From the NCBI RefSeq assembly GCF_900142985.1, contig NZ_LT670849.1, positions 1,116,001 to 1,180,000 on the forward strand: a stretch of 64,000 nucleotides of DNA, written 5' to 3'. Below, one piece after another: positions 1-64,000 of the stretch. This DNA is from Bradyrhizobium erythrophlei. Its GTDB lineage: Bacteria; Pseudomonadota; Alphaproteobacteria; Rhizobiales; Xanthobacteraceae. The first letter of the stretch is position 1; every line of letters begins with the position of its first letter. Made by a program: the position numbers and the translations under genes. The notes under the pieces are model-generated. The model made no database searches. It was given only the letters and a program-made list of their open reading frames with translations, and was not told the origin of the DNA.

Positions 1-473
1 TCGGCGAAAAGACCGGCAAGTTCATGCCGGCCAACACGCCGCAAAACAAGGCGCTGCTCTACTCGTGGCTGATGTTCATTGCCACCGGCCTCGGTCCCTA
101 TTCCGGACAGGCCGTGCATTTCAAGCACTTCGCGCCGAAGGACCTGGAATACGCGCATGACCGCTACCAGTTCGAGGCGAACCGCCACTACAAGATCCTC
201 GACGATCACCTCGCCAAGAGCAAATACATGGTGGGCGATAGCTATTCCATCGTCGACATGGCGTTCTGGGGTTGGGTGCGCATGGCGCCGTACATTCTGG
301 GCGATGACGCCTTCACGAAGTATCCCAACGTGAAGCGGCTCTTCGACGAAATCTCGGCACGGCCCGCAGCGTCGCGCGCGAGCACGCTAAAGGACAAGTT
401 CACCTTCAAGACCGAGATGGACGACGAAGCCCGTCAGATCATGTTCCGTCATCTCAAGACCAAGGTGGCCTGA
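1..473 (+). CDS. Glutathione S-transferase family protein, C-terminal part (5' end outside window)
   Basis: The open frame runs in from the left edge and continues past the first internal ATG at 24, so only the C-terminal half is visible (about 157 residues). It is the all-helical GST C-terminal domain. The stretch YMVGDSYSIVDMAFWGWVRM matches the family motif in which an Asp caps the start of helix 6 (usually xxGxxxSxADxxxxxW). The N-terminal thioredoxin fold with the glutathione-binding residue is missing, so the subclass and substrate cannot be given. An intrinsic terminator follows the stop codon. Confidence 0.85.
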   Translation, partial: GEKTGKFMPANTPQNKALLYSWLMFIATGLGPYSGQAVHFKHFAPKDLEYAHDRYQFEANRHYKILDDHLAKSKYMVGDSYSIVDMAFWGWVRMAPYILGDDAFTKYPNVKRLFDEISARPAASRASTLKDKFTFKTEMDDEARQIMFRHLKTKVA

Positions 474-491
474 TCCGCCTTCCAGACGACG

Positions 492-523
492 AAACGGCGT
501 CCCGAGAGGGACGCCGTTTTTTC
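492..523. terminator. Bidirectional intrinsic terminator between convergent genes
   Basis: A perfect 12-bp stem (AAACGGCGTCCC, loop GAGA, GGGACGCCGTTT) is followed by more T on the plus strand and preceded by A-rich sequence that serves the opposite direction. It lies between the GST gene and the end of the RidA-like gene, whose stop codon touches it. Confidence 0.85.
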
Positions 524-948
524 TACCCGTCGATCGCCGCGACCGCCTCGATCTCGATCAGCCACCCGGGCCGCATCAGGCGGCTCACGGCAACGAACGT
601 ACTGGCCGGCGGCGCGGCAACATTCAGGTAGCGGTCGCGGATCGGGCGCAGCTTCGGCACGTCGGCCGGATCAACCTCGGGGCTAAGGAAGTAATTCAGC
701 TTGACGATGTCGGCCATCGCGCCGCCAGCGGCTTCGACTGCAATCTTGAGGTTGGCGAAGACCTGCTCGACCTGAGCCTCAAAATCGCCCTCGCCGATGA
801 TCTTGCCGGACGCATCACTCGGGACCTGGCCGGAAATATAGACGATCGTTCCGCTGACGACCTTGGCGACGTGCGAATACAGGGCCGGGCCCGGCGCAAT
901 CAGACCTGTCGGGTTGATGAATTCCTTTGATGGCTTCGACATCATCAT
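523..948 (-). CDS. RidA-family protein (YjgF/YER057c/UK114), probably without classical deaminase arginine
   Basis: This is a 141-residue single-domain Rid protein. The fold signature is clear: VYISGQVP near residue 38, a central helix FANLKIAVEAAGG, and the C-terminal IEIEAVA strand. Archetypal RidA hydrolyses reactive enamines and imines using an Arg in a (A)RS-C/T-V segment. Here that segment reads PASTFVAVSRL, with Ser where the Arg is expected, so the protein probably belongs to an Arg-lacking Rid group with another role. Translation could begin at any of three consecutive ATGs (948, 945, 942). The GGAAG just upstream is best spaced for the third. Confidence 0.85.
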   Translation of the reverse strand: MMMSKPSKEFINPTGLIAPGPALYSHVAKVVSGTIVYISGQVPSDASGKIIGEGDFEAQVEQVFANLKIAVEAAGGAMADIVKLNYFLSPEVDPADVPKLRPIRDRYLNVAAPPASTFVAVSRLMRPGWLIEIEAVAAIDG

Positions 949-1069
949 CTTCCATGTGGCAATGCCGGATTTGCGTCACGCCCTGATATCGCACATCCGC
1001 GACAGCCTTTTCAAAGCAAGATTTCATCCTGTCAAAACCTGCGACGCCCGCCACACGGAATATGTCATT

Positions 1070-1516
1070 TCAAATCGCCGCAGGTATTTTTGAGTCCGGG
1101 AATTTTCCCAGCGCCTTTTCGGTCAGGACCGAGTCGCAATACTCCCTGATCTCCTTGATCCTGCCGTCCGCGAGACGGAATATCAGGCAGTAGTCATTGT
1201 CGTAGCGCGCGCCCTCCCGCGTGACATTGTCGCCCTTGGCTTCCACCGCAACATAGTCGCCGTCGGCGATGAAGCGAAACGCGAGCGTGCGCGTCCGCTC
1301 GACAAGCCGCGTACGGACATGGCCGTGCAGGTCGTTCAGGATCGACTGCTTGCCCTCGAAGGTGCGTGACCAGGAATACTGGCCGGTCACGGTCCAGATC
1401 GCGTCGTCGGCGAGACTGGCGACGAACAATGCGCGGTCGCGCGCGGCGGGGTCGGGATTGCCGGCGGCGGCGAAAATCTCCTGGATCAATTTCTTGTTGC
1501 TGGCGGTGTCGCTCAT
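1070..1516 (-). CDS. SnoaL/NTF2-like (ketosteroid isomerase-type) domain protein
   Basis: The product has 148 residues, the usual length of a single NTF2-like cone-fold domain. It has an N-terminal helix with IFAAAGNPDPAARDRALF, a SLADDAIWTVTGQ strand pair, and a C-terminal DGRIKEIREYCDSVLTEKAL segment typical of SnoaL-like proteins. The start at 1516 is chosen because AAGAGG lies about eight bases upstream; a longer frame upstream has no ribosome binding site. Members are isomerases, cyclases or binding proteins, and no substrate can be assigned here. It is divergent from the LysR gene and may be its target. Confidence 0.75.
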   Translation of the reverse strand: MSDTASNKKLIQEIFAAAGNPDPAARDRALFVASLADDAIWTVTGQYSWSRTFEGKQSILNDLHGHVRTRLVERTRTLAFRFIADGDYVAVEAKGDNVTREGARYDNDYCLIFRLADGRIKEIREYCDSVLTEKALGKFPDSKIPAAI

Positions 1517-1586
1517 GGCGGCCTCTTTCGGTTGAGTGAAGCACCCGCCGATCATTGCGCCACGGCCGATCATTCTTCCAATCGAT

Positions 1587-1613
1587 ATGAAATATGATAA
1601 CTATTCATTTCAT
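1587..1613. promoter_or_regulatory. Inverted repeat in the divergent LysR/NTF2-like intergenic region
   Basis: ATGAAAT (1587-1593) and ATTTCAT (1607-1613) form a perfect 7-bp inverted repeat with a 13-nt AT-rich spacer. It is centred just ahead of, or over, the LysR start codon. LysR regulators usually bind interrupted dyads between divergent genes and repress themselves, so this is a reasonable operator candidate. The role is inferred. Confidence 0.4.
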
Positions 1614-2535
1614 GAATTTTAATTCGCTTGACCTCAATCTGCTGGTTGCGCTCGACGCGCTGCTCAAGGAAGCAAGCGTCAGCCGCGCGGCGATGAGGAT
1701 CGGCCTGTCGCAGCCGGCCGCGAGCCACGCCTTGCAACGGCTGCGCGACGCGATCGGCGATCCGCTTCTGGTACGCACCGGTGCGCGGATGGAGTTGACG
1801 CCACGGGCGCAGGCGCTGCGCGGGCCGCTTTCGCAGGCGCTCGACCAGGTGCGCGGGCTGTTTGCGCCGGAGAAATTCGACGCCAGCCGCAGCGAGCGGC
1901 ATTTCCGCCTGATGATGCCGGATCTGGCGGTCGAACTGCTGATGCCGCCGTTGATGGAAAAGGTGACGAAACAGGCGCCCGGCGTGACCATCGACGTGGT
2001 GCCGTGGCGGGGGCCCGCGATCTTCACCGCGGAATTCGCCCGCACCATCGACCTTGTCATTTCGATTGGCGATGCCTTCAAGGGCTTTCACCGCCAGCGC
2101 CTCTACGTCGACAGCGATGCGCTCGCCGTGCGCAAGGGCCATCCGGTCGGCGCCGGCTTGAAGAAGCGCGATGCCTTTCTCGCCGCGCGGCATGTCGCCG
2201 TCGTGATCCGCGGCCAGAACGAGGACCTGATCGACCGCTGGCTGCACACCAAGAACATCGAACGGCGGATCGCGCTCGTCGTGCCGGGCTATATCGAGGC
2301 GCTGCACGTGACCGCGCGGACCGATCTCGTGGCCTTCGTACCCCGCCGCCTGATCGCGGCGCTGGCAAAGCAATTGTCGCTGAAAACGGTCACGCCGCCG
2401 CTCGATCCCGGCATCGACGAGCAGCACATGTTCTATCCGACCCGCGCACAGTTCGATCCCGGATCGATCTGGCTGCGGAACCTGATGCTGCAAACCGGCC
2501 GCGGTCTGGACGGGGTGAAGCCGCGCGCCGCGTGA
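1612..2535 (+). CDS. LysR-family transcriptional regulator
   Basis: Residues 1-65 form a LysR winged helix: LDLNLLVALDALLKEASVSRAA, then the recognition-helix segment LSQPAASHALQRLRDAIGDPLLVRT. The rest is a periplasmic-binding-protein-like effector domain. The start at 1612 (MNFNSLDLNLL) matches the usual LysR N-terminus; an upstream in-frame ATG at 1594 would add six residues. Neither has a good ribosome binding site. The gene is divergent from the NTF2-like gene and 71 bp upstream of a flavin monooxygenase on the same strand, so either neighbour could be its target. The NodD-like spacing of the N-terminus places it in the NodD/NahR-like branch only loosely. Confidence 0.88.
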   Translation: MNFNSLDLNLLVALDALLKEASVSRAAMRIGLSQPAASHALQRLRDAIGDPLLVRTGARMELTPRAQALRGPLSQALDQVRGLFAPEKFDASRSERHFRLMMPDLAVELLMPPLMEKVTKQAPGVTIDVVPWRGPAIFTAEFARTIDLVISIGDAFKGFHRQRLYVDSDALAVRKGHPVGAGLKKRDAFLAARHVAVVIRGQNEDLIDRWLHTKNIERRIALVVPGYIEALHVTARTDLVAFVPRRLIAALAKQLSLKTVTPPLDPGIDEQHMFYPTRAQFDPGSIWLRNLMLQTGRGLDGVKPRAA

Positions 2536-2606
2536 ATAGCGTGCCTTCGCAGTTGCCCCCGAAGTCGCCGTCATGTCATGACGCTCGCGGGAAGGATGGT
2601 ACTGAC

Positions 2607-3875
2607 ATGACAGTTCTGATTGCCGGCGGCGGCATCGGCGGGCTGACACTGGCGCTCAGCCTGCACCAAATCGGCGTCCCCGCCAAAGTCTTCGAGAGCG
2701 TTCCCGAATTGAGGCCGCTCGGCGTCGGCATCAACGTGTTGCCGCACGCGGTGCGCGAATTGATCGAGCTCGACTTGCGCGAACCGCTCGATGCCGCTGC
2801 TGTCGCGACACGCGAGCTTGCTTATTTCTCCAAGCGCGGACGGCCGATCTGGAGCGAGCCGCGCGGCCTGGAGGCCGGTTACAAGTGGCCGCAATTCTCG
2901 ATTCCCCGCGGCACCCTGCAACAGATCCTGCTCGAGACCGCCATCGAACGGCTCGGCGCCGACAACATCCTCACCAGCCATCACCTGAGCGACTGGACCG
3001 AAACGGGAAGCGGAGTTCGTGCCAGCTTCATCGACAAGGCCACCGGAAAGCCGGCGGGCACGTACGAGGGCGCGATGCTGATCGCCGCCGACGGCATCCA
3101 TTCCGCCGCGCGGGAAAAACTTTACCCGAACGAAGGCCCGCCGATCTGGAACGGGCGCATTCTCTGGCGCGGCGTGACGGCGGCAAAGCCATTTCTATCC
3201 GGCCGCACCATGATCATGGCCGGCCACGAGACGCTGAAATTCGTCTGCTACCCGATTTCAAAGGTGCCGGATCGCGACGGCAAGCTCCTGATCAACTGGA
3301 TCGCGGAGCGGCACATGCCGCCGACCTATCAATGGCGGCGCGAGGATTACAATCGCGCGGCCCACCTTGAAGAATTCCTGCCGTGGTTTGCGGACTGGAG
3401 ATTCGACTGGCTCGATGTCCCCGGCCTGATCCGCGACTGCTCGCATGCATTTGAATATCCGCTAGTCGATCGCGATCCGATTCCGCAATGGACGTTCGGC
3501 CGCGTCACGCTGATGGGCGATGCCGCCCATCCGATGTATCCGGTCGGCTCCAATGGCGCCTCGCAGGCCATCCTCGACGCACGGGTGCTGACGCGGGAGA
3601 TTTTGGCACACGGTGCGACCCGATCCGCGCTTGCGGCCTATGAAGCCGAACGCCGTCCCGCCACGACCGAGCTTGTTTTGCTTAACCGCCGCAACGGGCC
3701 GGAGCAGGTGATGCAACTTGTCGAGGAACGCGCGCCCGACGGTTTTGACGATGTCAGCGAAGTGCTGTCGCGGCGGGAGCTGGAAGAGATCGCAGCCAAC
3801 TACAAGCGCGTCGCCGGATTCCAGGTCGAAGGCCTCAACGCCAAACCGCCGATCGTGCAGCGACCAAGTATCTAG
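2607..3875 (+). CDS. FAD-dependent monooxygenase, PhzS-like (group A flavoprotein hydroxylase)
   Basis: The product has 422 residues. The N-terminus is an ADP-binding Rossmann motif, LIAGGGIGGLTLALSL. Further motifs shared with Pseudomonas PhzS (as I recall that sequence) are RPLGVGIN, WSEPRG, PQFSIPRG, AADGIHSAAR and the FAD-binding GDAAHPMYPVGSNGASQAI near residue 300. Such enzymes use NAD(P)H and O2 to hydroxylate aromatic rings. No phenazine genes are nearby, so the substrate is unknown. The start at 2607 has GGAAGGA about ten bases upstream; the much longer open frame beginning near 2004 is read-through of a shadow frame under the LysR gene. Confidence 0.88.
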   Translation: MTVLIAGGGIGGLTLALSLHQIGVPAKVFESVPELRPLGVGINVLPHAVRELIELDLREPLDAAAVATRELAYFSKRGRPIWSEPRGLEAGYKWPQFSIPRGTLQQILLETAIERLGADNILTSHHLSDWTETGSGVRASFIDKATGKPAGTYEGAMLIAADGIHSAAREKLYPNEGPPIWNGRILWRGVTAAKPFLSGRTMIMAGHETLKFVCYPISKVPDRDGKLLINWIAERHMPPTYQWRREDYNRAAHLEEFLPWFADWRFDWLDVPGLIRDCSHAFEYPLVDRDPIPQWTFGRVTLMGDAAHPMYPVGSNGASQAILDARVLTREILAHGATRSALAAYEAERRPATTELVLLNRRNGPEQVMQLVEERAPDGFDDVSEVLSRRELEEIAANYKRVAGFQVEGLNAKPPIVQRPSI

Positions 3876-3909
3876 CGCAGCGCCCTCGCCGCCTCGATCA
3901 GTCGCGCCG

Positions 3910-5040
3910 CTAGCCAAGCCCGTGCGCAATCACCTTGCGCATCACATTCGGCAACGCTTCGTCATCGAGCGTTGCGATCGGCACCCAGCGCATGTCCTTT
4001 GGCGCACGCGTGCGCGCGGCGACGCGCGCCGTATAGACCACAAGCTCGAGCGGAAAATGCGTGAAGACGTGCGTCACCACGCCGAGCTTGCGATGCCAGC
4101 GCGTCACGCCCGCAAGGGAGGGCGCCTGCTTCAGCGCGGTCGCATCGTCCTGCGCGGCGCGCCAGTCGGAGCCCGGCACCTCGGTCATGCCGCCGAGCAG
4201 TCCCTTCTCCGGGCGCGTCCGCACCAGAAGCTCGTCGCCGCGGGTGACGACGAACGCGGCTCCACGGCGCAAGTCGCCTGATTTCTTCGGCGCCTTCTTC
4301 GGAAATATCTCCTGCTCACCGCGCTGGCGTGCGGCGCAATCATCATTGAGCGGACACAGGCTGCATGCCGGCTTCTTCGGCGTGCAGATCGACGCCCCGA
4401 GGTCCATCAAGGCCTGTGCGCTGTCGCCGGCGCGAGACTTCTCGTCGCCGGCGCGAGAGGGTCCGAGCAGTGTCGCCGCGAGCTTCTGGATGACGGGCTT
4501 CGCCTGCGGCAACTCTTCCTCGACCGCAAACAGGCGTGACACCACGCGTTCGATATTGCCATCGACCGGCATGGTGCGGCGGTCGAATGCGATCGCGGCA
4601 ATCGCCGCCGCCGTGTAGGGACCGATGCCGGGCAAGGTCCGCAAGCCTTCTTCGGTATCGGGGAAAACGCCGTTGTGGTCACGCAGCACCGCGACCGCGC
4701 AGGCGTGCAGGTTGCGCGCCCGCGAATAGTAGCCAAGCCCCGCCCACATGCGCAGCACGTCGTCGAGCGAAGCGCGGCCGAGCGCCGTGACATCAGGCCA
4801 GCGCGCCAGGAACTTCTGAAAATACGGCCCGACCGTCTTGACCCCGGTCTGCTGCAACATGATTTCCGACAGCCACACCGCGTAAGGATCGGGCTTGTGG
4901 CCTGCCGGCGGTCGCCACGGCAGCACCCTTCGATGCCGGTCGTACCACGCCAGCAACAATGCAGGGCGCGCGGTGACCGCATCTTCTTGATCGGACGAAG
5001 GAGTTTTCTTTCGCCGGATAGCGGCGCCTGATAGACTCAT
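3910..5040 (-). CDS. mutY: Adenine DNA glycosylase MutY
   Basis: MutY removes adenine mispaired with 8-oxoguanine. The 376-residue protein has the catalytic Glu in EIMLQQTGV (E59), the helix-hairpin-helix LPGIGPYTAAAI (about 136-147), the catalytic Asp in VDGNIERVV (D160), and the [4Fe-4S] ligands C-x6-C-x2-C-x5-C (C219, C226, C229, C235). A NUDIX-like C-terminal domain that recognises 8-oxoG follows. Just before the cluster there is a seven-codon tandem duplication (RAGDEKS then RAGDSAQ, residues 196-209). The start codon abuts the start of the opposite-strand DciA-family gene with no intergenic base. Confidence 0.95.
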   Translation of the reverse strand: MSLSGAAIRRKKTPSSDQEDAVTARPALLLAWYDRHRRVLPWRPPAGHKPDPYAVWLSEIMLQQTGVKTVGPYFQKFLARWPDVTALGRASLDDVLRMWAGLGYYSRARNLHACAVAVLRDHNGVFPDTEEGLRTLPGIGPYTAAAIAAIAFDRRTMPVDGNIERVVSRLFAVEEELPQAKPVIQKLAATLLGPSRAGDEKSRAGDSAQALMDLGASICTPKKPACSLCPLNDDCAARQRGEQEIFPKKAPKKSGDLRRGAAFVVTRGDELLVRTRPEKGLLGGMTEVPGSDWRAAQDDATALKQAPSLAGVTRWHRKLGVVTHVFTHFPLELVVYTARVAARTRAPKDMRWVPIATLDDEALPNVMRKVIAHGLG

Positions 5041-5547
5041 ATGTACATGGTCGCAAAGCCTTCCAAGATGAACAAGCCCGGTCGATCCAGCGCAAAGCCG
5101 TTGTCCGTCCTGCTCAGCGACGTCTTCTCCGACGCCTATGCCAAGCAGGGATTTGCGGCGCGCGAACTCGTCACGCGCTGGACCGAGATCATCGGTCCCG
5201 AACTGTCGGCGCATTGCGAACCGCTGAAGATGCAGTGGCCGCGGCCGGTGGAAGGCCAGCCGCAGGAGCCGGCCACGCTGGTGCTGCGGGTCGAAGGCCC
5301 GATGGCGCTGGAAATCCAGCACGCTTCCGACGTGATCCTTCAACGCGTCAACCGCTTCTTCGGCTGGAGCGCGGTCGGACGCCTCGCCCTGCGGCAAGGC
5401 CCGCTATCGCGCAACGAGCGGCCACGGCCCTCGCCGCCGCCCGACCCGCGCGAGGTCGAGCAGATCGCGCAGACCCTGACCTCGGTCGAGGACGACGCCT
5501 TGCGGGCGGCGCTGGCGCGGCTGGGGGCTTCAATCAAGGGAAATTGA
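5041..5547 (+). CDS. DciA-family (DUF721) protein, probable replicative helicase loader
   Basis: The product has up to 168 residues. The DUF721 core covers about residues 25-110: LLSDVFSDAYAKQGFAARELVTRWTEIIGPELSAHCEPLK, followed by LVLRVEGPMALEIQHASDVILQRVNRFFG. DUF721 proteins are regarded as DciA, the loader of DnaB helicase in most bacteria lacking DnaC. The ATG at 5041 touches the mutY start; a later ATG at 5068 (MNKPGRSS) would leave a 27-bp leader and is a serious alternative. Pairing with mutY suggests a genome-maintenance context. Confidence 0.8.
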   Translation: MYMVAKPSKMNKPGRSSAKPLSVLLSDVFSDAYAKQGFAARELVTRWTEIIGPELSAHCEPLKMQWPRPVEGQPQEPATLVLRVEGPMALEIQHASDVILQRVNRFFGWSAVGRLALRQGPLSRNERPRPSPPPDPREVEQIAQTLTSVEDDALRAALARLGASIKGN

Positions 5548-5642
5548 CGCTTTCCGCGACCCCGGCCGCCATTGCCACGTCAGTGGTTTCAAGCTAGCGA
5601 AGGCCAGTTTTTGCAGCCAAAGCGCCAATTCGGGAGCCGATC

Positions 5643-6299
5643 TTGATCATCACGCGTCGTGCCTTTACCGCCGCCCTGTCGCTGACCGGATTTGCCGCTC
5701 TCGCAGGATTGTCGCCCTTTCGCCTGATCACGGACGCGCTGGCCGACGGCGCCGCCGACGTTGCCAAGCCGCAGTCCCTGCCCGACATGGCGCTCGGGCC
5801 GAAGGATGCGAGCGTTACCATCACCGAATACGCCTCGATGACCTGCCCGCATTGCGCGGCCTTCAATGAAAACGTGTTCCCGAAGATCAAGGCCGCCTAT
5901 ATCGACACCAACAAGATCCGCTACGTGTTCCGCGAATTCCCGCTCGACATCAAGGCCGCCGCGGGCTCGATGCTGTCGCGCTGCATCGCCAAGGACGACG
6001 CCGCCAAGTACTTCGCGGTCACCGACCTCTTGTTCCGCCAGCAGAGCGACTGGGTGTTGAAAAATACCACCGAGACCCTGACCCGGATCGGCAAGCAGGC
6101 CGGGCTGAGCCAGAGCCAAGTCGAAACCTGCCTCAAGGACCAGGCCTTGCTCGACAAGATCGTGGCCGACCAGAAATACGCGTCCGACGTCCTGAAGGTG
6201 AACTCGACGCCGACGTTCTTCGTGAACGGCGAGATGATCAAAGGCGAAACCTCGTTTGAGGAATTCGACAAGCGGATCAAGGCACTGCTTAAAAGCTGA
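5643..6299 (+). CDS. DsbA-family thiol:disulfide oxidoreductase with Tat signal (first of tandem pair)
   Basis: The 218-residue protein begins with a twin-arginine signal (TRRAFTAALSLTGFAALAG). A DsbA-like thioredoxin fold with an inserted helical domain follows. The active site is CPHC in ASMTCPHCAAF, and the cis-Pro loop is NSTPTFFVNG. It should act in the periplasm as a disulfide oxidase or isomerase, in the DSBA_2/BdbD-like group. The start is a TTG at 5643 with GGGAG nine bases upstream. The next gene is a close paralogue of identical length that has the same TTG start and ribosome binding site, so this is a tandem duplication. Confidence 0.88.
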   Translation: MIITRRAFTAALSLTGFAALAGLSPFRLITDALADGAADVAKPQSLPDMALGPKDASVTITEYASMTCPHCAAFNENVFPKIKAAYIDTNKIRYVFREFPLDIKAAAGSMLSRCIAKDDAAKYFAVTDLLFRQQSDWVLKNTTETLTRIGKQAGLSQSQVETCLKDQALLDKIVADQKYASDVLKVNSTPTFFVNGEMIKGETSFEEFDKRIKALLKS

Positions 6300-6384
6300 G
6301 CTGCCGGCTGGCGCCCGTGCGCTTCCGGCCTGGCCAATTGCGGCTTATACTGTCACGTACGAAAGTGCTTTCCGGGAGCCGACC

Positions 6385-7041
6385 TTGATCGTCACGCGTC
6401 GCGCCATAACCGCCACCCTGTCGCTGACCGGACTTGCCGCTCTCACCAGTCGCTCCCGGTTCGATCCGATTTCCGCCGCCTTGGCCAATGGCACGGCCGA
6501 GGACGTCGCCGAGCCAGTGTCGTTGCCGCAGATGGCGCTTGGACCTGTCGATGCGGCGGTCACCGTCACCGAATTCGCATCGATCACCTGTCCGCATTGC
6601 GCGGCGTTCAACGAAAACACCTTCCCGAAGATCAAGGCCGCCTATGTCGACACCGGAAAGATCCGGTATGTGTTCCGCGAGTTCCCGCTCGATCCCGTTG
6701 CCGCCGCTTCAAGCGTGTTGTCGCGCTGCATCGCTGACGGCGATGCTGAAAAGTACTTCGCCGTCACGGATGTGATGTTCAGACAGGATTGGTCGAGGTT
6801 CACGAAGCCTCGCGATACACTTATTCAGGTCGGCAAGCAGTCCGGGTTGGACGAAGACCAAGTCAGGGACTGCCTGAAGAACGAGGACGTGTTCAACAAG
6901 ATCGTCGCGGACCGGATCTACGCCAACGCCAAGCTAGGCATCAATTCGACGCCCACGTTCCTCATCAATGAAGACAGGGTCGTCGGCAATGCCCCGTTTG
7001 AGGAATTTGACAGGCGGATCAAGGCGCTGCTCAAGGATTGA
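6385..7041 (+). CDS. DsbA-family thiol:disulfide oxidoreductase with Tat signal (second of tandem pair)
   Basis: This 218-residue paralogue of the preceding gene keeps the TRRAITATLSLTGLAAL twin-arginine leader, the CPHC active site, the FREFPLD strand and the NSTPTFLIN cis-Pro loop. The start is TTG at 6385, preceded by CGGGAGCCGACC, nearly identical to the leader of the first copy. The frame could be extended upstream into the first copy, but that would fuse non-homologous sequence. Substitutions cluster around MFRQDWSRFTKPRD, where the helical insert differs between the copies. Retaining both copies suggests different partners, such as separate envelope substrates. Confidence 0.85.
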   Translation: MIVTRRAITATLSLTGLAALTSRSRFDPISAALANGTAEDVAEPVSLPQMALGPVDAAVTVTEFASITCPHCAAFNENTFPKIKAAYVDTGKIRYVFREFPLDPVAAASSVLSRCIADGDAEKYFAVTDVMFRQDWSRFTKPRDTLIQVGKQSGLDEDQVRDCLKNEDVFNKIVADRIYANAKLGINSTPTFLINEDRVVGNAPFEEFDRRIKALLKD

Positions 7042-7167
7042 GCAATTCAACCGGAACTCGAAAGGCTCGCGATTTGCGAGAAATCTTGGGATAAGTGGCT
7101 CGTAATGCGCACTTAATTCCCTTGGGAAAAGCGGCGGCGGCGGTTGCCCTTGCCCCCCGTCTCGCCA

Positions 7168-7195
7168 TTGTCCCTCCTTCGAGAGGCGCTATAAG
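7168..7195 (+). promoter_or_regulatory. Candidate sigma70-type promoter upstream of smc
   Basis: TTGTCC (7168-7173) and TATAAG (7190-7195) are separated by 16 bases and lie about 87 bases ahead of the smc ATG, in the 240-bp gap after the DsbA pair. The assignment is by consensus match alone. Confidence 0.3.
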
Positions 7196-7281
7196 CGACT
7201 CACCCCCAACAACGACAATTGCCTTCTATGGTATTGTCCGGGCAGGGAGATTCGCGCCCTGCCAACAGAGAATCTGTGCCT

Positions 7282-10200
7282 ATGAAGCTGACCCGTCTTC
7301 GCCTTCACGGTTTCAAGTCGTTCGTCGAACCAACCGACTTCATGATCGAGCCGGGTCTCACCGGCGTCGTCGGTCCGAACGGCTGCGGCAAATCCAACCT
7401 CGTGGAAGCACTGCGCTGGGCGATGGGCGAGACGTCGCACAAGTCGCTGCGCGCGGCCGACATGGACGCGGTGATTTTTGCCGGCTCCGGCAACCGGCCG
7501 GCGCGTAACCACGCCGAAGTGGTGATGTCGATCGACAATTCGGAGCGCACCGCGCCTGCGGCCGTCAATGACAGCAATATTCTGGAGATTTCGCGCCGCA
7601 TCGAGCGCGAGGCCGGATCGGTCTATCGGATCAACGGCCGCGACGTGCGCGCCCGCGACGTGCAGCTCCTGTTCGCCGACGCTGCCACCGGCGCGCGGTC
7701 GCCGGCCCTCGTCCACCAGGGCAAGATCGGCGAGATCATTCAGGCCAAACCCGAACAGCGCCGCCGCGTGCTCGAAGACGCCGCCGGTGTCGCCGGGCTT
7801 CACGCGCGACGCCACGAGGCCGAGTTGCGGCTGAAGGCGGCCGAAACCAACCTCACCCGTGTCGAGGACGTGATCGGACAACTCTCCGGACAGATCGACG
7901 GGTTGAAGAAACAAGCCCGCCAGGCCATCCGTTACCGCGAAGTCGCCGCCAAGGTCCGTAAAGCGGAAGCGTTGCTGTTTCACCTGCGCTGGATCGAGGC
8001 CCAAGCCGGCGTAACCGACACCACGCAGGTCCATGACCTCTCCGTCCGCGAGATGGCCGAACGGACCCGCGAGCAGGCCGAAGCCGCCCGCATCCAGGCG
8101 ATCCGCGCCTCCGAACTCCCCGCCCTGCGTGAGGCCGAGGCCAGAGCCGCCGCCGGCCTGCAACGCCTGACCAGCGCGCGGGAGACGCTCGATCGCGAGG
8201 AAGCCCGCGCCCAGGAGCGCGTGGCCGAGCTCGACCGCCGCCTGACGCAGTTTTCCGCCGACAGCTCCCGCGAACAGCAGCAAACCGCCGACGCCGACGC
8301 TGCCCTTCAGCGGCTCGACACCGAAGACGCGGAGCTCAAGGAAGAAATCAAATTTCGCGTCGAGAAGCGCAGCGGCGTCGACGAACGCGTCTCTGAGGCG
8401 GAGGCCACCCTTGCCTCCGCCGAGCGCCTGTTTGCTGAGCTGACCACCACGCTCGCCGACCTCACGGCCAAGCGCAACCAGCTCGACGACAATGTGCGCA
8501 CCCACCGCGACCGGCTGGCGAAGCTCGATTCCGACATCGCCAACGTCGAGCGCGACGAGCAAAGCCTTGCGGAGGAGACGAGCGGGCTCGGCGACCTCGC
8601 CATGCTCACTGCCGCGGTGGAAGAGAGCCAGGAGAACCGGACCAGCGCCGAAAGCGCTTCGCAGGCAGCCGAAGCAGCCCACGCCGCAGCCCGCGCCAGG
8701 CTAGAGGCTTCGCGCGCACCGCTGAACGAGGCCGACAAGCGCGTGCAGCGGCTTGAGACCGAAGCGCGCACGATTTCGAAGCTCGTCAACAGCGAGACCA
8801 AGAACCTGTGGCCGCCGATCATCGACGGCATCACCGTCGCCAAGGGCTATGAAAAAGCGATCGGCGCCGTGCTCGGCGATGATCTCGATGCGCCGGTGGA
8901 TCCGTCCGCGCCGATGCGCTGGACCCACTTCGAGGCGACCGGGAGCGATCCCGCGCTGCCCGACGGCGTCGAAGCGCTCGCCGCCCATGTTCAGGCACCG
9001 GTCGAACTGAAGCGGCGTCTCGCCCAGATCGGCGTTGTGACGCGCGAACGTGGCGCAGAACTCGTCGCGCAGCTGCGGACCGGCCAGCGGCTGGTGTCGC
9101 TGGAAGGCGACGTCTGGCGCTGGGACGGGTTTGTCGCGGACGCCCACGCACCGACCGGTGCGGCACGCCGGCTCGCCGAGCGCGCGCGCCTCGTCGACAT
9201 CGAAAACGAACTGGAGCAGGCCCGCATCGATGCCGGTGCCAAGCGGCAGGCGCTGGAAACGGGCGAGACCGAGTTGAAGGCGGCGGCGTCAGCTGAATCT
9301 TCCGCACGCGACGCGGCACGCGCCACCCAGCGCGAAGCAGATAGCGCGCGCGAACGTCATGCCGCCGCGGAACGCGAGATCAACCGTCACACCGCGCGCA
9401 AGTCCGCCCTGACGGAGGCGCGCAGCCGCATCGCCGCCGACCGCAGCGAAGCGCACGCCGCCCATGAAGGCGCGACCACGGCGCTGGCCGAGTTGCCCTC
9501 GAGCGAGCCCACCGAAAACAGGCTTGCGGAGGTCAAGACCGGCATCGATGGCTGCCGCCGTATCGCAGCCCAGGTGCGCGCCGAGGCGCAGGCGCTGGCG
9601 CGCGAGGCAGAGTTGGCCGACCGCAGGCTTCAGGCCATCACCGCCGAACGCAACGAATGGCAAAGCCGCAAGACCAGCGCCGCCTCGCAGTTAGAGACGA
9701 TCGAGGCGCGTGTCAGCGAGGTCAGGGCCGAACGCGCCGAGCTTGAGAACGCGCCGGCGGTGTTTGCGGAAAAGCGCCGTGCGCTGATCAGCGAAATCGA
9801 GGCCGCAGAGGGCGGCCGCCGCGCCGCCGCCGACGCGCTGGCTGCCGCCGAGAACGTCATGGCCGAGACCGACCGCGCCGCCAAGATATCGCTCGAGGCT
9901 TTGTCGAGCGCCCGCGAGGCGACCGGCCGCGCCGAAGAACGGATGGATGGCGCCAAGCGCCGCCTGATCGATATCGAACGTGAGATTCACGACATGCTCG
10001 AGATCGAACCGCAGGCGGTCGCGGGGCTTGCCGAAATCGAGCCCGGCACGGAATTGCCGCCCTTGCCCGAGATCGAGGAAAACCTCGAAAAGCTGCGCCG
10101 CGATCGCGAACGACTTGGCGCGGTCAACCTGCGTGCCGAGGAAGAGCTCCGCGAAGTCGAGGCGCAGCACACATCGCTGACCACCGAGCGCGACGATCTC

Positions 10201-10746
10201 GTCGAAGCCATCAAGCGGCTGCGCCAGGGCATCCAGAGCCTCAACCGCGAGGCGCGCGAACGCCTGCTGGCCTCGTTCGAAACCGTCAACGCCCACTTCA
10301 AGCGCCTGTTCACCGAACTGTTCGGCGGCGGCGAGGCCGCGCTGCATCTGATCGAGAGCGAAGATCCGCTGGAAGCGGGCCTCGAGATCATCGCCAAGCC
10401 GCCGGGCAAAAAGCCGCAGACGCTTTCGTTGCTGTCGGGCGGCGAGCAGGCGCTGACGGCGCTGGCGCTGATCTTCGCGGTGTTCCTCACCAATCCGTCA
10501 CCGATCTGCGTGCTGGACGAAGTCGACGCACCGCTCGACGATCACAACGTCGAGCGCTTCTGCAATCTCCTGAATGAAATGACCGCGACCACCGAGACGC
10601 GATTCATCATCATCACGCATAATCCGATCACCATGGCGCGGATGAACCGCCTGTTCGGCGTCACCATGGCGGAGCGCGGCGTGTCGCAGCTCGTCTCCGT
10701 CGCGCTCGATGAGGCCGTGAAAATACTCGATCAGAACGTGGCGTAA
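7282..10746 (+). CDS. smc: Chromosome segregation protein SMC
   Basis: The 1154-residue ATPase of the condensin-like SMC-ScpAB complex compacts and separates chromosomes. Walker A is GPNGCGKSN at 31-39. The C-terminal head carries the ABC signature LLSGGEQALTALALIF and Walker B ICVLDEVDAPLDD. Between the heads are two long coiled coils rich in Ala, Glu and Arg and a central hinge at about residues 500-640. The length fits the family (about 1150-1190). The start at 7282 (MKLTRLRLHGFKSFV) matches the canonical SMC N-terminus. It is convergent with the Shedu gene, with 90 bp between stops. Confidence 0.97.
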   Translation: MKLTRLRLHGFKSFVEPTDFMIEPGLTGVVGPNGCGKSNLVEALRWAMGETSHKSLRAADMDAVIFAGSGNRPARNHAEVVMSIDNSERTAPAAVNDSNILEISRRIEREAGSVYRINGRDVRARDVQLLFADAATGARSPALVHQGKIGEIIQAKPEQRRRVLEDAAGVAGLHARRHEAELRLKAAETNLTRVEDVIGQLSGQIDGLKKQARQAIRYREVAAKVRKAEALLFHLRWIEAQAGVTDTTQVHDLSVREMAERTREQAEAARIQAIRASELPALREAEARAAAGLQRLTSARETLDREEARAQERVAELDRRLTQFSADSSREQQQTADADAALQRLDTEDAELKEEIKFRVEKRSGVDERVSEAEATLASAERLFAELTTTLADLTAKRNQLDDNVRTHRDRLAKLDSDIANVERDEQSLAEETSGLGDLAMLTAAVEESQENRTSAESASQAAEAAHAAARARLEASRAPLNEADKRVQRLETEARTISKLVNSETKNLWPPIIDGITVAKGYEKAIGAVLGDDLDAPVDPSAPMRWTHFEATGSDPALPDGVEALAAHVQAPVELKRRLAQIGVVTRERGAELVAQLRTGQRLVSLEGDVWRWDGFVADAHAPTGAARRLAERARLVDIENELEQARIDAGAKRQALETGETELKAAASAESSARDAARATQREADSARERHAAAEREINRHTARKSALTEARSRIAADRSEAHAAHEGATTALAELPSSEPTENRLAEVKTGIDGCRRIAAQVRAEAQALAREAELADRRLQAITAERNEWQSRKTSAASQLETIEARVSEVRAERAELENAPAVFAEKRRALISEIEAAEGGRRAAADALAAAENVMAETDRAAKISLEALSSAREATGRAEERMDGAKRRLIDIEREIHDMLEIEPQAVAGLAEIEPGTELPPLPEIEENLEKLRRDRERLGAVNLRAEEELREVEAQHTSLTTERDDLVEAIKRLRQGIQSLNREARERLLASFETVNAHFKRLFTELFGGGEAALHLIESEDPLEAGLEIIAKPPGKKPQTLSLLSGGEQALTALALIFAVFLTNPSPICVLDEVDAPLDDHNVERFCNLLNEMTATTETRFIIITHNPITMARMNRLFGVTMAERGVSQLVSVALDEAVKILDQNVA

Positions 10747-10836
10747 TCTGTTGCCTGCGTCCCGTCTTGCGGGAGTGGCGACCGTTGTCCCAAATGGAAA
10801 ATCCGCTTGGTAACGCCAAAAAGAGTGGATAGGGAT

Positions 10837-12036
10837 TTATTCTTGTGGGGTTGGTTCGCAATGCCCAACAATGAACTTCGCTCGCTCGTAAAGTTCGTCA
10901 TAGGTTAAAATTTCGATGTTCCGAGAATCGCGTCGGAACAGCTCAAACGTTCGAAGCTTGATGGCTCGCTCTTTCTCTGTCCCCGCGAATTGACTATCTG
11001 CGCCGATCAACAATATGCTTTTCGGATCGACGGTCATCCGATCGATCAGCTTCCCACTCGAGCTATAGTTTTTTGAGGCATTCGCCTCGCCTCTCACCTG
11101 CCAACTCGCCTTTTGCTCCAGGATTTGGGAAACCGAATCGATCAATTCTGTCGACAGCTTCCGGCTACCAGCTCTATTCTTGCGCTCCTCGAAAAGACGA
11201 GTGTCCGGCCTTTTCACCTCGACGAGCACGGTGAAGTTGGTGGCGCCCATTAGGAAGTCGGCAATAGAGCCATCCCGCCCGGCGACGTCCTCCTCGGAAA
11301 CATGCGCCTCCCTTTGGAGGACGCCGAGAAAGCGATAGTCAAGTCCAAAGCCGAAAATCCACTCATTTCGACTGAAGAAATGCTGCCAAATCTTTTCCGG
11401 TTGCGTGCTCGTGATGCCGTGCTCGACGCGATACGTTTCAAGGTTCTCTGGACCACGCATGAGGCGATCAAACACTCCCAACTGACTCTTGCGGTAGCCG
11501 ATATTTACGAGGTCGCGCGAGGTGATCAAGCCATTACGTAGTAGCTCATCGACTATCGCTAAACCATCCGGCTGCTTGAGGAGCGTGCGCATCTTCGCCT
11601 GCGTCTCCGCGTCTAAGCCGGCGCCAGCGCCTTCTCGAAGCGCAATCCGACGCTCATTGAGCTTCGCCAGGTCAAGCTCCGTAAGTAGTTTGAGAAATCC
11701 AAGCAACTTCTCGAACGTAAAATGGGTAAAAGTCATCGGGTCGCTCGGCCCCCAATGCTGCTCTTCCCATCGCGATACACCGTGCTTGGTGTACTGCTTG
11801 AACTTCTTGAGCGTCACCTCCCTGATGTCGCCGTTTGCCCGCAAGAACGTGACGCTAAGTTTGATCCGGTTCCGCGATGGAAAAGGCGGATGGTATTCGA
11901 CTGTCGTGTTGCCATCTTCTTCAGTGACGATATTGAGATATTTACCCGAGCCGTCCTTAAAGTCGCGCGGATAGATTGCGTCGGTCCAAAAATTGCCGAT
12001 GGCCGCCTCTTCGTCGAAAGCGCCACTGTGAGGCAT
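10837..12036 (-). CDS. sduA: Shedu-type anti-phage defence nuclease (SduA, DUF4263)
   Basis: The 399-residue protein has a roughly 200-residue N-terminal region without recognisable motifs. A C-terminal PD-(D/E)xK-type nuclease domain of the Shedu family follows: Asp in GSIADFLMG (about D260), the LVEVKRPDT core (E273, K275), and a downstream Gln helix, SQILEQKASWQ. Shedu is a single-gene defence system known to degrade or nick phage DNA. The start at 12036 has AGGGG upstream. The gene sits alone between smc and an Rsm22-like gene, has visibly lower GC and different codon use than its neighbours, and is probably an acquired one-gene defence islet. No partner gene is adjacent. Confidence 0.8.
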   Translation of the reverse strand: MPHSGAFDEEAAIGNFWTDAIYPRDFKDGSGKYLNIVTEEDGNTTVEYHPPFPSRNRIKLSVTFLRANGDIREVTLKKFKQYTKHGVSRWEEQHWGPSDPMTFTHFTFEKLLGFLKLLTELDLAKLNERRIALREGAGAGLDAETQAKMRTLLKQPDGLAIVDELLRNGLITSRDLVNIGYRKSQLGVFDRLMRGPENLETYRVEHGITSTQPEKIWQHFFSRNEWIFGFGLDYRFLGVLQREAHVSEEDVAGRDGSIADFLMGATNFTVLVEVKRPDTRLFEERKNRAGSRKLSTELIDSVSQILEQKASWQVRGEANASKNYSSSGKLIDRMTVDPKSILLIGADSQFAGTEKERAIKLRTFELFRRDSRNIEILTYDELYERAKFIVGHCEPTPQE

Positions 12037-12191
12037 TGTTCTACCCCTGCCAGAAATCCGCGGGCTGAATTGTAGGAATATCGTACACTGGGTTCGGCAT
12101 GTGCACAATTTGTGACCACGTAGTTGGCGTACCTCAGAGCTGTCATAGAATACTGGATGCCCCCGCTTTCGTGGGGCAAGACGGCCGATAG

Positions 12192-13157
12192 ATGATCCGA
12201 CCCACTCTCCCCTCCGCTCTCCGCACTGCCCTCGACGCAAAGCTCGAAAGTCTGCCGCGTGACGACATCGCCGCGCGCGCGGGGCAGATTTCCAAGACCT
12301 ACCGCAACAGCGGCAACTCTCGCGCCATCGCCTCACCCGCCGATGCACTGGCCTACGCGCTGGTGCGCATGCCCGCGACCTATGCCGCGGTAACGGCCTG
12401 CCTGAACGCGCTCGTGGAAGCAAGACCCGGCTTCGCGCCCGACAGCCTGCTCGACGTCGGCGCGGGGCCTGGCACGGCAAGCTGGGCGGCAGCCGGGAAC
12501 TTTGTCTCGCTCAAGAACTTCATGCTGCTCGATATCAACGCGGCCTTGCAGAAGCTCGCGCTCGATCTCGGCCGCGAGCATTCGCGGCTCAGTGCCATGA
12601 CATGCCGCCGCGACGCAGGCGCGCTCGACGAAGTCGAGCCCGCCGATCTCGTGATCGCGAGTTATCTGATTGGCGAAGTCGGAGAAAACGAGAGGCGCAC
12701 GCTTGCCGAACATCTGTGGACCAAAACCCGAGATACGCTGCTCGTGGTCGAGCCCGGCACGCCGGCCGGCTACGCGCGGATCATCGAGCTTCGCAGCGAC
12801 CTGATCGCAAAGGGCGCCCATGTCGCGGCGCCATGCCCGCATGATCAGCCATGCCCGCTTCTGGCGCCGGACTGGTGCCACTTCGCGCAACGGCTGCCGC
12901 GGCTGCGCGCGCATATTCAGCTCAAGGGCGCCGAGCTTCCGTTCGAGGACGAAAAGTTCAGCTATGTGGTGCTGACGCGTGAACCGCCGGCCAAACGTTT
13001 CGCGCGCGTGCTGGCGCCGCCCGCGGTCGGCAAGGTCGAAGTGGCTGCCAAGCTGTGCACAGCCGACGGCGTCGAGATTGCGAAAGTACCGCGACGCGAC
13101 AAGACGGCATATGCAAATGCGCGCCGCTGGCGCTGGGGCGACGCGCCAACAAAGTAG
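12192..13157 (+). CDS. Rsm22-like (METTL17-type) small ribosomal subunit methyltransferase-like protein
   Basis: The 321-residue protein has a SAM-binding motif, LLDVGAGPGTASWAA, near residue 85, and a late motif LLVVEPGTPAGYARI. A Cys-rich segment APCPHDQPCPL...DWCHFAQRLPR and the downstream EDEKFSYVVLTR are the hallmarks of the Rsm22 family. In the mitochondrial homologue these cysteines take part in metal or Fe-S binding and the protein helps assemble the small subunit. Enzymatic activity is uncertain across the family. The gene is divergent from sduA, 155 bp apart. Confidence 0.85.
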   Translation: MIRPTLPSALRTALDAKLESLPRDDIAARAGQISKTYRNSGNSRAIASPADALAYALVRMPATYAAVTACLNALVEARPGFAPDSLLDVGAGPGTASWAAAGNFVSLKNFMLLDINAALQKLALDLGREHSRLSAMTCRRDAGALDEVEPADLVIASYLIGEVGENERRTLAEHLWTKTRDTLLVVEPGTPAGYARIIELRSDLIAKGAHVAAPCPHDQPCPLLAPDWCHFAQRLPRLRAHIQLKGAELPFEDEKFSYVVLTREPPAKRFARVLAPPAVGKVEVAAKLCTADGVEIAKVPRRDKTAYANARRWRWGDAPTK

Positions 13158-13323
13158 ATATCAAAGCCTTGATGAATCGAAATTAACCTTAGGTCTCGCC
13201 CAAGCCATTGAACGATATGGGCCTTGCGACCGACCAACCAGATACCCACCTCGTGGCGGCTGCCGCTCAATTGCCTTTTGGTTTAGGTTATCCGCATCGA
13301 TTTCCCATCAGGAGTTTGTTTCC

Positions 13324-13881
13324 ATGTCCGGCTGGATCGTCCTCGGCGTCATCGTCGTTCTCGTGCTGTTTGCCTTCGGGGCCTATAACCGGCTGGTCGC
13401 GCTCGGCCAGCGCGTCAACCAGGCCTTTGCCGATATCGACGTGCAGCTCAAGCAGCGTCACGACCTGATCCCCAATTTGGTCGAGACGGTGAAGGGATAT
13501 GCGGCGCACGAGCGCGGCACGCTCGACGACGTCATCAAGGCACGCAACTCGGCGATGTCGGCACAGGGACCGGCACAGGTGTCGGCGGCGGAAAACCAGC
13601 TTTCCGGCGCGCTCGGCCGGCTGATCGCGCTGTCGGAGGCCTATCCGGACCTCAAGGCCAACGCCAACTTCCAGCAACTGGCGAGCGAATTGTCGGATCT
13701 CGAAAACAAGATCGCGGCGAGCCGCCGTTTCTTCAACAATGCGGTCCAGGAATACAACACCGGTATCCAGCAGATGCCGGCGGCGTTGTTTGCCGGCATG
13801 TTCGGCTTCACGCGCAAGGATTTCTTCGACCTCGGCGCCAGCCGCACCGAAGTCGAGGCCGCGCCGCAAGTGAAATTCTGA
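13324..13881 (+). CDS. lemA: LemA-family protein
   Basis: The 185-residue protein has one N-terminal transmembrane helix (WIVLGVIVVLVLFAFGAYN) followed by the LemA helical bundle: LVALGQRVNQAFADIDVQLKQRHDLIPNLVETVKGYAAHE and YPDLKANANFQQLASELSDLENKIAASRRFFNNAVQEYN. The start at 13324 has CAGGAG upstream. The function of LemA is unsettled. It is very often next to an M48 protease, as here, which suggests a membrane adaptor or substrate of that protease. Confidence 0.92.
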   Translation: MSGWIVLGVIVVLVLFAFGAYNRLVALGQRVNQAFADIDVQLKQRHDLIPNLVETVKGYAAHERGTLDDVIKARNSAMSAQGPAQVSAAENQLSGALGRLIALSEAYPDLKANANFQQLASELSDLENKIAASRRFFNNAVQEYNTGIQQMPAALFAGMFGFTRKDFFDLGASRTEVEAAPQVKF

Positions 13882-13905
13882 TCGCACGAATGACGGTCCC
13901 GCCTC

Positions 13906-15144
13906 ATGGCCGCCTACGGTCTCTACACGCATATCGCGGCCAACAAGACCCGCTCGATGCTGTTGCTCGGCGGGCTGTTCGTGCTGGTCTATGTGATGGT
14001 CTATGCCGGCGCGCTGATCGCGGAAGTGCTGAGCTATGGCGGCGCGCCGGCTGACTATTACCTCGCGGCCGCCGCGCGCGACCTGATCAAGGCATTTCCG
14101 TTCGCCACCGGCGGCACGCTGCTCTGGATCGCGATCGCCTATTTCTTCCATCAGTCGATCGTCGATGCCGTGACCGGCGGCGAGGACGTGACGCGGCAGC
14201 AGCAGCCGCGGCTCTACAATCTTCTGGAAAATCTCTGCATCTCGCGTGGCATTCCGATGCCGAAGCTGAAGATCATCGAAAGCGAAGCGCTCAACGCCTT
14301 TGCGACCGGGCTCAACCAGCGCCAATACGCCGTCACCGTCACTACCGGTCTTCTGGCCGCGCTGAACGACCAGGAGGTCGAGGCCGTGCTCGGCCACGAA
14401 CTCACCCACATCCGCAACGGCGACGTGCAGATGATGGTGATCGCCGTGATCATCGCCGGTGCGGTCGGCTTCTTTGCCGAGCTGTTTTTCCGAAGCTTCA
14501 CCAATTTCGGCTACTACGGCGGTTATGGCCGGAACTCGTGGTCGTCGTCGGACAGTTCTTCCTCATCGTCCGACAACAGGAAAAGCTCCGGCGGCGGGGC
14601 CGTCATCGTCATCATCATTGCGGTTGCGCTGATCGCGCTCGCCTGGCTGTTGTCGCAGATGGTGCGATTGGCGCTGTCGCGCTCGCGCGAATATCTCGCC
14701 GATGCAGGCTCCGTCGAGCTGACCAAGAATCCCGACGCCATGATTTCGGCGCTGCGCAAGATCGAAAACCGCGGCGAACTCCCTGGTGCGACCTCGGCCG
14801 TCATGGAATTGTGCCTCGACAACCCGCGCGAAGGCTTTTCCGACCTCTTTGCCACCCACCCTTCCGTCGACGCCCGCGTCCAGGCGCTGGTGAAGTTTGC
14901 CGGCGGGCACGATCCCGGCCCGATTGCGCTACCTTCGGACACACCCGACGACCAGACGCAAGGTACCGGCGATCAGGCCCCGCCGCCTTTGCCGAAGGGC
15001 CCCTGGAACGACGCCACCGACCCGGCCGGCGGCGCCTTGCCCGCCCCAACTTCGGGTCCCTGGGGCAGTTCGACCGGTTCGTCGGCCGAGCCCTCGAGCG
15101 GCCCTCCTTCGGGGCCACTTTCCGGACCTTGGGGCCGTCACTAA
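13906..15144 (+). CDS. M48-family membrane zinc metalloprotease (HtpX-like)
   Basis: The 412-residue protein has two N-terminal membrane helices, the zinc-protease motif GHELTHIRNGD near residue 165 and the third-ligand Glu in SREYLADAGSVEL. A hydrophobic segment at about 185-200, a Ser/Gly-rich stretch (SSSDSSSSSSDN) and another membrane helix follow. The last 70 residues form a low-complexity Pro/Gly tail with repeated GPW units (KGPWND, SGPWGS, SGPWGRH), unusual for HtpX. It starts 24 bp after lemA, so the two form an operon and likely act together in envelope quality control. Confidence 0.9.
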   Translation: MAAYGLYTHIAANKTRSMLLLGGLFVLVYVMVYAGALIAEVLSYGGAPADYYLAAAARDLIKAFPFATGGTLLWIAIAYFFHQSIVDAVTGGEDVTRQQQPRLYNLLENLCISRGIPMPKLKIIESEALNAFATGLNQRQYAVTVTTGLLAALNDQEVEAVLGHELTHIRNGDVQMMVIAVIIAGAVGFFAELFFRSFTNFGYYGGYGRNSWSSSDSSSSSSDNRKSSGGGAVIVIIIAVALIALAWLLSQMVRLALSRSREYLADAGSVELTKNPDAMISALRKIENRGELPGATSAVMELCLDNPREGFSDLFATHPSVDARVQALVKFAGGHDPGPIALPSDTPDDQTQGTGDQAPPPLPKGPWNDATDPAGGALPAPTSGPWGSSTGSSAEPSSGPPSGPLSGPWGRH

Positions 15145-15437
15145 AGCCTCATTAGCGCTGAAAATAATGCGGGCGGCCACCTTGAGGCCGCCTTCTGCCG
15201 TTAACGACGCCGCAAGATTGGGGCAACCCGGCCTCTAATGAATTGAATTCTCCCCTGTTTCTGCCATCTTCGCACCCAATGAAGGCAGCGGGAGCTTCGA
15301 TCTCATCGGAGACGCCCGGTGAAACGATCCAGTCGCTTGGGGAATTCGGGACATATCCGGGATCAAACCCGGTCGTTGCGGAACCGGATGTCCGGTTTGG
15401 CGAGAGATATGTGCCCAACAGGGATACAGGTAGGTTC
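15145..15437. other. Intergenic stretch without a supported gene
   Basis: Between the M48 stop and the first ParA-like start there are 293 bases. The ParA frame stays open from 15243, but that part is compositionally unlike the protein core and has no ribosome binding site. Short GC palindromes (CCGGGATCAAACCCGG and CCGGATGTCCGG, around 15355-15397) may be regulatory. Confidence 0.4.
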
Positions 15438-16193
15438 ATGGCGAAGCCGGCAGTAATCGTGGTAGGTGCTGACAAGGGCGGGGTCGGCAAGACGACCGTC
15501 TCCCGCACGCTTTTGGATTATTTCAGCGCCAATAATGTTCTGACCCGCGCGTTCGACACCGAGTCGCCACGCGGCACGCTCAAGCGCTTCCATCCCGACA
15601 TCACCGAGATCGTCGACATGACGACGACCTCGGACCAGATGAAGATCTTCGACACGCTGAACTCGGTCAGCCCCTCGGTCACCGTGATCGACGTCCGCGC
15701 CGGACTTCTTTCGCCCGCGCTCGCCTCCTTGCGCGACATCGGCTTCCTCGACGCGGCCAAATCCGGTCAGATCACGTTTGCCGTGTTCCACATCCTCGGA
15801 CCGTCGATCGCCTCGCTGGACGAAATCGCGGAAACCTCGAATTTCATGGCAGGCGCCCGCTATTTCCTGGTGAAGAACTTCATCAACGACACCCAGTTCT
15901 TCCAGTGGGACCAGGCGACCTACAATTCGTATTTCCATCGGATCAAGGATGCGACCGACCTTGTCATCCCGAAACTGAACGAAATGGCCTACGAGCAGGT
16001 CGAGGTCGCCTCCGTCCCGTTCCTGAAATTCGTCGCCAACAAGGGCATCAGCGACGATGCGGCGAACTATTCTTTCGTGCTGCGCGGCTATGTCCGGCAC
16101 TGGCTCGCCAATGTCTGGGCCGAGTACGATCGCATCAAGCTCACCGACATCGTCGGCTCCACCAAGCCGAGTTCACGCGGCGGCGAAAAATAA
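15438..16193 (+). CDS. ParA/MinD-like P-loop ATPase
   Basis: The 251-residue protein has the deviant Walker A box of the ParA/MinD superfamily, GADKGGVGKTTVSRTLL, at about residues 9-25. A Walker B-like VTVIDVRAGLLSP follows. It lacks the Soj/ParA helix-turn-helix and lies far from any parB or minCE gene, so a chromosome-partition or MinD role is not supported. The start at 15438 has AGGTAGG upstream. The gene 226 bp downstream is a shorter, divergent relative sharing the FD...P..LKRF/LLEYLPDITE and D.MKIFD/FGKMALMD regions, so this is a paralogous pair of unknown role. Confidence 0.75.
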   Translation: MAKPAVIVVGADKGGVGKTTVSRTLLDYFSANNVLTRAFDTESPRGTLKRFHPDITEIVDMTTTSDQMKIFDTLNSVSPSVTVIDVRAGLLSPALASLRDIGFLDAAKSGQITFAVFHILGPSIASLDEIAETSNFMAGARYFLVKNFINDTQFFQWDQATYNSYFHRIKDATDLVIPKLNEMAYEQVEVASVPFLKFVANKGISDDAANYSFVLRGYVRHWLANVWAEYDRIKLTDIVGSTKPSSRGGEK

Positions 16194-16237
16194 ATTGCGC
16201 GCCACGCCCGATTGGGCTGGAATGGATGTGAACTCCA

Positions 16238-16408
16238 CTAGTGCGGCGAATTTGAAGTTCCTATCAGTTTTGCTGCGAGTTCGTCATAGGAACTTCAAAT
16301 TCAAAAGCCGCACTAGAAAATATTGTATTCTAGTGAAGTTTTGGATTTGACATTCGCTTCGCGGACTCGCGGTAATGTGGGTAGCGAATGTCAAATCCAC
16401 TCCACTAG
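16238..16408. repeat. Twin-hairpin element, copy A (two inverted 79-nt hairpins)
   Basis: Hairpin A1 (16238-16316) pairs CTAGTGCGGC with GCCGCACTAG (10 bp), then has an unpaired AAAA on the 3' arm (16303-16306), then a perfect 17-bp stem (16248-16264 with 16286-16302) and a 21-nt loop. Hairpin A2 (16330-16408) pairs CTAGTG with CACTAG, has an asymmetric internal loop on the 5' arm, a perfect 16-bp stem (16343-16358 with 16383-16398) and a 24-nt loop. The linker AAAATATTGTATT (16317-16329) is 13 nt. Both hairpins begin CTAGTG and end CACTAG. The flank AACTCCACTAG at 16231-16241 equals the end of hairpin B1, hinting at a third, eroded unit. The element ends 11 nt before the next start codon. 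Confidence 0.85.
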
Positions 16409-16419
16409 TATAGCGCGTG

Positions 16420-17088
16420 ATGCGCCAGACACCCGTTTACATCGTTTGCTCGCCGCGCCCGCTCGTCGGCAAGACGCTGGTCGCGCGCCTGTTGAGCGAA
16501 TTTCTGTTGCTGAAGAACGGCAACGTGCTGGCCTTCGATGTCAATCTGAAGGAGCCGTCGCTCCTCGAATATCTGCCCGACATCACCGAAACCGCCGAAG
16601 TCGACGACACCTTCGGCAAGATGGCGCTGATGGATCGCGTGATCATCAATGACGGCGTCGCCAAGGTGATCGACCTCGGTTTTCACGTCTTCGACGAATT
16701 TTTCGAAATGACCGAGGAGATCGGGTTTGTGAAGGAAGCGGTCCGCCGCGGCATCACACCCGTCGTGCTGTTCCTCGGCGACACCGACCGCGTCTCGGCG
16801 CGAAGCTATCCGACGCTACAGCGCCAGATTCCGCGAAGCTCGCTGGTGACCGTCGACAACGAATATATCGTGCGTGGCGAAATGCCGGAGGCTTTCACCA
16901 CGGGCAAGACTCTGCACATCGGCGCGCTGCCGACGTTTCTCAAGACCTATGTCGACCGGCTCTCCTTCTCGTTCACCGACTACCTGCGGAACGAGAGGGA
17001 TACGTCCACCGAGCTGCATCAGTGGATCCGCCGCAACTATATGAGCTTCCGTGAGCTCGAACTGAGTGTGATTCTTCAAGGGTCCTAG
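16420..17088 (+). CDS. ParA-like P-loop protein, shorter paralogue of upstream gene
   Basis: The 222-residue protein has the P-loop SPRPLVGKTLVARLLSEFL at about residues 9-27. It keeps GKT but lacks the KGG signature lysine of ParA/MinD, so ATP handling may differ. LEYLPDITETAEVDD and DRVIINDGVAKVIDLG align with the upstream ParA-like protein. Translation starts at ATG 16420 or the adjoining GTG 16417. No ribosome binding site is visible because the twin-hairpin element occupies the leader up to 16408. A palindromic repeat follows the stop. Confidence 0.72.
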   Translation: MRQTPVYIVCSPRPLVGKTLVARLLSEFLLLKNGNVLAFDVNLKEPSLLEYLPDITETAEVDDTFGKMALMDRVIINDGVAKVIDLGFHVFDEFFEMTEEIGFVKEAVRRGITPVVLFLGDTDRVSARSYPTLQRQIPRSSLVTVDNEYIVRGEMPEAFTTGKTLHIGALPTFLKTYVDRLSFSFTDYLRNERDTSTELHQWIRRNYMSFRELELSVILQGS

Positions 17089-17090
17089 TT

Positions 17091-17207
17091 GTCGTCCCTG
17101 CGAAAGCAGGGACCCATACGCTGCGGCCGCTCAATTTGCGTTGGGGGTGGACGGCGTTCCAACAACTAGCATCGGTGGTTATGGGTCCCGGCGTACGCCG
17201 GGACGAC
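17091..17207. repeat. Bradyrhizobium-type palindromic repeat (GTCCCTGC / GCCGGGAC family)
   Basis: The left end, GTCGTCCCTGCGAAAGCAGGG then ACCCATA, is matched by the right end TATGGGTCCCGGCG then TACGCCGGGACGAC, giving an inverted repeat of about 117 bp. Each end also folds on its own (CCCTGCGAAAGCAGGG and CCCGGCGTACGCCGGG). It fills the gap between two convergent genes and could terminate both. I recall similar palindromes as very common in Bradyrhizobium and Rhodopseudomonas genomes. Confidence 0.75.
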
Positions 17208-17228
17208 GCGCGATAGTTTTCGGGCGCC

Positions 17229-17768
17229 TCAGTGTCCGTCGAACGACATCAGCGTGCGAACCGCCACATCCATTGCGCGTAATTTGGCAGCACCACCGAG
17301 CTCGGGCAAATCGACGATGAAGCAGGCGGCCACCACGTTGGCGCCGATCTGGCGCAACAATTTGACTGCGCCCTCGGCGGTGCCGCCGGTCGCAATCAGG
17401 TCGTCGACCAGGATGACGCGCTCGCCGGGGTGGATCGCATCGACATGCATTTCCATTTCGTCGACGCCGTATTCAAGCGAGTAGGCGATGCGCACGGTGG
17501 TGTGCGGCAGCTTTCCGCGCTTCCTGATCGGCACGAAACCGGCGGATACCTGATGCGCCAGCGCGCCGCCCAGAATGAAGCCGCGGGCCTCGATGCCCGC
17601 GATCTTGTCGATCTTCGATCCGGCCCAGGGCTGCACCAGCTCATCCACCGCCCGGCGAAACGCCCGCGCATCGCCAAGAAGCGTGGTGATGTCGCGAAAC
17701 TTGATCCCGGGCTTCGGATAGTCCGGGATGGTGCGAACGGTGGACTTCAAGTCGTATTCGGCGGTCAT
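17229..17768 (-). CDS. apt: Adenine phosphoribosyltransferase
   Basis: Apt salvages adenine by joining it to PRPP to give AMP and pyrophosphate in the cytosol. The 179-residue length is typical. The PRPP-binding motif [17 protein letters not shown] lies near residue 120. [17 protein letters not shown] at the N-terminus and [16 protein letters not shown] are characteristic of bacterial Apt. It lies 58 bp downstream of trpE(G) on the same strand and may be co-transcribed, though no functional link is obvious. Confidence 0.96.
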
Positions 17769-17826
17769 CGTGGCCTCTCAAATCCTGTTCGTCATCTTCA
17801 ATTCGATGGCGCGCGAAGCGCAATTG

Positions 17827-19983
17827 TCATGCATTGAGCCGGAACGCATTTTCGACGATACGCAGGCCTACTTCGCCGCCGAGCGACATCAGGGATTCCG
17901 GGTGAAACTGCACGCCGGCCACCGGGAGCGTCTTGTGCTCGAGCGCCATCGCCACGCCATCCTCGGTACTTGCGGTTACCTGTAGCACATCCGGCATGCT
18001 GTCGCGCTCGACATAAAGCGAATGATACCGCCCGATCACGATTTCATTGGGCAGGTTCTTCATCAACCGCCCGCCCCTCACCTGCACCCGCGACGGCCGG
18101 CCGTGCGCCGGCTGCTGCAATTGCCCCAGTTGACCGCCGAAATATTCGCCAATCGCCTGCACGCCGAGGCAGACGCCGAAGATCGGCAGCTTCCTGGCCA
18201 GCGCCGTATCGATCGTGGCCGCGATGCCAAAATCTTCCGGCCTTCCCGGACCGGGCGACAGCACCAGCAGGTCGTAACGGCCACTCTCCAGCATTTGCTG
18301 GGCATGGACGTAGCGGACGACGGTGACGCTGGCGCCGACCTGGCGGAAATAATCCGCCAGCATGTGGACGAAACTGTCGTCGTGGTCGATCAAAAGGACC
18401 CGCTTGCCGGAACCGGTCGCATCCGGCGCAAAGGCCGACAGCGGCTTTGCCGGATCGCCGCGCAACGCCTGAAACAGGGCGGCCGCCTTGACCTGGCATT
18501 CGCGATCTTCAGCGGCAGGATCTGAATCGAACAGGCAGGTCGCGCCGACGCGCACCTCGGCGATACCGTCCTTCATGCGGATGGTGCGGATGGTGAGGCC
18601 GGTGTTGATGCCGCCGTCGAAATTCACCACGCCGATCGCACCGGCATACCAGCGCCGCGGCGAGCGCTCATGGTCCTCGACGAACTGCATCGCCCACTTT
18701 TTCGGCGCCCCCGTCACCGTGACCGCCCAGGCGTGGGTGAGGAACGCGTCGAGCGAATCGAAGCCCGGCCGCAACATGCCCTCGACGTGATCGACGGTGT
18801 GAAACAGCTTCGAATAGGTCTCGATCTGACGCCGCGCCAGCACCTTGATCGTGCCGGGCACGCAAACCCGCGCCTTGTCGTTGCGGTCGACGTCGGTGCA
18901 CATGTTGAGCTCGAATTCGTCTTTCTGCGAATTCAACAGTTGCCTGATCTGCTCCGCATCGCCGATGGCGTCGACGCCGCGCGCAATGGTGCCGGAAATC
19001 GGGCAGGTCTCGATCCGCCGTCCGTCGGAACGCACGAACATTTCCGGCGAGGCCGACACCAGAAATTCGCCGTCGCCGAGGTTCATCAGCGCGCCGTAAG
19101 GCGACGGATTGATCACACAAAGCCGCTGAAACACTTCGGCCGGCGAACGCGCGCACGGCTCGCCGAACAGCTGCCCCGGCACCGCCTCGAACAGATCGCC
19201 GCGGGCAAAAGCGGCGCGCGCGGTCTCGACGGTCGCCTGATATTCGCCGGCTGCGTGGTCGGAGAAAGCCTGCCGGGATGTGCGCGCATAGACGCTGTCA
19301 GATGTGTCGCGCGACAGCCCCTCCGACGACTTGCCGTTCCAGGCAAACTCGTAGCTCAGGACCGCCCCGCGCGCGGTGGCACGATCGTAGGCCAGCAGTC
19401 GGTCGGGCACGAACAGCACGATGTCGCGCTGGTCGTCCTCGCGCTTGCGCTTCTGCACGAGGTCTTCGATCTGAAATACGAGGTCGTAGGCAAAGGCGCC
19501 GAACAGGCCGAGCAGCGCATCGTCGTTCGAGCCGAAGGCCACCACCATGTCACGCACCAGCGACATGACGCTGGCGCGGCGGGTGCGCTGATCCTCATCG
19601 ACCGGCGCATCGCCGCGCAGGATATGCCCCGAAAGACGGCTGGCGGTACGCCCGGTAATGACCACGCTGGCGTCGGAGAGCACGTCGCCGAGGAAAGCGA
19701 TCAGGACCTCGCCGCGCGCGTTGAGCGCGGACAGCGAAAAGTCCACACCTGACGTCTGCAATTGAAGCGGCGGATCGGCAAAGCCGAGGTCGAAGCTCTC
19801 GTAGCGGCCCGGCACCGTCGTGCCGGATGACAGCACCACGCCACGGCGGCGATCGAGCAGTTCGATCAGGTCGTCGAGCCGGCTGGCGCCGCCCGAGAAA
19901 TGCTCGACCGAACGCCGCACCAGGAGACCGCCGCGGGTGCGGTACTCGCTCCGGTCAGGCAGGGAGAAAACGGTCCTGTTCAT
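17827..19983 (-). CDS. trpE: Anthranilate synthase, fused TrpE-TrpG
   Basis: This single 718-residue polypeptide makes anthranilate from chorismate and glutamine, the first step of tryptophan synthesis. Residues 1-510 form the chorismate-binding TrpE part, with SASPEMFVR, CPISGTIARG, DEFELNMCTDVDRNDKARVC and the final GATCLFDSDPAAEDREC. From about residue 525 comes the glutamine amidotransferase: LLIDHDDSFVHMLADY, LVLSPGPGRPEDF, the nucleophilic Cys in PIFGVCLGVQAIGEYF, and the His/Glu pair in AGVQFHPESLMS. The E-G fusion is typical of Rhizobiales. Expression should be controlled by the trpL attenuator upstream (20025-20145). Confidence 0.96.
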   Translation of the reverse strand: MNRTVFSLPDRSEYRTRGGLLVRRSVEHFSGGASRLDDLIELLDRRRGVVLSSGTTVPGRYESFDLGFADPPLQLQTSGVDFSLSALNARGEVLIAFLGDVLSDASVVITGRTASRLSGHILRGDAPVDEDQRTRRASVMSLVRDMVVAFGSNDDALLGLFGAFAYDLVFQIEDLVQKRKREDDQRDIVLFVPDRLLAYDRATARGAVLSYEFAWNGKSSEGLSRDTSDSVYARTSRQAFSDHAAGEYQATVETARAAFARGDLFEAVPGQLFGEPCARSPAEVFQRLCVINPSPYGALMNLGDGEFLVSASPEMFVRSDGRRIETCPISGTIARGVDAIGDAEQIRQLLNSQKDEFELNMCTDVDRNDKARVCVPGTIKVLARRQIETYSKLFHTVDHVEGMLRPGFDSLDAFLTHAWAVTVTGAPKKWAMQFVEDHERSPRRWYAGAIGVVNFDGGINTGLTIRTIRMKDGIAEVRVGATCLFDSDPAAEDRECQVKAAALFQALRGDPAKPLSAFAPDATGSGKRVLLIDHDDSFVHMLADYFRQVGASVTVVRYVHAQQMLESGRYDLLVLSPGPGRPEDFGIAATIDTALARKLPIFGVCLGVQAIGEYFGGQLGQLQQPAHGRPSRVQVRGGRLMKNLPNEIVIGRYHSLYVERDSMPDVLQVTASTEDGVAMALEHKTLPVAGVQFHPESLMSLGGEVGLRIVENAFRLNA

Positions 19984-20024
19984 GTGATCCTCTTACGAAA
20001 GTTGCTGAGGGAACGCCACACAGG

Positions 20025-20108
20025 ACAAACGAAGGCCGCCTGCGATGGCGGCCCTTGAGCGATGAAAGTTAACGCAAAATCGCACCGGCCACCTCTTTTA
20101 AGAGGTGC
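20025..20108 (-). promoter_or_regulatory. trp transcription attenuator (mutually exclusive hairpins)
   Basis: On the minus strand, the leader ORF ends inside hairpin 1:2 (CACCTCTT, AA, AAGAGGTG). Segment 2 contains GGTGGCC (20093-20087), which can pair with segment 3, GGCCGCC (20053-20047), as an antiterminator. Segment 3 can instead pair with segment 4, GGCGGCC (20040-20034), to form a terminator with a 6-nt loop followed by TTCGTTTGT. Stalling at the Trp codons should free segment 2 and allow read-through into trpE(G). Confidence 0.85.
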
Positions 20109-20145
20109 GCCACCAACGACGTGAGGGGCAAACGGCGGTGCTCAT
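20098..20145 (-). CDS. trpL: trp operon leader peptide TrpL (15 residues, tandem Trp)
   Basis: The reading frame is MSTAVCPSRRWWRTS followed by TAA, with two consecutive Trp codons at 20115-20110, immediately before the first attenuator hairpin. It lies 114 bp upstream of the trpE(G) start. Ribosome stalling at the Trp codons under Trp shortage is the standard sensing mechanism. In Sinorhizobium meliloti the corresponding trpL is leaderless and both its RNA and peptide act in trans. Here a -10-like hexamer ends eight bases before the ATG, which would also give a near-leaderless mRNA. Confidence 0.85.
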   Translation of the reverse strand: MSTAVCPSRRWWRTS

Positions 20146-20152
20146 GGCCGGT

Positions 20153-20181
20153 TACTCACCATGGCCGCTCACGCCCGTCAA
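20153..20181 (-). promoter_or_regulatory. Candidate trpL/trpE promoter
   Basis: On the minus strand TTGACG (20181-20176) is followed after 17 bases by TGAGTA (20158-20153). The predicted start site falls at or within a base or two of the trpL ATG (20145). The -35 match is good and the -10 match weak. Confidence 0.45.
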
Positions 20182-20224
20182 GGGTAAACGGGCGCGAGAC
20201 TTCCGCCGCGGGAGGCTGAAAGCC

Positions 20225-20899
20225 CTAGCCCAAGTGCTTGCGGAAGAACGTGGTCGCTCGTTCCCACGCCAGTTCCGCCGCCTTGCGGTCGTGCACCGAC
20301 ATCCGCTGCTCGTTGACGAAGGCGTGGTCGGCGTCATAGCGGAACAGCTCGAGCGACTTGCCTGCTTCCTTCATCGCCTTCTCGAAGCCATCGACCAGTT
20401 GCGGCGTGCACCAGTCGTCCTTGCTGGCGAAATGCGCCTGCAAGGGAATCTTCACGTCCGCAGGTTTGGCGGCGGCCTCCGGCGGAATGCCATAAAACAC
20501 CACGCCGGCGGCAAGTTCCGGAATTTTGGTCGCGCCGATGATGGTGACCGCGCCGCCGAGACAGAAGCCGGTCAGGCCGACCTTGGCGCCGTTGCGCGAC
20601 AGATATTGCGCAGCCCCGCGCACCGTCTGCGTCGTCGCGTCCATGAAGTCGAGCGAGTTCATCTCTTTGCCGGCGGCATCCGTGTCGTGATACGGCACCA
20701 CCGTGCCCTTGTAGAGATCGGGCGCCAGCGCATCGAAGCCGGCGCGCGCAAAGCGATCGCACAGGCCCTTGATCTGGTCCTGAAGCCCCCACCATTCCTG
20801 GATCACGACGACCCCCGGTGCGTCGCCCTTGGCTGCATTGGCGAGATAGCCGTGCGCTTCCTTGCCGTCGGGACGTTTGAAAGCGATGCTGGTGCCCAT
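20225..20899 (-). CDS. Dienelactone hydrolase family protein
   Basis: The 224-residue alpha/beta hydrolase of the DLH family has the nucleophile in GFCLGG (C113), Asp in SKDDWCTP (about D161-162), His in YDADHAF (H192), and the conserved Glu of VVIQEWWG (E35) that interacts with the nucleophile. Classical DLH opens dienelactone in chloroaromatic breakdown, but no such genes are nearby and many members have other substrates. The start at 20899 has CTGGAGGAAAC upstream, an excellent ribosome binding site. A longer frame beginning at 21007 lacks one. Confidence 0.9.
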   Translation of the reverse strand: MGTSIAFKRPDGKEAHGYLANAAKGDAPGVVVIQEWWGLQDQIKGLCDRFARAGFDALAPDLYKGTVVPYHDTDAAGKEMNSLDFMDATTQTVRGAAQYLSRNGAKVGLTGFCLGGAVTIIGATKIPELAAGVVFYGIPPEAAAKPADVKIPLQAHFASKDDWCTPQLVDGFEKAMKEAGKSLELFRYDADHAFVNEQRMSVHDRKAAELAWERATTFFRKHLG

Positions 20900-21079
20900 G
20901 TTTCCTCCAGTGGTCGCCGACATTCTGTCCGCAGGCGACATCGGACGCAAATCACTTCGTGTCGGAGACGTGCCCCGGATGCTGCGCAGCGCCATAAGCG
21001 CGTTCACGCGCGTCTTTCGACGCGCTATGTCTAGCGGCGTGGGGCGCTGCTGATCCGGGGGCCCAAGGTCGTAAAAACA

Positions 21080-21131
21080 TGGGTCCCGGCTCTGCGGAGC
21101 AGCGCAAAAGCGCTGCGCCGGGTCCGGGACA
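21080..21131. repeat. Palindromic repeat unit (GGGTCCCGG family)
   Basis: GTCCCGG (21083-21089) pairs with CCGGGAC (21124-21130), and the inner arms GCAGCGC (21099-21105) and GCGCTGC (21110-21116) enclose AAAA. It shares ATGGGTCCCGG with the right end of the repeat at 17091-17207. It lies in the gap between the dienelactone hydrolase start and the fbcH terminator. Confidence 0.65.
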
Positions 21132-21141
21132 CGCAGCCAAC

Positions 21142-21170
21142 AAAAAAGCCCCCGGAACCGGGGGCTTTTC
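21142..21170 (-). terminator. Intrinsic terminator of the petA-fbcH operon
   Basis: An 8-bp GC stem (GCCCCCGG, AA, CCGGGGGC) is flanked by A and T runs. Read on the minus strand it is followed by six T, 20 bases after the fbcH stop. Confidence 0.9.
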
Positions 21171-21189
21171 TATTCGTGACCGCAAAGGA

Positions 21190-23247
21190 TCAGTGCGCGT
21201 CGGCCCAGACCCTCTTCTTGGTGAAGTACATCAAGCCGGCAAACAGGATCAGGAACACGAACACCTGCATGCCGAGTTGCTTGCGGGCCTCCATTTTCGG
21301 CTCAGCCGCCCACATCAGGAAGGTTGAGATGTCGTGCGCATATTGTTTCAGCGTCGCCGGCGAACCATCGTCAAACGTCACCTGTCCGTCGGTCAGCGGC
21401 TTCGGCATCTTGATCGCGTGACCGGGGAAATACTTGTTGTAGTAGGTCCCTTCCGGCAGCTTCGCATCAGCCGGCTTCTTCTCATAGCCTTGCAGGACCG
21501 CCGATACGTAGTTCGGCCCCTGCTCCTGGAACTGGGTGAAGAAGTCGAAGATGAACTTCGGGAAACCGCGCTCATAGGAACGTGCCTTCGCGATCAGCGA
21601 AAGGTCCGGCGGCAGACCACCGCCATTGGCCGCGCGGGCCGCCTGCTCGTTCGGGAATGGCGACGGGAAATAGTCCGCCGGCCGGCCGGGCCGGTCGAAC
21701 ATGTCGCCAGCGTCGTTCGGGCCGTCCTTGATCTTGTATTCGGACGCGAACGCCGCCGCCTGCGCCACCGAATAGCCGGGGCCGCCGGCATCTGCGAGAT
21801 TGCGGAACGAGATGTAGGACAGCCCGTGGCAGTTCGAGCAGACTTCCTTGTAGATCTTCAGGCCGCGTTGCAGGGAGCCGCGGTCGAACTTGCCGAACGG
21901 ACCGGCAAATGACCAGCTTTGCGACGGCGGCGTTTCCTGTTCTTCGGCCTTTGCGTTCTGCGCGCTGCCGGCAATCAGGCCGCCCGCAATCACAAAGGCG
22001 ACCGCGACCGAGGCGACCTTCTTGCCGTACTTGGCAAGCACGTCGTCGGCGATCGAGTTCGGCACCGGCCGCGGCGTTTCAATCCGCGACAGCAGCGGCA
22101 ACAGGATCAGGAAGTAGGCGAAGTAGCAGACCGTGAGGATGCGGCCGAGGATCACGTAGATGCCTTCCGGCGGCTGGGCGCCGAGATAGCCGAGCACGAT
22201 GCAGACGGCCACGAACATCCAAAAGAACTGCTTGGCGAGCGGCCGATACTTCGACGAACGCGTCTTGGCGCTGTCGAGCCAGGGCAGGAAAACCAGCACG
22301 ATGATCGCCGAGAACATCGCGATCACGCCTGCGAGCTTGTTCGGGATCGAACGCAGGATCGCGTAGAACGGCAGGTAGTACCATTCGGGCACGATGTGCG
22401 CCGGCGTCACGCCGGGATTGGCCGGGATGTAGTTGTCGGCGTCGCCGAGATAGTTCGGCATGTAGAAGATGAACCAGGCGTAGAAGATCAGGAAGCAGGA
22501 AACGCCGAACATGTCCTTGATGGTGGCGTAGGGCGTGAACGGCACGGTGTCCTTTTCCGTCTTCGCCTCGACGCCGGCCGGATTGTTCTGGCCCGCGACA
22601 TGAAGCGCCCAGACGTGCAGCACGACGACGCCCGCGATCACGAACGGCAACAGGTAGTGCAGCGAGAAGAACCGGTTCAGCGTCGGATTGCCGACCGAGT
22701 AGCCGCCCCAGAGCAGCGTCACGATGCTGTCGCCGACATAGGGAATCGCGGAGAACAGGTTGGTGATGACGGTGGCGCCCCAGAAGCTCATCTGGCCCCA
22801 CGGCAGCACGTAGCCCATGAAGCCGGTCGCCATCATCAAGAGGTAGATGATGACGCCGAGAATCCACAGCACCTCGCGCGGTTCCTTGTACGACCCGTAA
22901 TACAGGCCGCGGAACATGTGGATGTAGACGGCGAAGAAGAACATCGATGCGCCGGCGGCATGCATGTTGCGCAGCAGCCAGCCGTAATTGACGTCGCGGA
23001 CGATCAGTTCAACCGAGCGAAAGGCGAGATCGGCATTCGGCGTGTAATGCATCGCCAGGATGATGCCGGTGAGGATCTGCACGCCGAGCATCAGCGACAG
23101 GATGGCGCCGAAGGTCCACCAGTAGTTGAGGTTGCGTGGCGTCGGGTAGGCGACGAAAGAGGAATGGACGAGGCCGAAAATCGGAAGACGCCGTTCAATC
23201 CACTTGATCACGGGGTTGGTGGGTTGGAAGTCGGATGGTCCGCTCAT
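21190..23247 (-). CDS. fbcH: Cytochrome b/c1 fusion precursor of the bc1 complex
   Basis: The 685-residue precursor carries cytochrome b (residues 1 to about 415) and cytochrome c1 (about 430 to 685). Cytochrome b has eight membrane helices, heme-ligand His residues (for example [14 protein letters not shown] and [18 protein letters not shown]) and the Qo-site motif PEWYY. Cytochrome c1 has an internal signal-like helix [21 protein letters not shown], the heme c site CSNCH, and a C-terminal membrane anchor [18 protein letters not shown]. In Bradyrhizobium the precursor is cleaved after translocation into b and c1. It is downstream of petA in the same operon. Confidence 0.97.
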
Positions 23248-23287
23248 GCTGCGATCCCTAGGGAATTAAGACGACGTGACAGGCGTT

Positions 23288-23318
23288 AAGGTCCGGGGCG
23301 CGGAAGCGCCCGGGCCTT
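23288..23318 (-). promoter_or_regulatory. Intercistronic hairpin between petA and fbcH
   Basis: GGGCGC, loop GGAA, GCGCCC, extended by imperfect AAGG-CC / GG-CCTT pairing, lies across the petA stop. No T run follows, so it is more likely an mRNA stability or processing hairpin than a terminator. Confidence 0.5.
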
Positions 23319-23865
23319 AGCCGATCTGGATTTTAGTGTCGGAAACGAATGTGTAGGGCGGGATGGGCAAGTTGGCCGGCGCCGGCCCCTGGCGGATACG
23401 ACCGGAGGAGTCGTATTGCGAACCGTGGCAGGGGCAGAAGAAGCCGTCGTAGTTGCCCTCATACGCGATCGGGATGCAGCCGAGATGGGTGCAGATGCCG
23501 ATGACGACCAGCCATTGATCGTGACCCGCCTTGACCCGGGACTCGTCGGAGGCCGGATCCTTGAGGCTGTCGACGGCGACGCTGCGCGCCTCCTCGACCT
23601 GCTTCTTGGTGCGGTTCATGATGTAGATCGGCTTGCCGCGCCAGAACACCTTGATGTCCTGCCCTTCGGCGATGGGCGCCAGATCGACTTCGATCGGCGC
23701 GCCGGCCGCGATCGTCGAGGCGTCCGGATTCATCTGGGAAACGAACGGCCAGAGCGTTGCCAGACCACCGACGGCGGCTGCGGCGCCCGTTGCAACGAAA
23801 AGGAAATCACGGCGTGTCGGATGTTCCGCCGAAGACGCTGTCGTCACGATTCCAAACCCTTTCAT
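23317..23865 (-). CDS. petA: Ubiquinol-cytochrome c reductase Rieske iron-sulfur subunit
   Basis: The 182-residue protein begins with a Tat signal and membrane anchor ([25 protein letters not shown]). The [2Fe-2S] ligands are in CTHLGC and CPCHGS, followed by the Pro loop [12 protein letters not shown]. It passes electrons from ubiquinol to cytochrome c1 in the bc1 complex. It is called fbcF in the Bradyrhizobium literature. It is the promoter-proximal gene of the petA-fbcH pair. Confidence 0.97.
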
Positions 23866-24150
23866 AGCTTACCGCCGGTGGAACCGCCCCGGTGACCGGG
23901 AGGCTGCCGGCGCCCGCGACCCCCGCGGCGGCAGAAATGACTGCCTTTTTCCGACCCCATCGGAGATAAGGAACAGTCCAGAATCGTTCTATTGGCACCC
24001 TTGCCGGAATAGCGCAAGCCCGCTATCGGCTGCCCCGCGTGCAATGCACTAATTCCGCGCAACACGGCATTTTTTCGCATATCCCGGCGGCGGATCCCCT
24101 TATGAAATCGACATGACAACCCGCCCCTGGCACACCCACTGTAGAATCGA

Positions 24151-24621
24151 ATGCAGATCGCGCTCTACCAGCCTGACATCCCCCAGAACACCGGCACGAT
24201 TCTGCGACTTTGCGCCTGCATGGGCGTCGCGGCCCATATCATCGAGCCTGCGGGTTTTGCGGTATCGGATCGGAATTTTCGCCGCTCCGGGATGGACTAC
24301 CTCGACCAGGTCGACTGGCGGCGCCACGATTCCTGGACCCAGTTCGAGGAATGGCGCCGCTCCGCCGGTCATCGCCTGGTTCTGTTCACGACCAAGGGCG
24401 CTACGCCATATCTTGATTTCCGCTATCAGGCGTCGGACATCTTGTTATTCGGGCGGGAAAGTGCCGGCGTTCCGCAAGGCGTGGCGGAAGCAGCCGATGC
24501 GCGGGTCGTGATCCCGATCCGGCCCGGCCTGCGTTCGCTCAATGTCGCAATGGCCGCCGCCGTGGCGCTTGGCGAAGCGCTTCGGCAGACCGGCGCCACG
24601 CCGGCGCACACTTCGGACTGA
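24151..24621 (+). CDS. trmL: tRNA (cytidine(34)-2'-O)-methyltransferase TrmL
   Basis: The 156-residue SPOUT-fold methyltransferase methylates the ribose of the wobble base of tRNA-Leu. The motifs are IALYQPDIPQNTGTILRLCAC at the N-terminus, the LLFGRESAGVP knot segment and the C-terminal IPIRPGLRSLNVAMAAAVAL, all diagnostic of the TrmL/YibK group. It is followed 10 bp later by hemF and is probably co-transcribed with it. Confidence 0.95.
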   Translation: MQIALYQPDIPQNTGTILRLCACMGVAAHIIEPAGFAVSDRNFRRSGMDYLDQVDWRRHDSWTQFEEWRRSAGHRLVLFTTKGATPYLDFRYQASDILLFGRESAGVPQGVAEAADARVVIPIRPGLRSLNVAMAAAVALGEALRQTGATPAHTSD

Positions 24622-24631
24622 GGTCTCGTGA

Positions 24632-25519
24632 ATGGATATTTCCAAGCTCGATGAACGGAAGGCACAGGCGAGAGCCTGGTTCGAAGACTTGCGCGACGAC
24701 ATCTGCGCCGCCTTCGAGCGGCTGGAAGACGAAGCGCCGGCCACCCTATACGCCGGCGCCCCCGGCCGTTTCGTCCGCACGCCCTGGCAGCGCACCGACG
24801 CCGCCGGAAAACCCGGCGGCGGTGGCGTGATGGGCATGATGCACGGCCGGCTGTTCGAGAAGGTCGGCGTGCATTGCTCGACCGTTCACGGCGAGTTTGC
24901 GCCCGAGTTTCGCGCGCAGATCCCTGGAGCTGCCGACGATCCCGCGTTCTGGGCGTCGGGCATTTCGCTGATCGCCCACTTGCGCAATCCGCACATCCCC
25001 GCGGTCCATATGAACACGCGCTTCATCGTCACGACCAAGGCCTGGTTCGGCGGCGGTTCGGACCTGACGCCGGTACTTAGCCGGCGGCGCACCCAGGAAG
25101 ATGCCGACACGATCGCCTTCCACGCGGCGATGAAAGCAGCCTGCGACGCCCATGCGCATCTGGCGCCTTACGACAAATACAAGAAGTGGTGCGACGAGTA
25201 TTTCTACCTGCCTCACCGCAACGAACCCCGCGGCATCGGCGGCATCTTCTACGACCATCACGATTCCGGCGACTGGGACGCTGATTTCGCCTTCACGCAA
25301 GACGTCGGCCGTGCATTTCTGAATATCTATCCGGAACTGGTACGGCGCAACTTCGCGACGCCGTGGACCGAGGCCGATCGCGAGGAGCAACTGATCCGCC
25401 GCGGCCGCTATGTCGAGTTCAACCTGCTTTACGACCGCGGCACCATTTTCGGTTTGAAGACCGGCGGCAACGTGGACTCGATCCTCTCCTCGATGCCGCC
25501 CGAAGTGAAATGGCCCTGA
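24632..25519 (+). CDS. hemF: Oxygen-dependent coproporphyrinogen III oxidase
   Basis: HemF oxidatively decarboxylates coproporphyrinogen III to protoporphyrinogen IX in heme synthesis, using O2. The 295 residues include [23 protein letters not shown], the [21 protein letters not shown] segment and the C-terminal [23 protein letters not shown], all family signatures. It is convergent with cca, with 19 bp between stops. Confidence 0.97.
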
Positions 25520-25538
25520 GGCCTTCGCAGCGTGAATT

Positions 25539-26795
25539 TTACGGCTTGCGTTCGCGGGTCACGCGGGCTGCGGCCTGATCGGCGATCGCATCGAGTGCGC
25601 CTTGGTCGAGCGGGAAATCGGCGGCGAGCCAGGCATCTTCGGCGAGCGCCAGCGCCTGTCCGAGTTCAGGTCCCTGCGCCAGGCCGCGCGCCAGAAAATC
25701 AGCGGCCTTCAGCGGAAATTTCGGCGCGCTCCAGTACCCCGGCAGGCTTGCGAGTTCGCGCCATGACGCATCGTCGCTGCCCTCGCCCGAGCGCGCCCAG
25801 GCGAGCATCAGGCGGTCGCGGTAACGCTCTTCGCCCAGACGATAGAGCCTGCGCTTGGCACGCGCCTCGTCCATTCCGCCAAGACGCCACCAGCGATGGC
25901 CCATGGAATCCAGCGCTTTGGTCTCAGCATTGGTCAGCCGCAGCCGCGAGGCCAGGCGTCTCGCATCCTCGGTGACGGCGACCGCAAGCGCGCCCAGCCT
26001 TCGGACCGGATCGGGCACCAGACCCAGCGCATGCTCGATCGAAATCAGTTTCGCAAACGGCCCGGTATAGGCGATGCCGCCAAAGATCGGCAGCAACAGT
26101 CCGCCATCTGCCATCGCATCGACGGCAACGACGGCGCCATCGGCGACCATCAGTTTCAATATTTCGACGCGAATACGTTCCGCGGACAGGCTCGCAAGGC
26201 CGGCTTGTCCACTGATGCAGGCAAGGTAACTCGCGCGATCGGGTTCGCCCACACCGTACGCCGCATGAATGCGGAAGAAGCGAAGGATGCGCAGGTAATC
26301 CTCTTCGATCCGCCTTGCAGGTTCGCCGATAAAGCGCACGCGCCGCACCGCGATGTCCTCGAGGCCGCCGACGTAGTCATGAACGCAGCCTTGGGCGTCG
26401 ACCGACAGTCCGTTGATGGTGAAGTCGCGCCGCTCGGCATCGCGCACCCAGTCGCGGCCGAATGCGACCTTCGCCTTTCGTCCGAACGTCTCGGTATCCT
26501 CGCGCAGCGTCGTGACCTCGAAAGGCACGGCGTCGACCACGAGCGTCACCGTGCCGTGCTCGATGCCGGTCGGCACGCTCTTGATGCCGGCCGCTTTCGC
26601 GCGGCGGGTGACTTCTTCCGGCAAAGCGGTGGTCGCGATGTCGATATCGCCGATCGGCCGGCCAAGCAGCGCGTTGCGGACCGCGCCGCCAACGACGCGC
26701 GCTTCCTCGCCGTCCGTATTGAGCAGTTCGAGCACGCGCGCGGCAGGACCTGATTTCAGCCATGGCGCATCGTCCAGTCGGCGCATGCTACTCAT
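25539..26795 (-). CDS. cca: CCA-adding tRNA nucleotidyltransferase / poly(A) polymerase family (class II)
   Basis: The 418-residue class II nucleotidyltransferase has the nucleotide-binding loop VVGGAVRNALLGRPIGDIDIA with the catalytic Asp pair (DID), then RRDFTINGL, the YLRILRFFRIHAAYG helix, and an alpha-helical C-terminal body. It repairs or adds the 3' CCA end of tRNAs. It is the last gene of a four-gene operon, and its ATG overlaps the stop of the DUF6111 gene by 4 bp. Confidence 0.92.
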   Translation of the reverse strand: MSSMRRLDDAPWLKSGPAARVLELLNTDGEEARVVGGAVRNALLGRPIGDIDIATTALPEEVTRRAKAAGIKSVPTGIEHGTVTLVVDAVPFEVTTLREDTETFGRKAKVAFGRDWVRDAERRDFTINGLSVDAQGCVHDYVGGLEDIAVRRVRFIGEPARRIEEDYLRILRFFRIHAAYGVGEPDRASYLACISGQAGLASLSAERIRVEILKLMVADGAVVAVDAMADGGLLLPIFGGIAYTGPFAKLISIEHALGLVPDPVRRLGALAVAVTEDARRLASRLRLTNAETKALDSMGHRWWRLGGMDEARAKRRLYRLGEERYRDRLMLAWARSGEGSDDASWRELASLPGYWSAPKFPLKAADFLARGLAQGPELGQALALAEDAWLAADFPLDQGALDAIADQAAARVTRERKP

Positions 26796-27055
26796 TTCTC
26801 GACCCCGGGAATGAGCTTGCCGTTCTCGATATGGGCGGGAACGTAGGTCGAGTTGGGCGGTGCGCCGGAAAACTGGGCCAGCATGATCAAACTGACGACG
26901 ACAAGCAGCAGCGAACCGAGCAGCAATCTTCCGACGATGACGACCGGCCAGGACGACCGTATCAGCAGTCCGGAACGGGTCGCGATCAAAAACAGCGCGT
27001 AGACCACGAACGGGATCAGAAAAATTCCGATCTCGGTCAGGGCCTGACGGATCAT
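26792..27055 (-). CDS. Small membrane protein, DUF6111-like
   Basis: The 87-residue protein has two predicted membrane helices (IGIFLIPFVVYALFLIA and WPVVIVGRLLLGSLLLVVVSLIML) and a hydrophilic C-terminus, YVPAHIENGKLIPG. It overlaps both neighbours by 4 bp (ATGA), so translation should be coupled. Its position between a NUDIX gene and cca recurs in Rhizobiales as far as I recall. Function unknown. Confidence 0.8.
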   Translation of the reverse strand: MIRQALTEIGIFLIPFVVYALFLIATRSGLLIRSSWPVVIVGRLLLGSLLLVVVSLIMLAQFSGAPPNSTYVPAHIENGKLIPGVEK

Positions 27056-27723
27056 GGCGTAAAGATCCGTTCGTACAGCACGCGAAGGATACCGGCGGTC
27101 GCGCCCCAGATGTAACGCTCGTTATAGGGCATGGCGTAGTAGAAGCGTTCCACGCCACGGAACTCCTTGCTGTGAAGCTGGTGGTTCGCCGGATTCATCA
27201 GAAACGCCAGCGGCACCTCGAAGGCATCGTCGACTTCCGCGGCGTTGATGCGCAGATCAAAGCCGGGTTTGACCTTTGCCACCGTCGGCAGGATGCGAAA
27301 ACCGAAGCTCGTTCCATACAGATCGAGATAGCCGATCGGATCGACGAATGGGCGGGTAAGGCCAACCTCCTCTTCCGCCTCGCGCAACGCCGCATCGAGC
27401 GGCGAAGCATCCGCCGCATCGATCTTGCCGCCCGGAAAGGAAATCTGACCGGCATGGTCGTTGAGGTGCGCCGAGCGCTGCGTCAACAGCACCGTTGGCT
27501 CCGGACGATCGATAACCGGAATCAAGACGGCCGCGGGACGAATCGGCTGTTCGCGCGACAGAATCGCAAGCATGCGGTCGGTGCCCCGATCGCCGCTGGC
27601 CGGGATTTCATCCGGATCGGTCAGCCCCGGGGGAATGTCGAAGCGCAGCCGCGCACGGGCCCGATCGAAAAACTCCGCCGAACTGATTGCGGCGGGATCG
27701 TTCACCGCCATTGCCTCACTCAA
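27052..27723 (-). CDS. NUDIX hydrolase, CoA pyrophosphatase (NudL/YeaB)-like
   Basis: The 223-residue protein has a complete NUDIX box, GGKIDAADASPLDAALREAEEEVGL, around residues 95-120 (positions of the Gly and the REAEEE acidic helix are intact). An upstream LTQRSAHLNDHAGQISFPGG motif is typical of CoA/acyl-CoA pyrophosphatases. The TTG at 27723 overlaps the DUF1285 stop (TTGA) and has AAGGGG upstream; an ATG at 27711 is an alternative start. Confidence 0.88.
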   Translation of the reverse strand: MSEAMAVNDPAAISSAEFFDRARARLRFDIPPGLTDPDEIPASGDRGTDRMLAILSREQPIRPAAVLIPVIDRPEPTVLLTQRSAHLNDHAGQISFPGGKIDAADASPLDAALREAEEEVGLTRPFVDPIGYLDLYGTSFGFRILPTVAKVKPGFDLRINAAEVDDAFEVPLAFLMNPANHQLHSKEFRGVERFYYAMPYNERYIWGATAGILRVLYERIFTP

Positions 27724-28331
27724 AGTGCGCCCCTTACCGCTTCCGCATCCGCCATCGCAAAAAACACACCTGACGATGCGACCCCGAACATCTCGCGACC
27801 ATCGACCATCCGTTCCTCGCCGATGTCAACCAGATCATAATAGAGCGCGCGCGTGACTTTCGCCCAGAGGTCGGCGCGGACATGCAGGTAAGGCGTCAGT
27901 CCGCCGGCGGCGGACGCTTCAAACCGCAATGGGTGAGCGGAATCGCACGCCACCCAGTCGTCCACGTTGGTGCGAAAGCGCAGGGACCAGCCCTCCTGGC
28001 TCTGCTCCTTGAGCATTTCGACGGCCAGAAACGGTGCATCGTCAACACGGATGCCGACCTTTTCCACCGGTGTCACCAGGAAGTGCTTGCCGTCCTCGCG
28101 CTTGAGAATGGTCGAAAACAGGCGCACCAAAGCTGGCCGGCCGATGGGCGTGCCCATATAGTACCAGGTGCCGTCGGCTGCGATTCGCATGTCGAGATCG
28201 CCGCAAAAGGGCGGATTCCACAGATGCACCGGAGGCAGGCCCTTTCCGGGCGTAGCGGCGTTTGCGGCGCCCTTCGCTGCCGCAGTCAGGCCTTCAAGAC
28301 TTCGAACCGGTTCCCGCCCTTGCTTCGCCAT
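27720..28331 (-). CDS. DUF1285 domain protein
   Basis: The product has 203 residues from the ATG at 28331; a TTG at 28358 would add nine. DUF1285 motifs are present: LWNPPFCGDLDMRIAADGTWYYMGTPIGR and the LVTPVEKVGIRVDDAPF strand region. Solved members have a two-subdomain beta fold suggested to bind a small molecule, but the function is unknown. It is the first gene of the DUF1285-NUDIX-DUF6111-cca operon. Confidence 0.85.
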   Translation of the reverse strand: MAKQGREPVRSLEGLTAAAKGAANAATPGKGLPPVHLWNPPFCGDLDMRIAADGTWYYMGTPIGRPALVRLFSTILKREDGKHFLVTPVEKVGIRVDDAPFLAVEMLKEQSQEGWSLRFRTNVDDWVACDSAHPLRFEASAAGGLTPYLHVRADLWAKVTRALYYDLVDIGEERMVDGREMFGVASSGVFFAMADAEAVRGAL

Positions 28332-28598
28332 GGTTTGCCGAGAGGTTGAACGTTCCAATATAGGAACGCATTAACGGATGCTTGGTTTGGCACGATTGGT
28401 GCAGGCAAATAAATACCTGAACAAATATCCGATTGCTGGCATCACAGCGTTACGATTTGAGCAAATTCGGCCGTATTTCCCCGAACAAAGTCGCCATATC
28501 GTGATGCCGCACCGACCCCGAAAGACCGATAATGTGGGGATAGCATAATTGAACGAATACACGGCGTTGCCGAGAGTTTAGCATGTGCCGGATGGAAA
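28332..28598. other. AT-richer intergenic stretch without a supported gene
   Basis: Between the DUF1285 gene and twin-hairpin copy B there are about 265 bases with clearly lower GC. Two short minus-strand frames (63 and 69 codons) have no ribosome binding site, recognisable motif or neighbour support. Promoters for the divergent operons presumably lie here. Confidence 0.5.
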
Positions 28599-28767
28599 CT
28601 AGTGGAGTGGATTTGACATTCGCTGCCTGCCTAGCCGCGAGTTCAAAAGCGAAGGTCAAATCCTAAACTCCACTAGAAACATATGTTTGCTAGTGGCCCT
28701 TTGATTCTAACATTCGCAAAGTGGCCGCTGAGAAGGAATGCGAATGTTAGAATCAAAGGGCCACTAG
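28599..28767. repeat. Twin-hairpin element, copy B (two inverted 78-nt hairpins)
   Basis: Hairpin B1 (28599-28676) pairs CTAGTGGAGT with ACTCCACTAG (10 bp), has an unpaired TAA on the 3' arm (28664-28666), a 16-position stem with one mismatch (28609-28624 with 28648-28663) and a 23-nt loop. Hairpin B2 (28690-28767) is a perfect, unbulged 28-bp stem with a 22-nt loop. The 13-nt linker AAACATATGTTTG is nearly palindromic. B1 shares its inner stem GGATTTGACATTCGCT with hairpin A2. B2 has a different stem. The element ends 23 nt before the MoxR start. Confidence 0.88.
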
Positions 28768-28790
28768 GCTTGAGCTTGAAGGAGAACGGA

Positions 28791-29810
28791 ATGGCTGGCG
28801 CAGACTCGGTCGGTTCAGGCAGTGTCGAGAAGCTCGAGGACGTCATCGTCCGGTCGGCCGAACAAGTCGCCGGCCAGGTCCGCGCGGCCAAGGCAGCCAT
28901 CGCCACCGTCATCTTCGGTCAGGATCGCGTCATCGAGAACACGCTGGTGACGATCCTCTCCGGCGGTCACGCACTTCTGATCGGCGTGCCCGGCCTTGCC
29001 AAGACCAAACTCGTCGAAACGCTCGGCGTCACGCTCGGGCTCGACGCCAAGCGCATCCAGTTCACGCCGGACCTGATGCCCTCGGACATCCTCGGCGCGG
29101 AAGTGCTGGATGAAAGCAATTCCGGCAAGCGTTCGTTTCGTTTCATTTCCGGCCCGGTGTTCGCGCAACTCCTGATGGCCGACGAAATCAACCGCGCCAG
29201 CCCGCGCACGCAATCGGCGCTGCTTCAGGCGATGCAGGAACAGCACATTACGGTAGCCGGCGCCCGCCACGACCTGCCGAAGCCGTTCCACGTGCTCGCG
29301 ACCCAGAATCCGCTGGAGCAGGAAGGCACCTATCCGCTGCCGGAAGCGCAGCTCGACCGCTTCCTGATGGAAATCGACGTCGACTATCCCGACCGTGACG
29401 CCGAGCGGCGGATCCTGTTCGAAACCACCGGCGCCGAAGAAACCGCACCGAAAGCGGCGATGGATGCCGAGACACTGCTGACGGCGCAGCGGCTGGTGCG
29501 GCGTCTGCCGGTCGGCGATTCCGTCGTCGAGGCGATCCTGTCGCTGGTGCGCTCGGCGCGCCCCAGCCCGGAAGGCGGCGAAGCCGGCAAGCTGATCGCC
29601 TGGGGACCCGGACCCCGCGCGAGCCAATCGCTGATGCTCGCCGTCCGCGCCCGCGCGCTGCTCGACGGACGCCTGGCGCCCTCGGTCGACGACGTGCTCG
29701 ATCTTGCCGAACCCATCCTCAAGCACCGCATGGCGCTCACCTTCTCCGCGCGCGCCGAAGGCCGCAGCATTCCCGACGTCATCAAGCAGTTGAAGACACG
29801 GATCGGCTGA
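28791..29810 (+). CDS. MoxR-family AAA+ ATPase
   Basis: The 339-residue protein has Walker A GVPGLAKTKLVETL near residue 65, Walker B LLMADEINRASPRTQSALLQAMQE near 125, sensor 1 VLATQNPLEQEGTYPLPEAQLDRF and a C-terminal lid helix domain. MoxR proteins are chaperone-like ATPases acting on vWA-domain partners. The start has AAGGAG at ideal spacing. It opens a four-gene operon with DUF58 and two large membrane proteins, a widely conserved arrangement. Confidence 0.94.
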   Translation: MAGADSVGSGSVEKLEDVIVRSAEQVAGQVRAAKAAIATVIFGQDRVIENTLVTILSGGHALLIGVPGLAKTKLVETLGVTLGLDAKRIQFTPDLMPSDILGAEVLDESNSGKRSFRFISGPVFAQLLMADEINRASPRTQSALLQAMQEQHITVAGARHDLPKPFHVLATQNPLEQEGTYPLPEAQLDRFLMEIDVDYPDRDAERRILFETTGAEETAPKAAMDAETLLTAQRLVRRLPVGDSVVEAILSLVRSARPSPEGGEAGKLIAWGPGPRASQSLMLAVRARALLDGRLAPSVDDVLDLAEPILKHRMALTFSARAEGRSIPDVIKQLKTRIG

Positions 29811-30754
29811 TGGCCACAGCCGCCGAGCACAGCGCAAAGGAGATCGCAGCAGTCCGACGTGCCGATGGCGAAAGCCGAACGCTCGCCGCATCGCTGCCGC
29901 GCCTTGTGCTGGAAGCCCGGCGGATCGCAGCCAACGTCATTCACGGCCTGCACGGGCGCCGGCGCGCCGGCGCCGGTGAAAGCTTCTGGCAATACCGCCG
30001 CTTCGTTTCCGGCGAACCTGCGCAGCGCGTCGACTGGCGCCGCTCGGCGCGTGACGACCATCTCTATGTACGCGAGCAGGAATGGGAGGCCGCACACACG
30101 ATATGGATCTGGCCGGACCGTTCCCCATCGATGGCTTTTGCGTCAAAGGAGGCGCGCGACAGCAAGCTTGAGCGCGCATTGATCGTCACCTTTGCGCTTG
30201 CCGAGTTGCTGGTCGCGGGCGGCGAGCGGGTCGGCATTCCCGGTCTCGTCAGTCCGACGGCAAGCCGCGCCATCATCGACAAGATGGCGCAGGCGATGCT
30301 GCACGACGATGCGACGCGGCTGAGCCTGCCGCCCTCTTTCGTGCCGTCGCCACTTTCCGAAATCGTCGTGCTGTCGGATTTCTGGTCGCCGATCGGCGAA
30401 ATTCGCAACATGCTGGCGACATTGTCGGCCTCAGGCGCGCACGGCACGCTGATTCAGGTCGTCGATCCCGCGGAAGAAACCTTTCCCTACGCGGGACGCG
30501 TCGAGTTTGTCGAACCGGAAGGCGGCGACATCATCGTCGCGGGCCGCGCGGAACGCTGGGCCAGCGATTATGTCGAGCGCGTCGCGCTGCATCGCGAGCA
30601 AATCCGCCTCGAGACCGGCAAGCTCGACTGGCTGTTTTCCACCCACACCACCAACCGTTCGGCGGCTGAGCTGCTGCTGTTCCTGCATTCGGGCATGATG
30701 GTCAGCAAGGGCACGGCGCTCGGCGTCATCGTCAAAGCGGGGCGCAGCGCATGA
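29810..30754 (+). CDS. DUF58 domain protein (vWA-like MoxR partner)
   Basis: The 314-residue protein has the DUF58 signature FRRFVSGEPAQRVDWRRSARDDHLYVREQEWE (here QYRRFVSGE) near residue 65, and a following degenerate vWA strand IWIWPDRSPSMAF. The D-x-S-x-S metal site appears as DRSPS. Overlap of the first base of its ATG with the MoxR stop, and a 4-bp overlap with the next gene, indicate coupled translation. Confidence 0.9.
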   Translation: MATAAEHSAKEIAAVRRADGESRTLAASLPRLVLEARRIAANVIHGLHGRRRAGAGESFWQYRRFVSGEPAQRVDWRRSARDDHLYVREQEWEAAHTIWIWPDRSPSMAFASKEARDSKLERALIVTFALAELLVAGGERVGIPGLVSPTASRAIIDKMAQAMLHDDATRLSLPPSFVPSPLSEIVVLSDFWSPIGEIRNMLATLSASGAHGTLIQVVDPAEETFPYAGRVEFVEPEGGDIIVAGRAERWASDYVERVALHREQIRLETGKLDWLFSTHTTNRSAAELLLFLHSGMMVSKGTALGVIVKAGRSA

Positions 30755-33558
30755 TCGCAGGCCTGCCGCTTTCCTTTGCCGAGCCGCTGCTGCTGTTGGG
30801 ACTTTTGAGCCTGCCCGTGCTGTGGTGGCTGTTGCGGGTGATCCCGCCACGGCCGCGGCGGATCGAGTTTCCGCCGACCCGGCTGCTGTTCGACATCGCA
30901 CCAAAGGAAGAGACGCCCTCGCGCACCCCGTGGTGGCTGACGGCGCTGCGCCTCGCCGCCGCCGCGCTGATCATTCTGGCCGCCGCAGGACCGATCTGGA
31001 ATCCTCCGCTCGGCGTGTCCGCCTCACGTGCGCCGCTCGCGATCCTGATCGACGACGGCTGGAGCGCGGCTTCGACCTGGGATGCGAGGGTGCGAGCCGC
31101 GGACGAACTGATTTCCAATGCCGACAACGACCGGCGCGGCATCGCCCTGATCCCGTTGTCGGAGCCGACGCGCGATATTACGATCATGCCGGGCGGTACG
31201 GCGCGCGTCGCCTTGCGCCAGCTTTCGCCAAAACCCTATTCGATCGATCGGTCCGAGACGCTTCCGATCATCGATCGATTCCTGAAGGCGACCGGCGAGT
31301 GCGACCTCGTCTGGCTGTCCGATGGCGTCGACAGCTTGCGCGGGCCCGAGTTCCTGCAGGGCTTAAACAAGGTCGTCGGCGATCGCGCGCTCACGGTGTT
31401 TGAAGGCGGCACGCCGCCGGCGCTGGCGCTGGCGGCGGCCGAAAATGCGGCGGCCAAGATGACGGTGAAGGTGCTCCGCGCCGACGGCGGCGTTACCAGC
31501 GGCGTGGTGCGCGGGCTCGACCAGAAGGGTTCACCGGTCGGCGAAGCGCGTTTTGCGTTTGCGCCGGGCGATCGCGAGACCGAGGCATCGTTCGACCTGC
31601 CGGTCGAACTGCGCAACGACATCGCGCGGCTCGAAATTTCGGGCGAGCACTCGGCGGGCGCGGTTCAACTGCTCGACAAGCGATGGCGCCGCCGCGCCGT
31701 CGGCGTGGTTTCCGGCGCGACGAGCGACACCGCGCAGCCGCTGTTGGCTTCGACGTTCTACCTCGCGCGGGCGTTGGCGCCGTTCGCCGACGTGCGGCAG
31801 GGGGACCGCGGCGCGCCGCAGCAGGCGATCTCGCAATTTCTCGACCAAAAACTGCCGATGATGGTGCTGGCGGATGTCGGCACCCTGTCGCCGGAAATTC
31901 GCGAACGGATCAACGCCTGGATCGAACGCGGCGGCGTGCTGGTGCGCTTTGCCGGTCCTCGCCTCGCGCAAGCCGACGACGATCTGGTGCCGGTGAAACT
32001 GCGCCGTGGCGGCCGCAGCCTTGGCGGCAGCCTGACCTGGGAAAAGCCGCAACATCTCGCAACCTTCGCCGCCGACGGACCGTTTGCCGGCCTTGCCGTG
32101 CCGAAGGACGTCACTGTCAACCGCCAGGTGCTGGCCGAGCCCGACGCGGTCTTGCCAACCAAGAGCTGGGCGTCGCTGGAAGACGGCACGCCACTCGTTA
32201 CCGGCGAACGCCGCGGCAAGGGAATAGTGGCTCTGTTTCACGTCAGCGGCGACATGAAATGGTCCGACCTGCCGATGTCGGGCTCTTTCGTCGAAATGCT
32301 GCGGCGGATCGTCGATACGTCCGGCTATGCGTCGGGTCCGGCCCCGGGCGCCACGACGGAGGCGAATGCCGAGACGGTGGCGCCGCTGCGCACGCTCGAC
32401 GGCTTCGGCGCGTTCGGACCGCCGCCCTCGACGGCCAAACCGATCCAAGCCGATTTCCGCGAGCACGCGACACCGGACCATCCGCCCGGATTTTACGGCC
32501 CTGCCGATGGCCCGCTTGCGGTGAATACGCTTGCCGCGACAGACCGCATCACGCCGCTTGATCTGTCGTCGCTGCGCGCAAGGCGCGCAAGCTACACCAA
32601 TTCCGAGCCACGCGACCTGCGCGGCATGCTGCTGTCGTCGGCGCTGGCGCTGTTCCTGATCGACGCCATCATCGTCGCATTGCTCGGCGGCGGCATCGCA
32701 AGCCTGTTGCGGCGGCGCGCGGCGCCGGCTGCGCTGTTGCTGGCGCTGCTCTTGCCGCTCGGCCTGCCGTCTCCGACGAAAGCCGACAGCACGACCGACG
32801 AATTCGCCATCAAGGCCACGAGCCAGACCCGCCTCGCCTATGTGCTGACCGGCAATAACGACGTCGATTCGATCGTGAAGGCGGGAATGTCCGGTCTCAC
32901 CTTGTTTCTCGCGCAACGCACTGCGCTTGAAGCCGGCGATCCCGTCGGCGTCGATCCGGCCCATGACGAGCTCGCCTTTTTCCCGCTGATCTATTGGCCG
33001 GTCGTGCCGGGCGCCCCGAAGCCGGCGCGCGAGGCCATCGACAAGATCGACGCCTACATGAAACAGGGCGGCACGGTGCTGTTCGACACCCGCGATGCCA
33101 TCGAGGCCCCGCCCGGCGACAACGGCGCATCGCAAACGCCGGGCATGCAGAGCTTACGCGAAATTCTTTCCTCGCTCGACGTGCCCGAGCTCGAGCCGGT
33201 GCCACGCGAGCACGTCCTGACCAAGACGTTTTATCTGCTGCGCGACTTCCCGGGCCGCTTCGACGGCGGCCAGACCTGGGTCGAAGCCCTGCCGCGCGAC
33301 GAGGACGAAGACAGCGCCTCGCATCCGGCGCGGGGCGGTGACGGCGTCTCGCCGATCATCATCACCTCCAACGATCTCGCCGGCGCCTGGGCGATACGGC
33401 CTGACGGGCAGCCGATGCTGCCGCTGTCGCCGGGCGAGCCGCGGCAGCGCGAATTCGCCTTCCGCGCCGGCGTCAACATCGTGATGTACACGCTGACCGG
33501 CAACTACAAGGCCGACCAGGTGCACGCGCCGGCCCTGATCGAACGGCTGGGGCAATGA
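30751..33558 (+). CDS. BatA-N / DUF4159 domain membrane protein
   Basis: The 935-residue protein has an N-terminal BatA-like helix pair (LLLLGLLSLPVLWWLLRVIPP and a second at about 65-85), a vWA-like region with AILIDDGWSAAS, a glutamine-amidotransferase-like middle section, membrane helices near 625-665, and a C-terminal DUF4159 domain (ELAFFPLIYWPV, MKQGGTVLFDTRD). It probably spans the inner membrane with a large periplasmic part. Partner of the MoxR/DUF58 pair; biochemical role unknown. Confidence 0.88.
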   Translation: MIAGLPLSFAEPLLLLGLLSLPVLWWLLRVIPPRPRRIEFPPTRLLFDIAPKEETPSRTPWWLTALRLAAAALIILAAAGPIWNPPLGVSASRAPLAILIDDGWSAASTWDARVRAADELISNADNDRRGIALIPLSEPTRDITIMPGGTARVALRQLSPKPYSIDRSETLPIIDRFLKATGECDLVWLSDGVDSLRGPEFLQGLNKVVGDRALTVFEGGTPPALALAAAENAAAKMTVKVLRADGGVTSGVVRGLDQKGSPVGEARFAFAPGDRETEASFDLPVELRNDIARLEISGEHSAGAVQLLDKRWRRRAVGVVSGATSDTAQPLLASTFYLARALAPFADVRQGDRGAPQQAISQFLDQKLPMMVLADVGTLSPEIRERINAWIERGGVLVRFAGPRLAQADDDLVPVKLRRGGRSLGGSLTWEKPQHLATFAADGPFAGLAVPKDVTVNRQVLAEPDAVLPTKSWASLEDGTPLVTGERRGKGIVALFHVSGDMKWSDLPMSGSFVEMLRRIVDTSGYASGPAPGATTEANAETVAPLRTLDGFGAFGPPPSTAKPIQADFREHATPDHPPGFYGPADGPLAVNTLAATDRITPLDLSSLRARRASYTNSEPRDLRGMLLSSALALFLIDAIIVALLGGGIASLLRRRAAPAALLLALLLPLGLPSPTKADSTTDEFAIKATSQTRLAYVLTGNNDVDSIVKAGMSGLTLFLAQRTALEAGDPVGVDPAHDELAFFPLIYWPVVPGAPKPAREAIDKIDAYMKQGGTVLFDTRDAIEAPPGDNGASQTPGMQSLREILSSLDVPELEPVPREHVLTKTFYLLRDFPGRFDGGQTWVEALPRDEDEDSASHPARGGDGVSPIIITSNDLAGAWAIRPDGQPMLPLSPGEPRQREFAFRAGVNIVMYTLTGNYKADQVHAPALIERLGQ

Positions 33559-33562
33559 CGCC

Positions 33563-35626
33563 ATGAATTACGGCATCGTCTTTACCCCGCTGATCCCCTC
33601 GCCGGTGCTCTGGACGGCGCTGGCGGCGATCGTCGTGGTGGCGGTCTTGCTGCTTGTGGGCCGCGCGCGCGGCGTGTGGCTGCGTCTTCTGGCGCTCGGC
33701 CTGTTGCTGCTGGCGCTCGCCAACCCCTCTTTCACCCGCGAGGAACGCGAACCGCTCTCGTCGGTCGCCGCCGTCGTCGTCGACAAGAGCCCGAGCCAGA
33801 ATTTCGGCGACCGCACCAATGAGACTGCCCGTACGCAGCAGGCGCTGGTCGATTCTTTAAAGAAAATTCCGGGCCTCGAAGTCCGCGTGGTCGAGGCCGG
33901 TCAGGCCGACGGCGAGACCGACGGCACCAAGCTGTTCGGAGCGGTCTCCTCGGCGCTGTCCGACGTGCCGGTCGATCGCGTCGCCGGCGCCTTCCTGATC
34001 ACTGACGGACGCGTGCATGATATTCCGGCCAACGCCACCGCGCTCGGCTTCCAGGCTCCGCTGCAGGCGCTGATCACCGGCCGCAAGGACGAACGCGATC
34101 GCCGGATTGCGATTACGGCCGCACCACGTTTTGGCATCGTTGGTCAGGTCCAGACCATCACCTATAGGTTGGACGATCAGGGCGTCACCGGCCAGCGCGC
34201 CAAGGTCGCGGTGCGCGTCGACGGCGAGACCATCAACGAACGCAATGTCGTCAGCGGCCAGACCGTCAATGTCGACATCGACATCAAGCATGAAGGCCAG
34301 AACATCGTCGAGATCGAGGCCTCGCCGCTCGAAAACGAGCTGACGCTCGTCAACAACCGCGCGGTGGTCGCCATCGACGGCGTGCGCGACAAGCTGCGCG
34401 TGCTGCTGGTGTCCGGCGAGCCGCATTCGGGCGAACGAACCTGGCGCAACCTGTTGAAGTCCGACGCCAGCGTCGACCTCGTGCATTTCACGATCCTGCG
34501 GCCACCGGAGAAACAGGACGGCACGCCGATCAACGAATTGTCGCTGATCGCGTTTCCGACGCGCGAGCTGTTTCAGCAGAAGATCAACGAATTCCAGTTG
34601 ATCATCTTCGACCGCTACGCCCGCCAGGGCGTGTTGCCGATCGCCTATTTCGACAATATCGCGCGCTATGTTCGCTCCGGCGGAGCGGTGCTGGTATCGG
34701 CCGGCCCCGACTACGCGTCATCGACGAGCATCTGGCGCACGCCGCTCGACTCGGTGCTGCCGGCAGAACCGGTCGGCGTGACCGAGAAGCCGTTTTATGC
34801 CTCACTCAGCGACGTCGGCAAACGCCATCCGGTGACGCGGGGCCTGGAAGGCGCCAACAGCGACCCGCCGCACTGGAGCCGCTTCTTCCGCACGGTCGAT
34901 ACGCGCAATGCGATCAGCCCGCCCGTGATGACCGGCGCCGACGGCAAGCCGCTGCTGCTGCTGTCGCGCTTTGGCGAAGGCCGCGTCGCTCTGCTGCTGT
35001 CCGACCACATCTGGCTGTGGGCGCGCGGCTATGAAGGCGGCGGTCCGCATCTCGACCTGCTGCGGCGGATGTCGCACTGGCTGATGAAGCAGCCCGAGCT
35101 CGACGAAGAAGCGCTGCATTTGCAGGTGCGTGGTCATGACCTCGTCGTGCAACGTCAGACCATGGCCGACAGCGTTTCGCCGGTGACGGTCACCTCGCCT
35201 TCGGGCGCCACGCGCGAACTTGCTTTAAGCGCAGGCGAGCCCGGCATGTGGACGGCCAACATGCCGGCCAACGAACTTGGCCTGTGGCAGGCCACCGACG
35301 GCACGCTGAAGGCGCTCATCAATGTCGGCCCGACCAATCCGAAGGAATTTTCCGAAGTCACCTCGACCACCGAAACGCTGATGCCGCTCGCGCGATCGAC
35401 CGGCGGCGACGTGCGCCGCGTGGTCGATGGTTCCAGCATCGACCTGCCGCGCATCGTCCCGGTTCATGCATCCAGCATTTTCCGCGGCGACGGCTGGATG
35501 GGCGTGAAAATGCGCGACGCCAGCGTGGTCCGCGGCGTCGGCGTCTTGCCGGTCTTTGCCGGCCTGATCGGGCTGTTGTTGCTGCTCGGCGCTTTCGCCG
35601 CGACCTGGCTGCGCGAGGGGCATTGA
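33563..35626 (+). CDS. Membrane protein with glutamine-amidotransferase-like fold (MoxR operon)
   Basis: The 687-residue protein has two N-terminal membrane helices (about 10-55), a vWA-like segment beginning AAVVVDKSPSQNFGD, a Ig-like repeat region, a class I GATase-like domain (LIIFDRYARQGVLPIAYFDNIARYVRSGGAVLVSAG) without an obvious catalytic Cys, and a C-terminal membrane helix before REGH. It starts 4 bp after the DUF4159 gene. It probably forms a periplasm-facing complex with its operon partners. Confidence 0.82.
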   Translation: MNYGIVFTPLIPSPVLWTALAAIVVVAVLLLVGRARGVWLRLLALGLLLLALANPSFTREEREPLSSVAAVVVDKSPSQNFGDRTNETARTQQALVDSLKKIPGLEVRVVEAGQADGETDGTKLFGAVSSALSDVPVDRVAGAFLITDGRVHDIPANATALGFQAPLQALITGRKDERDRRIAITAAPRFGIVGQVQTITYRLDDQGVTGQRAKVAVRVDGETINERNVVSGQTVNVDIDIKHEGQNIVEIEASPLENELTLVNNRAVVAIDGVRDKLRVLLVSGEPHSGERTWRNLLKSDASVDLVHFTILRPPEKQDGTPINELSLIAFPTRELFQQKINEFQLIIFDRYARQGVLPIAYFDNIARYVRSGGAVLVSAGPDYASSTSIWRTPLDSVLPAEPVGVTEKPFYASLSDVGKRHPVTRGLEGANSDPPHWSRFFRTVDTRNAISPPVMTGADGKPLLLLSRFGEGRVALLLSDHIWLWARGYEGGGPHLDLLRRMSHWLMKQPELDEEALHLQVRGHDLVVQRQTMADSVSPVTVTSPSGATRELALSAGEPGMWTANMPANELGLWQATDGTLKALINVGPTNPKEFSEVTSTTETLMPLARSTGGDVRRVVDGSSIDLPRIVPVHASSIFRGDGWMGVKMRDASVVRGVGVLPVFAGLIGLLLLLGAFAATWLREGH

Positions 35627-35862
35627 TGACATCGCGTCCTTTAACAACGCTGGGACGCGGGAACGGCTTGGCACCTGAGGCGACCAAGTAGCTCCTGGCC
35701 GATAGCCATAATTAATCGACGACCGCGAGATTTGACGTCAGTTGGATCAAAAATGAGCGGCCGGCAGCCACAATCTTGCCCACGCTACCTTTGACCCAAT
35801 GGCCGGCTCGGATAAGATGCCGCCACGGCTGAAACCCTGAGAAAGCTGCGGTTCGACGATAA

Positions 35863-36237
35863 ATGCGCTGGTTCCGGGAGAATATAAGGCACGGATCATG
35901 GCTCGCGGTGTTCGCGCTGGTCATCAATTTCGGCCTGTCCTTTGGTCACTTTCACGCGACCAGCGGAAAGTGCGCCGAAAGTGGCTTGATCTCCCTGATC
36001 GCGGCTGCGTCTTCCGATAATGATCGGACGCAAGGCCCACCCGGCGATACCGGAGCTGACGATCTCTGTCCGATCTGTACCGCTGTCTTCGCGATGGCGA
36101 ATGCTCTCGCCTCGGTGCCGCCCGTATTGCTGGTGGAGTTTGCCGGCTTTCGTTTCAATCGGCCGATTGAGTCTGTGCTTGTCTTCGCCGAGCGGCCGAC
36201 TGCTGCCTTTCAATCGCGCGGACCGCCGATTTCCTGA
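35863..36237 (+). CDS. DUF2946-like exported protein (first of two)
   Basis: The 124-residue protein has an N-terminal membrane or signal segment (WLAVFALVINFGLSFGHFH), a CPIC motif (DDLCPICTAVFAMANAL) and a C-terminus AFQSRGPPIS. A homologue with the same layout (DDVCAICTVVALAST, AFQSRAPPVA) follows tonB at 38602. DUF2946 proteins recur beside TonB-dependent metal receptors and their cysteines suggest metal handling; that role is inferred. Confidence 0.75.
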   Translation: MRWFRENIRHGSWLAVFALVINFGLSFGHFHATSGKCAESGLISLIAAASSDNDRTQGPPGDTGADDLCPICTAVFAMANALASVPPVLLVEFAGFRFNRPIESVLVFAERPTAAFQSRGPPIS

Positions 36238-36411
36238 CAGCGATCCTTGTCTCCCGCTCTAATGAGGCGTGGTGAGCCACGCTGCTAGCAGCGGGCGGAG
36301 GTAGTCATTCATGGCGCGAGCGTTACGCACCCCAGCCCGGAATTCAGTGCTCTCGCTAGGCGCAAGAAAGGCCGACGGGCGGCAAAATTGATTTACCGAA
36401 GAGAAAATGAA

Positions 36412-37230
36412 ATGCAACAAAGAAACACGGACCACCAATGCGACGGGATTTGGCATTGGCTGATGCCCGGGATCGTTGCCAGCACTTTCGCGGCGGCCGC
36501 CATGCTCCCGTCGCCCGCGCTTGCCCAGGAGCCCAATCCGCTACTACCGCACAACCTGTCGCCGTGGGGCATGTTCCTCGGCGCCGACGTCGTGGTGAAG
36601 ACCGTCATGATCGGACTCGCCTTCGCCTCGCTCGTGACCTGGACGGTTTGGCTCGCCAAGACCATCGAACTCCAGGCCGCGAAAAATCTCGCGCGCCGTC
36701 GTCTTGCAATGCTGGAGCGTGGCGGCAGTCTTTCAGACGCGGTGCGCACCTGTGAGACGAAACGGGATGCTGTCGCGCAGCTGATCACCTCCACCGCACG
36801 CGAAGCCGAGCTGTCCGATGGTATCATCGACGACGGCTTCAAGGAGCGCGTGGCGTTGCGGCTGGAGCGCGTCGAAGCGGCGATGGCGCGACAGTTGTCG
36901 CGCGGCGTCGGCATCCTTGCCACCATCGGCGCGACCGCGCCCTTCGTCGGCCTGTTCGGTACGGTGTGGGGCATCATGAATTCGTTCATCGGCATTTCCG
37001 AATCCCACACCACCAATCTCGCGGTGGTGGCGCCTGGCATCGCGGAAGCCTTGCTTGCGACCGCGTTCGGCCTTGTCGCTGCGATCCCGGCGGTCGTGAT
37101 CTATAACCATCTCGCCCGCGTGATTGCCGGCTACCGTATCCTGCTCGGCGACGCATCCGCGCAACTGCTGCTGATAGTCAGCCGCGGTCAACTGCGCGCT
37201 GCGGCGACGTTACCACGGGCCGCGGAGTAA
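36412..37230 (+). CDS. exbB: TonB-system energiser ExbB
   Basis: The 272-residue protein has a signal peptide (about 15-38, ending SPALAQ) and three membrane helices in MotA/TolQ/ExbB arrangement. The conserved pore region is GILATIGATAPFVGLFGTVWGIMNSFIGI, and the last helix is EALLATAFGLVAAIPAVVIYNHL. With ExbD it couples the proton gradient to TonB. The start at 36412 has GAAGAG upstream. First gene of exbB-exbD-tonB. Confidence 0.95.
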   Translation: MQQRNTDHQCDGIWHWLMPGIVASTFAAAAMLPSPALAQEPNPLLPHNLSPWGMFLGADVVVKTVMIGLAFASLVTWTVWLAKTIELQAAKNLARRRLAMLERGGSLSDAVRTCETKRDAVAQLITSTAREAELSDGIIDDGFKERVALRLERVEAAMARQLSRGVGILATIGATAPFVGLFGTVWGIMNSFIGISESHTTNLAVVAPGIAEALLATAFGLVAAIPAVVIYNHLARVIAGYRILLGDASAQLLLIVSRGQLRAAATLPRAAE

Positions 37231-37234
37231 GCGG

Positions 37235-37669
37235 ATGGCTCTGCACGTTTCCTCAGGTCGAAATAGCGATGATCTCGATGTGCTGCACGAGATCAACGTC
37301 ACCCCGTTCATCGACGTCATACTGGTTCTATTGATCATCTTCATGGTTGCAGCACCGCTCGCAACCGTCGACATCGGCGTCAACCTGCCTGCCTCGACCG
37401 CGCCCGAGCAGCCGCGGCCGGACAAGCCGGTGTTCGTCACCATCAAGCCGGACGCGTCGATTGCGATCGGGGAGACCATCGTGCCGCGCGGCGAGCTTCC
37501 GGGCGCGCTCGATGCCGCCACCAACAGTCACAAGGACCAGACGATCTTCGTCCGCGGCGACAAATCCATCAGCTACGGCGAGCTGATGGAGGTGATGAAC
37601 GTCCTGCGCGACGCGGGCTATCTGAAGCTCGCGCTGGTCGGTCTCGAGGCACCGGCGGCAAAGCAATGA
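37235..37669 (+). CDS. exbD: TonB-system energiser ExbD
   Basis: The 144-residue protein has one membrane helix with the essential proton-binding Asp in INVTPFIDVILVLLIIFMV (residue near 27) and a periplasmic domain ending in a YGELMEVMNVLRDAGY segment typical of ExbD/TolR. It starts 4 bp after exbB and overlaps tonB by 4 bp. Confidence 0.95.
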   Translation: MALHVSSGRNSDDLDVLHEINVTPFIDVILVLLIIFMVAAPLATVDIGVNLPASTAPEQPRPDKPVFVTIKPDASIAIGETIVPRGELPGALDAATNSHKDQTIFVRGDKSISYGELMEVMNVLRDAGYLKLALVGLEAPAAKQ

Positions 37670-38388
37670 ACGCGTTCGCGCTATATCTGCCGGAAAGGCA
37701 TGGCGTTTCCCGATGGATGCTCGCCGGCGTGACCATCCTGGCGGCGCACGCGGCCGTCATTGGCACGATCGCATTTTGGTATGCACGCCAGCCTGTCGAA
37801 CCGAACATCCTCCCGGCGATCGCCGTGACGCTGGCGCCGGTGGAAGCCTCCTCGCCCACGATCCAGGATCAGGACATCGCCGTCGGGCCGACCATGCAAC
37901 AGGCGGAAGCGACGCCGAAGGAAGAGCGCAAGGTCGAGGAAAAGCCACTGGAGCAGGTGGTGCAGCCGCCACCGCCGCCGCAACAGGCGGAGGTCACGCT
38001 GCCACAGCAGGAGCAGAAGCTTGAGAAGCCGGAGCCAATGCCCGTGGCCCCTGCACCCGAGACGCGCGCGCTGCCGAAGAATGCGCGCATCGGCGAGTTC
38101 ACCGAAGCCGGCTCGAACGCCTATAACGCGCTGGTGTTCGGTCATTTGCAGCGGTTCAAGCGCTATCCGATGGCAGCGCATGGTGCCGCCGGCACCGTGC
38201 TGGTGCGATTCGCGTTGAACCGCGCAGGCGAGGTGATTTCTACCGAAGTGTCGAAATCCTCAGGCAACGACGTGCTCGACCACGAGGCTCTGGACATCCT
38301 GCGTCGTGCCAGTCCGTTCCCGCCATTCCCCGCCGCCAAGCCGGGTACACGAGATAGTTACATCGCGCCGGTGAACTTCGCGCGGTAG
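37666..38388 (+). CDS. tonB: Energy transducer TonB
   Basis: The 240-residue protein has an N-terminal membrane anchor (WMLAGVTILAAHAAVIGTIAFWY), a Pro/Glu-rich periplasm-spanning region (PPPPPQQ, EKPEPMPVAPAPE) and a C-terminal TonB domain with YPMAAHGAAGTVLVRFALNRAG and DHEALDILRRASPFPPFP. It passes energy to an outer-membrane receptor, most likely the one encoded at 39108. Confidence 0.94.
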   Translation: MNAFALYLPERHGVSRWMLAGVTILAAHAAVIGTIAFWYARQPVEPNILPAIAVTLAPVEASSPTIQDQDIAVGPTMQQAEATPKEERKVEEKPLEQVVQPPPPPQQAEVTLPQQEQKLEKPEPMPVAPAPETRALPKNARIGEFTEAGSNAYNALVFGHLQRFKRYPMAAHGAAGTVLVRFALNRAGEVISTEVSKSSGNDVLDHEALDILRRASPFPPFPAAKPGTRDSYIAPVNFAR

Positions 38389-38601
38389 CGACCCTTCAAT
38401 GGCACGGTGCTGGTCCTAGCGGAGGACGTTGATTGCAGTTCGCGTCACCGCACGTTGCGAGAATCACACAGACCAGTGAATTCCGTCGACCGGCAGATCG
38501 GCCTCAATTGACGCCGCGCAACATTCCCTGCGATGTTACAAAGTGACGCCGGAAAGGGCGGAGATGCCTCGGCTTTCTGACGGCACAAGGTGCGTATCGG
38601 C

Positions 38602-38955
38602 ATGAAGTGGTTCCGATCGAACGTCAAATATGGAGCGCGAGCTGCGCTGTTTGCGCTCGCCGTCCAGCTTGGGCTTTCGTTTGGCCATTTCCATCCGATT
38701 GCGGCGCAGGCTGCGCCGCTTATCCAATCTACCCAGCAACTTCCGCCGCCGAGCCAGGATTCGGATCGGCATCCGGATGATGTTTGCGCGATCTGCACCG
38801 TGGTCGCCTTGGCAAGTACGGCCATGCCGTCACCGCCGCCGGCCCTGCCGATCCCGCAAGCTTTCGAACTTGCGCATCCGCCGATAGCTGCAACGTTCGT
38901 TCATCCGCGCTCCGCGCGCACGGCCTTTCAATCACGCGCACCTCCCGTCGCCTGA
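38602..38955 (+). CDS. DUF2946-like exported protein (second of two)
   Basis: The 117-residue protein begins MKWFRSNVKYGARAALFALAVQLGLSFGHFH, closely matching the first DUF2946-like protein at 35863. It has CAIC in place of CPIC and ends FQSRAPPVA. It sits between tonB and the receptor gene. The two paralogues bracket exbB-exbD-tonB, suggesting duplication within this metal-uptake locus. An upstream GTG at 38590 is an alternative start. Confidence 0.72.
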   Translation: MKWFRSNVKYGARAALFALAVQLGLSFGHFHPIAAQAAPLIQSTQQLPPPSQDSDRHPDDVCAICTVVALASTAMPSPPPALPIPQAFELAHPPIAATFVHPRSARTAFQSRAPPVA

Positions 38956-39107
38956 CACTGACTTGAACGCTTTCTGAAAGGACTGGCCATTCGTTCGTGG
39001 CCAATCCCGAGGAAGAAGAAGCAATCAGTCCGTCGCAAGCCGGCGGCAGGCCTTTCGAATTCGCGCATCGCGACGAATTCGTTCGCGGCCTTGTTGGGAT
39101 AGGAACA

Positions 39108-41645
39108 ATGCCAGTAGCAAGACCCGTATTTATCAGACGTATCCTCGCCTCGGGGATAGCCTCGTTCGTGATCTGCGGCCTCGCCGAGACGGCGCGATCG
39201 CAGACGGCGGAGCCATCACCTGCGCCCTCGCAGGCCCCGGCACCCGCGGAGAATGCGCCGCCGGCACCTTCGGCAAATGCACCCGCCACGGTGCTGCCGC
39301 AGACCAACGTCCAGGCGCCCAAGCAAGCGGCCAAGCCGGCAAGGCAGAAGCCGCGCACAATAGCCCGTGAGGTCGCCCCCTCAGCACCAGCGCAAGCGCC
39401 GCTCTCCCCCGCGGCGCAGGCTGCCGCTCAGTTGGCCGCAAAAAATGCGGTCTTCGACCAGGCGCGTGGGAACATCTTCACGACTGTCGGCACGAACTCC
39501 AACACGATCGGTCACGACACGATCCAGGATCTGCCGCTGGGCGCCAACCAGTCGGTCGAGCAATTGCTGCTGCAAGCCCCCGGCGTTTCACAGGATTCGG
39601 CCGCCAGTGGCTCGCTTCACATCCGCAATGAGCACGCCAACCTGCAATATCGGATCAATGGGGTGCTGCTGCCCGACGGCGTTACCGGCTTCGGCAGCAT
39701 TTTCGACACCAGCTTCATCGGCAGCATCTCGCTGGTCACTGGCGCCCTGCCGGCCGAGTATGGACTGCGCACGTCCGGCCTCGTCGACATCAAGACCCGC
39801 ACCGATCTGTTCAATAATAGCGGCAGCGTCGGATTCTATGGCGGCAGCCATGGGACCATTCAGCCGAGCATCGAATACGGCGGCACGTTCGGAAGCACCT
39901 GCCCCACGACCACGACGACGAGCGCGCTGACATACAAGGCGCCGACCGCCGCCGCCGATTGCTTCGCCGGCGTCCAGTACTACTTCACCGGCCGCTATCT
40001 CCAGAACACGGTGGGAATTGAAAATCCGACGCCCGCCTACAATGCGATTCACGATTTCACACAGCAGGAAAGAGGTTTCGCCTATATGTCCGCAATCATC
40101 GACCCGACCACGCGGGTCAGTCTGATCGCGGGAACGGCAATCAACAACTTTCAGATTCCCAACAATCCCGGCCAGCCGATCGGACAAAACGGATTTGTCA
40201 CTAACGCATTCGGCGTGACCAGTTTCAACTCGGCCGCGCTCAACGAAAACCAGGTCGAAAGGACTCACTTCAGCGTGCTGTCAGTGCAAAAGTCGGTCGA
40301 CGGTTTCGACGGGCAATTGTCCTATTTCACCCGTTACAACGAGTTGCGCTTCACGCCCGATCCGATCGGCGATCTCCTGCTCAACGGCATCGCTTCGAAT
40401 GTCGGCCGCATCTCCTACACCAACGGTATCCAGGGCGACGGCTCCTATAAGCTCAACGATTCACACACCCTCCGCGCCGGCTTCTCCGTCAGCGCCGAGC
40501 AGGCGTCCGTCAGCAATACGTCGCTGGTCGAGCCCTGCATTGCCTGCGACGGCTCCGATAACGGCAATCCTTTCGGCATCACCGACAACGTCTCCAAACT
40601 CGGGTGGCTCGCCGGGGTCTATGTTCAGGACGAGTGGAAGGTGACCGACAAGTTCACCATCAACGCCGGCTTGCGCTTCGACCAAATGGAGCAATTCGTC
40701 AGCGCCAACCAGTTCAGTCCACGGTTGAGCTTTACCTACAAGCCGTTCGAGGACACCACTCTGCACGCCGGCTACGCCCGCTATTTCACCCCGCCGGTGC
40801 TGGTGGAAGCGGCGCCGGCCAATATCGCCCTGTTCAACAATACGACCGGCGCGTCGTCTCCTGGTGCCTTGGTCGACCCGGTCCTGCCGGAGCGCTCGGA
40901 TTACTTCGATGCCGGCGTCGATCAGAAACTCAGATTCGGATGCGGCTCAGATCCGAAAAGCTGTTCGACTCTCGAGCTCGGTGTCGATGCTTATTACAAA
41001 TTTGCGCATGATCTGATCGACAACGGCCAGTTCGGACAAGCCCTCGTGCTGAGCGCCTTCAACTATGCCCGCGGCTACAATGAAGGCATCGAATTCAAAA
41101 CGAAGTTCACCAGCGGCAATTTCCAGGCCTATGGCAACGTCGCCGTGGCACAGCAGCGAGCTACCGATCCGGTATCGAACCAGTTTCTGTTCGACAACAC
41201 GGTTCCGCTTGCCGACCTCGGCGGCTTGACCCGACTACAATACGTCCAGACCCACTTCGTCTACACCGACCACAACCAGTTCGTGACGGCGTCAGCCGGC
41301 GCCGTCTATTCGTTCTGCGGTCGACCCGCCACCGCGGCTGAAGCCTTTGGCGATAACGGAATGTCGTGGTGCGGCGTCAAACTAAGCGCTGACATGATCT
41401 ATGGCAGCGGCCTGCGCGCCGGCGATGCCAATATCGATACGGTGCCGAGCTATACGCAGGTCAATCTTGGCATCAAGCGCGAATTCCTGCTGCCGAACGA
41501 TCCGAAGCCGATGACGATTCGCTTCGACGTCGTCAACCTGTTCGACAAGATCTACGAAATCAGGGATGGCTCCGGCATCGGCGTGTTCGCGCCGCAGTTC
41601 GGACCGCGTCGCGGCTTCTTCCTCGGTATTTCGAAAAAGATATGA
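39108..41645 (+). CDS. TonB-dependent outer-membrane receptor
   Basis: The 845-residue protein has a signal peptide (to about 30), an Ala/Pro-rich N-terminal extension (about 30-105), a plug domain (GANQSVEQLLLQAPGVSQDS, YRINGVLLPDGVTGFG) and a 22-strand-type barrel ending in a C-terminal aromatic-free strand GFFLGISKKI. Short Cys pairs (EPCIACDG and SFCGRPA) may shape external loops. The start at 39108 has GGGATAGGA upstream. The ligand is unknown; neighbouring NicO and Zur-box genes favour a nickel, cobalt or zinc complex. Confidence 0.88.
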   Translation: MPVARPVFIRRILASGIASFVICGLAETARSQTAEPSPAPSQAPAPAENAPPAPSANAPATVLPQTNVQAPKQAAKPARQKPRTIAREVAPSAPAQAPLSPAAQAAAQLAAKNAVFDQARGNIFTTVGTNSNTIGHDTIQDLPLGANQSVEQLLLQAPGVSQDSAASGSLHIRNEHANLQYRINGVLLPDGVTGFGSIFDTSFIGSISLVTGALPAEYGLRTSGLVDIKTRTDLFNNSGSVGFYGGSHGTIQPSIEYGGTFGSTCPTTTTTSALTYKAPTAAADCFAGVQYYFTGRYLQNTVGIENPTPAYNAIHDFTQQERGFAYMSAIIDPTTRVSLIAGTAINNFQIPNNPGQPIGQNGFVTNAFGVTSFNSAALNENQVERTHFSVLSVQKSVDGFDGQLSYFTRYNELRFTPDPIGDLLLNGIASNVGRISYTNGIQGDGSYKLNDSHTLRAGFSVSAEQASVSNTSLVEPCIACDGSDNGNPFGITDNVSKLGWLAGVYVQDEWKVTDKFTINAGLRFDQMEQFVSANQFSPRLSFTYKPFEDTTLHAGYARYFTPPVLVEAAPANIALFNNTTGASSPGALVDPVLPERSDYFDAGVDQKLRFGCGSDPKSCSTLELGVDAYYKFAHDLIDNGQFGQALVLSAFNYARGYNEGIEFKTKFTSGNFQAYGNVAVAQQRATDPVSNQFLFDNTVPLADLGGLTRLQYVQTHFVYTDHNQFVTASAGAVYSFCGRPATAAEAFGDNGMSWCGVKLSADMIYGSGLRAGDANIDTVPSYTQVNLGIKREFLLPNDPKPMTIRFDVVNLFDKIYEIRDGSGIGVFAPQFGPRRGFFLGISKKI

Positions 41646-41718
41646 GGTGCGCCGGGCCCGAAGTGGCCGGATTGGCGGGCAGTCTCCCAAGACCCGGCCT
41701 TTTGGCCATTGATATCAG

Positions 41719-41750
41719 CCTTACGGCGCTGCATTCGCAGCGCTGTAAGG
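41719..41750. promoter_or_regulatory. Strong hairpin in the leader of the DUF1007 gene
   Basis: CCTTAC, one G:T pair, and GCGCTGC pair with GCAGCGC and GTAAGG around an ATTC loop (14 bp stem). It ends 16 bases before the ATG and has no T run, so it is less likely a terminator than a leader hairpin or a small repeat. Confidence 0.5.
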
Positions 41751-41766
41751 TGGTGTAGATGCCTTC

Positions 41767-42405
41767 ATGCTGCGTCTTCTTCATCTGCTATCGGTTTTGA
41801 CGGCGCTCGCCCTCGGAGCAGGCTCCGCTCGGGCCCATCCCCACGTCTGGGTCACCTTCCACAGCGAGATTCTGTACGCAGCCGACGGCAGCATGACAGG
41901 TGTCCGCCACGCTTGGACCTTCGACGACATGTTTTCCGCCTACGCGCTTCAGGGCATCCCCCATGGGAAGAAGGGGCAGTACACGCGGGAAGAGTTGGCC
42001 TCGCTCGCCCAAACAAACGTGGAATCGCTGAAAGAGTATGGCTATTTCACCTTTGCGCGCGCCGACGGCAAGAAGCTGAGGTTTTCGGATCCCGTCGACT
42101 ACTGGCTCGAATACAAGAACGCTACCCTCACCTTGCATTTCACTCTGCCGTTGAAGGAGGCTGCCACGGCCAAGGCCATGCAGATCGAGGTCTACGATCC
42201 CACAATCTTCGTTGATTTCGAGTTTGCCAAGGACAAGCCGGTCACCTTGAGCGGCGCACCGCAATGCCTGTTGACCTATGATTTGCCACACCAGCCGACA
42301 CCGGCGGAACAGTTGCGGCTGAGTCAGCTCGATAGCAACCCGCTCGGCATATCCAGCACCTATGGAGAAATCTTCGCCAACAAGATCTTGGTGAAGTGCC
42401 CATGA
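41767..42405 (+). CDS. DUF1007 family exported protein (metal-transport accessory)
   Basis: The 212-residue protein has a signal peptide (LRLLHLLSVLTALALGAGSARA) followed by HPHVWVTFHSEILYAADGSMTGVRHAWTFDDMFSAY. The HPHVWV segment right at the mature N-terminus is the hallmark of DUF1007 and may bind metal. DUF1007 genes usually precede a NicO/RcnA-type transporter, as here with a 4-bp overlap. Confidence 0.9.
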   Translation: MLRLLHLLSVLTALALGAGSARAHPHVWVTFHSEILYAADGSMTGVRHAWTFDDMFSAYALQGIPHGKKGQYTREELASLAQTNVESLKEYGYFTFARADGKKLRFSDPVDYWLEYKNATLTLHFTLPLKEAATAKAMQIEVYDPTIFVDFEFAKDKPVTLSGAPQCLLTYDLPHQPTPAEQLRLSQLDSNPLGISSTYGEIFANKILVKCP

Positions 42406-43514
42406 CCAGATCATGCTGTGTTGTCTTGACCGTACTGGTGGCGGTTCTCGTCGTCTGTTCAATCGATGTCGTATCGGCACAGGCCGCGCCATTCGGACCC
42501 CCTCATCCTGCCGGTGACATGTCGGCATCCGGCCTCACGGGCTGGGTCTTTGCCCAGCAAGCGGCCTTCGATCGTTCGCTGTCGGGCTTCATCCGGGCGA
42601 GCAAGGAGGATGGAGCCGCGATGTGGGGACTCTTCGGCACCTCGTTTCTTTATGGCGTCTTTCACGCCGTGGGCCCGGGGCACGGCAAGGCCGTAATCTC
42701 CTCTTACCTCGTCGCCAACGAAGAGACCTGGCGTCGCGGCGTTGTCATGTCATTCGCGTCGGCGGGCATCCAATCCCTCGTTGCCATCGTCGTGGTGGCC
42801 ATCGCCGCGGTTCTTCTCGGCGCGACGGCGAAGACGATCGGGCTGACCGTTCATCTCGTCGAGATCGTCAGCTATGGTCTGGTCATCCTGATCGGCCTGC
42901 GGCTTTTCTACGTCAAAGGCCGCGGCTTTCTCCTCGCCTGCCGCGAACTGGCGTGGATTCCGGCGCCCGCCCTCGCTGTCACGTCAGGACGCGGTAGCAA
43001 GATCCTTCCGCTTCTGACTCCGCGCCTCGGCGCGATGACCGTGCGTGGCGGGCAATGCCTGGTCAATGGATGCGCCGGTCACGAGCACGGCTTTCACTGC
43101 CACGACGACCATCACGAGTCGGCTTGGGGCCACGCCCACGGGCCAGACCCCGCTGAGCTTGCCGGCGCGGGTGGCTGGCGCCGAGGGCTCTCGGCGGTGG
43201 TCGCGGTTGGATTGCGGCCGTGTTCCGGCGCGATCATCGTCCTCATCTTCGCGCTGACCCAAGACCTGTTCTGGACGGGCGTCGGCGCCACCTTGATCAT
43301 GGGGCTTGGCACAGCGGTGACTGTTGCAGCGATCGCAACGCTCGCAATGAGTGCGCGGCAGATCGCAAGCCGCGTCGCCGAGGCCCGGGCCGGATTCGGC
43401 ATGCTCATTTTGAGAGCTATCGAGGTCGGCGCCGCGGCGCTCATAGTCACGTTCGGCACATTGTTGTTGGCAGGTTACATGGCCAGCGAACAACTCTGGA
43501 TGTTTACGGGATAG
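42402..43514 (+). CDS. NicO/RcnA-type nickel/cobalt transporter
   Basis: The 370-residue protein has a signal-like N-terminus, then a membrane domain with GVFHAVGPGHGKAVISSYL (NicO/RcnA motif), SFASAGIQSLVAIVVVAIA, a His-rich cytosolic loop (CAGHEHGFHCHDDHHESAWGHAHG) and VAVGLRPCSGAIIVLIFAL. RcnA-type proteins export Ni and Co, but DUF1007-linked members may import. The direction is not decidable from sequence. ATG at 42402 overlaps the DUF1007 stop. Confidence 0.88.
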   Translation: MTRSCCVVLTVLVAVLVVCSIDVVSAQAAPFGPPHPAGDMSASGLTGWVFAQQAAFDRSLSGFIRASKEDGAAMWGLFGTSFLYGVFHAVGPGHGKAVISSYLVANEETWRRGVVMSFASAGIQSLVAIVVVAIAAVLLGATAKTIGLTVHLVEIVSYGLVILIGLRLFYVKGRGFLLACRELAWIPAPALAVTSGRGSKILPLLTPRLGAMTVRGGQCLVNGCAGHEHGFHCHDDHHESAWGHAHGPDPAELAGAGGWRRGLSAVVAVGLRPCSGAIIVLIFALTQDLFWTGVGATLIMGLGTAVTVAAIATLAMSARQIASRVAEARAGFGMLILRAIEVGAAALIVTFGTLLLAGYMASEQLWMFTG

Positions 43515-43688
43515 AGATGATGGGCAATCAGCGGACTGCGGGGTTGGTCAAAGATCCACGGGCGGCCATAGCCGTCGATCGAGATATAAAGGGAGCCAGC
43601 CTCATCATCCGCCTAGGCGATCGGAGCTGACGGAACCGACGCTTTGCATTGCGTGCCAAACGACATTTGGGTTTTCCGCACAAGATAT

Positions 43689-43706
43689 GTAATGTTATAA
43701 CATAAC
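43689..43706. promoter_or_regulatory. Zur-like operator upstream of the CobW GTPase gene
   Basis: GTAATGTTATAACATAAC matches its own reverse complement at 16 of 18 positions, with a perfect ATGTTATAACAT core. This is very close to the Zur box known in proteobacteria (as recalled: ATGTTATAACAT-type dyads). It lies 169 bp ahead of the CobW gene. Confidence 0.75.
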
Positions 43707-43724
43707 TATCAACTGCGAGGCCCC

Positions 43725-43859
43725 ATGTCCGCTGCGGCCGGTCCGGCCCAATACCGTCACAAGAGCGGACCTGCGCGCGGGCCTGCCGCCCATTCCCGGG
43801 AAGATGACGCAAGGGGTGCCCGCTGCGAACCGCGGCCGCCAAAACTTCTGACCCCCTAA
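43725..43859 (+). CDS. Possible 44-residue small ORF between the Zur-like box and cobW-family gene
   Basis: ATG at 43725 has GAGG five bases upstream, and the frame runs 44 codons to TAA, 15 bp before the CobW ATG. The protein is basic and Pro/Ala-rich (SAAAGPAQYRHKSGPARGPA) with no recognisable domain. It may be a regulatory leader ORF or chance. In favour are its position inside a presumably Zur-controlled leader and its ribosome binding site. Confidence 0.3.
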   Translation: MSAAAGPAQYRHKSGPARGPAAHSREDDARGARCEPRPPKLLTP

Positions 43860-43874
43860 TATAAGGACTCGCCC

Positions 43875-44846
43875 ATGCCTGAACCTGCGACGCAGATTCC
43901 CGTCACGGTCCTGACCGGCTATCTCGGCTCGGGGAAAACCACGCTGCTCAACCGCATCCTCACCGAGACACACGGCAAGCGGTTTGCCGTGATCGTCAAT
44001 GAATTCGGCGAGGTCGGTATCGACAACGATCTCATCGTCGAAGCCGATGAGGAAATCTTCGAAATGAACAATGGCTGCATCTGCTGCACGGTTCGCGGCG
44101 ACCTTATTCGTATCGTCGCAGGGCTGATGCGGCGTAGCCGCTCGTTCGACGGCATCGTGGTCGAGACCACGGGGCTTGCTGATCCCGCGCCGGTAGCACA
44201 GACATTCTTTGTCGACGATGAGGTCCGCCGCAAGACCAAGCTCGATGCCATTATCACCGTGACCGACGCCAGACATCTTCTCGAGCAGATCGACCGGGCC
44301 CCGGAAGTCCAAGAACAACTTGCGTTTGCCGATGTCGTTCTGGTCAACAAGGTCGATCTTGTCGATGAGAGCGGCCTGGCCAAGGTCGAACATCGGATCC
44401 GCAGGATCAATCCCTACGCGTCGATCCGCAGGACTGAGCGCTGTGGCATCGACCTCGGCCGGATACTCGGGCGAGACGCTTTCAGCCTCGATCGTATCCT
44501 CGATATCGAGCCGGGATTTCTCACCGAGGAGCATGCTCACGAGCACGACGACGAGATTGCCAGCCTATCACTGGTCGCCGACGAGCCGATGGATCCCGCG
44601 AGGTTCGTCTCATGGATTCAGGATACCACTCAACGTTACGGCACAGACATCCTGCGCATGAAGGGTATTATCGCAATGGCTGAAGATGACCGGCGATTTG
44701 TCGTGCAGGGTGTCCACATGCTGATTGAGGGCGGCAGTCAGCGCGCATGGAAGAAAAACGAAGCGCCCCAAACACGGCTCGTCTTCATCGGCCGCGGTCT
44801 CCCAGTGGACCATCTGAAGCAAGGATTTGAGGCCTGCCGCGCCTAA
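43875..44846 (+). CDS. CobW/COG0523-family GTP-binding metallochaperone
   Basis: The 323-residue G3E GTPase has Walker [13 protein letters not shown], the metal-binding GCICC in [13 protein letters not shown], the NKVD base-specificity motif ([10 protein letters not shown]), and a C-terminal CobW_C domain with a short His-rich linker (HAHEHDDE). The upstream Zur-like palindrome argues for a zinc-starvation role of the ZagA/ZigA kind rather than cobalamin synthesis. Confidence 0.92.
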
Positions 44847-44936
44847 TCGACGGCACGGGGGCTCATGGCAATCCAGTAAATGGGCGCCCTCTCGGCCCGC
44901 GTCTATTCATTGAACGCATCTACAAACAAGGTTGGA

Positions 44937-45137
44937 ATGCCCATGGGCAACATCGTGCGACTTGTTCCAAAATCTGAGATTGAGCGGGCTCGTTCAATTC
45001 GAGAGGCTCGCGCAATATACGACAGTATATTCCCGCCGACCGATGTTGTTGGCGAGCGGCCAGATGGTCGCGTCAGCCAAGGGACGCAGTCGGACCGAAA
45101 GGGCTTGCTTTCTCGAGAAGAAACGGTCGGACAATAG
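44937..45137 (+). CDS. Small conserved hypothetical protein (Bradyrhizobium type)
   Basis: The 66-residue protein begins MPMGNIVRLVPKSEIERARSIREARAIYDSIFPP. I recall similar small proteins in many Bradyrhizobium genomes, of unknown function. AAGG lies five bases before the ATG at 44937; an ATG at 44943 (MGNIV) is an alternative. A longer frame from 44880 has no ribosome binding site. Confidence 0.6.
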   Translation: MPMGNIVRLVPKSEIERARSIREARAIYDSIFPPTDVVGERPDGRVSQGTQSDRKGLLSREETVGQ

Positions 45138-45175
45138 CGAGATTTCGATCTTTGCTACCGTCTCCGATCCAACTT

Positions 45176-45688
45176 CTATTTGGCGGAGGCCCAGTCCGGG
45201 CGGATCGCGCCGGAGACGCCGTTGAATGCGCCATCGACGAGTTCGGCAACCAAAAGGCGGCTGTAGTCGACCGGTCCGGGCATGGTCGCCCGGCCCTGCG
45301 GCACCGTCTTGAAGCCGGCCCGGCTGTAATAGGCTTCGTCACCGACAAGGAGCACCAGGCGGTGCCCCTTGGCTTTCGCATCATGGAGCGCACGTTCCAG
45401 CAGCGCACGCCCGACCCCCCGGCTGCGAAACGGCGGTTCGACCGTCAGCGGCCCCAGCAACAACGCCTTGGTCTCGCCGACAACGACGGGCAATTGCCGC
45501 ACCGAGCCTACCAACAGCGTCCCGATCCGGGCCGTGAACGACAGATCGAGCAAATGATCGACGTGTTCGCGGATCCGGTAGGCGCTCAGCACAAAGCGGC
45601 CGGGACCGAAGGTACGCTCATGCAAGCGCTCGATCGCCTGCGCATCGTTTGCGGTTTCGGCCAGGATGGTCAAAGAGAGATCGCTCAT
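45176..45688 (-). CDS. GNAT-family N-acetyltransferase
   Basis: The 170-residue protein has the acetyl-CoA-binding motif A, LLGPLTVEPPFRSRGVGRALLERAL (Q/RxxGxG/A form), and motif B, LVLLVGDEAYYSRAGF. It resembles the YhbS-like group. The substrate is unknown. Twin-hairpin copy C begins at the base just upstream of the start codon, so there is no room for an unpaired ribosome binding site. Confidence 0.88.
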   Translation of the reverse strand: MSDLSLTILAETANDAQAIERLHERTFGPGRFVLSAYRIREHVDHLLDLSFTARIGTLLVGSVRQLPVVVGETKALLLGPLTVEPPFRSRGVGRALLERALHDAKAKGHRLVLLVGDEAYYSRAGFKTVPQGRATMPGPVDYSRLLVAELVDGAFNGVSGAIRPDWASAK

Positions 45689-45858
45689 CCAGTGCCCACT
45701 TTCCGAAGTTCGTGCACCACTTCCGCGCCCACCTTTGACGAACTTCGGAAAGTTATGGGCACTGGCAAATTAACGAATTCTAGTACCGCTTTATCGATCT
45801 GAAGTCCCTGATCGAACTCGCCGCTTGTGGTGCAGGGACTTCAGATCGGCGGTACTGG
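45689..45858. repeat. Twin-hairpin element, copy C (two inverted hairpins of 77 and 79 nt)
   Basis: Hairpin C1 (45689-45765) pairs CCAGTGCCCA with TGGGCACTGG (10 bp), has an unpaired TTA on the 3' arm (45753-45755), a perfect 15-bp stem (45699-45713 with 45738-45752) and a 24-nt loop. Hairpin C2 (45780-45858) pairs CTAGTACCGC with GCGGTACTGG (one G:T pair), has an unpaired TTTAT on the 5' arm (45790-45794), a perfect 16-bp stem (45795-45810 with 45833-45848) and a 22-nt loop. The linker is 14 nt. It lies between two minus-strand genes and touches the GNAT start codon. Confidence 0.85.
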
Positions 45859-45887
45859 GCAGTTTCAACTTCGAATGGGAGGGCCCG

Positions 45888-46925
45888 TCAAGTCTTCTCG
45901 AGCGGAGCCTGGGCCAGATAGGCCAACAGCTTCATTTCCCGGCGCCCGCGCGTCACGGTGTCGAGCACGAGGCCGGAGGCGACCGAAAGCATCGCCAGAA
46001 CCATCAAGCCCATCGACAGAACCGCGGTCGGCAGGCGGGGAACGACGCCCAGTTCCAGGTAGGTGACGAATACGGGAATCGCGAGACTGACCGAAACGAG
46101 CCCGATGAAACCACCAATCGCCGTGAAAAAGCCCAGCGGCTTTTCCGAGCGATAGAGCTTCAGGATGGTGGAGAGAATCCGGAATCCGTCGCGCCAGGTG
46201 TTGAGTTTGCTGACCGAGCCCTCCGGCCGCGCGAAATACGGCGTTTCGATCTCGGCCGTCGGCAGCGCCAATTCCAGCGCATGCACGCTCAATTCGGTCT
46301 CGATCTCGAAGCCGTCTGACAGCACCGGGAACGATTTGACAAACCGGCGCGAGAACACCCGATAGCCGGAAAGAATATCCTTGAACGCCTTGCCGAACAC
46401 CGCGGCCAGAAAGCTCGTCAGAAGCCAGTTGCCGGTGCGGTGACCGGGCCGCCAGGCCGCCTGCGCCTGGTCGACCCGCAGACCGACCACCATGTCGAGA
46501 TGTTCCGACGCCAGCATGTCGATCATTTTCGGCACACTTGCGGCATCGTAGGTCGCATCGCCATCGACCAGCACGTAGATGTCGGCATCGATGTCGGCGA
46601 ACATGCGCCGCACGACATGGCCTTTGCCCTGGCGGCGTTCGCTGCGCACCGTGGCTCCGGCATCGCGGGCAACCGCGACCGTGCGATCGGTTGAATTGTT
46701 GTCGTAGACGTAGATCGCGGCCGAAGGCAGCGCCTTCTGGAAATCGGCGACCACGGTTGCGACCGCGGCCTCCTCGTTGAAGCATGGCACGAGCACCGCG
46801 ACACGCGGCTCCGCCGGCTGGGCTTGCGGAAATTCGGACCTGGCGAATTCCGCCAAGGCCTGCGCCATTCCGGCCAGATCGCCGCGAGGCTTTTCAGGGC
46901 GCTTGGGTTGCGATACGGCGCTCAT
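45888..46925 (-). CDS. Family 2 glycosyltransferase with C-terminal membrane helices
   Basis: The 345-residue protein has a GT-A fold with VAVLVPCFNEEAAVATVV at about residue 43, DNNSTDRTVAVA, the DxD-like DGDATYD, and SGYRVFSRRFVKSFP. Two membrane helices follow (about 265-320: FFTAIGGFIGLVSVSLAIPVFV and AVLSMGLMVLAMLSVASGLVL). It resembles polyprenyl-phosphate mannosyltransferase-like enzymes, so it may make a lipid-linked sugar. The acceptor is unknown. ATG at 46925. Confidence 0.88.
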   Translation of the reverse strand: MSAVSQPKRPEKPRGDLAGMAQALAEFARSEFPQAQPAEPRVAVLVPCFNEEAAVATVVADFQKALPSAAIYVYDNNSTDRTVAVARDAGATVRSERRQGKGHVVRRMFADIDADIYVLVDGDATYDAASVPKMIDMLASEHLDMVVGLRVDQAQAAWRPGHRTGNWLLTSFLAAVFGKAFKDILSGYRVFSRRFVKSFPVLSDGFEIETELSVHALELALPTAEIETPYFARPEGSVSKLNTWRDGFRILSTILKLYRSEKPLGFFTAIGGFIGLVSVSLAIPVFVTYLELGVVPRLPTAVLSMGLMVLAMLSVASGLVLDTVTRGRREMKLLAYLAQAPLEKT

Positions 46926-46988
46926 TGGCAAATCCTTAACGACCGTTAGGGTTTTGCCCGATGATACGGACGTACCTGCTAACGTTCT

Positions 46989-47486
46989 CTAACGCCAGGT
47001 CCGGATTTGCGGCTTGTTTTCGATTACTTCCGCGATCCGCAGCCGTGTTCCCGTCGTGGTGTCCGGCGGCAGGGCCTGCGTTTCGAAAAAGCCGCAATCG
47101 ATGATCTCGCGATTCGGCGCCGGCTTGCGGTCCTGACTGAAATGACGAACCACATAGACGGCGACATGATCGCGCCTGGAAACGTGGCTGTTCAGATAGA
47201 CACCGAACAGCGCCGGCTCGCCGACAAGTTCGATCCGCCCCTCCTCTGCCAATTCGCGCTTCAGCGCCTCACGCAGGGTCTCTCCGGTTTCCACCCCGCC
47301 GCCCGGCAGATGCCAGCCGCTGACATAGCTGTGCTTGATCAGAAACACGCGATTTTCGCCGTCAAGCACGACGGCGCGCACGCCGAGCGTCATGCCCCTC
47401 GCAAAGCGCCAGTAAAAATGAAACAGCTGCCGCAGCGCCGGTTCAAGACATATTCGCAGGCGCTGCATTGTCGTCGTCACGGCCAT
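46989..47486 (-). CDS. NUDIX hydrolase
   Basis: The 165-residue protein has a full NUDIX box (GGGVETGETLREALKRELAEE, positions near 62-82) after the strand VFLIKHSYVSGWHLP. An N-terminal hydrophobic helix precedes (LRQLFHFYWRFARG). The substrate is not predictable. It is divergent from the metallophosphoesterase gene. Confidence 0.9.
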   Translation of the reverse strand: MAVTTTMQRLRICLEPALRQLFHFYWRFARGMTLGVRAVVLDGENRVFLIKHSYVSGWHLPGGGVETGETLREALKRELAEEGRIELVGEPALFGVYLNSHVSRRDHVAVYVVRHFSQDRKPAPNREIIDCGFFETQALPPDTTTGTRLRIAEVIENKPQIRTWR

Positions 47487-47575
47487 CCTTGCTCGTCAAA
47501 TATTACGTTTGATCCTTGCATCCTCGCTGACAGCTTGCCAATACATTCGCCGAGCCAGTGGAGTAGATACCGTAA

Positions 47576-48469
47576 ATGGCCGCCTTCACCGTCGCCCACG
47601 TATCGGACCCGCACCTTCCGCCGCTGCCGGAGCCGCGGCTTGCCGAACTCATGGGCAAGCGCGTGTTCGGCTATCTCAACTGGACCCGCAACCGCCACCG
47701 GTATCACCGTCGCGAAGTGCTTGATGTCCTGATGTCCGATCTACAGGCGCAGGTGCCGGATCACATCGCGGTCACCGGCGACCTCGTCAATCTGGCGCTG
47801 GAGGCCGAGTTTGCTCCGGCGAAAGCCTGGCTCGAGAGCGTCGGCCCGCCGGAAAAGGTGACCGTCGTTCCCGGCAATCACGATGCCTATGTTCGTCCGA
47901 CCAGCCATCGATTTACGGAGGCGTGGCAAAGCTATCTCTCCGGCGACACGGCGCCGGATCATGGCGCGATCTTTCCGTCGTTGCGCCGGCGCGGCCCGCT
48001 GGCCCTGATCGGTGTCTCCACCGCGGTCCCAACGCCGCCCTTGATGGCGACGGGGTGGCTCGGAAAAGGCCAGATCGAAGCGCTTGAGCGCCTGCTTGCA
48101 AGCCTCGCGTCCGAGGCTGCCTTTCGCATTCTCCTGATTCACCATCCGCTGCGCTCCAGCGCGCGCGCCAAGCGCCTGACCGATGCGCCGGAATTGCTGG
48201 CGCTGCTGAAACAACACGGCGTCGATCTCGTGCTGCACGGCCACGATCACGTACATTCGACGATATGGGTGGAGGGACCGAATGGCTCGCCGATACCGGC
48301 GGTCGGCGTGCCGTCGGCGTCGGCGCGCGCCCATGGCCATTATCCCGATGCGGCCTACAACCTGTTCTCGATCGCGCGCGACGGCGATGGATGGCGCTGC
48401 CGGCAAATGGTGCGCGGTGTCAACGAAGCGCTTCAGGTCAAGGAAATCAGGCGCGTCCAGCTCCTGTAG
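47576..48469 (+). CDS. Metallophosphoesterase (calcineurin-like)
   Basis: The 297-residue protein has the dimetal motifs in order: AHVSDPHLP (DxH near 8-11), VTGDLVN (GDxxN-like), VPGNHDAY (GNHD) and the late HGHDHVHST (GHxH). It resembles CpdA/Icc-type phosphodiesterases, but substrate specificity cannot be deduced. Confidence 0.92.
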   Translation: MAAFTVAHVSDPHLPPLPEPRLAELMGKRVFGYLNWTRNRHRYHRREVLDVLMSDLQAQVPDHIAVTGDLVNLALEAEFAPAKAWLESVGPPEKVTVVPGNHDAYVRPTSHRFTEAWQSYLSGDTAPDHGAIFPSLRRRGPLALIGVSTAVPTPPLMATGWLGKGQIEALERLLASLASEAAFRILLIHHPLRSSARAKRLTDAPELLALLKQHGVDLVLHGHDHVHSTIWVEGPNGSPIPAVGVPSASARAHGHYPDAAYNLFSIARDGDGWRCRQMVRGVNEALQVKEIRRVQLL

Positions 48470-48497
48470 AGCCGCGCACCTGGTTCTCGATAACCAA

Positions 48498-49058
48498 TCA
48501 GAAGCTGCTCAGGCTCGCAATCAGCGCGAGGCAAAACAGCGCGAGCGCGCCGAATACAAAGCCGAGCGCGAATGGCCAGAACCGGCTGCGGCGCGGCTTT
48601 TCGGCCGAGACCGGAGCCAGCGCGACCGCCGGGGTCGCAACCAGCGCATGTTCGCGCTCCACCATGCGGCGCGCGACATAGTCGGTGACGGCATCGACGA
48701 TGGCCGGCACGTCGTGGGATTCGGCGATCACGATGCGGCCGAAGCGCGTGTCCTGCACGAAGCGATAGGCGCGCTTGTCGCGGCCCATCAGAACGTGGGC
48801 AACCACGTCGATCCACAGCCGCGGCGTCTCGCCCTGGCTGATGCCGCGGTCGAACAAATCGACGCTATCGGGAATTTGTGCAAACAGCGGGTCCAGCGCT
48901 TCGCTCAGGATTTCGAGCCGCGCCACTTCTGCGTCCCGCAGGTCAACGACGACGCCGGTGCGATCGGCCGCTTCGATCCGCGCCTTGCGGAGCGCATCGC
49001 GCAGCCGCGTCGGTCGTGCTTCGTCAGCCTCTGCTCCGATATTTTGTGCCTCTGCCAT
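48498..49058 (-). CDS. Hypothetical protein with C-terminal membrane anchor
   Basis: The 186-residue protein has a soluble region with several hydrophobic strands (LRDAEVARLEILSEALDPLFAQIPDSVDLFD, WIDVVAHVLMGRDKRAYRFVQD) and a C-terminal membrane helix (FWPFALGFVFGALALFCLALIAS) with a short tail. It is probably tail-anchored in the inner membrane. No domain is recognised. ATG at 49058; an in-frame ATG three codons upstream is also possible. Convergent with the phosphoesterase gene. Confidence 0.7.
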   Translation of the reverse strand: MAEAQNIGAEADEARPTRLRDALRKARIEAADRTGVVVDLRDAEVARLEILSEALDPLFAQIPDSVDLFDRGISQGETPRLWIDVVAHVLMGRDKRAYRFVQDTRFGRIVIAESHDVPAIVDAVTDYVARRMVEREHALVATPAVALAPVSAEKPRRSRFWPFALGFVFGALALFCLALIASLSSF

Positions 49059-49168
49059 CGCCTTCACGTCCCGTCCTGATCGCGCGCCCCCGCGGAAACT
49101 GCCGTTAACCTATCAGTAACCCTGCCATCCGCAAAGAGCCGTTGGTTCCCAATGGCTTATGGTCCCCT

Positions 49169-49213
49169 GAAAACGAACGCGGCCCCCGTCACCCCGAAGG
49201 GTGAGGAGGCCGC
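49169..49213 (-). terminator. Intrinsic terminator of the aceA-DUF4170 operon
   Basis: The outer stem GCGGCC / GGCCGC and inner stem TCACCC / GGGTGA enclose a TTCG tetraloop on the minus strand, followed by GTTCGTTTTC. It lies 33 bases after the DUF4170 stop. Confidence 0.8.
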
Positions 49214-49245
49214 GCCCGTCCTTGGACGTCTTCTTAAAGAAACGA

Positions 49246-49455
49246 TCAGGCCATCACGCGGGCGGGCTCTTCCACGATGGAGAAGCGCACGCCGGCCTTG
49301 TGGCGATTCTCTTCGGAGACTTCACGCCAACAATCCTCAGCCTCCTTACGGCTCTTGAACGGACCTTTGACCTGCGCCGAGCCTTCCACGAGCTTGTGGA
49401 AATTCATCGAGCCGAACTCGCCGCCGATCACCCAGAAATTGCTGCCTTTGGTCAT
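49246..49455 (-). CDS. DUF4170 small protein
   Basis: The 69-residue protein (NFWVIGGEFGSMNFHKLVEG, then GPFKSRKEAEDCWREVSEENRHKAGVRFSIVEE) matches the DUF4170 family of Alphaproteobacteria, of unknown function. It starts 26 bp after the aceA stop and shares its terminator, so it is co-transcribed with isocitrate lyase. Confidence 0.85.
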   Translation of the reverse strand: MTKGSNFWVIGGEFGSMNFHKLVEGSAQVKGPFKSRKEAEDCWREVSEENRHKAGVRFSIVEEPARVMA

Positions 49456-49481
49456 TGTCAGTCTCCTGTCGCTGTCGCGCG

Positions 49482-51119
49482 TTAGCCGAACTGGTTCATC
49501 GTGTTATGGACGCCACCCGCCTTCAGGGCAGCTTCGCCGGCGAAGTACTCCTTGTGATCGTCGCCGATGTCGGAGCCAGCCATGTTCTGATGCTTGACGC
49601 AGGCGATGCCCTGACGGATCTCGGCGCGCTGGACATTCTTCACATAGCCGAGCATGCCCTGCTCGCCGAAATATTCCCTCGCCAGATTGTCGGTCGAGAG
49701 CGCCGCCGTGTGATAGGTCGGCAACGTGATCAGATGATGGAAGATTCCGGCGCGCTTGGCTGAGTCCGCCTGGAAGGTGCGGATACGCTCGTCGGCTTCC
49801 TTTGCCAGCGGCGTGTCGTCATATTCCGCCTTCATCAGTTCGGCACGATTGTACTTGCTGACGTCCTGGCCGGCTTCCTTCATGGCATCGTAGACCTGCC
49901 AACGGAAATTCAGCGTCCAGTTGAACGACGGCGAGTTGTTGTAGGCCAGCTTCGCGTTCGGGATCACCTTGCGGATCCGGTCGACCATCTTGGCGATCTG
50001 CTCGATATGCGGCTTCTCGGTTTCGATCCACAACAGGTCGGCGCCGTTCTGCAACGATGTGATGCAGTCCAGCACGCAGCGATCTTCGCCGGTGCCCGGG
50101 CGGAATTGATAGAGGTTGCTGGGCAACCGTTTGGGGCGCATCATCTTGCCGTGACGGTTGATGATGACATCGCCGTTGCGGGCATTGTCGGCCGTCACTT
50201 CCTCGCAATCGAGGAAGCTGTTGTACTGGTCACCGATGTCGCCGGGCTTGTGGCTCACGGCGATCTGTTGCGTGAGGCCGGCGCCGAGCGAGTCGGTGCG
50301 GGTCACGACGACGCCGTCTTCGACGCCCAGTTCGAGGAATGCGTGGCGACAGGCCCGAATCTTCGCAAGGAAGACCTCGTGCGGCACGGTCACCTTGCCG
50401 TCCTGATGTCCGCACTGCTTTTCGTCCGAGACCTGGTTTTCGATCTGGAGAGCGCAAGCGCCCGCTTCGATCATCTTCTTGGCGAGCAGATAGGTCGCTT
50501 CCGCGTTGCCGAAGCCGGCATCGATGTCGGCGATAACGGGGACGACATGGGTCTGGAAGCTGTCGATCTTCTCGATCAGCGCCTTCTCCTTCGCCTTGTC
50601 GCCTTCCTTGCGGGCGGCATCGAGCGCGCGGAAGACGTTGCTCAACTCGCGCGAGTCGGCCTGACGCAGGAAGGTATAGAGCTCTTCGATCAGGGCCGGC
50701 ACCGAGGTCTTCTCGTGCATCGACTGGTCGGGCAGCGGTCCGAACTCCGAGCGCAGTGCTGCGATCATCCAGCCGGACAAATACAGGTAGCGGCGCTCGG
50801 TGGTGCCGAAGTGCTTCTTGACCGAGATCAGCTTCTGCTGGGCGATGAAGCCATGCCAGCAGCCCAGCGACTGGGTGTACTTGGTGGGGTCGCCGTCATA
50901 GGCGGCCATGTCGGCCCGCATCAGCGCCGCGGTGTAGCGGGCGACGTCGAGGCCAGTCTTGAAGCGGTTCTGCAGGCGCATGCGCGCCACCGCCTCGGCC
51001 GTCACCCCGTTCCAGGTCGGCTGGGTGTCGAGAAGCGCCTGGGCCGCCTCGATCTCGCTCTGATACGAAGCCGGTCCCTGGAGAGCCTGATTGCCGATCC
51101 CGCGTGGCTGATAGTTCAT
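49482..51119 (-). CDS. aceA: Isocitrate lyase
   Basis: AceA cleaves isocitrate to glyoxylate and succinate, the first step of the glyoxylate shunt for growth on acetate or fatty acids. The 545-residue long form has the catalytic Cys in EKQCGHQDGKV (K-Q-C-G-H rather than the K-K-C-G-H of short forms), metal/substrate residues in VIADIDAGFG, and WIETEKPH and SPSFNWTL near the C-terminus. The start at 51119 has AAAGGA upstream; in-frame codons to 51179 lack one. It is divergent from a RamB/ScfR-type regulator. Confidence 0.95.
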   Translation of the reverse strand: MNYQPRGIGNQALQGPASYQSEIEAAQALLDTQPTWNGVTAEAVARMRLQNRFKTGLDVARYTAALMRADMAAYDGDPTKYTQSLGCWHGFIAQQKLISVKKHFGTTERRYLYLSGWMIAALRSEFGPLPDQSMHEKTSVPALIEELYTFLRQADSRELSNVFRALDAARKEGDKAKEKALIEKIDSFQTHVVPVIADIDAGFGNAEATYLLAKKMIEAGACALQIENQVSDEKQCGHQDGKVTVPHEVFLAKIRACRHAFLELGVEDGVVVTRTDSLGAGLTQQIAVSHKPGDIGDQYNSFLDCEEVTADNARNGDVIINRHGKMMRPKRLPSNLYQFRPGTGEDRCVLDCITSLQNGADLLWIETEKPHIEQIAKMVDRIRKVIPNAKLAYNNSPSFNWTLNFRWQVYDAMKEAGQDVSKYNRAELMKAEYDDTPLAKEADERIRTFQADSAKRAGIFHHLITLPTYHTAALSTDNLAREYFGEQGMLGYVKNVQRAEIRQGIACVKHQNMAGSDIGDDHKEYFAGEAALKAGGVHNTMNQFG

Positions 51120-51180
51120 CTGCGTAATCCTTTCGGTGGCGACGTAACGAGGTGTCACCTCTCGCGACATTCTTGACAAT

Positions 51181-51311
51181 GCATTGCGAAATGCGTGTCA
51201 GGAGATAAACGCGAAACTCCCGAATTCGTAAATATGGCTTGATTTTGAATGGTGATGTCATGTAACACATATACCTGTGGTATAAGTCATTTTGTAACTT
51301 TTGTCACAAAA
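51181..51311. promoter_or_regulatory. Candidate operators between aceA and its divergent regulator
   Basis: Two short dyads stand out: GCATT-GCGA-AATGC (51181-51194), close to the aceA start, and the perfect TTTTGT-C-ACAAAA (51299-51311), nearer to the regulator. RamB-type regulators bind T/A-rich half-sites in such intergenic regions. The assignment is by position only. Confidence 0.35.
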
Positions 51312-51396
51312 CGACGTTTGGGACGCCTTTCGCGTGTAAAATTCCAGACAAGCGGCCCGACTTCGCTGGAAGTGCGGCCGCTACCAGGACGAGGCC

Positions 51397-52842
51397 ATGC
51401 CTGTGGATTCCGGAAAGAAACTGTTTGTCGGTCCCCGCTTCCGGCGGATCCGTCAGCAACTGGGGCTGTCGCAGACCCAGATCGCCGAAGGCCTCGGAAT
51501 CTCGCCGAGCTACATCAATCTGATCGAGCGGAACCAGCGCCCGGTCACGGCGCAGATCCTGCTGCGCCTTGCGGAAGCCTATGATCTCGACCTGCGCGAC
51601 CTCGCGACCGCCGACGAGGACCGTTTCTTCGCCGAACTGAACGAGATCTTTTCCGATCCGCTGTTCCGGCAGATCGAGCTTCCGAAACAGGAATTGCGCG
51701 ACCTCGCCGAACTCTGCCCCGGCGTGACGCACGCGCTGCAACGGCTCTATGCGGCCTATACCGAAGCACGCCGCGGCGAGACCATGGTCGCAGCCCAAAT
51801 GGCCGACCGCGACGAAGGCGCGCGCTTTGAGGCCAATCCGATCGAGCGCGTACGCGACCTGATCGAGGCCAACCGCAACTATTTTCCCGAACTCGAGACC
51901 GCGGCGGAAAACCTGCGTGACGAACTCAACGTGCCGGCAGAAGAACTGTTTGCCGCGCTCTCGGCGCGCTTGCGGGAAAAGCATTCGATTCTCACCCGCA
52001 TCATGCCGGTCGACGTCATGCGCGAGACGCTTCGCCGCTTCGATCGCCATCGCCGGCAACTTCTGATCTCCGAGCTCGTCGACAGCCCCGGGCGTTCGTT
52101 TCAGCTCGCCTTTCAGATCGGGCTTACCGAGTGCGCCGGCACGATCGAGACCATCATCGGCCGTGCCGGACCGCTGGACGATGCGCCGCGCCGGCTCTAC
52201 CGCATCACGCTTGCGAATTATTTCGCAGCCGCCGCGATGATGCCGTATCAGCTGTTTCAAACGGCGGCTGAAGCGCTCGGCTACGATCTCAACGTGCTGT
52301 CGCAGCGCTTCAACGCCGGCTTCGAGCAGGTCTGTCATCGCCTGACCACCTTGCAGCGGCCCAACGCGCGCGGCGTGCCGTTCTTCATGCTGCGCGTCGA
52401 CAATGCCGGCAATGTTTCAAAACGATTTTCTTCCGGCACCTTCCCGTTCTCGAAATTCGGCGGCACCTGTCCGCTGTGGAACGTGCATTCCACCTTCGAC
52501 ACGCCGGACCGCCTGCTGAGCCAGGTGATCGAATTGCCCGACGGCACGCGCTACTTTTCCATCGCGCAAACGGTGCGTCGCCCCGCGGCACCCTACGCGC
52601 AGGCACAGCCGCGTTTTGCGATCGGGCTGGGCTGCGAAATCCGGCACGCGACAAAGCTGGTTTATGCGAGCGGGCTCAATCTCGACACCTCGGAAGGCGC
52701 GCCGATCGGCGTCAATTGCCGGCTGTGTGAACGCGAGAATTGCAGCCAGCGCGCCGAGCCGCCGATCACCCGCACCCTGATCCTGGACGAGAACACGCGG
52801 CGTATGTCGTCGTTTGTCTTCTCCAACGCGCGGGAGTTGTGA
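51397..52842 (+). CDS. RamB/ScfR-type XRE-family transcriptional regulator of acyl-CoA metabolism
   Basis: The 481-residue protein has an N-terminal XRE helix-turn-helix (FRRIRQQLGLSQTQIAEGLGISPSYINLIERNQRP), a middle IrrE-like metallopeptidase-type (DUF955) region without a clear HExxH, and a C-terminal DUF2083 region with the Cys cluster VNCRLCERENCSQRAEPP. Family members regulate acetate and short-chain acyl-CoA genes including isocitrate lyase. The divergent aceA gene is the obvious target. Confidence 0.88.
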   Translation: MPVDSGKKLFVGPRFRRIRQQLGLSQTQIAEGLGISPSYINLIERNQRPVTAQILLRLAEAYDLDLRDLATADEDRFFAELNEIFSDPLFRQIELPKQELRDLAELCPGVTHALQRLYAAYTEARRGETMVAAQMADRDEGARFEANPIERVRDLIEANRNYFPELETAAENLRDELNVPAEELFAALSARLREKHSILTRIMPVDVMRETLRRFDRHRRQLLISELVDSPGRSFQLAFQIGLTECAGTIETIIGRAGPLDDAPRRLYRITLANYFAAAAMMPYQLFQTAAEALGYDLNVLSQRFNAGFEQVCHRLTTLQRPNARGVPFFMLRVDNAGNVSKRFSSGTFPFSKFGGTCPLWNVHSTFDTPDRLLSQVIELPDGTRYFSIAQTVRRPAAPYAQAQPRFAIGLGCEIRHATKLVYASGLNLDTSEGAPIGVNCRLCERENCSQRAEPPITRTLILDENTRRMSSFVFSNAREL

Positions 52843-52967
52843 GGCCATCGGCCCCAACGCGGCAACATCCGCTGGCAATCGTGGCAACGGTTGGCTAATC
52901 CGACGGAACCGTTATGGTGTCCCACGCCTTTTCCATTTCTTAGCCATCGAAAATCGGATACCCCGAC

Positions 52968-54194
52968 ATGCTCGTTTCGTTTTTTCCTCGCCCGAGGCTG
53001 TTCTTTTGGTCGGCCGTGATCTGGATCGCGCTAGCGATGGCGCTTTGGTACGGCTATGCGAGCAATCTGGTACCGGCGAAGGAGCCCGAAATCATTGGGG
53101 TGGCGCGGTTCTGGTCGGCGCCACAGCTGTGGTTCGATTTCTATTTCGCGCTTAGCGCCGCAACATTTGCCGGCCTCTGGATGATGCTTTCGCCGCATCC
53201 CTGGGCCCGCTGGTCGATTCTCGGCTCGGCGCTGATCCTGTTCACGTCTTACTTTCAGGTCCAGACCAGCGTGGCCCTGAACGAGTGGCGCGGACCATTT
53301 TATAACCTGGTCCAAAACGCGCTGACGCCCGCAACAAAAGGTACCGTCACGCGCGAAGAGTTGTACACCGGAACTCTGACGTTCTTCGCCATCGCCACGG
53401 TCTACATCGTGGTCGCCGTGCTGACGCGATTTTTCACTCAACATTACGTGTTCCGCTGGCGCACCGCGATGAACGATTATTATGTCGCGAACTGGCAGCG
53501 GCTGCGCACCATCGAGGGTGCCTCGCAACGCGTGCAGGAAGACACCATGCGGTTTGCAACCATCCTGGAAAGCCTGGGTGGCAACCTGATCGACTCAGTC
53601 TTGACGCTGATCGCCTTCCTGCCAGTGCTGTTAGTGTTATCAAAGAGCGTCACCGAACTGCCGCTGGTCGGCACCGTTCCTTATCCGCTTGTGATTGCTG
53701 CGGTGCTGTGGTCGGTGTTCGGCACCGGCCTTCTTGCGCTGATTGGAATTCGCTTGCCTGGAATCGAATTTCACAATCAACGGGTCGAAGCCGCTTACCG
53801 CAAAGAACTGGTGCTCGGCGAAGACGATACAGCACGCGCCGAGCCGCCGACACTGGCAGCACTGTTCGCCAATGTCCGCCGCAACTATTTCTGGCTTTAT
53901 CTGAATTACGTGTACTTCAATGTCGGCCGCTACTTTTATCTTCAGACTGACGCCATTTTCCCGACCGTGCTTCTCGTGCCGACCATCATCGCCGGTACAA
54001 TTACGCTCGGCCTGTATCAGCAGATCCTGGGTGCATTCAGGGAGGTGCGGCAGTCGTTCCAGTATCTCGTCAATTCCTGGAGCACCATTGTCGACCTGAT
54101 CTCGATCCAAAAGCGGCTGCGCGCCTTCGAGGCGACGCTTCACGGCGACCCATTGCCGCCGATCGAGTCGGAGGCCGAGCCGCAGTCATTGTAG
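52968..54194 (+). CDS. sbmA: SbmA/BacA-family peptide antibiotic transporter
   Basis: The 408-residue protein has about eight membrane helices and no ATPase domain. It contains the family signatures FRWRTAMNDYYVANWQRLRTIEGASQRVQEDTMRFA, RLPGIEFHNQRVEAAYRKELVLGEDD and FQYLVNSWSTIVDLISIQKRLRAFE. SbmA/BacA imports proline-rich or NCR-type peptides using the proton gradient; in rhizobia BacA-type proteins are needed for survival inside legume nodules. Bradyrhizobium also has BclA, which carries an ATPase domain; this one does not. Confidence 0.93.
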   Translation: MLVSFFPRPRLFFWSAVIWIALAMALWYGYASNLVPAKEPEIIGVARFWSAPQLWFDFYFALSAATFAGLWMMLSPHPWARWSILGSALILFTSYFQVQTSVALNEWRGPFYNLVQNALTPATKGTVTREELYTGTLTFFAIATVYIVVAVLTRFFTQHYVFRWRTAMNDYYVANWQRLRTIEGASQRVQEDTMRFATILESLGGNLIDSVLTLIAFLPVLLVLSKSVTELPLVGTVPYPLVIAAVLWSVFGTGLLALIGIRLPGIEFHNQRVEAAYRKELVLGEDDTARAEPPTLAALFANVRRNYFWLYLNYVYFNVGRYFYLQTDAIFPTVLLVPTIIAGTITLGLYQQILGAFREVRQSFQYLVNSWSTIVDLISIQKRLRAFEATLHGDPLPPIESEAEPQSL

Positions 54195-54219
54195 GGACCT
54201 TCGAACGGAGGAAATTTCG

Positions 54220-54495
54220 ATGAGAAAGCAAATCCTCGCGACCGCGGCCGTGCTGGTGCTTGCCATCGGTGCAACGACCAGCGCCATGGCCTCCAGCCAC
54301 AAGGCCGGGCATGGCGCCCGTCACGCCAGAAATTCCCACACCGTCCGCAACGCTGAGAGTTGGCGGCAAGGCGATACGAGCTACCGCGGTGGCTTCATCG
54401 ACCTCGGCCCGCTCGGCATCACGGCCGCTTGCGGCTCCTATCGCTCCAAACACTATTGCGGCCAGGGCTATTCCGTGTCCGCCTGGTCCTATTGA
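54220..54495 (+). CDS. Small exported protein, Cys-paired
   Basis: The 91-residue protein has a signal peptide (LATAAVLVLAIGATTSAMA) and a mature region rich in His, Arg and Ser (HKAGHGARHARNSH) with two cysteines (AACGSYRSKHYCGQG). ACGGAGG precedes the ATG. Function unknown. It starts 25 bp after sbmA, so co-transcription with the transporter is possible. Confidence 0.7.
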   Translation: MRKQILATAAVLVLAIGATTSAMASSHKAGHGARHARNSHTVRNAESWRQGDTSYRGGFIDLGPLGITAACGSYRSKHYCGQGYSVSAWSY

Positions 54496-54565
54496 GAGCC
54501 GTCCCGGATTTCTGAAATTACAAAAGCCCGCCCGAGAACATGGCCATGCCATCTCGCTCTGTGGA

Positions 54566-55405
54566 TCATTTCATTCCGCCGCCGCTGAGCGCACGCGCGT
54601 CATTGTTGGCACGTTGGCTGCTGCGCGTGACGCCGGGACCTGCGAATACAGCTCCGTGAGATGTTGCGGCAAGGCCCGGTTCACCGCCGTTGAGCTTCGA
54701 ATAAAGCGAACGATCTTTCGCCGCCATGTCAAAATGTGCCTGCTGCTCCGCCGTAGGTGCTAGATGCGTGCCGCGAGCCAGCATCTCCTGCTCCGGAGTC
54801 GGTCGCGCCTTCGCGCCGCGCTTGCCGCCATTGAAACTCACGTGCACAGCATCGTCGTCGTGTGCAACAGGCTGATTGTAGTCGTGAGCGATTCTGAGAG
54901 ATCCAAAATTGTTGACGGCGCTATTATAGAAGAACGAACCGTTGTCCCAGCGACCGCCCTGGTATCCATTACCCCCGTAGCCGTAGCCGTAATCGATGCC
55001 TCCATAAAAGCCGACCGCCTCGGCCCAATAACCGTCGTGAAAAACATAACCGTCATCGACGCGGCTCCAGTACGGCGGCGTCCAAAGCAACCCCGCGCGC
55101 GGCGGCTTCACCCACGTTCCGGGTACCCAATAATAATCGCGAATATCGTCGCGCCGGGCCCAAAAGCCGGGCATCCAGAGATAGCCCTCTTCGGGGATGG
55201 CCGGTTGGGCATAGGAGGGAAGCGGTGGCGGCGTTGACGTAACCATGTGCGCCGAGTTCGGCGGACGCGGCTGAAAGTGCGGAGGCACTTGCAAAAATCC
55301 GGGGTTCGGAAAATTCGAATCCGCCATTGAATTCGCGGATTGTGCCAACGCACAAGGTCCGCTTATCAGGGAGAGCGAAACCAGACCGGCCGCCAACTTG
55401 CGCAT
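54566..55405 (-). CDS. Exported YXWGXW/BBP7-like repeat protein
   Basis: The 279-residue protein has a signal peptide (LAAGLVSLSLISGPCALA) and Trp/Tyr-rich repeats in the middle: GYLWMPGFWARR, YYWVPGTWVKPP, LLWTPPYWS, FHDGYWAEA. The Y-x-W-x-P-G-x-W units recall the YXWGXW family. A flexible C-terminus follows (KARPTPEQEMLARGTHLAPT). Probably a cell-envelope protein. ATG at 55405 chosen because the signal peptide begins there. Confidence 0.72.
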   Translation of the reverse strand: MRKLAAGLVSLSLISGPCALAQSANSMADSNFPNPGFLQVPPHFQPRPPNSAHMVTSTPPPLPSYAQPAIPEEGYLWMPGFWARRDDIRDYYWVPGTWVKPPRAGLLWTPPYWSRVDDGYVFHDGYWAEAVGFYGGIDYGYGYGGNGYQGGRWDNGSFFYNSAVNNFGSLRIAHDYNQPVAHDDDAVHVSFNGGKRGAKARPTPEQEMLARGTHLAPTAEQQAHFDMAAKDRSLYSKLNGGEPGLAATSHGAVFAGPGVTRSSQRANNDARALSGGGMK

Positions 55406-55578
55406 ATCTTGTCCGACCATCACACGCGGCGCCGTGTATTGGGGCGCACCGAGCATAACGTGCCTTTGACGCTTCCGTTTGAGCGCCCGCTCCTAAAATA
55501 ATTTTGAACCATAGAAGCAGCGGCGCTCGAACGGTGCTACTGGAATAACTTCCAAACAGCGCCATTAACGGTATTTCT

Positions 55579-56907
55579 ATGCAAATGTCTTCAAGGCCTT
55601 CCTTCCTGCTCTGCACAATCGGGCTTGTGATTCTTGCAAAGGCGGCATGGGCGCAAGACGCCTTGCAGGGATTCTCCGCGCCGCCACGCACCGCACCAAT
55701 ACGCGCCGCGCCCGTTCCGCGCGCCGCCAGTTGCCATAACGGCGCGAGCTTCGACCGTTTTCTCGCCGATCTGAAACAACAGGCGCTCGCCGCGGGCGTC
55801 TCGCAGCGCGCGATCGGCGAAGCCTCACCCTACCTCGTCTACGACCAGGGCATCGTCAATCGCGACCGCGGCCAGCGCGTGTTCGGTCAGGTCTTCACCG
55901 AGTTCTCCGGCCGCATGGCCGCGCCCTACCGCATGCAGCAGGGCCAGGCGCACATCAAAACCTATGCCGCTGCGTTTGCGCGCGCCGAGAAGGAATATGG
56001 CGTGCCGCCGGCCGTGATCGCGGCGTTCTGGGGACTTGAAAGCGATTTCGGCGCCAACATGGGCAACCTGCCGACGCTGCGCTCGCTGGTGTCGCTCGCC
56101 TACGATTGCCGGCGCACCGAGCGTTTCGCGGGCGAGACCATCGCGGCGCTCAAGATTGTCGATCGCGGCGATCTCTCGCCCGGTGAAATGATCGGCTCCT
56201 GGGCCGGTGAACTCGGCCAGACGCAATTTCTGCCAACGCATTATTTCAACTATGCCGTGGATTACGGCGGCCGGCGCAATCTGCTCAGCAGCCCTGAGGA
56301 CGTGATCGGTTCGACGGCGAACTATATCGCCACCGGACTGAAATGGCGGCGCGGCGAACCCTGGTTGCAGGAAGTCCGCGTGACGACATCAGCGAATTTC
56401 CCGTGGGATCAGGCCGACCTTACGATTCGTCTGCCGCGCTCGAAATGGGCGCAGCTTGGCGTCAAATATCCGGATGGCCGGCCGCTGCCCGACGACGATA
56501 TGCCGGCCTCGCTGCTTCTGCCGATGGGCCGCAACGGGCCGGCGTTCCTCGCCTATGCCAATTTCGCCGCCTACACCGAATGGAATAACTCGCTGATCTA
56601 TTCGACGACCGCCGGCTATCTCGCCACCCGCATCGCGGGTGCGCCACCGATGCTGCGGCCGAGCGCGCCGGTGGCGCAGTTGCCTGTGAACGAATTGCGC
56701 GAGCTACAGCAATTGTTGGTGCGCGCAGGCTATGACGTCGGCAAGATCGACGGCGTGATGGGTCAGCAGAGCCGCAGTGCCGTGAAGGCGATGCAAATGA
56801 AGTTCGGCCTCCCGGCAGACTCCTGGCCGACGGCCGAATTGCTGGCGCGGATGCGGGGGCCCCGTGCGCAGCCCGCGACGGCCGCGTCTATGCCGCTGCC
56901 AAGATAA
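55579..56907 (+). CDS. Lytic murein transglycosylase (MltB-type) with peptidoglycan-binding domain
   Basis: The 442-residue protein has a signal peptide (to about 26), a MltB-like SLT domain (AAFWGLESDFGANMGNLPTLRSL with the catalytic Glu, then SWAGELGQTQFLPTHYFNYAVD and SSPEDVIGSTANYIA) and a C-terminal peptidoglycan-binding domain (LQQLLVRAGYDVGKIDGVMGQQSRSAVKAMQ). It cleaves glycan strands in the periplasm. Confidence 0.94.
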   Translation: MQMSSRPSFLLCTIGLVILAKAAWAQDALQGFSAPPRTAPIRAAPVPRAASCHNGASFDRFLADLKQQALAAGVSQRAIGEASPYLVYDQGIVNRDRGQRVFGQVFTEFSGRMAAPYRMQQGQAHIKTYAAAFARAEKEYGVPPAVIAAFWGLESDFGANMGNLPTLRSLVSLAYDCRRTERFAGETIAALKIVDRGDLSPGEMIGSWAGELGQTQFLPTHYFNYAVDYGGRRNLLSSPEDVIGSTANYIATGLKWRRGEPWLQEVRVTTSANFPWDQADLTIRLPRSKWAQLGVKYPDGRPLPDDDMPASLLLPMGRNGPAFLAYANFAAYTEWNNSLIYSTTAGYLATRIAGAPPMLRPSAPVAQLPVNELRELQQLLVRAGYDVGKIDGVMGQQSRSAVKAMQMKFGLPADSWPTAELLARMRGPRAQPATAASMPLPR

Positions 56908-57015
56908 TATCTGGCCAGGTTTTGGCTCGAAGAGAGTTGTAATATTCCAAGGGTCATCCCATCTGTGGCACACGCCGTTCGGCGCCAGAAAATCCATGCC
57001 ACGAAAGAGCATCAC

Positions 57016-57519
57016 ATGTCCTTTTACGACGCCTCCGTCCCCGCATTCCTCCAGATCCTCGGCAGCCTGTCGGGCATTCTCGCCAAAGCGGAGGCGCACT
57101 GCGCCGCAAAAAACATCCAGCCCGACGTGCTGTTGAGCGCGCGGCTCTATCCGGACATGCTGCCGCTGTCGAAGCAGATCCAGCTGGCGTGCGATTTCTC
57201 GGCCAAGGGCTGCGCCCGCCTCGCCCACGTCGACGTGCCCTCGACGCCCGATACCGAGAAGACGTTCGGCGAATTGCGCCAGCGGCTGGCCAACACCATC
57301 GACTACATCAAGAAATTCACCCCGGCCCAGTTTGAAGGCGGCAACAGCAAAGAGGTCACCTTCCCGATCGGCGCCGACAAAACCCTGACGCTGAAAGGCC
57401 AGGAATTCCTCAACCGCTTTGCCTTCCCGAATTTCTACTTCCATGCCTCGATCGCCCACGGCATCCTGCGCCACAATGGTGTCGAGATCGGCAAGCGCGA
57501 TTTTCTTGGCGTCGCTTGA
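57016..57519 (+). CDS. DUF1993 domain protein
   Basis: The 167-residue protein is a DUF1993 helical bundle: FYDASVPAFLQILGSLSGILAKAEAHCA, ARLYPDMLPLSKQIQLACDFSAKG and the C-terminal FHASIAHGILRHNGVEIGKRDFLG. The fold is related to DinB-like bundles but the function is unknown. The start at 57016 has AAAGAGC about nine bases upstream. Confidence 0.9.
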   Translation: MSFYDASVPAFLQILGSLSGILAKAEAHCAAKNIQPDVLLSARLYPDMLPLSKQIQLACDFSAKGCARLAHVDVPSTPDTEKTFGELRQRLANTIDYIKKFTPAQFEGGNSKEVTFPIGADKTLTLKGQEFLNRFAFPNFYFHASIAHGILRHNGVEIGKRDFLGVA

Positions 57520-57541
57520 CCGAGTGATCTCTGCCAAAAAG

Positions 57542-57583
57542 GGCGCCGGAAGAAGAATGGATGTGTCTTCCGGAGCCTGTTTC
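57542..57583 (+). terminator. Possible intrinsic terminator after the DUF1993 gene
   Basis: CCGGAAGA (57546-57553) pairs with TCTTCCGG (57566-57573), extended by GGC / GCC with one mismatch, followed by TGTTTC. The T run is short. Confidence 0.45.
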
Positions 57584-57698
57584 AAGCAAATCATACCGTC
57601 TAGCGATTTCGTGATCGTGGTCGGCTTGCCATGGCCTGCCGCAATGCACACGTCGAGTTGATTCCCGCCGCTCCTCTTAACCCTCCGAGATCACCCAA

Positions 57699-58796
57699 AT
57701 GAGCACGTCCAAACTTCTCGAACCGTTCAAGCTTGGTCCGATCACGCTTCCCAACCGCTTTGCCATGGCCCCTTTGACCCGTAACCGCGCCGTGGCAGGC
57801 TTGGTGCCCAATGCGCTCGCGATTGAATATTATGGACAGCGGGCCTCCGCCGGACTGCTGATCTCGGAAGCCACACAAGTCTCGCAGCAGGGCCAGGGCT
57901 ACCAGGACACGCCCGGCATTTATTCGAAAGAGCAGATTGCCGGATGGCGCAAGGTCACCGACCGCGTGCACGCCAAGGGCGGTCATATCTTCCTTCAGCT
58001 CTGGCATGTCGGCCGCATCTCCCACACCTCGCTTCAACCGAAAGGCGGCGCGCCGGTTGCCCCGTCGGCGATCCGCGCCAATACCAAGACCTTCGTCGGC
58101 GGCACCTTTGCCGACGTATCCGAGCCGCGGGCGCTCGAATTGTCCGAAATTCCCGGCATCATCGATGACTTCAAAAAAGGTGCAGCGAATGCGATCGCAG
58201 CCGGCTTCGATGGCGTCGAGATCCATGGTGCCAACGGATACCTGCTCGATCAGTTCGCCAAGGACGGCGCCAACAAGCGCACTGATGCTTACGGCGGTTC
58301 GATTGAGAACCGCGCGAAGCTGATGTTAGAGGTGTCCAAGGCGGTGGTCGCTGAGGTCGGCGCCGAGCGCACCGGCATCCGCATCTCTCCGGTGACGCCG
58401 GCCAACGACGTCTCCGACTCCAATCCGCAGCCGCTGTTCGACCACATCGTCGACCACCTCAATGTGCTGAAGCTCGTCTATATCCACGTCATCGAAGGCG
58501 CGACCGGCGGCCCGCGCGACGTCGCACCGTTCGACTATCGCTCGTTGCGCAACCGTTTCAAGGGCGCCTACATCGCCAACAACGGTTACGACTTCGAACT
58601 CGCCAACAAGGTACTGTCGGCCAACGAGGCGGACCTGATCGCCTTCGGGAAGCTGTTCATTTCCAATCCGGATCTCGTCGAGCGTTTCAAGCGCGGTGCG
58701 TCGCTCAATGCGTTCGACAAGAACACCTTCTATGGCGGCGGCGCCAAGGGATATACGGATTATCCGGCGCTCGAATCCGCCGACGCTGCGGAGTGA
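57699..58796 (+). CDS. Old yellow enzyme-family alkene reductase (NemA-like)
   Basis: The 365-residue FMN-dependent ene-reductase reduces activated C=C bonds with NAD(P)H. Motifs: FKLGPITLPNRFAMAPLTRNRA, LQLWHVGRISH, the active-site helix AIAAGFDGVEIHGANGYLLDQFAKDG, YGGSIENRAKL, and FISNPDLVERF. The HGAN pair supplies the usual His/Asn substrate ligands. It ends convergent with the cyclase gene. Confidence 0.93.
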   Translation: MSTSKLLEPFKLGPITLPNRFAMAPLTRNRAVAGLVPNALAIEYYGQRASAGLLISEATQVSQQGQGYQDTPGIYSKEQIAGWRKVTDRVHAKGGHIFLQLWHVGRISHTSLQPKGGAPVAPSAIRANTKTFVGGTFADVSEPRALELSEIPGIIDDFKKGAANAIAAGFDGVEIHGANGYLLDQFAKDGANKRTDAYGGSIENRAKLMLEVSKAVVAEVGAERTGIRISPVTPANDVSDSNPQPLFDHIVDHLNVLKLVYIHVIEGATGGPRDVAPFDYRSLRNRFKGAYIANNGYDFELANKVLSANEADLIAFGKLFISNPDLVERFKRGASLNAFDKNTFYGGGAKGYTDYPALESADAAE

Positions 58797-58797
58797 C

Positions 58798-58849
58798 ATA
58801 AAAAATCGGGGCCAGCGTCTGGCATTGTCTATGCCGGCTGGTCCCGATT
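58798..58849 (-). terminator. Intrinsic terminator of the FecR-cyclase operon (minus), possibly bidirectional
   Basis: A 13-bp stem (AATCGGGGCCAGC / GCTGGTCCCGATT, one G:T) encloses a 20-nt loop and is followed on the minus strand by six T. It overlaps the last codons of the cyclase gene. Confidence 0.8.
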
Positions 58850-60712
58850 GCCGCTTGTGCTGCGCCATAGCCAGATCACAAGAGATCCGGAGCGACCGCG
58901 AATCCGGGTTTCTTCCGGCCCAACCAGATCACCTGACTTGAACAAGGCGCAGTCTCGCCCCGAGGCGCGAAGCAATTCGTCGCTCACCGCAAGTTCCGCG
59001 CCGTGACTTGCCGCCACTTCCATCAGCCGGCTCGCCACGTTGACGGTGTCTCCTGTCGCCGTGATGTGTTGATAACTTCTGCCGCCGAGCCTCGAGGCAA
59101 CGATCAAACCGAAATGACCGCCGACCTTGAATCCAAGATTCGACGGGGTCGTAAGCCGCAGCGAGACGAGCCAGAGCCCGACGCTGTTGCAAAGGTTCAC
59201 CGCACACTGCGCCGCCCTCGCCGCATCGTCCGTTGCCGGCGCAGGCAAGCCGAACAAGATCATCGCACCATCGCCTTGAAAACTGGTGATCATGCCGCCG
59301 CAGGCGATTGCTTCCCGGTCGACGATAGCGTGAAATTCTTTCAACAGATCGCGCGTTCTGTCCGGACCGAGCGCTTCACTCAGTGATGTGAAGCCGGACA
59401 GATCGACAAAGACGATCGCCGCATTCTGGCGTACCGGCTCTGCGAGAAAGTTCGGATCCCGAGCGAGCCAGTTCTGGATGGCGGGCGCCTGAAACTGTTC
59501 CAGCAATTCGTTCCTGGCCGCAAAATATTGCGCCTGGCGCCTCCCCGACCACAGTTGCAGCGATGCGAAAAGAACCACCGGTACCGCGGCAGCGGCGACG
59601 GGGACAGCCGCGCTCATAACGATACCGGACGAAAATGCCAGGAAATTCCCCGCGGCCCAGTTCAGACCGACGACGGCTGCGAGAATAAGCCCCACAGCAC
59701 TGCGCCGCCAGGCAAGCAGCCCGACAAGAATCGCCGGAAACAAGACAGCAACAATGCCGTCCGCAATCCGAACCGAACGGTCCCGCAACGGACCATCGCC
59801 GGCGAGCAAGTGGGTGATCGCCGTCGAGATGACTTCCACGCCCGGCATCAACCGGTCAAATGGGCTGGAAAAGAAATCGCTGCCGCCGCTGACGGTCGCG
59901 CCCACAACGACGATCCGGTTTCGAATATCATCGGCCGATATCTCGCCGGCGAGCACGGATGCCGCGCTCACAGTCCGGATCGTCCGCCGCGGCCCATAGA
60001 ATGTAATGGGCAAGGTATGATCGAGATCCGTCGATACCGAACGTTGCCCCAACGTCAGACGGTCCGGCTCAATGGTGGGTTCTCGTCCGACGGCCAGCGC
60101 GGCGACGCGCAACGGAAACGACAGCTCGACCCTGTCAGCCGTGCGAAACAGCATCGGAACGGATCGGGGCGTACCAGCCTGGTCGGTCGCCACGTTGACG
60201 ACGCCGATACTGGCATGATCGGCGAATCTCTTCAGCGGCAGCAGGAATCTTTCAGCCGCCGGCAACCGGGCAAGAGGTCCCTCGTCCTGTTCTGAAGAGA
60301 TCGACTGCGTAGCTTCCGGAAAGATCGCAGCAGCAGCAATGACGGCCGGGCGCACCGATAGCGATTTCGCCAGAGCCTCATCGGCATCCGCCGCGCCGTT
60401 GTCGACCAGAAGCAGATCGACGGCGATGACCTTTGGTTCAAGCCGTGCGATCGCTTCAACGATCCTGGCAAGGTCGGTTCGGGGCAGCGGGTAAAGCCCG
60501 CGTAACTTCACGATGTCGTCGTCGATGGCGACAATGGTCACAAGATCAGGCGGCACCCTTTTGCCACGGGCGAGCGTCCTGATATCGATCGTTGCGGAGT
60601 CGATCCGATCAAGAAATCGCAGGCCTCCGCGGCTGTGCTCGAAATAGATGCCAAACCCCCAGATCGCTGCCAACGCCACGGCAATCAAAGTCTGGAGATG
60701 GCGGCCGGTCAT
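58829..60712 (-). CDS. CHASE2-domain class III nucleotidyl cyclase
   Basis: The 627-residue protein has a first membrane helix, a periplasmic CHASE2 sensor (about 30-310; FLDRIDSATIDIRTLAR, VAIDDDIVKLRG, GAADADEALAKSL), three membrane helices (about 320-405) and a cyclase domain (about 440-600). Metal Asp residues are in FVDLSGFTSL and FQGDGAMILFG; the TGDTVNVASRLMEVA motif with Asn and Arg is intact. The Lys that normally selects adenine (K-x-x-G-D) is Ser here (SFQGD), so product specificity is uncertain. ATG at 60712, 5 bp after the FecR stop. Confidence 0.9.
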   Translation of the reverse strand: MTGRHLQTLIAVALAAIWGFGIYFEHSRGGLRFLDRIDSATIDIRTLARGKRVPPDLVTIVAIDDDIVKLRGLYPLPRTDLARIVEAIARLEPKVIAVDLLLVDNGAADADEALAKSLSVRPAVIAAAAIFPEATQSISSEQDEGPLARLPAAERFLLPLKRFADHASIGVVNVATDQAGTPRSVPMLFRTADRVELSFPLRVAALAVGREPTIEPDRLTLGQRSVSTDLDHTLPITFYGPRRTIRTVSAASVLAGEISADDIRNRIVVVGATVSGGSDFFSSPFDRLMPGVEVISTAITHLLAGDGPLRDRSVRIADGIVAVLFPAILVGLLAWRRSAVGLILAAVVGLNWAAGNFLAFSSGIVMSAAVPVAAAAVPVVLFASLQLWSGRRQAQYFAARNELLEQFQAPAIQNWLARDPNFLAEPVRQNAAIVFVDLSGFTSLSEALGPDRTRDLLKEFHAIVDREAIACGGMITSFQGDGAMILFGLPAPATDDAARAAQCAVNLCNSVGLWLVSLRLTTPSNLGFKVGGHFGLIVASRLGGRSYQHITATGDTVNVASRLMEVAASHGAELAVSDELLRASGRDCALFKSGDLVGPEETRIRGRSGSLVIWLWRSTSGNRDQPA

Positions 60713-60717
60713 CTGAC

Positions 60718-61233
60718 CTATTGTCCGAGCCGCGCCAACAATGCCGAGGCACGCGCAGGCGCCCAGCGCTTCACCGCTAGCGGGTTTCCCGGCTCGACGT
60801 CCACGCCTTCGCCAGCCCGCAAGGTCACGCCACGACTGCCGCTTCTCCTGGTAACGCCGACTTGTCCGTGGACGACGAAGACCGAAGACTTGTCGCCGTT
60901 GACGTCGACGGCCCACTTCGTGCCGCGGACTGCCGCGATTGCCTGCGGGGTAATGACCTGAAACATGTTTCCGCCTGACTTCGGCGGGACCTCGACCAAC
61001 AACGCCTTGCCATCCAGTTCGACCGCATCCACGCGGCCTTGACGGCCGCGGTGCAAGGTATAGTGCGCGCCATTTTCAGCGACGATCGTAATCCCTCCGT
61101 CGCAATGCAACGTTTGCGTCATACCCGGCGAGTTTTCCGAGGAGCAGCCCTGATCGGCTTGTTGTGCGGCGGCAATGTCAATTGAGGCTAGCGCACAAGC
61201 GAGCACAACAACTCCCGCCTTGAATCCTTTCAT
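60718..61233 (-). CDS. FecR-domain exported protein
   Basis: The 171-residue protein has a signal peptide (FKAGVVVLACALASIDIAAA) and a FecR-like domain (VITPQAIAAVRGTKWAVDVNGDKSSVFVVHGQVGVTRR, GVTLRAGEGVDVEPG). AGGAGG precedes the ATG at 61233. FecR-like periplasmic proteins paired with CHASE2 cyclases are recurrent; this protein may be a ligand or regulator for the sensor domain, by inference from the operon. Confidence 0.88.
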   Translation of the reverse strand: MKGFKAGVVVLACALASIDIAAAQQADQGCSSENSPGMTQTLHCDGGITIVAENGAHYTLHRGRQGRVDAVELDGKALLVEVPPKSGGNMFQVITPQAIAAVRGTKWAVDVNGDKSSVFVVHGQVGVTRRSGSRGVTLRAGEGVDVEPGNPLAVKRWAPARASALLARLGQ

Positions 61234-61371
61234 GAAAAGTCCTCCTGACTCCAACTTTACAATACAGGGGATCGAACGCCTATTCTGCCACGTTGTCATG
61301 GACACGGGTAAGGGAAAGCGCGGTGCGCGATGCGGCGGAGAAGCGCAGAAAACGAACCTGAAACGGTGCAA

Positions 61372-61806
61372 CTACGCCGGCACCGGCGGTGGCGCCTGCT
61401 GCACAACATGCGGGTGACCGTCATCGTCGATCGCGACATAGGTGAAATTGCCATCAGTCACCAGGATCGACTGCATCTCCTTGCGGCGAAGCACCCAGGC
61501 CTCGAGATGCACCGTGATCGACGTATGGCCGATCTTTACCAGATTGGCGTGCACGGAAACGAGATCGCCGACGTAGACGGGTTTACGGAAATTCATCGCT
61601 TCGATCGCAACCGTCACCGTGCGCGATTTCGCGATTTTTGAGGCGAACACACCGCCGCCAACATCCATCTGGCTGAGCAGCCAGCCGCCGAAAATATCGC
61701 CGTTCTGGTTGGTATCGGCCGGCATGGCCAGCGTACGGATGCAGAGATCGCCGCACGGCTCGATCTCGGTGACGGGCGGGGCGTGGACGGCTTGGGAATC
61801 GGTCAT
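61372..61806 (-). CDS. Acyl-CoA thioesterase, YciA-like hotdog fold
   Basis: The 144-residue protein has LAMPADTNQNGDIFGGWLLSQMDVGGGVFASKIAKSRTVTVAIEAMNFRKPVYVGDLVSVHA, the hallmark of the YciA/BACH group with the catalytic Asp/Asn region. It hydrolyses acyl-CoA esters. It lies 29 bp downstream of the 3-hydroxyacyl-CoA dehydrogenase gene and probably belongs to its operon. Confidence 0.93.
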   Translation of the reverse strand: MTDSQAVHAPPVTEIEPCGDLCIRTLAMPADTNQNGDIFGGWLLSQMDVGGGVFASKIAKSRTVTVAIEAMNFRKPVYVGDLVSVHANLVKIGHTSITVHLEAWVLRRKEMQSILVTDGNFTYVAIDDDGHPHVVQQAPPPVPA

Positions 61807-61835
61807 GTCGGAGATGGCTCGCTAGCGAATCTAGA

Positions 61836-63932
61836 TTATTTGAAACTATCCCACCCCGCATCCGGGGTGAACCGGCCGCCGAATTTCGCGGCCAATTTCT
61901 GCAACGTCGAGGCCACGTCCGCCGCGCCGCGCGTCCGCGCGTAGTTCAATGGACCGCCGCGGAACGGTGCATAGCCCGTGCCGAAGATCATGGCGCCGTC
62001 GACCATGTCGGCATCGTCGACAATCCCTTCGCGCAGGCAGGCGACGCAGACGTTCGACATCGGCAGGATCAGCCGGTCGATCATTTCCGCATCCGGCTCG
62101 GCCGTGCCCGAGGACGCTTGCGGCTTGTCGGCCTTGCCGTCCTTCCACACGTAGAAGCCCTTGCCCGTCTTGCGGCCAAGCTCGCCCTTGGTGACCTTGT
62201 CGCGCAGCCATGCCGGCGTCGGCGGCAGCAGGTCACCGAACTTCGAGCGCAGCATGTCGCCGACGGCAAGGCAAATATCGAGCCCGACCTGATCGGCCAA
62301 CTCAATTGGCCCCATTGGCATGCCGAACTTCTCCGCCGCCCGATCGATGGTGACCTTGTCGACCTTCTCGTCGAGCAACACCATCGCTTCCAGCATGTAG
62401 GGCGTCAGCGCGCGATTGACGACAAAACCCGGCGAACTCTTGACCGGAAGCGGCAGGCGATCGATCGCGCCGACAAAGGCCAATGCCTCCTTCAAGAGTT
62501 GCGGATCGGTGCCATCATGGCTGACGACCTCGACCAGTTGCAGCCGCGACACCGGATTGAAGAAGTGCAGGCCGAGCAACCGCCCGGGTTTTGCCAGTGT
62601 CGTGCGCAAATCCTGGAGCGGAATGCTCGACGTGTTGGTGGCAAGAATCGCGCCCGCCTTCATCCGCGGCTCGACGCCGGCATAGACCTTCTGCTTCAGC
62701 TCGAGCTTTTCCGGCACCGCTTCGATGATGAGGTCCGCCGTACGTACACCCTCCCCGTCGAGATCCGGTACCAGCCGATCGAGCGCGTCGCGAACGTCAG
62801 TGCGCTTGCGAATGATCTTGCCGAACAGATCCGCCGCACGCTTGATCGCGCCCGCGATCGGTTCCGGCTTCATGTCGGCGAGCGTGGCCTTTAATCCTTG
62901 ATTGGCGCACCAGGCCGCGATATCGCCACCCATGGCGCCGGCGCCGATGACATGCACATGTTCGATTCCGTTGCCGGAGCCGGCATGCTTCTTCATCTGG
63001 TCGCGCAGGAAGAACACCCGGATCAGGTTCTGCGCCGTCGGCGTCACCATCAGATGCGCGAACGAGCTCTTCTCCGCCGCCAGCATCGCGGCCTTGTTGC
63101 CGCCGTGCTTCTCCCAGAGATCGATCAGGCCGTAAGGCGCAGGATAGTGCTCCGCCGGGGCACTCTTCGCCGCTTCGCTACGCATGCGTGAAGCGAGAAA
63201 GCCGCGCACGGGACCTGAATTCAGCACCGTGTTGAGCAAGCCGGGCTTGGCGCGCTTGAGCCGGCCAAACACGGCGTCCTTCACCGCATTGCGGACGTGC
63301 CGTTCTTCCGTCACGGCATCGACGAGGCCGAGCGACTTGGCCCGGCGCGCATCGATGGTCTTGCCGGTGAGCATCAGCGTCATCGCCTGCATCGGATTGA
63401 TGAGTTCGGTGAAGCGCGCGGTGCCGCCGAGGCCGGGATGAAGTCCGAGCATGACCTCCGGGAAACCGAAGCGGGCATCCGAAATGGCGATGCGCGCCTG
63501 ACAAGCCAGCGCGACTTCCAGCCCGCCGCCGAGGCAAAAGCCGTGGATCACGGCCAGGGTCGGAAACTTCACCGCCTCGATCCGGTCGATCACCGCATGC
63601 GCGCGCGAAATCTGCGCCTCGACTGCCGCTGCGTCGCTCGCGCCGCGGAATTCGTTGACGTCCGCACCGGCGATGAAGCCGGAGGTTTTCGCGGAACGGA
63701 TGACCAGCCCGGTCGGCCGTTCGCTTTCGAGCGCCGCCAACACCGTATCGAACTCGGTCAATACGTCGGCTGACAACGTATTGGCACTGGCGCCTTCGCG
63801 GTCGAACAGCAACCACGCAACACCATCCGTGTCGCGTGTCAGCTTGAAATGGCGATAGGGCCCGCTTGCGACGGGCTTCGGGCCGAGCTCCAGCACGCGA
63901 TCGGCGAGTACGTCGAGGATTTTGCTTTCCAT
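61836..63932 (-). CDS. fadJ: Multifunctional fatty-acid oxidation protein (enoyl-CoA hydratase / 3-hydroxyacyl-CoA dehydrogenase)
   Basis: The 698-residue protein has an N-terminal crotonase domain (about 20-200; SGFIAGADVNEF, HGFCLGGGLEVALACQARIA) and a 3-hydroxyacyl-CoA dehydrogenase (NAD-binding HVIGAGAMGGDIAAWCANQG at about 325, the FFNPVSRLQLVEVV catalytic region, and a C-terminal helical domain). It performs two central steps of beta-oxidation. It is 9 bp downstream of a thiolase gene that runs off the window. Confidence 0.94.
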   Translation of the reverse strand: MESKILDVLADRVLELGPKPVASGPYRHFKLTRDTDGVAWLLFDREGASANTLSADVLTEFDTVLAALESERPTGLVIRSAKTSGFIAGADVNEFRGASDAAAVEAQISRAHAVIDRIEAVKFPTLAVIHGFCLGGGLEVALACQARIAISDARFGFPEVMLGLHPGLGGTARFTELINPMQAMTLMLTGKTIDARRAKSLGLVDAVTEERHVRNAVKDAVFGRLKRAKPGLLNTVLNSGPVRGFLASRMRSEAAKSAPAEHYPAPYGLIDLWEKHGGNKAAMLAAEKSSFAHLMVTPTAQNLIRVFFLRDQMKKHAGSGNGIEHVHVIGAGAMGGDIAAWCANQGLKATLADMKPEPIAGAIKRAADLFGKIIRKRTDVRDALDRLVPDLDGEGVRTADLIIEAVPEKLELKQKVYAGVEPRMKAGAILATNTSSIPLQDLRTTLAKPGRLLGLHFFNPVSRLQLVEVVSHDGTDPQLLKEALAFVGAIDRLPLPVKSSPGFVVNRALTPYMLEAMVLLDEKVDKVTIDRAAEKFGMPMGPIELADQVGLDICLAVGDMLRSKFGDLLPPTPAWLRDKVTKGELGRKTGKGFYVWKDGKADKPQASSGTAEPDAEMIDRLILPMSNVCVACLREGIVDDADMVDGAMIFGTGYAPFRGGPLNYARTRGAADVASTLQKLAAKFGGRFTPDAGWDSFK

Positions 63933-63941
63933 GACGTCCCC

Positions 63942-64000
63942 TTACACCGTCTCGATCAACATGGCGCCGCCCTGCCCGCCGCCGATACATTCGGTCGCAA
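63942..64000 (-). CDS. Acetyl-CoA C-acyltransferase (thiolase), C-terminal end only
   Basis: The last 18 residues read ATECIGGGQGGAMLIETV, then TAA. CIGGGQG is the thiolase C-terminal active-site motif, including the catalytic Cys. The gene continues beyond the right edge and precedes the multifunctional beta-oxidation gene, giving the usual thiolase-FadJ order. Confidence 0.85.
   Translation of the reverse strand, partial: ATECIGGGQGGAMLIETV

Follow-up and report, generated by a model that had tools for sequence, protein, structure and literature searches.

What are the three long twin hairpins that lie dispersed in a 64,000-nt stretch of the Bradyrhizobium erythrophlei genome (the whole of which is called the window below), and what put them there? 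These elements, A (16238-16408), B (28599-28767) and C (45689-45858), each consist of two halves joined by 13-14 nt, and all six halves fold as long hairpins, so that the positions and anatomy given in the original prediction are borne out. Its placement of a bulge on the 3' arm of the first hairpin and on the 5' arm of the second, with none in the second hairpin of B (B2), is likewise confirmed; in B2 the arms are perfect over 29 bp (29/29 complementary), and the TTT in one arm has its complement, AAA, in the other. Two kinds of hairpin unit, alpha and beta, can be told apart, and their arrangement in the window is given here with scores from covariance model R1 (see below); the linkers were read from the sequence and carry no strand.

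16238..16316 (79 nt), + strand: element A hairpin 1, alpha; outer arm CTAGTGCGGCGAATTTGAAGTTCCTA, AAAA bulge on the 3' arm; 85.8 bits, unit in model
16317..16329, no strand: element A linker, 13 nt, AT-rich
16330..16408 (79 nt), - strand: element A hairpin 2, alpha (CTAGTGGAGTGGATTTGACATTCGC); 82.2 bits, unit in model
28599..28676, + strand: element B hairpin 1, alpha; 79.4 bits, unit in model
28677..28689, no strand: element B linker AAACATATGTTTG, 13 nt
28690..28767, - strand: element B hairpin 2 (B2), beta by eye; 67.5 bits, unit outside model
45689..45765, + strand: element C hairpin 1, beta; foot CCAG/CTGG, a changed CTAG; 73.9 bits, unit in model
45766..45779, no strand: element C linker, 14 nt
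45780..45858, - strand: element C hairpin 2, alpha; 68.1 bits, unit in model

Element C thus has the order beta-alpha and element B, by eye, alpha-beta. Element A is atypical because it is an alpha-alpha twin, a rare type that is probably of recombinant origin.

Copy number and distribution

Model R1 was built from 33 units, among them five of the six window hairpins, which therefore match by construction; the six score 67.5-85.8 bits, the lowest being B2, which lies outside the model. In the rest of the window R1 finds, at E <= 1 and besides opposite-strand readings of the six, one partial match (16 bits, E 0.08). In the complete genome, a single contig of 7.53 Mb, it has at least 150 matches (150 of 3427 candidates scored), all with E <= 3e-13. 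A separate hairpin scanner, which also passes a few palindromes of other kinds, found 30 units in 21 sources from this genome (the window and loci L016-L035) versus 1 in the reversed sequences, and exact CACTAG-N8..20-CTAGTG junctions number 89 in the genome versus 34 for the reversed pattern, a control that ignores the rarity of CTAG. As CTAG-like feet are required by the scanner and by the junction pattern alike, the constancy of CTAG is inflated. A sample of 1.264 Mb (the window and 60 further 20-kb stretches) holds 123 units; apart from 7 that are single or fused, they form 56 pairs and one quartet, counted as two twins. Its 58 twins extrapolate to about 345 twins genome-wide; at ~168 bp each, this apparently undescribed family makes up ~0.8% of the sampled chromosome.

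Matches to R1 occur, with the B. erythrophlei genome counted each time, in at least 36 of 60 genomes at genus level and at least 86 of 149 at family level (E <= 0.001), and at order level in at least 49 of the 297 genomes sampled (17 families; E <= 1e-5). The counts for relatives are lower bounds, obtained with strict filters and with at most 150, 79, 31 or 16 candidates scored per genome. Further copies, on which the original prediction made the existence of a family depend, are thus clearly plentiful, and the scan that it proposed, with a covariance model built from the units, yielded many matches both in the genome and in its relatives. An exact 26-mer is present at at least 80 loci; the records, many of which are MAGs, bear the names Bradyrhizobium, Afipia, Nitrobacter, Xanthobacteraceae and Hyphomicrobiales. 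Relatives of element B are found on plasmids, two from Martelella and one from Aminobacter (72-76% identity over 93-100% of its length); the plasmid collection gave no match for one element each from relatives G101 and G010, and the phage collection gave none for element B.

Unit anatomy and stem pairing

The unit is mostly 73-80 nt long and the whole element ~160-171 bp. Above its CTAG foot the unit has a 9-10 bp outer stem starting with CTAGTG, a 3-nt bulge (mostly AAA) that is confined to the 3' arm, an inner stem of ~16 bp whose core reads, for example, GACATTC or GAAGTTC, and a loop ~20-25 nt long. This loop is partly conserved, with a GCGAGTTC-like or GCGGGCACTTT-like motif that was absent from the original prediction.

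Units were typed by similarity to 22 hand-labeled references (10 alpha and 12 beta, both element A units among them). Of the 227 linker-joined inverted twins that were typed, 225 combine an alpha with a beta unit and the other 2 are alpha-alpha; the lack of bulge asymmetry in B2 kept element B out of this count. The description of each element as an inverted pair of one unit therefore holds for the inversion, which is seen in 244 of 275 linker junctions (+/-), and fails for the single unit, since nearly every twin joins an alpha to a beta. The partners have base 7 in common in 211 of the 225 alpha-beta twins, and differ at positions 8-9, which are usually GG or AG in alpha and CC or TC in beta. 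The linker is itself oriented: read from alpha to beta, it has a final G in 170 of 178 cases and a T before that G in 174. The spacing between neighboring units less than 40 nt apart is 13 nt (n=218), 12 nt (n=18), 14 nt (n=33) or one shared CTAG (n=57), a count that took in loci L001-L015, so that element A entered it twice. Single hybrid hairpins also recur, in which an alpha outer arm is combined with a beta outer arm, as though a deletion had removed the middle:

hybrid hairpins: L020:16303-16378, L024:13779-13877, L026:9322-9414, L039:13008-13083, L185:1269-1343

Stem pairing was tested on 23 units of less than 75% identity, with 26 stem pairs and 500 shuffles. Double changes are found at 21 of the 26 pairs (13.9 when shuffled), which bears out the compensating stem changes claimed earlier. 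Paired cells amount to 92.7% versus 73.0% and double-changed cells to 122 versus 38.0, values that 0 of 500 shuffles reached, and when the partner is slid by 1-3 columns pairing falls to 23-43%. The number of pair types is a weaker signal (42 versus 37.5, reached by 19 of 500 shuffles). Over 548 units the stem mismatches include 86 G.T and 111 A.C; as G.T is not in excess of A.C, pairing appears to be kept at the DNA level, since RNA wobble would not give this. Bulge asymmetry is missing from 21 of 634 scanned units, through loss from one arm or matching on the other; B2 is of the latter kind, and at least one of the 21 (L067:17793) resembles a different repeat.

Mobility and target site

Seven copies in genome G010 are 97.7-99.4% identical over ~165 bp and have unrelated flanks. 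Two copies in G401 are 99.4% identical over 170 bp, three in G114 are 98.8% identical, and in G101, where the stretches were picked around matches, 39 of 46 twins have a neighbor at 95% or more. The best of 46 twins in the B. erythrophlei genome reaches 92.2%; as none reaches 95%, this genome may have lost the mobilizer. Eighteen empty orthologous sites with joined flanks were found at 4 of the 7 G010 insertion sites, and at the other three no empty site aligned. The TA is kept in all 18, which read CTAG in 11 cases, TTAG in 4 (with an alignment gap in two of these readings) and CTAA, TTAA and CTAC in one case each; these 18 leave out weaker spanning matches such as those in G035, G037 and G219 at site 6 (71-73% identity) and in G227 at site 2. 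Whole elements also sit exactly in the internal CTAG of other elements, giving the chains +|+~-~- (n=7) and +~+~-|- (n=4), and tandem elements with one common CTAG occur 12 times. Inner and outer end variants decay alike, and the duplication is TA or CTAG. The target is scarce: the 1.264-Mb sample contains 679 CTAGs versus 4384 expected from base composition (~6.5 times rarer), and 150 of the 679 (22%) lie within units.

A preference for insertion at stop codons, striking at the first empty sites, was considered and rejected: relative to other CTAGs, element ends at gene stops show no consistent excess in the B. erythrophlei genome (12/67 versus 236/1050) and some elsewhere (17/86 versus 11/72 in the G101 stretches, 68/232 versus 112/645 in the named loci, which come partly from common contigs, and 7/14 versus 20/68 in G010). 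No clear replication-strand bias was seen in the 45 twins of three B. erythrophlei segments (orientations 3/8, 7/10 and 11/6), of which segments 2 and 3 are contiguous blocks picked after the matches were known. Two solo 72-nt beta-like hairpins in G101 (L106:18374-18445 and L108:17845-17916) lack a bulge, have CTAG at their ends and lie in unrelated surroundings, perhaps a case of single-unit mobility.

Nature of the elements and candidate mobilizers

Given the observations above on copy number, build, the alpha/beta rule, stem covariation, mobility and target, the elements are probably non-autonomous miniature mobile elements of ~160-171 bp that move whole into CTAG. Two other readings concern the stems. 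One is that they covary through template-switch correction of quasi-palindromes during replication, the hairpins having no role of their own; we regard this as possible but doubtful. The 21 bulge-less units, with B2-like cases among the kinds seen, are the residue that such correction would be expected to leave, so that folding selection and correction could both have acted, and young G101 copies carry 26 compensated double changes beside 38 single-arm and 4 uncompensated double ones. On the other hand, ~97% of units keep their arm asymmetry and the loop of ~20-25 nt stays unpaired, and thus correction does not simply perfect the palindrome. Arm identity may be maintained by selection on folded DNA, by such correction, or by both. 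The other reading, that each element is a transcribed regulator or terminator selected for its RNA structure, would suit stable stems near gene ends and the REP-containing RNAs reported in Bradyrhizobium 3' UTRs (PMC5082802), but is very unlikely in view of the G.T and A.C counts, the nearly equal use of the two orientations (106 versus 119), the ordinary frequency of ends at gene stops in the B. erythrophlei genome, and an Rfam search of the 64-kb window at gathering score that returned 0 matches.

The remaining alternatives concern the enzyme. The original prediction likened the elements to REP/BIME sequences and pointed to a REP-associated transposase. There is indeed a REPIN look to them, in the bulged hairpin, the tetranucleotide at its foot, the inverted pairs and the mobilization in trans (PMC8266576), and a single-strand Y1 enzyme (RAYT or IS200-type) might read the folded hairpins and CTAG foot. 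Y1 genes are also commoner in unit-rich genomes (9 of 20) than in genomes without units (3 of 20), and PF01797 is present in G101, G110 and G114. However, PF01797 has no match in the B. erythrophlei genome (E <= 0.001) or, at E <= 0.05, in G010 (0 candidates) and G401 (5 candidates scored), the last two of which hold copies of 99% identity or more; just 2 of 20 Y1 loci (1.6-3.4 kb each) have any unit; proteins that appear RAYT-like also exist in G021, where no unit match was found; and an insertion strand bias is not clear in the three segments above. Gene presence, locus flanks and the genomes with fresh copies thus rule against a RAYT/Y1 mobilizer, and the RAYT link is not upheld; a Y1-read REPIN/BIME-type element is, we think, largely refuted and quite improbable.

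An ordinary MITE, an internal deletion derivative of IS630 or IS5/IS427 with matching terminal repeats, is a somewhat better but still unlikely candidate. MITEs of these groups (such as Bru-RS with IS711, the latter presumably of the same group as IS5/IS427) are like the twin elements in their TA/CTAG or YTAR target, and their terminal repeats are unmatched in a comparison made with IS ends. IS711 is reported to use YTAR with duplication of TA, and to favor Bru-RS palindromes in Brucella (PMC2266754), much as IS427- and IS630-type sequences are found here exactly in twin-element CTAGs (L296 and L280 in G101 and G401; L361, L366 and L350 in G101). CTAG/CTAA-type ends are carried by IS427-type elements (PF13340) in G119, G401 and G101 and by CTAG-targeting IS630-type elements in G010 (whose CTAG-targeting IS is of this type), G101, G119 and G395, and the G395 IS630 even begins CTAGTG. 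Against such a parent, the 16 CTAG/CTAA-type ends compared (from G119, G401, G101, G395 and G010, with non-CTAG ends left out) have nothing in common with unit arms beyond CTAG (lowest shuffle p 0.0355, uncorrected), the element has no interior beyond a linker of 13 nt, and a hairpin-ended parent was not found. PF13358 (IS630) is present in 7 of 12 genomes, including G010, G101 and G114, but has no match in the B. erythrophlei genome, in G401 with its fresh copies, or in G123, G083 and G347; with its absence from the first two and its unlike ends, IS630 was rejected as the mobilizer. PF13340 is found in 10 of 12 genomes (12 matches in G010, 8 in G101, 7 in G114 and 5 in G401, IS-rich genomes being a confounder) and has no match in unit-carrying G347 and G123; one G347 twin pair is merely 81% alike. 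The non-CTAG ends of those PF13340 elements that were compared in G010, G114 and G395 leave the IS5/IS427 group alone as a weak and rather unlikely candidate for the mobilizer, and these ends together with the lack of IS630 in G401 mean that no single IS family covers all the fresh-copy genomes. CTAG-targeting ISs share a target with the twin elements, which falls short of kinship.

No autonomous copy was seen among the solo and far-apart units and unpaired arms checked in the fetched stretches, which gave only truncated, solo or fused units with no gene between ends, and no transposase gene recurs as a neighbor among the 543 ORFs (of 2416) located within 400 nt of a unit, whose clusters were inspected by eye. 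For the mobilizer of these non-autonomous elements our best guess, and a weak one, is a DDE transposase that targets CTAG and acts in trans, possibly from more than one family.

On the mobile-element reading, each element is built of a CTAG, an alpha hairpin, an oriented AT-rich linker of 13 nt, an inverted beta hairpin and a second CTAG. As one unit the twin probably enters a pre-existing CTAG, or more loosely a TA preceded by C or T, and leaves CTAG at both ends, which amounts to a duplication of TA or CTAG. The cut sites would be the outer ends of the two hairpins, and the alpha/beta difference, in which pairs 8-9 are usually flipped, may mark the left versus the right end. By offsetting the inner arms by 3 bp, the 3-nt bulge may bar the inner CTAGs from serving as ends. 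A DDE enzyme acting on double-stranded ends alone leaves unexplained that the two arms within a hairpin agree more closely with each other than alpha does with beta. We raise, tentatively, the possibility of a new class of bacterial miniature transposon with two obligatorily different folded-DNA ends, hairpins or cruciforms in which pairs 8-9 are usually purines in alpha and usually pyrimidines in beta, read by an undescribed enzyme that cuts at CTAG and inserts the element into CTAG, and with several co-adapted alpha/beta subfamilies across the order. The family is unusually regular, so its end-recognition rule should be readable from sequence, and the genomes with 98-99% identical copies offer direct test beds for the mobilizer.

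Among known repeats, the Rhizobium RIME is intergenic, ~108 bp long and composed of two large palindromes; it differs from the twin elements in size, the feature compared here. REPINs and BIMEs with their RAYTs are similar in being many dispersed non-autonomous palindromes in inverted pairs that move in trans. They differ in that REPs measure 20-40 bp whereas twin units are mostly 73-80 nt, that GTAG lies beside (5' of) the REP palindrome whereas CTAG is paired in the stem foot and is also the target, and that nearly every twin has two kinds of unit. The intergenic palindromes Br-REP1 and Br-REP2, likewise from Bradyrhizobium, have no arm in common with the units in their printed consensus, by eye (PMC5082802). 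The default maxima of PMC12306157 for palindrome (32 nt) and loop (11 nt) are such that twin units would be missed. The original prediction recognized no named family, and neither a name nor a recognized description of twin hairpins was met with in the literature searched, which lay mostly outside subscription papers and included the available portions of PMC2680597 and PMC2573895. GTAG/CGTC-tagged repeats are described from the same or related hosts, Bradyrhizobium and Rhodopseudomonas, and at 20-40 bp are unlike twin units; the main text of that report makes no mention of CTAG and gives the CGTC repeats no known transposase (PMC3733652), a lack in alphaproteobacteria on which the twin elements may bear. 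The window holds one other palindromic repeat, at 17085-17205, that is apparently of the CGTC type by resemblance (CGTCCCTGCG...) and has its own ends, CTAGTTGT/ACAACTAG.
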